DNA of 27,568 nt from a virus. Under the pieces are notes generated by a model. The model saw only the letters and a program-made list of their open reading frames with translations, had not been told where the DNA came from and did no database searches. Both the position numbers and the translations under genes were made by a program. The stretch is taken from positions 1-27,568 of the IMG/VR virus record IMGVR_UViG_3300050821_000031; one strand, written 5' to 3'. This document shows, piece after piece, positions 1-27,568 of the stretch. Positions within the stretch are counted from its first letter, which is position 1. Each line of letters opens with the position of its first letter.

Positions 1-2
1 CC

Positions 3-482
3 GAGATACTGGGATGTACACTTGGGGAAGCGGATACCGCTCTCCAACGCATTATGGATAGATACCAGGGTTTCACTTATCTCAAGACTGTTGTCATATC
101 ATCCGACGCAAGACGTGGCTGGTTTCAAGGTCTGGACGGTCGAGCTGTTAGGATACCTGGCGATACCCCCAGTAGTAAAAGACACCTATGTATGTCTGGT
201 TATCTGCAGAATGGTGAAGCAGTCATCATGAAGATGGCTACGCTACAGTGGATAGATTTCCTTAAAGAACAAGAGGCTAAGTTAGTTAACTTTGTCCATG
301 ATGAATGGCAGGTTGAATGTCCTAATGATATGGCAATAGCATTGGGACTAGCCGAAGTAATGGCAGATAGTCTGCGTAAGGTAGGTGAAGAATTGAAATT
401 GAAATGCCCACTAGCAGGATCATATTGGAATGATGATCTCAAGGACTATACTATAGCTACTAACTGGAGTAAGACACATTGA
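3..482 (+). CDS. DNA polymerase, family A (T7 gp5-like), C-terminal part
   Basis: This is the C-terminal end of a replicative family A DNA polymerase; the gene begins upstream of the window and is open from base 3. The reading shows the palm-domain features of T7 gp5: a segment RRGWFQGLDGR aligned with the RRWIKGLDGR block of T7, then the helix HLCMSGYLQNGEAVIMKM, then motif C as VHDEWQVE. The aspartate of that motif (codon 300-302) is the metal-binding catalytic residue known in the family. The end, CPLAGSYWNDDLKDY, matches the usual position of the family C-terminus. It copies the phage genome with the ssDNA-binding protein encoded just downstream. The stop overlaps a TTG start of the next ORF. 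The family assignment is firm; the exonuclease and thumb domains lie outside the window. Confidence 0.93.
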   Translation, partial: EILGCTLGEADTALQRIMDRYQGFTYLKTVVISSDARRGWFQGLDGRAVRIPGDTPSSKRHLCMSGYLQNGEAVIMKMATLQWIDFLKEQEAKLVNFVHDEWQVECPNDMAIALGLAEVMADSLRKVGEELKLKCPLAGSYWNDDLKDYTIATNWSKTH

Positions 483-628
483 ATAACGAAATGATTGATG
501 ATCTTATTGAATACTTAAACGATGAACAACGTGCTAAGGATACTCATAATTCATTTATACTACTTCCCAAAGAACGGGAAGAAGTAATTGATGCGCTGAC
601 GTTCTACAAGGAGATGAATATACTCTAA
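479..628 (+). CDS. Small hypothetical protein (49 aa, TTG start)
   Basis: A 49-codon ORF fills the gap between the polymerase and the ssDNA-binding protein. I chose the TTG at 479 because GGAG at 466-469 lies nine bases upstream and the start overlaps the polymerase stop (TTGA), a typical coupled arrangement. The first ATG, at 491, has no visible ribosome binding site and would give 45 residues. The protein is acidic at its start (MIDDLIEYLNDEQ) and probably helical, with no membrane segment or known motif. Its stop overlaps the next ATG by one base (TAATG). I do not recognise a family. Tight packing on both sides is the main support that it is translated. Confidence 0.6.
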   Translation: MNNEMIDDLIEYLNDEQRAKDTHNSFILLPKEREEVIDALTFYKEMNIL

Positions 629-1122
629 TGGTTAAATATGGTAAGACAGAAATAGTATACATACAGGGTAAAGCTTCTTGGTTCAGAGCTAAGCAACCTA
701 ATCAATGGAACAAGTACTCTGTGCAGATACATCCCAATGCTGAAGGGTTGGAGAAAATACGTGAACTCCAGTCCAGAGGTTTAAAGAATACAATCAAGAA
801 GGATGACGATGGGTACTTCGTTAACTTTACTAGACCAGTCTCAAAAGAATACAAGACCGGTAAGATACAAACTTTTGCACCGCCTACAGTCACTGATAAA
901 GACGGTAACATCTTCGAAGGACAAGTAGGTAATGGTTCTGATGTTACTCTAAAGCTAGAAGTCTATGAACATGCTACTCCTGCCGGTGGTAGGGCTGTGG
1001 CTGCAAGGTGGGCTTCAGCTAGGATAGATACCTTAGTACCATTTGAACTAGAGACCAGTGGCTTCCCTAGTGAGATAGCTGCTGCTCAAGGACTAGCTGA
1101 ACAACCAGCACAGTTGTTCTAA
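628..1122 (+). CDS. Probable ssDNA-binding protein (T7 gp2.5-type role)
   Basis: A 164-residue soluble protein coded directly after the DNA polymerase. The N-terminal two thirds look like an OB-fold replication protein: beta-rich stretches with aromatics (GKASWFRAKQPNQWNKYSVQIHP) and a later strand pair (GSDVTLKLEVYEH). Such proteins protect exposed single strands and stimulate the polymerase. The tail is unlike T7 gp2.5: it is not strongly acidic but runs AAAQGLAEQPAQLF and ends in phenylalanine, a residue that in gp2.5 is important for partner contacts. AAGGAG at 608-613 is 14 bases before the ATG, a long spacing, but the start is fixed by the TAATG overlap with the preceding ORF. The role rests on neighbourhood and general sequence character rather than a diagnostic motif. 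Confidence 0.65.
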   Translation: MVKYGKTEIVYIQGKASWFRAKQPNQWNKYSVQIHPNAEGLEKIRELQSRGLKNTIKKDDDGYFVNFTRPVSKEYKTGKIQTFAPPTVTDKDGNIFEGQVGNGSDVTLKLEVYEHATPAGGRAVAARWASARIDTLVPFELETSGFPSEIAAAQGLAEQPAQLF

Positions 1123-1441
1123 TCAATTCACAGCATGAACCCTCCCCGCTTCAGGAAAGCTTACTAAGGAGTAAGCAACCCCACCCTCCTGCCGGATTCA
1201 GGTACCGGGCTGTGTCCTCAGGTATAGCCTGAGAGGAAATGAACCAAGTATGTCCGACTAAGAAGATGCCAGGCTAAGTATCCTGATGAGGTGACTCGAT
1301 TCTTCTGCTAGCAACTCCCCGAGTGTGAGACCGTGTGTTCACGGACCGGTAGGGGACACGCGAAATAATCTTCCAATGGATCCGACATACAACCATACCT
1401 GTGTCTCATAAGCACAAGGGTGGTAGATAGCAAACAGACGT

Positions 1442-1493
1442 CGCGCATGCTAGGGCTATGGTGCATAGTGCTATAACCTCTGTAGAGGGCGCG
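1442..1493 (+). other. RNA three-way junction within the candidate ncRNA
   Basis: CGCGC at 1442-1446 can pair with GCGCG at 1489-1493 and encloses two perfect hairpins: CTATG/CATAG (1456-1460 with 1464-1468, loop GTG) and CCTC/GAGG (1477-1480 with 1485-1488, loop TGTA). The helices do not conflict with one another and together form a compact three-way junction. This is direct base-pairing evidence; conservation has not been tested. Confidence 0.5.
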
Positions 1494-1568
1494 CATGAGG
1501 GTAAAGGTCTTGCCTTAAATGGCTAATGGTCTGAAGCGATAACACAAAGTAGCAGAAAGGACTAAGCT

Positions 1569-1602
1569 GAAGGGTTCGATTCCCTTCCTCCGTGGGACGG
1601 AG
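1569..1602 (+). other. tRNA T-arm-like hairpin stacked on a second hairpin
   Basis: GAAGGG-TTCGATT-CCCTTC (1569-1587) has the exact 7-base loop and the GTTC/GAT/C flanks of a tRNA T-arm. It is followed with no gap by CTCCGT-GGG-ACGGAG (1588-1602), so the 3' strand that should enter a tRNA acceptor stem is instead paired locally. A weak alternative acceptor partner, ATGAGGG at 1495-1501, matches six of seven positions with wobbles, but no D-arm or anticodon arm of normal size fits between. I therefore call it T-arm-like and not a tRNA gene. Confidence 0.55.
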
Positions 1603-1687
1603 ACTGGCGGCAATGGTTGTACTACCACGTGGTATGTGGATACACCTAGTCTGGTAATGCTTCAGTAACCCCGTGAAACGGGTAGAT

Positions 1688-1704
1688 GTAGGTTCGAATC
1701 CTGC
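1688..1704 (+). other. Second tRNA T-arm-like hairpin
   Basis: GTAGG-TTCGAAT-CCTGC is a canonical T-arm sequence (one G-T pair in the stem). It is preceded by a CCCGT-GAA-ACGGG hairpin (1670-1682) placed where a type II tRNA would carry its variable arm. The expected acceptor partner of the following CTGTGGG (1705-1711) is not found within 100 bases upstream, and no CCA is encoded. It is either a decayed tRNA or, as I prefer, a T-loop module of a larger RNA. Confidence 0.5.
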
Positions 1705-2245
1705 CTGTGGGTCGTAATGTAGTAGGACCATGATAAAAGCGAGACCCGACGAACTATAGCGTTAAGGGTAGCAGATACTTCTCAACCTCTGTGACCCCAC
1801 TGATTACACTGTTCGAGCAAGGCATACTCTGAACCTGCCCCAGACGACCCTGTGTATCTGGATCGCGCAGAAGCAGCATTACAAACTCGATGACTGTACA
1901 CTGGATACCGTTAACCTCCAGGCCTACGGGCAGTATGTACGACGCGGGAACGCCTCCGGAATGTAATGTGGAGCAAGGATTGTTAATCCTTTGGCTCAAG
2001 ATAGACTACCTGCATTGGTAGGGGTAGTGCCGTACGTAAAGATCACCGGTCAGGCACACCAGGCAGCGCTGTGACCAGACGTACCGCTGAAGTGAATAAC
2101 CAAGCATACGTTGGATGGGCAATGACATGGTCGACGAGACCGCCAGTCGCAGATGAAATCCCTCTAGCTGATGATGGAGAACAACGTGAGACACATCCGT
2201 TCCTCTCAGCAGAAACCAAGACCTCCCTAATAATAACAGGGCACA

Positions 2246-2286
2246 GGGGTAGGCCATGTTTGAGCCTACCCCACAAGGCCAAGGAG
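2246..2286 (+). promoter_or_regulatory. 9-bp hairpin followed by a ribosome binding site
   Basis: GGGGTAGGC (2246-2254) pairs perfectly with GCCTACCCC (2264-2272) around a 9-base loop. No U-tract follows, so it is not a simple rho-independent terminator. Nine bases downstream is AAGGAG (2281-2286), eight bases ahead of the ATG at 2295. The hairpin may be the 3' boundary of the candidate RNA, an RNase processing site, or a 5' stabiliser of the exonuclease mRNA. The ribosome binding site also fixes the start of the next gene. Confidence 0.5.
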
Positions 2287-2294
2287 TACGTGTC

Positions 2295-2582
2295 ATGAAG
2301 AAGATTATGCTGGTCGACCCTGATGACTTCTTCACTGGTCGACGTCGAGATACAGTACCAATGGATGATCTGAAGATATACAAGAAGTGGAAGAAGTTCT
2401 TGAAGAAGGAAGCAGAAGAAGCTAACAAGAAGAAAGACCCTGTCCAGAGCTGGTGGGGTAAGAGGTCTGTTGCTGAGAGGACAATCATTATCTTCTTTGT
2501 CTTCCCACCAGTAGGCATTATCTACGTCTTCGGTCTGCTTCAGATAGCTAAGGTAATGGCTAGGTCTGTGGGCATACAGTGA
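2295..2582 (+). CDS. Small membrane protein, 95 aa
   Basis: The protein has a charged N-terminal half, very rich in lysine from about residue 27 to 50 (KKWKKFLKKEAEEANKKK), and one hydrophobic segment near the C-terminus (IIIFFVFPPVGIIYVFGLLQ), so it is probably a single-span inner-membrane protein with a basic, likely cytoplasmic, coiled region. I chose the ATG at 2295 because AAGGAG lies eight bases upstream; an earlier in-frame ATG at 2256 falls in the loop of the hairpin and has no such site. The stop overlaps the GTG start of the exonuclease (GTGA), so the two are translationally coupled. I do not recognise the family. A role at the membrane during host takeover or DNA handling is only a guess. 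Confidence 0.7.
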   Translation: MKKIMLVDPDDFFTGRRRDTVPMDDLKIYKKWKKFLKKEAEEANKKKDPVQSWWGKRSVAERTIIIFFVFPPVGIIYVFGLLQIAKVMARSVGIQ

Positions 2583-3442
2583 AGATACAAACCTTAATAC
2601 AGGACATCTACCGATTGGTAGGCAACGAAGAGAACTGGCTGACAAGTGACATCGCTACTAAATTCACATCTGAACTCACTATTAAACTCCAAGGATCCTT
2701 CAGTCCGCAACAAAGGACTGGACTACGTCTTAGCGGTCTGGGAACACAGTGCCCGTGTCAGCTGTGGCACTCGGTACATACCCCATTGGCTGCGGAACCT
2801 CTCCCTCCCTGGGCAAGGATCAAATACACCTACGGACACATACTTGAATGTCTTGTAATCGCCATGGCTAAGGCAGCCGGGCATGATGTAACAGGAGAGC
2901 AAGATGCTGTATCTGTTGATGGGGTCGTCGGCCATCGCGATTGTGTCATCGACGGGAACGTCGTTGATGTTAAGTCTGCTAGCAGCCGTGCTTTCCAAAA
3001 GTTCAAAGACGGTTCAATCGCATCCGATGATGGCTTCGGTTATCTTGATCAACTTGATGGGTATATTGTGGGCTCCTTGGGTGATCCACTGGTAACCAAT
3101 AAGACATCTGGTTATCTATTAGCAATCGACAAACAATTAGGACATATGTGTTTATATGAGCATACTGCGCGCCCGGAAAGTATTAGAGAAAGAATTCGAA
3201 ATCATAGAGATGTCATCGCTCTTGATAGCCCTCCGCAATGCACTTGTGAAGAAGTTCCCGATGGAAAGTCTGGAAACTATAGACTGGGCATTAGAGGCAG
3301 CTATAACCCGTTTAAGTACCAGTGTCGTCCACAGCTTCGAGCCTTCAGATATTCTGATGGGGTCAGATACCTCACAAGAGTTGTCCGAAGACCAGAAGTC
3401 ACAGAGCTAGACAAGTATGGTAGAGTAGTGTATAATAACTGA
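2579..3442 (+). CDS. PD-(D/E)XK exonuclease, RecB/Cas4-like
   Basis: A 287-residue nuclease with the ordered signatures of the RecB/Cas4 fold: LSGLGTQCPCQLWH at residues 51-64 (the usual 'S..CP...W' entry motif), a helix with GHILE (E90), GHRDCVID (D121), VVDVKSAS containing the D130-x-K132 metal site, and Y-x-x-Q158-xxx-Y162 (YLDQLDGY). These are the known metal-binding and structural residues of the family, so a metal-dependent DNA exonuclease is likely, acting in recombination or host DNA breakdown as gp6 does in T7. Cysteines at 58, 60, 221, 223 and 249 recall the N-terminal-one plus C-terminal-three layout of iron-sulphur Cas4/AddB nucleases, though the spacing differs. It starts with GTG coupled to the previous stop, without a clear ribosome binding site, and ends in a TGATG overlap with endonuclease I. 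Confidence 0.87.
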   Translation: MKIQTLIQDIYRLVGNEENWLTSDIATKFTSELTIKLQGSFSPQQRTGLRLSGLGTQCPCQLWHSVHTPLAAEPLPPWARIKYTYGHILECLVIAMAKAAGHDVTGEQDAVSVDGVVGHRDCVIDGNVVDVKSASSRAFQKFKDGSIASDDGFGYLDQLDGYIVGSLGDPLVTNKTSGYLLAIDKQLGHMCLYEHTARPESIRERIRNHRDVIALDSPPQCTCEEVPDGKSGNYRLGIRGSYNPFKYQCRPQLRAFRYSDGVRYLTRVVRRPEVTELDKYGRVVYNN

Positions 3443-3774
3443 TGCGCAATAAATTCGAGGCACGTATATACGCTAGCCTCAAGAAGAAGAAGATTAAGTT
3501 TAAGTATGAAGGTGAGAAAGTACCTTACCTAATCAGTGGACACTACATACCTGATTTCATTATCACTACCCCACACGGTAAGATCTATGTTGAAACCAAA
3601 GGACACTTTAGACCCGAAGCTAAGCGCAAGATGGCTGCTGTTAAAAAGCTTAATCCCAAGCTTGACATCAGACTACTATTTTACTCACATAGCAAGTCCG
3701 CCGTTAAATGGTGTGTGAAGCATGGCTTCCCATATGCAATAGGAGATATACCTGATGAGTGGTTGGAAGAATGA
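3442..3774 (+). CDS. Endonuclease I, Holliday junction resolvase (T7 gp3-like)
   Basis: This 110-residue protein matches T7 endonuclease I along its length: KKKIKFKYEGEKVPYLISGHYIPDF followed by KIYVETKGHF and a C-terminal HGFPYAIGDIPDEWLEE, which parallels the T7 end (HGIKFADKLIPAEWIKE). The catalytic set is present: E6, D38, E51 and K53, equivalent to T7 E20, D55, E65 and K67. The enzyme cleaves branched DNA as a domain-swapped dimer, resolves replication and recombination intermediates before packaging, and helps degrade host DNA. It is shorter than T7 gp3 (149 residues), lacking most of the T7 N-terminal extension and basic tail. The start overlaps the exonuclease stop by one base. The 3' end overlaps the next small gene. 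Confidence 0.95.
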   Translation: MRNKFEARIYASLKKKKIKFKYEGEKVPYLISGHYIPDFIITTPHGKIYVETKGHFRPEAKRKMAAVKKLNPKLDIRLLFYSHSKSAVKWCVKHGFPYAIGDIPDEWLEE

Positions 3775-3856
3775 TCTGTTCTGGTTTATAGCTGGAGCAA
3801 TTGTTATGGGTGCAATAGATCTAGGATTAGGATTGTATTACTTCCCTGCCCAATGA
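3755..3856 (+). CDS. 33-aa single-span membrane microprotein
   Basis: Starting inside the end of the endonuclease gene in another frame, this ORF encodes MSGWKND followed by a hydrophobic span of about 22 residues (FWFIAGAIVMGAIDLGLGLYYF) and a short tail ending in PAQ. An ideal AGGAG (3741-3745) lies nine bases before the ATG, and the stop overlaps the next start (ATGA), so both ends are tied into the operon. The protein should insert in the inner membrane. An aspartate and several glycines within the span suggest helix packing. Function is unknown; holin-like or host-membrane-modulating roles are possible but unproven. Confidence 0.72.
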   Translation: MSGWKNDLFWFIAGAIVMGAIDLGLGLYYFPAQ

Positions 3857-3999
3857 ACTATGATACCTTACTCAACGTATATACCTTGGAAGAACTGCTT
3901 GAACTGAATGATAAGACTACTGAAGAATGCTTAGAGTTCCTAGTTGAAGAGAAGTATATTAAACTACCAACAATTAAACCTTTAGACTTCGATGATTAA
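3853..3999 (+). CDS. Small acidic hypothetical protein, 48 aa
   Basis: The ORF begins at an ATG overlapping the stop of the membrane microprotein (ATGA) and ends overlapping the next gene. The product is acidic and mostly helical in character (YTLEELLELNDKTTEECLEFLVEEKYIKLP), resembling a small helical hairpin or winged-helix-like fragment with no catalytic motif. No membrane segment is present. Translation is probably by coupling, because no separate strong ribosome binding site is visible. I do not recognise a named family. Confidence 0.65.
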   Translation: MNYDTLLNVYTLEELLELNDKTTEECLEFLVEEKYIKLPTIKPLDFDD

Positions 4000-4201
4000 A
4001 CATCCACACTCTAGGGCTGAACGTCTTAGACTTAAACACTTAAAGGAATCCTTTGACAATAAATCCAAACGATCAGCCATCCGTCACAGGAAGCAGGAGA
4101 TCGAGGCGAAGGAACTCGAAGATGAGCTTAGGATCACGGTATCTGGCTCGCAAGAGGAAGCAGTCATCCCAGCCAATCAAGTCAGAGATATCCCTGGCTA
4201 A
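3992..4201 (+). CDS. Small basic hypothetical protein, 69 aa
   Basis: The first 45 residues are dense in lysine, arginine and glutamate (RAERLRLKHLKESFDNKSKRSAIRHRK) and likely form one charged helix; the rest is less ordered. The ATG sits inside the end of the previous ORF (stop at 3997-3999). The last 80 bases are also read by the next gene in another frame, so the C-terminal third carries two messages. A nucleic-acid-binding role would suit the charge pattern but is inference only. Confidence 0.6.
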   Translation: MIKHPHSRAERLRLKHLKESFDNKSKRSAIRHRKQEIEAKELEDELRITVSGSQEEAVIPANQVRDIPG

Positions 4202-4358
4202 TGTCAGGGACGGTTTGATGCCGATGCTGTATACTCTGAACGTAATCAAGCCTCACGATGAAGTCTTGGAGATTGACTTCGATTGGCACAACATCAAGGA
4301 CGAGATATGTCCCGTAACAATATATGTGAAAGGAGCTAAGACAAAAGAAGGTGGCTAG
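4122..4358 (+). CDS. Hypothetical protein, 78 aa
   Basis: The start is taken at ATG 4122 because AAGGA at 4109-4113 is eight bases upstream. A TTG at 4053 with AAAGGA before it would add 23 residues and cannot be excluded. The N-terminus is basic (RYLARKRKQ); the C-terminal part (MLYTLNVIKPHDEVLEIDFDWHNIKDEICPVTIYVKG) looks like a small mixed alpha/beta domain. No family is recognised. The gene overlaps its neighbours on both sides. Confidence 0.6.
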   Translation: MSLGSRYLARKRKQSSQPIKSEISLANVRDGLMPMLYTLNVIKPHDEVLEIDFDWHNIKDEICPVTIYVKGAKTKEGG

Positions 4359-4599
4359 AAATTACAGGAAAGAGACTGCCTATGAGGAAGCTCCTACGCA
4401 AGTCAAACGTCGAGAAGCTCGGAATAGAGCCCGACGCAAAGCACTCAAGGCAGGACGAGTACACAAAGGAGACAAGAAAGAACTTGACCACCTTGGATAC
4501 CATAGGACTGGTAGCCTTGACCGTGTTCCCACTCGGGTTGTTTCTGAGCATGCTAATGTCATCAGACAACCCCCGACTAAACGGAAACGAAAGCGATGA
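4351..4599 (+). CDS. HNH-like small basic phage protein, 82 aa
   Basis: The sequence pattern MARNYRKE, then RREARNRARRKALKAGRVHKGD, then LDH, then RVVSEHANV matches a widespread small phage protein type that carries a degenerate HNH-like motif (usually 'GDGKDVDH...N...NLRVVS'). Here the first histidine is in LDH and the asparagine-rich middle is reduced, so nuclease activity is doubtful. It is strongly basic and ends KRKRKR, consistent with DNA or RNA binding. The start is GTG, overlapping the previous stop (GTGGCTAG); an AGGAG at 4331-4335 is rather far away. Most of the gene is overlapped by another ORF in a different frame. The homology is from pattern memory, not a search. Confidence 0.68.
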   Translation: MARNYRKETAYEEAPTQVKRREARNRARRKALKAGRVHKGDKKELDHLGYHRTGSLDRVPTRVVSEHANVIRQPPTKRKRKR

Positions 4600-4606
4600 T
4601 GATTGA
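4382..4606 (+). CDS. Nested single-span membrane protein ORF, 74 aa
   Basis: This ORF lies almost wholly within the HNH-like gene, shifted one frame. Its product has a charged N-terminal 38 residues, one clear membrane span (LDTIGLVALTVFPLGLFLSMLM) and an acidic tail (NESDDD). Being open for 74 codons while encoding a well-formed hydrophobic span in an antigenic-looking frame argues that it is real. The upstream AGGAAAGAG (about 4367-4375) is a weak but possible binding site for the ATG at 4382. Nested membrane genes are known in phage (Rz/Rz1 is the classic case), but I see no lipobox here. Confidence 0.45.
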   Translation: MRKLLRKSNVEKLGIEPDAKHSRQDEYTKETRKNLTTLDTIGLVALTVFPLGLFLSMLMSSDNPRLNGNESDDD

Positions 4607-4709
4607 TGACGATGTCTTCCTAGCTTATCAACATAGGAGTAATCAATATCAAGCACTACTACAACAGATACAAGACATACTAGATTTCCATAACAAGGAA
4701 ATGAAATAA
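4596..4709 (+). CDS. Short hypothetical ORF, 37 aa
   Basis: The ORF starts at ATG 4596, overlapping the stop of the HNH-like gene (ATGA) and the end of the nested ORF. It encodes an acidic start (MMIDDD) and a glutamine-rich helix (NQYQALLQQIQDILDFH). There is no strong ribosome binding site, so translation would depend on coupling. The gap after it, 4710-4749, holds a small GGGC/GCCC hairpin (4720-4732) and the binding site of the next gene. Function is unknown. Confidence 0.45.
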   Translation: MMIDDDVFLAYQHRSNQYQALLQQIQDILDFHNKEMK

Positions 4710-4749
4710 ATAATACTTAGGGCATACAGCCCCAAAGAAGGAAAGAACC

Positions 4750-4896
4750 ATGAATGACATGGCTATCGAAACTGTGGGCCTGGATCACTTCATCCTCGGC
4801 CTCGACGAAGAAGGTAACGAAGTCAAGATCAAAGTTGACCCGACGGGTGAACTCGTCCAGGAAGTCGACGATAAAGATGACGCCGACGAGGACTGA
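4750..4896 (+). CDS. Small acidic protein with biased codon use, 48 aa
   Basis: The ATG is preceded by AAGGAAAG (4737-4744), a good ribosome binding site. The product starts MNDMAIETVGLDHFILGLDEEG and ends in a very acidic tail (EVDDKDDADED). Codons are mostly C- or G-ending (GGC, CTC, GAC, ATC), unlike the AT-rich genes just upstream, a pattern often seen with high expression. Two stem-loops, the second a rho-independent terminator, follow directly. The acidic surface could mimic DNA, as several phage anti-host proteins do, but nothing beyond charge supports that. No family is recognised. Confidence 0.65.
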   Translation: MNDMAIETVGLDHFILGLDEEGNEVKIKVDPTGELVQEVDDKDDADED

Positions 4897-4911
4897 TCTT
4901 CCATTCTAACT

Positions 4912-4944
4912 CCTAGAGGCCGGCCCCCGCCTTGGGCCTCTAGG
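4912..4944 (+). other. 10-bp perfect stem-loop
   Basis: CCTAGAGGCC (4912-4921) pairs with GGCCTCTAGG (4935-4944) around a 13-base GC-rich loop. It has no U-tract and lies just before a true terminator, so it could assist termination or protect the 3' end of the preceding message. Confidence 0.6.
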
Positions 4945-4950
4945 TAAACT

Positions 4951-4988
4951 GACCCCGGTACCGCTAACGCAGGCCGGGGTCTCTTTTT
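4951..4988 (+). terminator. Rho-independent terminator
   Basis: GACCCCGG (4951-4958) pairs with CCGGGGTC (4974-4981) across a 15-base loop and is followed by TCTTTTT. This is a standard intrinsic terminator for the small acidic gene upstream, possibly the end of the whole plus-strand message. Confidence 0.85.
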
Positions 4989-5138
4989 GGATATACTGTT
5001 ATGATGGACTGGACTAGCTATAACGAACACATGAAATACTATGAACCTGGTTATGCATGTAGAAATAGGGAGGAAAGGAAAAAGATATATCAAGAGTACT
5101 TAGCTCATACGAGCAAACAAGAAGAAGGGAATAATCCC

Positions 5139-5642
5139 ATGTATATCGAACACGGTTATAAGACAGCCTGCACCAGTGCTCATCTTCAGCCACAGGCTAA
5201 TATGGTAGTCCAGGTTGCTACTGAGACTAAGCGTGACACTGCTGAGGAGCAGCGTACCTACCTCAAATGTCGTATCGACAATATCCGGTATGAGAAGCAC
5301 CGAGAGATTGGCAAACAGTTCTTCCGTGATGAACCTGAAGGTCCTAAGACTATCAAGGAGCTGAAGGAACGTCTGAAGAAGGGTTTGTACACCATCATCG
5401 AGCCCAAACACTACAACGAGGACGACGAGGATGAGGAAGAGATCAGCATCTACTGGCGTGATTACTTCTCTTGGCGTACTGCTGATACGCAGTTCGACAA
5501 GGAAGGTTACAAGGCTGCGGTAGAAGAACTGGACAAGTTCGTTCAGGACCTCGTCGACCAGATCAGGATCCTTGATCCCAAGGATGGTCTGAAGTTGTTG
5601 GAAGACCTGAAGAAGTGGAAGCCATCTAAGTCTAAGAAATAA
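5139..5642 (+). CDS. Hypothetical charged protein, 167 aa (possible longer form from 5001)
   Basis: The ATG at 5139 has AAGAAGGGA (5122-5130) eight bases upstream, and from there codon use turns GC-rich with many C-ending codons. The same frame is open back to ATG 5001, giving 213 residues, but that start has no binding site, lies only 12 bases after a terminator, and the extra 46 codons are AT-rich with many AGA, AGG and ATA codons. The protein has charged helical stretches (RTYLKCRIDNIRYEKHREIGKQF), an acidic run (NEDDEDEEE), an aromatic patch (SIYWRDYFSWR) and a basic end (KKWKPSKSKK). It is probably soluble and non-enzymatic. No family is recognised. The bidirectional terminator lies just downstream. 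Confidence 0.72.
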   Translation: MYIEHGYKTACTSAHLQPQANMVVQVATETKRDTAEEQRTYLKCRIDNIRYEKHREIGKQFFRDEPEGPKTIKELKERLKKGLYTIIEPKHYNEDDEDEEEISIYWRDYFSWRTADTQFDKEGYKAAVEELDKFVQDLVDQIRILDPKDGLKLLEDLKKWKPSKSKK

Positions 5643-5673
5643 TTGTCTGTCTGATCCTGACCGACAATAAAAG

Positions 5674-5708
5674 AACCCCGTAGGGATTAAACCTTACGGG
5701 GTTTTTTT
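5674..5708. terminator. Bidirectional rho-independent terminator between convergent modules
   Basis: Twelve consecutive pairs (5674-5685 with 5692-5703, one G-T) enclose the loop ATTAAA. On the plus strand T5702-5708 follows; on the minus strand the complement of the A-rich 5664-5673 supplies a U-rich tail. It ends both the plus-strand replication transcript and the minus-strand structural transcript. Confidence 0.9.
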
Positions 5709-5730
5709 ATGTCTATATTAAATGCTAAGT

Positions 5731-7332
5731 CTATTGTGATAGGTTTTCGTCTGTCGCAACGTATCCTGTAGCAGCTGTACCTATGCCTATTGCACCTATG
5801 CCTTTCAACATATCAGGAGATGTAGGATCAAAGTCCTTAGCAAACCTAGACTTCACAGTACTAGCTCCTTTAGGAAATGTTATATAAACTGTCTTAGGAC
5901 CTAGAGTTGTAGTTGAATTAGGTTCATCACTGACTCTGTCTACCACCACACCCTTCATATTCTTCTTCTTAGCTTCTTGGATAGCTTTACTATTATGCTC
6001 AGTCCAATGTCCTCCTGCAGCGTCATAGTAATGGTAGTCTTTGGTATCAATAACCAAGGGCATTACCTGAGAACCTGAGCCAAAAGCATGTTCAGGAACC
6101 TTATAACCTGGATGTTCACTAAGATACCCAGCATACATATCAGCTAACATAGGGCTATTAGAACTATACAGAAGTCCTGCCGCGTTGAAGTCATGTATTG
6201 AACTTGCTGCACCTTCTCCTTTATAGACACTCAATCCTCTGAATGCAGGCTCTGTGTATCCTTTCTCTTTAGGTACCTCCATACTCTTTTGAAGATCAGT
6301 CATGAACTTCTCACGCATAGTAGCGAACTGACTGTTGTGAGCGTCAACGGCGTTCTGAACAGCTTTCTTAACATTATGGCCAGCGTCTTTAAACATGTCT
6401 ATGTACTTCTGGTACTTAGCTACATCTTTAGGTGGCTCAGGTGTATCACTTTTAAACCAAGCAGCTTTCTCCCAACCTTTCGGTGGTGCTTGAAAATTCT
6501 TCCAGTCAACTACTACTGTACCAGCCTTAGTAGTTCCCATGTATTTTCCTGTTGCTCCCCCTTCTCCGGCTGTAACTAATGTACCTGGAGACAAAGTCTT
6601 TGGGTCTACTTTCCAGATATCAGGAAGCTTACCGCCCTTCACAGCACCACTACCTAAGGTAGCTTCCTTACCCACCATACCAGATGGACCACCAACCATA
6701 GTCATGCCTAGTTCAGAAACTCTACGTGCTCCCTCTTCTGACATAGGATCTAGCTTACCTTGGAATGCTTCTCCAGGTGCTTGGATGGCATGGTATATTC
6801 CCTTCAGAGTATCCTCTATCCAATCATGGTGGGGAACATCCTCGATATTGGGAGGGTTAAGAGTATTACCAGGTTCTACTCGTTTAAAGTAATCCTTTAG
6901 CTCATCCATAGTATGGTATTTAAGATTAGAAGGACCGGGAGTAAAGCTCCAGGTATCTCCTTCACCTTTATCCCAGTGTCCACCCTGCTCACCATTCTGT
7001 CCATGGTACATACTCTCATCAGAGAATGTCATGTGATTGGGTAGCTTATAGGTGTCAGGATAGTGCTGGCCAGGAGCCATCTCTACCCCCGGATTAGCCT
7101 CTTTCCACTTGTTATAGTCATAGTCCGGTACCTGGGTACCTGACTCTGATTTAAACTCACCAGCGGCCTCCGTAGGCCCTCCTAGAGGCATTGTAGAAGA
7201 CGTGCTCGGTGGTGTAATATAGACCTTAGGCCTAGATTCATCCACAGGCTTAGGTTCAGGCATCTTATACTGATCTACTAATAGATCACCAGCGTCTGCG
7301 TAGTATTCTCCTGAGCTAGAACCAATGGGCAT
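5731..7332 (-). CDS. Virion-associated protein with polyvalent ADP-ribosyltransferase-like domain, 533 aa
   Basis: This is the last gene of the late operon. Residues about 361-507 resemble the ART domain of large polyvalent phage and plasmid proteins: AFRGLSVYKG, then SSIHDF, LLYSSNSPMLADMYAGYL, VMPLVIDTKDYHYYD, IQEAKKKNMKGVVVDRV and the characteristic exit TVYITFP...STVKSRFAKDFDPTSPD. A second known phage-protein pattern, GQHYPDTYKLPNHMTFSDES, lies near residues 88-107. Such domains are thought to enter the host with the DNA and modify host proteins. The ART fold is inferred from this pattern; a full catalytic R-S-E triad cannot be assigned with confidence. A glycine-rich hydrophobic stretch near the end (IGAIGIGTAATGYVA) might touch membrane. 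It is coupled to the preceding gene by TAATG. Confidence 0.75.
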   Translation of the reverse strand: MPIGSSSGEYYADAGDLLVDQYKMPEPKPVDESRPKVYITPPSTSSTMPLGGPTEAAGEFKSESGTQVPDYDYNKWKEANPGVEMAPGQHYPDTYKLPNHMTFSDESMYHGQNGEQGGHWDKGEGDTWSFTPGPSNLKYHTMDELKDYFKRVEPGNTLNPPNIEDVPHHDWIEDTLKGIYHAIQAPGEAFQGKLDPMSEEGARRVSELGMTMVGGPSGMVGKEATLGSGAVKGGKLPDIWKVDPKTLSPGTLVTAGEGGATGKYMGTTKAGTVVVDWKNFQAPPKGWEKAAWFKSDTPEPPKDVAKYQKYIDMFKDAGHNVKKAVQNAVDAHNSQFATMREKFMTDLQKSMEVPKEKGYTEPAFRGLSVYKGEGAASSIHDFNAAGLLYSSNSPMLADMYAGYLSEHPGYKVPEHAFGSGSQVMPLVIDTKDYHYYDAAGGHWTEHNSKAIQEAKKKNMKGVVVDRVSDEPNSTTTLGPKTVYITFPKGASTVKSRFAKDFDPTSPDMLKGIGAIGIGTAATGYVATDENLSQ

Positions 7333-9503
7333 TATTCTTTTTCCCGTCTACCTCTTTGTAGAGTATCTGCAGTTTCTTGTAGAGATTTATCATGAGCAGA
7401 TATAATAGACTGCATCATAGGTTGAGTAATAGCACGCATAGCAGGGTCAGCGTTATGAAGTATACCCAATACATAGGCGCTAGTATTACCTCCGTCTTTC
7501 TCTTGTATCTTACCTAACTGGTTAAGAGCACCGTTGACACGGTTGATTACAATATTGATTTGCTTGATACGTCCTTGATCATCTATAGGCATATCTCTGG
7601 TAACAGGTATATTTAAGAACCTACCTGTACTATTCTCGGTAGACCAATGAATGTCATACTTACCAATCATAGGCTTACCACCACCTAGGGCAGTACTAGC
7701 TCTCTCAAGGGTATGTAAATCTTCCCTGAATATAGTTGGGAATTCATGCTCTGCTGTAGCTCTCATATTGTCCCAGGCAACCATACCCTGACCACCTGTC
7801 TTACGTAGCTTATCCATACCGTCGATTATAGTATCAGAGAATAGCTTATCATAGGCATAGTACTTACCAGGTACATACCCTTTCTTAGGATCAAAGTAAT
7901 CCATCTTGAACTCATCCATCAAGTCTGCATTCTTAGGATCAAAGGCAGCCCTGGCTACATTAAGTTTAACTTCATCAGGAGCTTTAGGATCAGCTATGAT
8001 CTCAGGTATCCTGAGAAATGCATCGACTAGCTTCTCAGGCTTGACACCTGCATTAACAGCTTTAGCCTTGGCATTCTGTACTGCATCTTTAAGAGTATAA
8101 GGATTGAGAGGATCAAGCTGAGTACTAGTCAAACCTAGACCTTCTTGATAGACAGGTATTAGATCCTTATCTAGGTTCTTAAGTAGACCAGCCTTATACA
8201 TAGCATCACCCCACTGAGGAGCTATCTTAGCCATGCCGGCAATGATCTGCATCTGTGTTCCTATCTTAGGATGGACAAGTAAACCATTCTGAGTAGTATC
8301 AATTATAGCAGCAGACTGACGTGCAGTTGTATGAGCAAATCCTAGCTTCTCATCTGAGATAAACTTAATGTATTCATCCAAAGGTTGTAGTTGAGTTCTA
8401 ATGTGTTGATCTACAGCAGCAGCACCTATTAGACCTGTAGTTGTATTACCATTAGAGTCAGGTTCATTAGCCTTACGATAGGCATTGGCAATGGTTTGAG
8501 TTCTTAAGGCAGTTAGACCCATAAGACCTTGTTCTAGTTTAACAGGATCTACCTTAACACCTTCCTTATTAGCTCTAACAATAGCGTCTTGTAGACCTTG
8601 GGCAGTCTCAGTACCACCAGCTATGTGAGTTATATCTAGAGCAGATTGTACATCTGAAGCCAAACTCTTAGCAAAGCTTTGATTAGTTTTAGTTACGACA
8701 TCAGCTAGTTGACCTTGATTATTAGCTCTGTCAGCCATCTCCTGGCTACGTTGCCAGTCTGCAGCAGAATACTTAGCTATATAACCATAGACAGTAGCAG
8801 GAGTAACCTTACCTGCATCCCATAGGGCACCTAGGACAGCAGCGTTGGGTATACCATTCTTACCTATACCACCTACACCACCTGTTATAGCAGCGTGAAC
8901 CATGGCAGTAACTTTATCATGTTCAGACTTAGCATTGGAAGCATTACGATTAATATCTTCCAGTAGGTTACGCATCACTGCATTAGCAGGATCTATACCA
9001 CTAACAGACTTAACCTGTTCATCTATGTAGTCTCTGAAACCAGGATATTGATTACGTAGTTGTTTAGCCAGAGCATTAAGCTGCATAGTATACTGGGTAT
9101 CGTTTAGCTTACCTGCATTCTGTATCTGAGCTTGAGCTATCTGTTTAAATCTCTCTATACCACTAGTTACACCGCCCGGTACCTGAGGCTGCTGAGCATC
9201 TATTAAACTGTTAGTCTGATTAGGTATAAGGTTATTAGTCTGCAGATCCTTAATACCTTGATAGGCTGTTGTATAGGCATCTCTAAGTTTATTAACTTTA
9301 TCTTCAACAGTATCTTTTAGATAAGACTTAGCAGTATCTCCTGCAAGCTTGACTCCTCCCTCTGCAACCTTAGCCCCAGTATCCATCAATATACCTAGAG
9401 AGGTATCAGCTTTGGTAATAGACTGAGGTTCTTGAATAGGCTTAGATACTCTAGTCCAATCAGGAGGATTTACTGCGGGTACTTCTGGGTCGAATGCGGC
9501 CAT
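7332..9503 (-). CDS. Internal virion protein, 723 aa (gp15-like by size and position)
   Basis: A long soluble protein, rich in alanine, asparagine and glutamine and mostly helical in character, encoded after the 1693-residue internal protein. Its length is close to T7 gp15 (747 residues), and the trio 196, 1693 and 723 parallels the T7 ejection set 14, 16 and 15. In T7 these proteins leave the capsid and form a conduit across the cell envelope. The N-terminal region (GAKVAEGGVKLAGDTAKSY and following) is amphipathic. No enzymatic motif is visible. The assignment rests on context and size; direct sequence resemblance to gp15 is not evident. Joined by TAATG on both sides. Confidence 0.7.
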   Translation of the reverse strand: MAAFDPEVPAVNPPDWTRVSKPIQEPQSITKADTSLGILMDTGAKVAEGGVKLAGDTAKSYLKDTVEDKVNKLRDAYTTAYQGIKDLQTNNLIPNQTNSLIDAQQPQVPGGVTSGIERFKQIAQAQIQNAGKLNDTQYTMQLNALAKQLRNQYPGFRDYIDEQVKSVSGIDPANAVMRNLLEDINRNASNAKSEHDKVTAMVHAAITGGVGGIGKNGIPNAAVLGALWDAGKVTPATVYGYIAKYSAADWQRSQEMADRANNQGQLADVVTKTNQSFAKSLASDVQSALDITHIAGGTETAQGLQDAIVRANKEGVKVDPVKLEQGLMGLTALRTQTIANAYRKANEPDSNGNTTTGLIGAAAVDQHIRTQLQPLDEYIKFISDEKLGFAHTTARQSAAIIDTTQNGLLVHPKIGTQMQIIAGMAKIAPQWGDAMYKAGLLKNLDKDLIPVYQEGLGLTSTQLDPLNPYTLKDAVQNAKAKAVNAGVKPEKLVDAFLRIPEIIADPKAPDEVKLNVARAAFDPKNADLMDEFKMDYFDPKKGYVPGKYYAYDKLFSDTIIDGMDKLRKTGGQGMVAWDNMRATAEHEFPTIFREDLHTLERASTALGGGKPMIGKYDIHWSTENSTGRFLNIPVTRDMPIDDQGRIKQINIVINRVNGALNQLGKIQEKDGGNTSAYVLGILHNADPAMRAITQPMMQSIISAHDKSLQETADTLQRGRREKE

Positions 9504-12500
9504 TATTTCTTATAATCCTGTTGTAGCTGAGTTCTATATTGTTCAGTGCGAGTCTGTGGCACATTCTGGTTGAACCACTTCTTAGTGGGAACCTTGGAAG
9601 TAGCAAAGTTATGCTGAACTTGATCAGCTTGAGTTTCGTATCCATTCATAGCTTTGGAGATAACCTCAGCACGCATGTCTAGTGGCATACCAGACCACTC
9701 CATTCTACCGAATGCTCTACGCATATAATCATTAGTCTGATCTTGATTGTTATTAGCTGAATCTAATAGACCACGACGTACTTCTTTGATAACCATCTTC
9801 TCAGTGTACTTCTGATACTCAGCCTCTGCCTTAGCAATGTTAGCTATCTGATAAGCATCATCACTTCTCTGACTGTGTAGGCCTGTAGCACCTTGGAACA
9901 AGGCATTCATAACACTGATATCACCTTGATAACCTTCGTTCTTAGACAGCCATCTACCTGTGTTAAGAGCAGTCAATACTTGCCAAGCAGTGTTAACACT
10001 GGATACTTCCTTAAAGACATCAAGGGCATCCTCTACTTTGAAAGGATGATCCATCTCTCCGGGGTTACCTCGTATGCCAGCAATAATAGACATAGTAAGA
10101 GGACTAGCACTGGCAATAGTATTAGCAAAGATACTAACTGAAGCACCGCCCAGTAGCTTCCACCATACATTGTCCGACCATAGCTGTTGAAACCCTTGTA
10201 TACCATATCGGGGACCTACGTTATAGAAATTACCTTTCTCTAAGTCACCTTTACCAGTGATCATAGCCATCATGGTTGCAGGTAGACCTTCGTTCATTGT
10301 AGTAGTAAACCAGTTATGTCCCATGACATAACCATTGTCTAGAGCTTCTTGACGCCATACATCGTATAGAGGTATACCGGTTAGACCAAAGGCAGTAGGT
10401 ATACCATACAGACCTGAATAGATGGCAGCCATACGTAGCTTAGCAGTGGTGCTAATTCTATTACCGAACATAAGCTCTGCAGTACGCTGAGTATAAGTCA
10501 TGAACTGCATAGGTAGAGAAGCTACGCCTGTATTCAATGCTGAGTTAGAAGCACGAGTCATATTAGAATTTAGGAGGTCAGCTCTCTTCAACATCTCTGC
10601 ACGCTGAGTATCTGAGATAGCTCCTGTAGGATGTATCTCTCTGAACTCTCTGTAGGCTGTATACCAAGCTCCTAGTCTGGAGGCTTTCTCACCTGCCCTG
10701 AAGAATGCTTGACCTGCATTGAGGAAGTTACCCCAATCATTACCTATGAATTTATGTTGTACGTTATCAGCCATAGCATACTCACCAGAGACATGTTCGA
10801 AGCCAGTCTCTCGTAATAGCTTATTAGCTTCTAACCAATCCCCTGTCTTACCATAGCCCATCTTAACAGCCATCTCATCTAGCTTACCTAGGAAGCCTTC
10901 TGTTCTATTTATATTAGACCAGCCATGTATGAAGGCACCGAAGGTACCTCCAGCTGCATGCTGAAATCCAGCTATACCAGCTATGGTAGCATAGTTCTGG
11001 GTTTGAACTAGTATCTGTACAGGATTAAATAGACCTAGCTTAGCATTGAAAGCAAAGGATCTTAATAGACGGACAGGATCATGGACGTGACTCAATGCCC
11101 ACAGAGGAATGAGGGATGCTCTTTCAGCTAGTCCACCTTTCTCATAGGCTGTGTCAGCTATATGCTGAGAGAGAGTATGAACCCAAGTATCGAAGGTATT
11201 AGGTATACCTACGAACTGATCTATCTTCAGCTTATTACCCAGAAGCTTAGTAACTACTTCTTGAGGTGCACCAGGCTTGAAAGCATCCTTGCTTCTAGCT
11301 TGATTGTAATTCCAGAAAGGAGAAGCTCTGATAGAAGACTCGTCCTCTCTGAGATATGGACCTGCTTCCCGGAGCCAATGCTCTACGGCAAATATCTTAT
11401 AGTCGTCCATGTAGGTGCTGTTGATTGCTCTGTTGAGAGCACGATTCATAGTAGGTATAGGATCAACTAGTTTAGCTGGTTCCCACTTCCACAGTGCACT
11501 GTCTCTGCCACCTGTAATAGTACCTATGTCAGTAGCATCACGCTGCATGTTGAAGGCTACCACATTCTGTGCGGCATCAGATCCTTCACGAGTACCGTCT
11601 CTGAATGTACCTTCGTATCTCTTCTCAAGAGATTTATCTAGATCATAGATCTTCTTGTTCCTGGGTACCACGTAGAATGGTTCAGTTGTACTTAGACGAG
11701 GAGACTGAATATTACCCTTAGAATCTCTAGAAGGTTTAAACCAACTGCTAAGCTGGTCCCACTTAATAGGCAGAGTACGTTCAGCTAATGCTTGAGCACC
11801 GTCCCAGTCTTCTCTGTGAATTAGTTCTCTGACAGCATCTAGACGCCTGGCTATATCTTTGCCCTTAGCTCTATTGTCTATTGGCATGACAGTCTGATCT
11901 CCTGTGTAGAGATCGTTATACTTAGTACGCTTATCAGTAGCTACTGCACCGGCACGCTCGGGTACAATCATAGCCTGCTTGATGTAATGGTCATAGTCAT
12001 ATTCAAAGTGACCTCCACCACGTCTTACAACATGGTTGAAGTCTAATGGTTTAGACTCTACGTTATCAGAGATAACATATCTAATACGTTCTGAACCAGC
12101 TACATCACTGAAGTCTTTGAGAGGATATGTATCTGGGTTATAAATTCTAATTGCTCTCTTGCTACCTGATTCAATCTCTTTCTCTAATGCATCCCACATC
12201 TGAGGATTTAGAGCACGACTCTGTAAGTTATAGAGCTTCTCTTCCCCTAGACGAGCCCCCATAATCAAGACATTGTCTTTGCCATGAGGCATAACATTTT
12301 CTTGTATGCCATCGAAGAAACCAGACTTAGCGAACTGACTGGAACCTGATACACCGCTTCTATCTAGAACATTGATCTGATGTTGTTCAGTACCTATGCG
12401 AGCACGGTTACGGAACTCAGCCATTTCCATGAACATTCTGTGACCTTCGTTCAGTTTAACGTGAGCGAAGTAAGCTTCCACTTCTGGGAATGTAGGAGAC

Positions 12501-14584
12501 TCTCCGTAGTATCTTAGGTAATGATCTTCTAATTCTCCAGGAGACTTGAAGAAGTAACCACGTTGCTGTGTAACTGGATCATCTAGCTTACGAGCAGTGT
12601 CTAATGTTTCAGTAAATCTATTCCAAACTTCTCTCTGCCTTAGGGATACCTTGTTAAGAAGAGCCCTGGGCTTAGCAGACCAATAGCCGTAGCTAGTACC
12701 AGTAATAGGATCAGCTTTATAATAACCAGTTGCAATGGCTTCGATCTTAGATTGTTCACTTTTAGCCCACTCTTTCCACAGATTCTGGGTATATGTAGCT
12801 ATACCTCTCTGAACAGAATCATTGTAAGCAAGGGTATCATCTGCACCACGCCATTTACTTAGAGCAGCAAGTATAGGATTCTTAGAAGTAGACACGCTAC
12901 TAGCACCTTTACCTACGAACTCTCCTTTGGCGTTAGTCTCAATCATATAGTTACGGACCATATCAGAAGTTTCTACATATGGTTTAGTAACTACAAGCTT
13001 ATAGCCCAAGCCTTCTTGAACTACTTGTGCTCCTTTTAGATTGCTGATATCAGCAAAGTTACGGGCTGTGCCTGGATTAGAGAATAGACTGGCATCTGTA
13101 TCTCCCAGAGATACTTCTATGTGTCTAGTATTAGTGAGAGGTTCACGTAGAGGTGGACTGAAATCTATAATAGAACTTTCCAGACCAGAGAACTGATGTC
13201 TAAGTTCACCCTCGTTGTAAGCTCTAATAGCGTTCTCCATCTCCAAAGGAATAGGAGTTCTATTGATTCTAGCTGCAGTTGTAGCTGTCTGAACTATACT
13301 ATCAATGGCATTGCCATAGCCATCTTCAAGACGAGTCATCTGTTCTCGACTCAAGGAACCTGGATTCTTCCTTATGTCTTCCAGATCAAGTCTTAGATTA
13401 GACGTGAACTTGTCAACCATATCATTGAAGTAATCTGTCTGACCTTTAGTCTGCTTATGAGCGACACGTATTACAGCAGCTTCAGGTAAGTTACCTGCAC
13501 CTTCTGCAGCAGCAGCTCTAATAGGAAGATCTCCTGGATTAGCTGCAGCAGCTACCACATCCTTTACAGCTGTATTAACTCTATTACGTAGGGATATATA
13601 GCGAGCTAGAGTAAGACCACCCTTTAAGCCAGAGGCAATGTCAAAGGGAGCTATAGCTGTGAATGTATTATCTAGGAACCTTTGAGAAGAAGAAGTACCT
13701 ACTAGATAGTCTACGAACTGTTTAGCTAAGGTTGGATTATCGTTCTGTAGCTTATTTAGAATAGGATCTACTCTAGCTCTAAACTCTTCAGGATCTCTAA
13801 TACGAAGTAAGAAGTCAGCCTCAGCTTTCATCTGGCTGCCCAGACCTAGTCCAGCGAAGTAACCTACCTCGGGTACTAGACCACGCATCTTAGCTTCAGG
13901 ATAGATCTGTGTTAAGCTCTTAGCTTGGTCTGCTAGATAGGGAAGCCAACCTTGTTCATGAACTGTATCTGCTATGGTATCTTGCCAAGTCCTAAGATAT
14001 TCCATCTTAAAGACAACAGCATTACCTTTGTCTATTAAAGGTGTAACTTGTTCTGGGATGTCTTTAACTGCGTCATCCAATGCAGTGTTCTTCATGTAGT
14101 GAGCAGCTTCGTATATAGAACCAATGAAGGTCTTACCGAAGTTCTCCTCTAATACAGTCTGAGGTGCAGTAGGTCTATTAGCAGGATTGAATGGATCTAG
14201 GATACTACGAACATCAGTAGGATCTAAACCACCTTTCTGTTTAGACATATCCAGAAGCATTTGTTGTTTCTGCTGAGACTTCTGCTGATCTAGTATAGAA
14301 GCTACTTCGTCTCTCATACCAGGTTCATCACCTTTGTATATTCTATTATAGATCTCAGCGGTATCCATGACACCGCTACGACCGAAGGTATAATCCCACT
14401 TCTCAGCTCTCTTCTGCGCTACATCCGGTGAAGGAGGATGAGCTGGAGAAGCATCCTGAGGAGGAAGACTTATCTGAGTATTAGGTTGTTCTATATCTGG
14501 AGTAAGAGAGATAGGAGCCGTAGCCTGCGGAGCAACAGCAGGGGCAGGTACAGTATCTTGATCTTCTATGTTAGGCTGAGCCAT
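9503..14584 (-). CDS. Large internal virion (ejection) protein, 1693 aa, gp16-like
   Basis: The largest gene of the window. It has a proline- and glutamine-rich N-terminus (about the first 55 residues), then long mixed helical regions, and in the C-terminal third hydrophobic or amphipathic segments (for example LYGIPTAFGLTGIPLYDVW and LGGASVSIFANTIASASPLTMSIIAGI) that could insert in the host membrane. T7 gp16 (1318 residues) carries an N-terminal lytic transglycosylase domain; I do not see a clear catalytic motif of that kind here. Position next to a gp14-like gene and the size support an ejection protein that leads DNA entry. Polyvalent-type domains may be hidden in the middle. Coupled by TAATG to both neighbours. 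Confidence 0.78.
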   Translation of the reverse strand: MAQPNIEDQDTVPAPAVAPQATAPISLTPDIEQPNTQISLPPQDASPAHPPSPDVAQKRAEKWDYTFGRSGVMDTAEIYNRIYKGDEPGMRDEVASILDQQKSQQKQQMLLDMSKQKGGLDPTDVRSILDPFNPANRPTAPQTVLEENFGKTFIGSIYEAAHYMKNTALDDAVKDIPEQVTPLIDKGNAVVFKMEYLRTWQDTIADTVHEQGWLPYLADQAKSLTQIYPEAKMRGLVPEVGYFAGLGLGSQMKAEADFLLRIRDPEEFRARVDPILNKLQNDNPTLAKQFVDYLVGTSSSQRFLDNTFTAIAPFDIASGLKGGLTLARYISLRNRVNTAVKDVVAAAANPGDLPIRAAAAEGAGNLPEAAVIRVAHKQTKGQTDYFNDMVDKFTSNLRLDLEDIRKNPGSLSREQMTRLEDGYGNAIDSIVQTATTAARINRTPIPLEMENAIRAYNEGELRHQFSGLESSIIDFSPPLREPLTNTRHIEVSLGDTDASLFSNPGTARNFADISNLKGAQVVQEGLGYKLVVTKPYVETSDMVRNYMIETNAKGEFVGKGASSVSTSKNPILAALSKWRGADDTLAYNDSVQRGIATYTQNLWKEWAKSEQSKIEAIATGYYKADPITGTSYGYWSAKPRALLNKVSLRQREVWNRFTETLDTARKLDDPVTQQRGYFFKSPGELEDHYLRYYGESPTFPEVEAYFAHVKLNEGHRMFMEMAEFRNRARIGTEQHQINVLDRSGVSGSSQFAKSGFFDGIQENVMPHGKDNVLIMGARLGEEKLYNLQSRALNPQMWDALEKEIESGSKRAIRIYNPDTYPLKDFSDVAGSERIRYVISDNVESKPLDFNHVVRRGGGHFEYDYDHYIKQAMIVPERAGAVATDKRTKYNDLYTGDQTVMPIDNRAKGKDIARRLDAVRELIHREDWDGAQALAERTLPIKWDQLSSWFKPSRDSKGNIQSPRLSTTEPFYVVPRNKKIYDLDKSLEKRYEGTFRDGTREGSDAAQNVVAFNMQRDATDIGTITGGRDSALWKWEPAKLVDPIPTMNRALNRAINSTYMDDYKIFAVEHWLREAGPYLREDESSIRASPFWNYNQARSKDAFKPGAPQEVVTKLLGNKLKIDQFVGIPNTFDTWVHTLSQHIADTAYEKGGLAERASLIPLWALSHVHDPVRLLRSFAFNAKLGLFNPVQILVQTQNYATIAGIAGFQHAAGGTFGAFIHGWSNINRTEGFLGKLDEMAVKMGYGKTGDWLEANKLLRETGFEHVSGEYAMADNVQHKFIGNDWGNFLNAGQAFFRAGEKASRLGAWYTAYREFREIHPTGAISDTQRAEMLKRADLLNSNMTRASNSALNTGVASLPMQFMTYTQRTAELMFGNRISTTAKLRMAAIYSGLYGIPTAFGLTGIPLYDVWRQEALDNGYVMGHNWFTTTMNEGLPATMMAMITGKGDLEKGNFYNVGPRYGIQGFQQLWSDNVWWKLLGGASVSIFANTIASASPLTMSIIAGIRGNPGEMDHPFKVEDALDVFKEVSSVNTAWQVLTALNTGRWLSKNEGYQGDISVMNALFQGATGLHSQRSDDAYQIANIAKAEAEYQKYTEKMVIKEVRRGLLDSANNNQDQTNDYMRRAFGRMEWSGMPLDMRAEVISKAMNGYETQADQVQHNFATSKVPTKKWFNQNVPQTRTEQYRTQLQQDYKK

Positions 14585-15174
14585 TAAGTTCCAATACCTA
14601 AGTTCTTACCAAAGGATCCAATGGTTGGACCTATGCTAATTGCAGCACCACCGAGAGAAGATATACCCTGAGCAGTAGCAGCAGTACCACCGAGTAGAGC
14701 AGACTGACTCTGGAGTTGAGAAGTCTGTATTCTTTCTCCACTGATCTTACTATTAAGACCGAAGATGTTCTGTCCAATAGCTAGGTTCTGATTGATACCC
14801 AGAGAGTTGGATAGACCTTGTGCAGTCTCACCAGCCTGAGCACCAGCTAGACCTGAACCGAACTCAGCACCACCAGAGACAGCCCCAGCTAGACCAGCAG
14901 CTTTAATCTGTTGTGTCTTTCTGAAATTCTGTAGATTCAGTCTACCAGCTTCTAGTTGCATCTGCTGCATCTTCTGAGCTTCTATCTGTTGTTCTTGGCC
15001 AGCTTCTTGTCCACTAATACCAGCTATCTCAGAACTTATTTGAGCCTGTTGTTTAGCTACGCCAGCTTGTTCAATGCCTCCAAAGAGTTCTGCGCCCAGA
15101 CCAGCTAGGCCGAAGGCCATGCTTATAGGATTACCTGATAATGCGCCAGTAATAGCGGATGGATCGAAAGCCAT
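14584..15174 (-). CDS. Internal virion protein, gp14-like, 196 aa
   Basis: A low-complexity, glycine-, alanine- and glutamine-rich protein with the same length as T7 gp14 (196 residues) and the same place, after tail tubular protein B. Residues about 15-35 (GNPISMAFGLAGLGAELFGGI) are hydrophobic, followed by a glutamine-rich helical stretch (QQAQISSEIAGISGQEAGQEQQ) and further glycine-rich repeats. In T7 gp14 sits in the core and inserts in the outer membrane on ejection. There are no enzymatic features. TAATG overlaps at both ends. Confidence 0.78.
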   Translation of the reverse strand: MAFDPSAITGALSGNPISMAFGLAGLGAELFGGIEQAGVAKQQAQISSEIAGISGQEAGQEQQIEAQKMQQMQLEAGRLNLQNFRKTQQIKAAGLAGAVSGGAEFGSGLAGAQAGETAQGLSNSLGINQNLAIGQNIFGLNSKISGERIQTSQLQSQSALLGGTAATAQGISSLGGAAISIGPTIGSFGKNLGIGT

Positions 15175-17624
15175 TATGGTCCTTGATTAGTTGTTTCGTA
15201 TAGAGCCCAGCCCATAATATCAAATGGTTCGTCTGCTATAGATGTTACGTTTAATTGCAATGCTATCCCCCGTCCTCTTAGTCTGTGTCTACGATAAGCC
15301 ATACCAAAGTTAGGGCTATTGATGGTTACGTATTGAGCGTTACTTATCTTACCCGATGTAGTATTAAGAGGATAATCCCACTGACTATTAATACTATAGG
15401 AATTAGGTTGTCCATTAAGGCGAGAGTAAATGTAGACATAGGGTATTTGGAACTTCCTGGAAGCTTGTCCATGTAACTTAAACCCTGTGGTAAAGTTACT
15501 TACATAGCTATTAGATACACCAGCTGTCTGCCAATCTACTAGATTAGGATTGTTCTCTTCAGCGAATGTAAATGCACTAGAAGTACTAACTAGATACTTG
15601 ATTATAGAATCAGGAGTGTTTAGACCACCGGGACTCTGTACGTAGATGATACCATTAATAGTAGGAGGACTACCTGTTACTATATCGAATTGATAGGGAT
15701 AGAAGGCTTGGTTATGAGTGTTGTAGACTAAGATACCATCATAGGTATATCTGTCTGTTATACTAGTTTCATTGACAGTCTTGTATACCATCTGGACTAT
15801 ATAGTTTATAGGATCATACACACCTCTAGCGTACTGTTTACTCTTGAGAGGAATGTTGTCATAGAAGGTTTGTATAGTACCTACAGTAATAGGATTAACT
15901 TCTAGAGGATTAACGTGCAAAGGACTATTGAGTAGGCTGGTGCCCTGCTTGGCTGGCTCTACCTTATAGATACCCTCCTCATTCCAGAACATAGGCAAGC
16001 CATTAATATCCACGAAGGAATAACTAGAGATACTACGAACAGCGGATAGCTTAACCAGACTGTAATCAGTAGCAGTAAAACCAATACCTGTACTACCTGA
16101 TAGATACCACACTCCATTAGCTGCGAAGATTAACATGGCATTCAGTAATGGGAATAGCTTATAGATACCACCACTACCCTGTATCTGTATTACACCTCCA
16201 TCAGTAGGTAAGATATCAAATAGAGTTTCTGAAGTAGGATCGTTAGTCTGATAACAATAACCGAATTGAGTGGGACTGGTAATGATCTGGGAGAAGTATA
16301 TGTTCTCAGTCCAGCTTACGTTGGCTATGTCACCAGCTGTATTGAAAGTAGAGTTAACTCCTGTATACCAGACACGGCCCTGGAACCACGTACCTGTACT
16401 AGGTCTGGATAAAGTACTGGCTGTTGTTATTCCAGATAAACCTGAAGCTGTATTACGATCTAAGTTAAAAGCAGGTAATAGGTAGTGACCTTGAGGAGCA
16501 CGGCCAGTAGCAAGGGTTACGCTAGGTTGTGTAGCTGCTGGACTAAAGATACCTGTACTATCTTTGAAGTACCACCAGACATCTGCATTGCTAGGATAGT
16601 TACCCTCAGCTGTATGCCAAGTATTTACCAAACCCTTATTGACAGAGCTTATAGTCCAGGGAAAGTTTACGGCATAGTAGGAACCTGAAACATAGAAAGT
16701 ATTACCTACGCCTCCATAGTTAGGGAATGGCCATGCATTACTGGATAAACCGAAGGAAGTAATGTTAATAGATAGAGCACCGGTGCCAGACGTATAGCTG
16801 GTTACAGTACCTACCATAGTAGCTGTTACAGTTAAGATGTTAAAGCTATTAAAACTAGGAGTATTATACAAACCATCTGTGGCAGACATATTGAAGATGT
16901 CACCATTAGATATGGATAAACCTGTACCTACTGTAATACTAAAAGCACCTAGAGCAGGTGTAAGTGCTGTAGTTGAAGTAGAAGACCAAGCATTGGCAGA
17001 GGTCCATCCTTGGTTGCTTATATTATAGTTATGCTCTAGGGATAGAGTATTAGGACGAACGGTAAGACCTACACCAGGTTCTAATACACCTACGAAATCT
17101 CTTATCTGAAGAGGAATAACATTAGGTGTTATGATGTTAGTTAGAGGATTATAGATACAATAAGTAGGATCACAGGTAGGGTGGTATATGAATAGATACC
17201 CATTACCATCAGTATACTGACATTCTACAGTAGGATCGAATGTACCTCCCATTGGAACAGAGGTAGAGATGTCCAGAGTATCTAACAGTCTTTGTGCAGA
17301 CAGAGGAGAAGCTACAGTAGCTGCAGAGGACTTATAGAAGTAGATAATGTTACCCACCTGCTGGACTACGAACTGAGTCTGTCCATCTCCTGAGGCATTG
17401 TTCCACTTGTAGGTGGAGATAGCTTGATTAGTCCTACCTACAATATTAGGTTGGGAGTTAGCTTCGTAATCAAATCCTTCTCTCCTGGTAACATCTCCGA
17501 TCAAAGTATAAATACAGTTAGAGGTTGCTGTAGCTGCGTTCTCTGGGAAGTTTAAGCCAGTGAATTCAGTTAGCAACCCCTTAGTGAAGTTATTCTCGAC
17601 GGAGTTTAGAACCTGCTGAGGCAT
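15174..17624 (-). CDS. Tail tubular protein B / nozzle (gp12-like), 816 aa
   Basis: The N-terminus (NNFTKGLLTEFTGLNFPENAA... DVTRREGFDYE) has the pattern shared by gp12-type proteins, where a short pairing segment is followed by a conserved turn introducing the beta-propeller. The length is near T7 gp12 (794 residues). The protein forms the hexameric tail nozzle below the tubular A ring. Residues about 212-295 contain a beta-rich inserted module (ALGAFSITVGTGLSISNGD ... VGTVTSYTSGTGALSINITSF) of the type common in phage tail and fibre proteins. The last part (LRGRGIALQLNVTSIADEPFDIMGW) is the usual gp12-type ending. Start coupled by TAATG. Confidence 0.87.
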   Translation of the reverse strand: MPQQVLNSVENNFTKGLLTEFTGLNFPENAATATSNCIYTLIGDVTRREGFDYEANSQPNIVGRTNQAISTYKWNNASGDGQTQFVVQQVGNIIYFYKSSAATVASPLSAQRLLDTLDISTSVPMGGTFDPTVECQYTDGNGYLFIYHPTCDPTYCIYNPLTNIITPNVIPLQIRDFVGVLEPGVGLTVRPNTLSLEHNYNISNQGWTSANAWSSTSTTALTPALGAFSITVGTGLSISNGDIFNMSATDGLYNTPSFNSFNILTVTATMVGTVTSYTSGTGALSINITSFGLSSNAWPFPNYGGVGNTFYVSGSYYAVNFPWTISSVNKGLVNTWHTAEGNYPSNADVWWYFKDSTGIFSPAATQPSVTLATGRAPQGHYLLPAFNLDRNTASGLSGITTASTLSRPSTGTWFQGRVWYTGVNSTFNTAGDIANVSWTENIYFSQIITSPTQFGYCYQTNDPTSETLFDILPTDGGVIQIQGSGGIYKLFPLLNAMLIFAANGVWYLSGSTGIGFTATDYSLVKLSAVRSISSYSFVDINGLPMFWNEEGIYKVEPAKQGTSLLNSPLHVNPLEVNPITVGTIQTFYDNIPLKSKQYARGVYDPINYIVQMVYKTVNETSITDRYTYDGILVYNTHNQAFYPYQFDIVTGSPPTINGIIYVQSPGGLNTPDSIIKYLVSTSSAFTFAEENNPNLVDWQTAGVSNSYVSNFTTGFKLHGQASRKFQIPYVYIYSRLNGQPNSYSINSQWDYPLNTTSGKISNAQYVTINSPNFGMAYRRHRLRGRGIALQLNVTSIADEPFDIMGWALYETTNQGP

Positions 17625-17926
17625 TAATCAATTACTTCTTTTATCTCTATATTCCTATTCCTAAAATAATCTTCAGCATGTCTCTTTAGATGTGGAAAAC
17701 TGGTGAACTTAACTTTCAGGGGTTGTGGTAGAATACCACTGTCGTATTGGAGATACCAGAAACAGGTATCCTCTTCCATCTTAGCGTGTAGTTTATTACC
17801 TCCAGTAAACAGGCTGGTATCCACCATGCCTGTGCTACTCTTAGGTTTCTTATCGTCTATTACACTAAGCATAAGTATTCTATCTTTAGATCTCATCTTG
17901 GTAGTATCAGGCAGAAACTCAACCAT
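17624..17926 (-). CDS. Conserved-type hypothetical protein between tail tubes A and B, 100 aa
   Basis: The start is taken at ATG 17926, whose first bases overlap the stop of tail tubular A (ATGGTTGA). A longer upstream reading to 18010 would run backwards into that gene and is not needed. The text (TSLFTGGNKLHAKMEEDTCFWYLQYDSG and LKVKFTSFPHLKRHAEDYFRNRNIEI) resembles a small protein I recall from other T7-like phages in the same place, of unknown function. It is basic towards the C-terminus and has no membrane segment. A structural or assembly role is suggested only by location. Confidence 0.75.
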   Translation of the reverse strand: MVEFLPDTTKMRSKDRILMLSVIDDKKPKSSTGMVDTSLFTGGNKLHAKMEEDTCFWYLQYDSGILPQPLKVKFTSFPHLKRHAEDYFRNRNIEIKEVID

Positions 17927-19064
17927 TAGAAGAATCCCATCCTCGCATCTTGAAGTAGCTAGCCCTACTGTTAACCATACCACCGCGTCTGCCGAAGTAG
18001 GGCAACTCATCGAAGTAAGTTGGCCTATTAATTATTGACTTATTCTTTTGAACATTACTCCAACCACGCTTAATCTCTTGCTCAGCCTTAGGATGTACCG
18101 ACTGTTTCAATTCGAAGTAAGCTAGAGCTTTAGCTTCATTGAGAAGCAAAGTGAACTGTTCATCATCTAAATTAGGAATGAATGTATCTGTCATCTCCCA
18201 CTTAGGAACTACTCTACCCCAACACATAATCTTATTAGCCTGTAAGGTTGAGTCTTGAGTATTGTCATAACTATCGAAGATAACGTTGAAGTTACTTAAA
18301 ATACAACAATGTGTAGGTTGTCTATCGGTCTTATAATAAAAGGTGTAGTTTCCAGGAAAATCATTGACGTCATTAGTAAACTGGAAGGTTCCAACATTGA
18401 TATCCTCGGGATTGAAAGAGTTAACCATATCTACGAAATGTTTAATAGGTAGTATTCTTACATCCTGATAACCAGGTAAAGCATTGTTATTACTGGATAT
18501 AGCATTTATGACCCAAGAACTAAATGTACCAGATCCTATCCTAGTGGTTACGTTTATAACCATAGTAGTTGTTACGTAGGAAGTAATGGTTCCAGTCATA
18601 GTATTAGTACCATTAGCAATGGTAACTACTTGTCCTGCCTTAGCAGGAAGAACTGCTGAACCCACCGTAAAGGTAAAGGAACCTAGACCAATAGTCTGAG
18701 TAGTAGTAGAGGTAGTAGACCACAGAACGGTGGGGACTATGTCTACGTTAAGACCATGTTGTTCTGTACCTAAGGGTACGGAAGTACTAACATTGGTATT
18801 GAAGTATTTAATCCATTTGATCTCTGTCACCCCGTCAGGAATAAACATCTCTACTGGAGACGTAGGATCAAGAGATGGCTCTAGCTGTATTAGCTGATCA
18901 TGTTCAGGTAGACTAGTACGATTAATAATATCGTAGTATTTATTCTTAAGTATGAGAGCTACCTGCTGAGATTCAGCATTATCACCTATACTATTAACTT
19001 CGTCTGAGGACAGAGAACTCAGAACATTCTGAGTCAGATCCAACAAAGACATAGACATTCGCAT
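17919..19064 (-). CDS. Tail tubular protein A / adaptor (gp11-like) with inserted beta module, 381 aa
   Basis: The N-terminal helices (LLDLTQNVLSSLSSDEVNSIGDNAESQQVALILKN, shown in part) and the C-terminal block (WEMTDTFIPNLDDEQFTLLLNEAKALAYFELKQ) are typical of gp11-type adaptors, which form the ring under the portal and bind the nozzle. T7 gp11 is 196 residues; this one is nearly twice that because residues about 112-190 carry an extra beta module (LGSFTFTVGSAVLPAKAGQ ... MTGTITSYVTTTMVINV ... GSGTFSSWVIN). The end (GRRGGMVNSRASYFKMRGW) is basic. The ATG at 19064 follows the previous stop directly; a second ATG three codons later is an alternative. Confidence 0.87.
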   Translation of the reverse strand: MRMSMSLLDLTQNVLSSLSSDEVNSIGDNAESQQVALILKNKYYDIINRTSLPEHDQLIQLEPSLDPTSPVEMFIPDGVTEIKWIKYFNTNVSTSVPLGTEQHGLNVDIVPTVLWSTTSTTTQTIGLGSFTFTVGSAVLPAKAGQVVTIANGTNTMTGTITSYVTTTMVINVTTRIGSGTFSSWVINAISSNNNALPGYQDVRILPIKHFVDMVNSFNPEDINVGTFQFTNDVNDFPGNYTFYYKTDRQPTHCCILSNFNVIFDSYDNTQDSTLQANKIMCWGRVVPKWEMTDTFIPNLDDEQFTLLLNEAKALAYFELKQSVHPKAEQEIKRGWSNVQKNKSIINRPTYFDELPYFGRRGGMVNSRASYFKMRGWDSSNG

Positions 19065-19442
19065 TTAACGTTTCCACATATTGATACCAATATTCCCGAA
19101 TAAGAAGACAAGGACTGCGTAAGGAAGATATGAAATAGCATCAGGATACTTCGCTACGTGCCACATATACACGTTCCAAGAATTCTCTGCTATGATGGTG
19201 TCCCAGCCAATAAGAGCGCTCCAAACAACAACAGGAAGTATAGCAGCATCACGGAGTATACGTAGACATATATCATCGGCTGTGGCCTGAATAATTGTAG
19301 TGGCGGCTTGTGTTTCAGAGATAGCTACTTGAGCACCAGCTTGTATTGCTGCAGTCTTAGTGCTGAAGTAACCAGTGAAGATACCAGAGATACCTTGTAT
19401 GATGGGACCTAGGAGCGGGATAAACCCTAGAGCTGCTAGCAT
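19065..19442 (-). CDS. Membrane protein, candidate holin, 125 aa, about three spans
   Basis: Hydrophobic segments lie near residues 3-23 (AALGFIPLLGPIIQGISGIF), 67-85 (AAILPVVVWSALIGWDTII) and 104-122 (YLPYAVLVFLFGNIGINMW), separated by an alanine- and glutamine-rich helix (AAIQAGAQVAISETQAATT). The end is short and basic (MWKR). Its position two genes after the lysozyme and its topology suit a three-span holin that times lysis by opening the inner membrane. No diagnostic holin motif exists, so this rests on context. The start immediately follows the previous stop (TAAATG). Confidence 0.6.
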   Translation of the reverse strand: MLAALGFIPLLGPIIQGISGIFTGYFSTKTAAIQAGAQVAISETQAATTIIQATADDICLRILRDAAILPVVVWSALIGWDTIIAENSWNVYMWHVAKYPDAISYLPYAVLVFLFGNIGINMWKR

Positions 19443-19772
19443 TTAATCATCGTGCTTTCTACCATGGGCTAGCCAGGTTATAAGACCTAGAATAGCCAGA
19501 GCTATACCTATAGTTCTAGGTAAGTTTAAATCACTTATGTAGCTTTTGAACTCTGAGTCCGATAGGAAGGGATACAGAGCGCTGAAACCTGTTAGTACAA
19601 AACCTACAGCAGCTTGAGTATAACCCCAGGCTTTAGTCCAGCTTTCCCACCATATAGCTTTTATAGTAGCTCTAAGAGGAACTGCTACAGAAGCTGGAAC
19701 TGTAACTGTTATATCAGACGACGGTTTTGACAGCCGTGACGTCCTTCTTGATCGTTGCTTCTGCATTACCAA
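19443..19772 (-). CDS. Two-span membrane protein in the lysis region, 107-109 aa
   Basis: A basic N-terminus (MQKQRSRRTSRLSK) is followed by two hydrophobic spans, about residues 52-70 (TQAAVGFVLTGFSALYPFL) and 88-104 (IGIALAILGLITWLAHG), and a short charged end (RKHDD). Two starts are possible: TTG at 19772, with AGGAG twelve bases upstream, and ATG at 19766. The 5' end overlaps the previous small gene. Together with the neighbouring membrane genes it probably serves lysis, as holin or antiholin, but which gene does what cannot be said. Confidence 0.65.
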   Translation of the reverse strand: MVMQKQRSRRTSRLSKPSSDITVTVPASVAVPLRATIKAIWWESWTKAWGYTQAAVGFVLTGFSALYPFLSDSEFKSYISDLNLPRTIGIALAILGLITWLAHGRKHDD

Positions 19773-19974
19773 TATCCGTGTGGACTCCTGTTATGCCACG
19801 TGCCCCCACATACCAACCAAGACCAAAGAATATAACGATGAGTATAAGGGCAGAGATAATTTCAGTCATATAGGGAACTCCAGTTTCAGGTACAGTTGTG
19901 TGAATAATGTTATTTGTTAAAGGTGTGCCCACAATTCTGATAGTAGGATCAACTTGCATTATTAGATCGGTCAC
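19714..19974 (-). CDS. Single-span membrane protein after the lysozyme, 51-86 aa
   Basis: Three in-frame starts are possible. GTG 19974 and ATG 19959 overlap the end of the lysozyme gene but have no binding site. ATG 19869 has GGAG eight bases upstream and gives a 51-residue protein that begins MTEIISALILIVIFFGLGWY, a clean N-terminal membrane span followed by a charged helix (GNAEATIKKDVTAVKTVV). That form looks like a small inner-membrane protein with a short outer tail, as in small spanin-like or holin-like proteins, though it is shorter than typical i-spanins. I favour the short form; the longer frame is kept open for 35 more codons without a stop. Confidence 0.6.
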   Translation of the reverse strand: MTDLIMQVDPTIRIVGTPLTNNIIHTTVPETGVPYMTEIISALILIVIFFGLGWYVGARGITGVHTDIGNAEATIKKDVTAVKTVV

Positions 19975-20647
19975 GATAATACAGCCATGTACCTATTGCT
20001 ATGATTACTAGAGCGACGGCAATGCCGACTTCTGCCTGATGCATATAGAACCAATTGGTCTTACAGAATAGACACCAGCTCTTAGCAGGTTCGTAGAACG
20101 CAGTAGCTGCGCCTGCAGTACCTGCAAGAGCTACAGTAGCTATACCATGACCTACAGGATCTTTATCAGGAGCAAGGAACAAAGCCTTCTCCTCAGTCCT
20201 ACGTCTAGTTAAACCAGCCATTGGAACTAACTTACCTCCTATCCTACCATTGGTATATACCATGAACCTATTGGCAGCTAGATCGTAATTGCGCTTGTTA
20301 AGAGCAACAAGTAGACTAGACTTCCCAAGAGCACCAGTATTGAAGTGAAAACTAACGAGAGCATCAAATTGATTTTGCGTGAGAGGGACTTTGACGAGTC
20401 TATTGACATCAGCTTCCACCTTTCCAAGGTCTGAAGCCAGGATGCTGTCGGCCTGTTGTTTAGTTATTGTTTGACCGGCGTATACTTTAGGAGGACCAGC
20501 AGCGCTTGTATGGCCATAACCGATGGTTAAAGTACCGTGGGCCTGCCCTCCTTTAGCAACGATGTGGTCTGAAGCATCATCATAGGACTGAAGGATTAGA
20601 CCTTCATATCTCTCGATTAGAGCACGACCATTAGAACTTGTTTTCAT
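19949..20647 (-). CDS. Phage lysozyme (GH24 muramidase) with C-terminal membrane segments, 232 aa
   Basis: The start is ATG 20647, which overlaps the stop of the fibre gene (TAATG); an upstream extension would read back into that gene. The catalytic pattern of GH24 lysozymes is visible: E15 in IERYEGL, D24 in SYDD, and T41 in LTIGYGHT, followed by the family markers LTQNQFDALVSFHFNTG and GLTRRRTEEKALF. The enzyme cuts the MurNAc-GlcNAc bond of peptidoglycan for lysis. After the domain (about residue 160) come two hydrophobic stretches, roughly 168-185 and 207-224 (VGIAVALVIIAIGTWLYY), and a short basic end. Typical family members end near residue 150-165, so the membrane tail is an addition. 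It could tether the enzyme to the inner membrane or act as a holin-like element. Confidence 0.9.
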   Translation of the reverse strand: MKTSSNGRALIERYEGLILQSYDDASDHIVAKGGQAHGTLTIGYGHTSAAGPPKVYAGQTITKQQADSILASDLGKVEADVNRLVKVPLTQNQFDALVSFHFNTGALGKSSLLVALNKRNYDLAANRFMVYTNGRIGGKLVPMAGLTRRRTEEKALFLAPDKDPVGHGIATVALAGTAGAATAFYEPAKSWCLFCKTNWFYMHQAEVGIAVALVIIAIGTWLYYRDRSNNAS

Positions 20648-21867
20648 TATACGATTCCATAGAGTTGGACAGTTCCGCCTGTGAACGTGCCCGAGGTATA
20701 TAAGATAATTTGAAGACCATCTACAACACCTGATCCTTGCCAAACACCTCCGAGTTGATAGATAAATGCAGTAGGAACATTGACAAACCCTGATGCAGTG
20801 AACGTTTTAAAACCAGAAGTAGTTATACCTTGAAGAATACCTGTTCCAGATAAACCTCCTGTATAATTACTTAAGCCTGTTGCTGATGGTACGAGAGGCA
20901 TACGAACAGATGAGTTTATTCCAGGTGTCCATGCAGTGGAATTTATGTTATAAAAACCACCAGTACCAATGTAATTAGTAGCTTGGTAGGTTCCTCCTGA
21001 ATGAACTAGAAACGCTGCACTGGTGGAAGGAGTGGAAGTTGTTAGGTTAGTATATATAATCTCAATAGAAGAGAAGCCTGCCCAAGACACCGTACTATTA
21101 GCAAAGGATAGTCCTGTTAGATTTAGGGTTTCTAGACCTACGTAAGTTCCAGTGGGAGAAGGACTCCAAGTTCCATCGCCTCTCCAAAATGTAGTAGTTG
21201 ATGCACTTGTTCCTGAGTTTAGATTAGCTACAGGAAGATTACCTGTAACACCTGTAGTAAGAGGTAGACCTGTAGCGTTGGTAAGAGTTATAGATGAAGG
21301 AGTGTCTAGATTAGGAGTTGTTAAGGAAGGAGAGTTTCCTAGTACGACAGGACCACTACCTGTGGTAGTTAAAGGAACACCTGCTATCTTAATATTATTA
21401 TTAGCACTGTCTATTGTTTTGTTAGTAAGTGTATCAGTAGTATTCCTAGCAACCAAGGTATCAGTGGTGGAAGGAAAGCTTACAGTTCCTCCATTCATTA
21501 CAGAAGATATACTAGGAGAAGCTGTCCATCCTGCTACGTAGTCTGAACCACCTGTCTTGGTTAGAAGTGTGTTAATAGCACCTCCAGCAGGAAGATTACC
21601 AGTATTATTAATTGTTATTGAACCGCCTAGAGAAGGAACGTCTGCGAGCCTAACAGGAGAATTAATTGAGGTAGGGGCAGGGAGATTTAAGATAGAATTA
21701 TTATTCATATCCAAATCACTGTTCATAGTATTAGGGTTAGTACCATCCCTAGACAGAGTATTGTCAAAGGCAGTTTCTATAATATCTGAATTAGCATTGA
21801 TTGTATTAGCAGCGGAAGTAGACTGGGTAAGATCAGCTACATCAGAGAGTGTGATTTTATCAGTCAT
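20647..21867 (-). CDS. Tail fibre-like protein 2, 406 aa
   Basis: The N-terminal ~85 residues are paralogous to those of the fibre gene just upstream ([35 protein letters not shown]). Then come the repeats common to many phage fibre shafts ([45 protein letters not shown]). The C-terminal ~160 residues are a separate beta-rich, glycine- and serine-rich head ([20 protein letters not shown] and beyond) likely to bind the receptor. It contains no chaperone signature or peptidase site. AAGGA lies eight bases upstream of the start, which also overlaps the previous stop (TAATG). The product is probably a trimeric fibre or spike attached to the virion. Confidence 0.8.
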
Positions 21868-23048
21868 TATCTAATCCTTCGTGCTCTAATTATGCCATAA
21901 GCACTAAGGGCAGCTGCTGTGAAAGTACCTTGTGCTACTAAGAAGAAGTTTGATGTAGTATTGGTATTAAATCTAACTGGACCTACGACAATATTAAAAG
22001 CATTGTTCTGAGCAGTAGGAACAGTAGCTGCGAAGAAGCCTCCAGTTACTCTTCCATTGGTGAAATCCATTGTATTAGTGGTTTGAGAAATACTAGCACG
22101 AGTTAGTGTAACAGAAGTGCTAGTAGCTGTTATGTAACTTACTTCTGCTGATATATCCCAATCACCTCCAGATAAAGATAACGTAGCTATAGTAGCAGCA
22201 GTTCCTGTACTAAGAGCTACGGCACTACCAACTGGTATTACAGTTTCAACGTATTCACCGACGTTACCTGTACTAGCATTATCGATATTAGTTGTACCGA
22301 TTATGCCACCAGTAGTAGGATTGAAAGCTAATGTAGTAGCGGTAGCTGCGCCGAGAGTAGGTGTGACTAACGTTGGATTATTAGAGAAGACTACATGACC
22401 TGCTGTACCTGTTTCATCGGTAAGAGCAGTAGAGAAATTAGCACTACTAGGAGTTGCTAAGAATGTAGCTATGCCTGTACCAAGACCAGACACACTGGTG
22501 CTAATAGGCACGGTTAAAGTATTACTTGTTCCGCTGATTGTTTTATTGATTAGAGTATCTGTTGTAGATCTACCTACTAGAGTATCACTTGGAGGGACAA
22601 CGGATCCATTAACCGTAGTGAATGAAGGAGTAGGCGTAGTAGCAACCACAGCAGGAGCATTACCTGTTATTGTGATATTACTTCCAGCTGAGATTACTAT
22701 GGGTTGTATGCTGGTCCAACCTGCATCAAAGTTAGCATTACTATTCTTAGCTAGAACTTGATCAGTTGTGCCACCTATAGGAATACTAGATACAGTTCCA
22801 CCGCCTGTTAAAGTAGCTACATCCTGTAACCTAACAGGAGAATTAGCTGTAGCTGGAGCAGGTAAATTATTAATTTGATTGTTATTCATATCCAGATTGG
22901 AACCCATCGTATTAGGTTGAGTTCCGTCTCTGGACAAGGTATTGTCAAACGCAGTGGTTATCTCTGCGTTGTTAGCATTAATTGCATTAACTGCAGTAGT
23001 TTGATTTGTTAAATTGACTAAGTCAGTCAATACAATTTTGTCTGTCAT
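21867..23048 (-). CDS. Tail fibre-like protein 1, 393 aa
   Basis: It shares its N-terminal ~85 residues with the following fibre gene (MTDKI.L.D...LT..T.A.NAINAN), so one arose by duplication. The middle contains typical shaft text ([46 protein letters not shown]). The C-terminal head ([68 protein letters not shown]) is a known type of phage fibre tip found in many unrelated tailed phages. The ATG directly follows the preceding stop (TAAATG) without a clear binding site. Attachment point (tail or capsid) is uncertain because the gene lies close to the capsid block. Confidence 0.82.
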
Positions 23049-23534
23049 TTATAGATACACCACACATGCTTCAGAACCAGGAGTTACATTCGTAAGTCTG
23101 ATTAAGACATAACGAGAAGTAGACACTGGAATTGTGCTATTAGCTTGGTTCGCATCGTAAGTAACACCTGTGCTGGTTGCCAGCGTAAGTGTAGACGTAA
23201 CCGTAGCTCCGTTAACGATTAGAACCGTAATGTAATCACCAACCACTGCACCTGCTGTAGCAGAATTGACAGCAGCTACGATGTTCGCAGCAGTGTCAAA
23301 TGAAACTGTAGTAGCGTTAGTAGCCTTAATGGTGATTATACCAGTGAGCAACTGAGCCGCTGTTAGAGTTACAGAAGTAGTTGGAGTTATGCTAACGGGA
23401 GTACCAATGCCATCCAGGTAATTGACACCCAGAGGATTGGTTGCCGTAGCCCGGACACGCTGATTATTCTGAACGATGTCCATGCCTGCTTGGTTTTCCA
23501 TATGTGTGAAGTCAATTACACCAGGATTAGCCAT
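23049..23534 (-). CDS. Virion decoration or head-fibre-like protein, 161 aa
   Basis: A threonine- and valine-rich beta protein. Its N-terminus (ANPGVIDFTHMENQAGMDIVQNNQRV) may be the docking segment; the rest (TLTAAQLLTGIITIKATNATTVSFDTAANIV ... in part, then ITVLIVNGATVTSTLTLATSTGV and YVLIRLTNVTPGSEACVVYL) forms a domain type seen in capsid decoration and head-fibre proteins. The place between capsid-associated and fibre genes agrees. A ribosome binding site AAAGGAAAA precedes the ATG. There is a UUCG-capped hairpin upstream. The role is inferred from fold character and location. Confidence 0.65.
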   Translation of the reverse strand: MANPGVIDFTHMENQAGMDIVQNNQRVRATATNPLGVNYLDGIGTPVSITPTTSVTLTAAQLLTGIITIKATNATTVSFDTAANIVAAVNSATAGAVVGDYITVLIVNGATVTSTLTLATSTGVTYDANQANSTIPVSTSRYVLIRLTNVTPGSEACVVYL

Positions 23535-23553
23535 ATATTTTCCTTTCTATAGC

Positions 23554-23569
23554 GGGGGCCGAAGCCCCC
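23554..23569 (-). promoter_or_regulatory. UUCG-capped GC hairpin in the late transcript
   Basis: On the minus strand GGGGGC-TTCG-GCCCCC forms a perfect 6-bp stem closed by a stable C(UUCG)G tetraloop. It sits in the largest gap of the late operon (23535-23580), with no U-run after it, so it is more likely an RNA stabiliser or partial terminator that tunes expression below the capsid genes than a full stop. Confidence 0.6.
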
Positions 23570-23580
23570 ACCATAAGTCA

Positions 23581-24309
23581 TTACTGACTGATAGAGCCGT
23601 AGAGAGTGTATCTAAGGCGCATTTTAATTAGTCCGTTAGTAAATGTACCGGAAGCGATCGTTGAAATCCACGCATTGTTTGGCAATGGTGTGATTGCATT
23701 GGTCACTAGAGGAACAGTTCCCAACCAGGCACCTGCACCAGCGACACCTGTACCAGAGGTATTAAACAGCAATCCAGATGTAGCACCTGAGTTGATTGTA
23801 TAAACGACCTTCTGGCCAGAGGTAGCCATGCTAGCGGTAAGAATACCGTTAACAAGCTGAACGCCAGCGTTGGGAGTGCACTGTACAAATGTAGTATTAG
23901 TCCCAGAAGTGGGTTGGCTATTAGTCACCAATCCAATGTTGAGGCTTGTACCACCTGCGGCACCGATAATAGTATCTATTTCCACAGACTCAAAGAAGAG
24001 TTGAGAAGTAGTAAAATTAAGGATACCACCAGAGACCGTAGTCACTGGGGTTATTTGTAGGGGGACAAATGTAGTTAAAGACTGAATACCTGCCGCAGCT
24101 GCTGTAGTCGTTCCTGAGAACGTTGTAGGCGGAGCTGGAACCTGTATACTAGTTCCTGGTCCTATTGCCATAGGCACTAGGGGAATTAGTTGTTCAATCT
24201 CGCGAGTTTCGCCGTAGACGAGATAATCGCCTCCGACTTCTTCGACGGCCTTCTGCGTACCATACTGCAGATAGAGTCCGTCTTGGTTAAACCATGTACC
24301 TGCTACCAT
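23581..24309 (-). CDS. Capsid-associated structural protein, 242 aa
   Basis: The opening (MVAGTWFNQDGLYLQYGTQKAVEEVGGDY, shown here in part as VAGTWFNQDGLYLQYGT) matches a type of structural protein I recall next to the major capsid gene in T7-like phages. The remainder is beta-rich and threonine- and glycine-rich, ending in strand-like text (KMRLRYTLYGSI). GGAG lies seven bases upstream of the ATG, suggesting strong translation, as for an abundant virion component. A minor capsid or head decoration role is likely but not established. Confidence 0.72.
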   Translation of the reverse strand: MVAGTWFNQDGLYLQYGTQKAVEEVGGDYLVYGETREIEQLIPLVPMAIGPGTSIQVPAPPTTFSGTTTAAAAGIQSLTTFVPLQITPVTTVSGGILNFTTSQLFFESVEIDTIIGAAGGTSLNIGLVTNSQPTSGTNTTFVQCTPNAGVQLVNGILTASMATSGQKVVYTINSGATSGLLFNTSGTGVAGAGAWLGTVPLVTNAITPLPNNAWISTIASGTFTNGLIKMRLRYTLYGSISQ

Positions 24310-24320
24310 GTCATATCTCC

Positions 24321-25280
24321 TTAGCTGGGAACTGCACTGGTGGCGGTAATTACGGTAACCATGTTTTCAGGCCGGTAAAGCTTGAAGCCATATTCCGCAA
24401 TGGTGAGGTATTCCTCTTGCTGCAGATCCTTATTGAATTCACTGTAGACGGTAGGCATCTGTCGGAAGCCTCCAATCCAGGGAACAGTGTCTCCAGGGGT
24501 TGCTGAGAAGAAGTAGTTGGCTACACCACCTGTAACTGCTACGCTATTGATCGTTTCCGATGCAATAGGAGGTAGATAGTTAGAGACGTAGATATCAAAG
24601 CCATAGACATTGAACCGGAATTTGAATCCAGTCATAATGCCTTCCTGGGTAACATCATCCCACATTTTCATGGGTGAGAGTAGGTTAACTAGGTTGGTCT
24701 GAGTCTGTAAGGTGTAGGCAACTGAAGGATCAACCACAGCACAGAGATTGATCAGAGGCACGTTAGCCTTGGTCAATGCATACTGAGCACGAGCGAAGTC
24801 AGGCAATGCAATTGCTTGACCTGCGCCAGTGGCCACCCAACGGTGGTCTGCGAGGTTGATAATGTTAGGATTGCCTGCAAGTTGTCCATTATTCGCTTGT
24901 GCGAAAATGCGAGTCTCCACGGCTTCCATTAGAGCGCGATGTTGTCGGGGCACGAATGCAGCGATAACGTCGGCCTGATAAAAGCTATCTCTCTTAAACT
25001 TCTCGCTGATCGCATGAGCAGAATACTTGTACTGGTCAAAGGAGAACTGGAAGTTACCAGTATCCATTGCGTTATACTTGACAGCTTGATTTTCCATGAA
25101 ATCAAGTGTTTCTGCTTCACCAATCGACGGAATGTTAATTGTATAGCCATCGGGGAAGTCTTGGATAATCTTGACAAACTTCATAGCATTCAATTCATCA
25201 AGTAGAAGTTCTTTAATCTGACGTGACCAAAGTTGACTTCTAATGAGATATTGATTATTGGCGTCGGTAAAACCTGCCAT
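24321..25280 (-). CDS. Major capsid protein (HK97 fold, gp10-like), 319 aa
   Basis: Hallmarks are the position right after the scaffold gene, a strong binding site (AAGGAG nine bases before the ATG), high use of preferred codons, and sequence of T7/pelagiphage-type capsid proteins: LWSRQIKELLLDELNAMKF near the N-terminus, a spine-helix region (ALMEAVETRIFAQANN), and the C-terminal P-domain text (FKFRFNVYGFDIYVSNYLPP, EYLTIAEYGFKLYRPENMV). It is slightly shorter than T7 gp10A (344 residues). No slippery frameshift site for a longer form was noticed near its end. It builds the icosahedral shell around scaffold. Confidence 0.92.
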   Translation of the reverse strand: MAGFTDANNQYLIRSQLWSRQIKELLLDELNAMKFVKIIQDFPDGYTINIPSIGEAETLDFMENQAVKYNAMDTGNFQFSFDQYKYSAHAISEKFKRDSFYQADVIAAFVPRQHRALMEAVETRIFAQANNGQLAGNPNIINLADHRWVATGAGQAIALPDFARAQYALTKANVPLINLCAVVDPSVAYTLQTQTNLVNLLSPMKMWDDVTQEGIMTGFKFRFNVYGFDIYVSNYLPPIASETINSVAVTGGVANYFFSATPGDTVPWIGGFRQMPTVYSEFNKDLQQEEYLTIAEYGFKLYRPENMVTVITATSAVPS

Positions 25281-25302
25281 AATGAAGTCTCCTTAGATTA
25301 TA

Positions 25303-26031
25303 TTAATTCGAAGGCATCCCGAATGCGTCACCTAATTCGATGGCATCGTTATGCATTTGAATAGCGATTTTTGGGTCTAGATACATCCTTGGATTAGACT
25401 TCTTCAATTCCTGATAATAGTTCCAATCTCGTTTAGGAGCCGTTGGTACGAACTGGTTTTGTCGTTGGCTGGAGCGAGGTGGAGATATATCAGTAGATTG
25501 TCTAGTATCCTCCACACCAAATGTCTTTAGAAAGACAGTGGGATGGGTTCTAGCTAGGTCATCTGTGAAGGCTTGGTCTAAGCCTAATGTATCCATACGT
25601 TGCTTGAGAACTTCTGATGCTTTATCGCCGAATTGTTCTCTAAGCTTTGCCTTAACCATATTGAAGTTTTCATTCTGTTTATTCTGACGTTCACGTTGAG
25701 TGAACTTCTGTTCTAGAATGGAATCAATATCTTCAGGCTTAAATGATGGCTTGGTTTCTTCCACGGGTGTGTGTGGGATTTCCGGATTGGCAAGTAGTTT
25801 CTCTTGTCGAGCAATCAGTTCTTCCAATGAGGCCTTCGCAGTAGCTTCTTCCCTCAACTTCAGATAATCCTTCCGGAGGTCATCCAGACGAGCATTCTGA
25901 GTCTTGATAAATAGATCGGACTCTACTTTAGCTTTTAGTACTTCTTCTAGTGGTTTGTCTTTCCACTTGTTGAATAGTTCTTGACGTTCATCTACAGGGT
26001 CTAGTGAACCGTCTAATAGGCTGTCAGCCAT
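25303..26031 (-). CDS. Capsid scaffolding protein (gp9-like), 242 aa
   Basis: An acidic to mixed-charge, almost wholly helical protein with coiled-coil text (LDDLRKDYLKLREEATAKASLEELIARQEKLL in part) and a C-terminal segment (NYYQELKKSNPRMYLDPKIAIQMHNDAIELGDAF) typical of scaffold ends that contact the capsid protein. It lies between portal-proximal small genes and the capsid gene, the standard order. AGGAG lies seven bases before the ATG. It guides shell assembly and is expelled or degraded before packaging. The start overlaps the end of the preceding small gene. Confidence 0.88.
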   Translation of the reverse strand: MADSLLDGSLDPVDERQELFNKWKDKPLEEVLKAKVESDLFIKTQNARLDDLRKDYLKLREEATAKASLEELIARQEKLLANPEIPHTPVEETKPSFKPEDIDSILEQKFTQRERQNKQNENFNMVKAKLREQFGDKASEVLKQRMDTLGLDQAFTDDLARTHPTVFLKTFGVEDTRQSTDISPPRSSQRQNQFVPTAPKRDWNYYQELKKSNPRMYLDPKIAIQMHNDAIELGDAFGMPSN

Positions 26032-26293
26032 GTTTGTTCTCCTGGTCTAGAGTAATTAATTTGGACACCATCTTTAAAGCAGCTTTAAAACCATTGGTGT
26101 GAGCTTGCTTATAGGCCCAGTTCGGTGTCTCGTATATCTTGGGGCTTATCTCTGCGGACTCTAGTCCGTCTTTCTCTTCGTCTAAGAGTTCCTGCAACCG
26201 TCCTAGTATGTAACGGGAGGCTCTTAAACTCTTATTAAACTTCTCTTTCTCTTCCTCAGTCTTTAAATGCTTGGTCCAAGCAGATACTGTCAC
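26024..26293 (-). CDS. Small helical hypothetical protein, 89 aa
   Basis: The start is GTG, overlapping the previous stop (GTGA), with AAGGG a little upstream. The product is highly charged and helical (HLKTEEEKEKFNKSLRASRYILGRLQELLDEEKDG), and then carries the pattern YETPNWAYKQAHTNGF, which I recall from small proteins near the portal gene in other T7-like phages. Function is unknown. The stop overlaps the scaffold start. Confidence 0.68.
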   Translation of the reverse strand: MTVSAWTKHLKTEEEKEKFNKSLRASRYILGRLQELLDEEKDGLESAEISPKIYETPNWAYKQAHTNGFKAALKMVSKLITLDQENKHG

Positions 26294-26526
26294 TGACTAT
26301 TATCCCTTTGATTACGGTAAGGTTCACCTAGTTTACGGAATGCGTAGAAGGTTTTAGTTAATGAATCTGATAACATAGTGCCATGGTATGGCTCAGTACC
26401 TAGATTGGTACCGTTATGATGGTCAGTAGCTGTAGGTAGACTATGAGCAGGATGGTCTTCCTGATTCATAGGTAACCTGCTGTCATCTACTACCGGAGGT
26501 GCAGAAGCATCCTCGTAATCAGCCAT
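26290..26526 (-). CDS. Small hypothetical protein, 78 aa
   Basis: A hydrophilic, probably disordered protein rich in histidine, aspartate and proline (EDASAPPVVDDSRLP, DHPAHSLPTATDHHNG) with a short possible helix near its end (SLTKTFYAFRKLGEPYR). Its ATG overlaps the stop of the 50-residue ORF (TAATG), and its stop overlaps the next GTG. No family is recognised; location suggests a minor virion or assembly factor. Confidence 0.62.
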   Translation of the reverse strand: MADYEDASAPPVVDDSRLPMNQEDHPAHSLPTATDHHNGTNLGTEPYHGTMLSDSLTKTFYAFRKLGEPYRNQRDNSQ

Positions 26527-26678
26527 TAGATTTCACCCATGTTACTTCCTACATGTTCAGCTATATTAGGATCTTCATGAGACTTCTTGTCACTGTGAAG
26601 ATGCTTCAAGTGAGCAGTCTGCTGATTCTCCTGAACGGAGGGGAAGGATTTATGCATATAAGCTTTATGATTGGCCAT
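26526..26678 (-). CDS. Small histidine-rich ORF after the portal gene, 50 aa
   Basis: The ORF is fixed at both ends by TAATG overlaps, with the portal stop at its start and the next gene's ATG at its stop. The product is MANHKAYMHKSFPSVQENQQ followed by a histidine- and lysine-rich stretch (AHLKHLHSDKKSHEDPN); it has seven histidines in 50 residues and no membrane span. The pattern could bind metal or act near low pH, but that is speculation. Precise fit between neighbours supports expression. Confidence 0.62.
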   Translation of the reverse strand: MANHKAYMHKSFPSVQENQQTAHLKHLHSDKKSHEDPNIAEHVGSNMGEI

Positions 26679-27568
26679 TATTGAGTTCCTAAGGTTCCTG
26701 TTGGAGTTGCGCTAGAAGCGGGGTTACGTTGCAGACCTAGTTGCTGCCCAGGCCTCGTCTGCTGTGGAGGCGGAGGGGCAAAGTTACCCTGTTGGTCAAC
26801 ATCGTAATCATGTCCCATACCGGTAGCGGTTCCCATCTCCTGATGTAACTGTTCCTGAAGGGATTGTACCATTCGTTGTCCATCTGCTTGTTCTGCAAGT
26901 TGAACAAACGGGCTAACGGCATTGTAATCTTTGAGGTCAAAGACAGACTCGAGTATTCTTGCCAGTGTAATCCCGGAGAAGTGAGGTGAGACAGTAGCCC
27001 ATAAGCCACTACCTGTGAGGGCAGTGAGATTTTGGACGAGTTCAGCTTGTTCAGCAAAGTGTCGTGCTCCAATCGGCTTAATTCGACCAACTCCTGTGAT
27101 GTCATCGACTGTAAGCGTTTGGAACGTGATTGCGTTGAGTTCATTATCAAATACCTTAATTGTAGTTGCCCCTGTCAGGTTCCTACGAGCTAACTCAAGC
27201 ATGAAGTTAAGTAGCATTTCCAGAACTTGCTCAGAGAACTGGTTAATCTTATTTTGGAAGAGACGACTGGAGGCATTTTCCAGACGCTGGACTTCGTATT
27301 TAGTCTTCTCCCCAGGAGAGCGAATGCCCATGGCTTCACGAGGAGCTCCAGCCATCTCTTCCATCTGCATTTGGATCTTCTCGATCTTCATGTCAGCTTG
27401 CATAATCTGGACTTCAGGTTGGACTAGTTCTACATCTCCTTCTTCGGAGACGAAGATCTTCTCACCTGGTTGCCAGACGTAATCTTCTACGAAGCCTTTA
27501 ACCTTCTGGACTGGATAAGTAACCAAGTCCCAGATGTCGGCTCCCATATTCTCAATGTGGTCCATGCG
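26678..27568 (-). CDS. Portal / head-tail connector protein (gp8-like), C-terminal part
   Basis: The gene runs off the right edge of the window (frame still open at the last base), so only about 296 C-terminal residues are seen; the ATG at 27565 is internal. Portal-type text includes EKIFVSEEGDVELVQPEVQ, the segment AGAPREAMGIRSPGEKTKYEVQ with the conserved 'R.PGEKTK.EV' helix entry, and FSEQVLEMLLNFMLELARRN in the crown-proximal helices. The last 60 residues are glutamine- and proline-rich (APPPPQQTRPGQQ) and likely disordered. Twelve copies form the DNA channel to which the adaptor ring binds. It opens the late operon in this window. Confidence 0.9.
   Translation of the reverse strand, partial: RMDHIENMGADIWDLVTYPVQKVKGFVEDYVWQPGEKIFVSEEGDVELVQPEVQIMQADMKIEKIQMQMEEMAGAPREAMGIRSPGEKTKYEVQRLENASSRLFQNKINQFSEQVLEMLLNFMLELARRNLTGATTIKVFDNELNAITFQTLTVDDITGVGRIKPIGARHFAEQAELVQNLTALTGSGLWATVSPHFSGITLARILESVFDLKDYNAVSPFVQLAEQADGQRMVQSLQEQLHQEMGTATGMGHDYDVDQQGNFAPPPPQQTRPGQQLGLQRNPASSATPTGTLGTQ

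Follow-up and report, generated by a model that had tools for sequence, protein, structure and literature searches.

The window (the whole stretch of DNA that was analysed, 27,568 nucleotides) represents 27.6 kb of a podovirus-like genome, IMG/VR record IMGVR_UViG_3300050821_000031, and the RNA locus considered here sits in the early/replication operon of uncultured Zobellviridae-like podoviruses from soil. The features of the locus are listed in Table 1. The product of the gene preceding the RNA had no match in Pfam or PHROG and is probably an ssDNA-binding protein, judging by its position after DNA polymerase A; "SSB" is used below as a working label taken from gene position and not from a profile. 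The GC content of the RNA stretch is 0.50-0.52, compared with 0.37-0.47 in the upstream genes, in line with the preliminary description, which had called the stretch richer in GC than its flanking genes. Within the same plus-strand operon, approximately 1.5 kb past the Cas4-like gene, a hairpin GACCCCGG...CCGGGGTC followed by TTTTT (4945-4990) has the look of an intrinsic terminator.

Table 1. Positions of genes, RNA domains and smaller elements at the locus
Feature	Position	Strand	Remarks
Family A DNA polymerase, end	3-482		
Conserved 164-aa gene ("SSB"), upstream of RNA	628-1122	+	Kept in ~48 IMG/VR contigs
Gene-free stretch, ~1.13 kb	1123-2255		Between SSB gene and small downstream gene
Structured RNA core, ~980 nt in window	1129-2112	+	Consensus 167-196 bp, 84-110 compensatory pairs
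5' domain	1129-1213	+	Closed by 1129-1134/1209-1213; helices 1152-1156/1187-1191, 1192-1197/1202-1208
Central multibranch domain	1499-1747	+	Closed by long-range 1499-1502/1744-1747, 1526-1532/1725-1731, 1536-1540/1711-1715
T-arm 1, GAAGGG-TTCGATT-CCCTTC	1569-1587	+	Helix 20: 100% paired, 5 of 6 pairs with both-side changes
Capped mini-acceptor hairpin, CTCCGT-GGG-ACGGAG	1588-1602	+	Helix 21
D-arm-like ACTGGCGGCAATGG	1603-1616	+	After mini-acceptor
Hairpin with GTGAAA/TGCAA-type loop	1666-1685	+	Followed by short linker and T-arm 2; helices 22, 23
T-arm 2	1688-1704	+	Helices 22, 23
Most conserved block, GATAAAAGCGAGACC	1732-1746	+	Invariant among close relatives
Shine-Dalgarno GGAG of micro-ORF	2176-2179	+	Direct reading
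Micro-ORF, 14 aa, (M)RHIRSSQQKPRPP-stop, GTG start	2186-2230	+	Within stretch without consensus pairs (2113-2245)
Stable hairpin GGGGTAGGCCATGTTTGAGCCTACCCC	2246-2272	+	15 nt past micro-ORF stop; helix 36: 93% paired, 6 pairs with both-side changes
Downstream gene, 95 aa	2295-2582	+	RBS AAGGAG 2281-2286; lysine-rich middle, one C-terminal hydrophobic segment
Cas4-like exonuclease, 3' anchor of locus	2579-3442	+	PHROG 1990, E 1.3e-21
Endonuclease I	3442-3774		3' of Cas4-like gene

Using the SSB and Cas4 proteins and their alignments, homologues were gathered from IMG/VR in about 80 related contigs, of which the complete ones measure ~50-52 kb. In nearly all of them, SSB and Cas4 are spaced 1.4-4.2 kb apart, and homologous loci lie in the same gene slot. 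The distance from the SSB stop to the micro-ORF has a median of 1,617 bases (range 1,063-3,707), and some of the longest SSB-Cas4 gaps hold extra genes. A metallophosphoesterase-like gene (~170-240 aa) lies between the micro-ORF and Cas4 in contigs L075, L078, L081, L092, L117, and L157, a conserved gene of ~175-188 aa lies between SSB and the RNA, in the 5' part of the gap, in L011, L021, L073, and L078, and another pair of small genes is found in the gap of L097, L099, L107, and L111. Iterated nhmmer searches recovered the window RNA at full or near-full length in ~10 phages. Four further phages matched over its 3' half, and ~20 over shorter significant blocks. Contig L012 (IMGVR_UViG_3300021168_000258, 4061 bp) is 100% identical to window positions 1113-5173; it is apparently another fragment of the same virus and was left out of the counts of independent homologues.

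Among cultured relatives, the insert between SSB and Cas4 is absent from the Roseobacter phages CRP-4, CRP-13, and SIO1, Pelagibacter phage HTVC115P, and Sinorhizobium phage phiM6, and likewise from contig L122. No match to the RNA or to SSB was obtained in the cultured-phage collection, and a profile search of genome contigs with the Cas4 alignment, made for host assignment, returned no match. Contigs L003, L004, and L008 carry a T7-type-promoter-like ACTAATACTTAATTCTACAG ~20 nt 5' of the first RNA helix, which the window does not have. A phage RNA polymerase (PF00940), sought to explain the promoter-like TAATACTTAATTCT at the RNA start of some relatives, gave no match in 12 contigs, and the control was also without a match.

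Conserved structure of the gene-free stretch

The preliminary description had seen no credible gene in this region, and for 1123-2255 this was borne out. The longest stop-free stretch in 1123-2180 is 96 codons, against a mean of 106 in shuffled sequence, the stop-codon density of the gene-free stretch equals that of random sequence, and only 17% of the indels between relatives, compared pairwise, are multiples of three. The wider claim of an ORF-free region (1123-2272) holds across most of its length and is broken near its end by the micro-ORF, which had been overlooked together with the conserved membrane-protein gene that follows it.

The stretch had also been called helix-dense, and a folding energy no better than that of dinucleotide shuffles had been set beforehand as refuting. 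On this measure the claim would fail: compared with dinucleotide shuffles, the single-sequence folding energy of the whole region has a z of -0.68, and 150-nt windows have a mean z of 0.01, so that the helices read from the window alone are no more than chance gives. This single-sequence result is overruled by the comparative evidence from homologues, which show consensus pairs with compensatory changes.

For the consensus, a set of eight or nine close relatives was used. With nine of them, RNAalifold predicted 196 pairs; the paired fraction of cells was 93%, and 110 of the pairs had changes on both sides. When the partners were slid by 1-3 columns, pairing fell to 34-41% and compensatory pairs to 16-28, a control that is favoured by construction, since the consensus was derived from the same phages; more weight rests on the compensatory changes and on the gene controls. 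Column-shuffled alignments yielded 82-115 pairs, of which 6-21 were compensatory, at one third of the energy. Moved onto an independently made alignment, the structure retained 167 pairs, 92.7% pairing, and 84 compensatory pairs, compared with 79.8% and 43.6 in shuffles, and none of 500 shuffles was as high on any of five measures. The mean RNAalifold window z of the plus-strand RNA was -5.3, whereas the three flanking genes gave 0.09, 0.14, and 0.20. An all-pairs covariation test with a tree-based null, which has little power on 15 sequences, recovered four pairs at E<1, and the structure-directed counts were used in its place. In the consensus pairs, G.U cells (122) far exceed A.C cells (22), which identifies the plus strand as the structured one, and as RNA, not DNA.

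The pairing is distributed over distinct domains. In the 5' domain (helices 1-3), 100% of cells are paired and eight pairs show changes on both sides; the central domain encloses both T-arms, and its helices 14, 15, 18, and 19 are paired in 95-100% of cells, with nine pairs changed on both sides. The consensus pairs stop near 2112, 2113-2245 is open, and a single hairpin follows. It is practically certain that a conserved structured RNA exists at this locus, and the consensus structure, the compensatory changes among homologues, and the lack of such a signal in the flanking genes strongly support the preliminary proposal of a large, structured noncoding RNA of a phage.

tRNA-like arms, micro-ORF and downstream gene

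Both T-arm hairpins noted earlier are real, with the hairpins spanning 1571-1587 and 1688-1704. The arrangement at 1569-1616, T-arm, mini-acceptor, and D-arm, follows the permuted tRNA order, with a D-arm less typical than in distant relatives, while 1666-1704 resembles the anticodon arm-variable loop-T-arm half of a tRNA. T-arm, acceptor, and D-arm is the order in a circularly permuted tRNA and also in YrlA. Scanning 82 loci for five-pair hairpins with the loop TTCRANN revealed 111 T-arms on the plus strand and two on the minus strand, with a mean of 1.8 in dinucleotide shuffles. The four Watson-Crick types occur 39/20/35/35 times at stem pair 2 and 34/54/19/20 times at stem pair 3, which amounts to class-wide covariation seen without an alignment. 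A perfect 5-bp T-arm is missing from 17 of the 82 loci, so the mimicry may be non-essential or more diverged.

Two contexts of the T-arms recur. In one, represented by T-arm 2 of the window, the T-arm is preceded by a hairpin whose loop is GTGAAA or TGCAA and by a linker of two to four bases. The other context has a short hairpin with a cap after the T-arm, and then TGGCGAAATTGGTAGACGC, which resembles the D-arm of long-arm tRNAs; it follows 23 of 105 T-arms, against a background of 1.9% at random positions within these RNAs. A more stringent D-loop motif was found 22 times on the plus strand, in 19 cases no more than 60 bases downstream from a T-loop, against one occurrence on the minus strand. 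The permuted module is clear in ~20-25 loci and only approximate in the window itself. ARAGORN detected no tRNA gene or tmRNA fold in the window or any locus, and the acceptor is short and capped, so missed or split tRNA genes were rejected. The suggested association with tRNA is therefore a real link, not in the form of tRNA genes beside a giant RNA, but as arms built into it, and mimicry of the tRNA elbow is very likely a true feature of this RNA class.

Downstream of the structured core, all gaps were scanned for ORFs of 7-60 codons with a Shine-Dalgarno-like leader and a Pro-Pro-stop end. Such a micro-ORF (9-33 aa) was found in 81 of 86 gaps, compared with 2.1 in composition-preserving shuffles and with 1 of 83 control segments of equal length downstream of the gaps; the five gaps without it are four outgroup gaps and one truncated contig. 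The 81 loci include near-identical contigs and represent 72 distinct peptides, and a second or alternative candidate in a few loci means that single assignments may be wrong. Among close relatives, the codon differences are 23 synonymous and nine nonsynonymous, and the end is PRPP-stop. The residue before the prolines is R in 33 and Q in 30 (63 of 81), with little conservation otherwise, and the use of all four Pro codons and of two stop codons indicates that selection acts on amino acids. The final Pro codon is CCT in 67 of the 81, with the penultimate one evenly CCT, CCA, CCC, or CCG, which suggests that a particular codon or tRNA is required in the P site. In Escherichia coli, Pro-Pro at the C terminus halts ribosomes at termination in each context tested, with ssrA tagging and stop-codon cleavage as consequences; the cleavage is suppressed by stable downstream structure (PMC3834316). 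Judging from these sequence patterns, the micro-ORF is almost certainly translated and selected for its Pro-Pro-stop end.

A hairpin of at least 6 bp lies between the micro-ORF and the next gene in 47 of the 61 loci with a suitable spacer, typically starting ~12 bases after the stop. It includes the Shine-Dalgarno of the next gene in only nine of the 61, so that a lid on the downstream ribosome-binding site, as in the model for CutF (PMC9973294), does not hold as a general rule here. An intrinsic terminator was also rejected, as there is no T-run and no terminator-like site on the plus strand. The downstream gene of the window probably starts at 2295 and not at 2256, and its product showed no recognisable family in profile searches. 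A similar protein of 72-133 aa, rich in lysine in its middle part and with a single hydrophobic segment close to the C terminus, comes next in ~71 of the 81 loci; in the remaining ~10, the script chose an inserted gene, e.g., metallophosphoesterase.

Possible modes of action

The RNA, the putative arrest peptide, and the membrane protein rather probably form one functional unit. How the unit might work is proposed tentatively from the arrangement of the genes, from sequence signals, and by analogy: a scaffold RNA that is anchored by the membrane protein and gated by an arrested ribosome is possible, though somewhat short of probable. The tRNA-elbow surfaces of such a scaffold may recruit an elbow-recognising host factor, e.g., the ribosome, PNPase, or tRNA-modifying or processing enzymes. 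A ribosome would arrest at the Pro-Pro stop of the micro-ORF, marking the boundary between RNA and message and controlling or timing the expression of the membrane protein, and the hairpin downstream could shield the mRNA from exonucleases. The basic membrane protein, in turn, would bind the RNA and place it at the membrane, as OapA does for OLE RNA, a parallel that concerns gene order only. It is also conceivable, but unlikely, that a giant tRNA-elbow-mimicking RNA with an obligatory Pro-Pro-stop arrest peptide in cis allows the phage to sense or subvert ribosome rescue in the host; the arrested ribosome would then be the signal, the tRNA-like RNA would compete with or recruit the rescue or decay machinery, and the membrane protein would be the output.

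Another explanation is that the whole RNA is a very long 5' control region of the membrane-protein gene, with no role of its own. The micro-ORF would encode a leader peptide, and its arrest would switch the downstream gene, a mechanism proposed for CutF and seen in TnaC and SecM. The short and fairly constant distances between micro-ORF, hairpin, and gene in most loci are consistent with such a leader, and CutF of Rhodobacter combines a C-terminal proline-rich motif with a stem-loop (PMC9973294). However, tens to a few hundred bases are enough for a leader switch, against the 1.1-3.7 kb seen here, the rarity of hairpins covering the downstream Shine-Dalgarno argues against it, and a leader alone leaves the tRNA-like arms unexplained; we consider this reading rather unlikely. 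If the RNA were instead a free, trans-acting molecule of the GOLLD/ROOL type, forming an RNA-only particle late in infection, the micro-ORF and the membrane protein would be mere neighbours. Its size, ornate conserved structure, and phage origin fit this, and GOLLD and ROOL are known to assemble homo-oligomeric cages (PMC12286853). Yet neither is matched in sequence or structure, the operon is an early/replication one, and mere neighbourhood does not explain a micro-ORF in 81 loci, which makes a particle of this kind improbable.

The elbow modules might also be decoys for SmpB/tmRNA, PNPase, RNase P, or modification enzymes, which they would titrate or recruit locally. Their permuted order is that of YrlA, whose module binds PNPase and is modified by Dus (DusA) and TruB enzymes (PMC8394870), and since a Pro-Pro-stop end is a textbook target of tmRNA (PMC3834316), the RNA half and the peptide half of the locus both relate to ribosome rescue. 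Against a decoy, a complete elbow is present in a minority of loci only, and a TROVE/Rsr gene had no match in 18 phage records, in a search whose control was detected, although a partner could be encoded by the host; we regard a decoy as quite unlikely. The site among replication genes would suit an element that acts at the DNA level through helices in single-stranded DNA, e.g., an origin of replication or a packaging site. The excess of G.U over A.C cells, T-loops of the RNA type, and an ORF led by a Shine-Dalgarno on the same transcript render it very improbable. Minus-strand open frames common to the closest phages are the one hint of a decayed or unrecognised protein gene, to which the indel pattern, the shuffle-like stop-free length, and the compensatory changes leave a negligible probability. 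The anchored scaffold is our preferred explanation. With dozens of natural variants and a natural "empty" state in the cultured marine relatives, the function of the RNA is directly testable.

Relation to known RNA families and systems

Neither the window nor 18 relatives contained an Rfam family at the gathering score, and the GOLLD and ROOL covariance models had no match in 900-2500 at E up to 10. Membership in GOLLD, ROOL, or any other Rfam family was consequently rejected; of the two possibilities raised in the preliminary description, a member or a new class of giant phage RNA, only the latter is supported. The likeness to GOLLD and ROOL lies in being giant phage RNAs with elaborate structure and a tRNA link. 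Neighbouring tRNA genes are frequent in GOLLD and ROOL but not essential, whereas here no tRNA genes are nearby and tRNA-like arms are built in instead.

YrlA, a bacterial Y RNA (RF02553), was the only related module found in Rfam, with the same order of T-arm, capped mini-acceptor, and D-arm. Its model aligns to positions 4658-4725 of contig L098 with all three elements at 29.4 bits, below the cut-off of 69. Weaker matches at E<=1 were obtained in 14 of 26 phage records; however, most of 14 control genomes also match below threshold, probably because neighbouring tRNA genes put a T-arm before a D-arm, and the YrlA E-values are therefore not to be leaned on. YrlA itself is 90-150 nt long with an Rsr-binding stem, whereas here the module lies within an RNA of 1-3.7 kb. 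A permuted (two-piece) tmRNA has a similar order of T-arm, acceptor, and D-loop, and the cyano_tmRNA model gave a weak match at 1570-1618 (14.7 bits, E 0.23, far below the cut-off). The mini-acceptor here is capped by a loop of 3-10 nt, so that there is no free CCA end, and no tag frame exists at that position.

As for the protein-coding parts, OLE RNA and OapA offer a likeness in gene order: a large ornate RNA in tandem with a small transmembrane-protein gene. The ole and oapA genes adjoin in tandem, and OapA is a transmembrane protein that brings the RNA to the membrane (PMC9723947). A tandem single-TM protein is present at our locus, for which no homology to OapA was found, and the OLE covariance model had no Rfam match in the window or 18 relatives. 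OapA is bacterial and of 21 kDa, whereas the protein here is phage-encoded, ~10-12 kDa, and single-TM, with a Pro-Pro-stop micro-ORF in between. Leaders of the CutF, TnaC, and SecM type likewise place a short ORF with a proline end before a hairpin and a regulated gene, and YbeL-PP shares the Pro-Pro-stop end and itself shows that this end arrests termination. In contrast to these, the micro-ORF here (9-33 aa) follows a giant RNA, prefers R/Q-P-P-stop with little else conserved, and precedes a hairpin that seldom covers the downstream ribosome-binding site.

In the literature searched, which was mostly non-subscription and non-bioRxiv, a giant RNA combined with an arrest peptide and a membrane protein is not described, nor does any RNA family match the locus. 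The comparative sequence data support the window RNA as the putative first example of a new class of large noncoding RNAs in phages. Structured RNAs of very large size and without a known partner are seldom found, and each such class has led to new biology. Beyond what GOLLD and ROOL provide, this RNA has three handles: tRNA-like modules that name candidate partners, a putative arrest peptide of a type whose biochemical effect is known, and a neighbouring membrane protein as a possible anchor. Its separate parts, the giant RNA, the Y-RNA-like tRNA mimic, and the proline arrest, are each of known kinds, and permuted tRNA mimicry, known from bacterial Y RNAs, is extended to phages.
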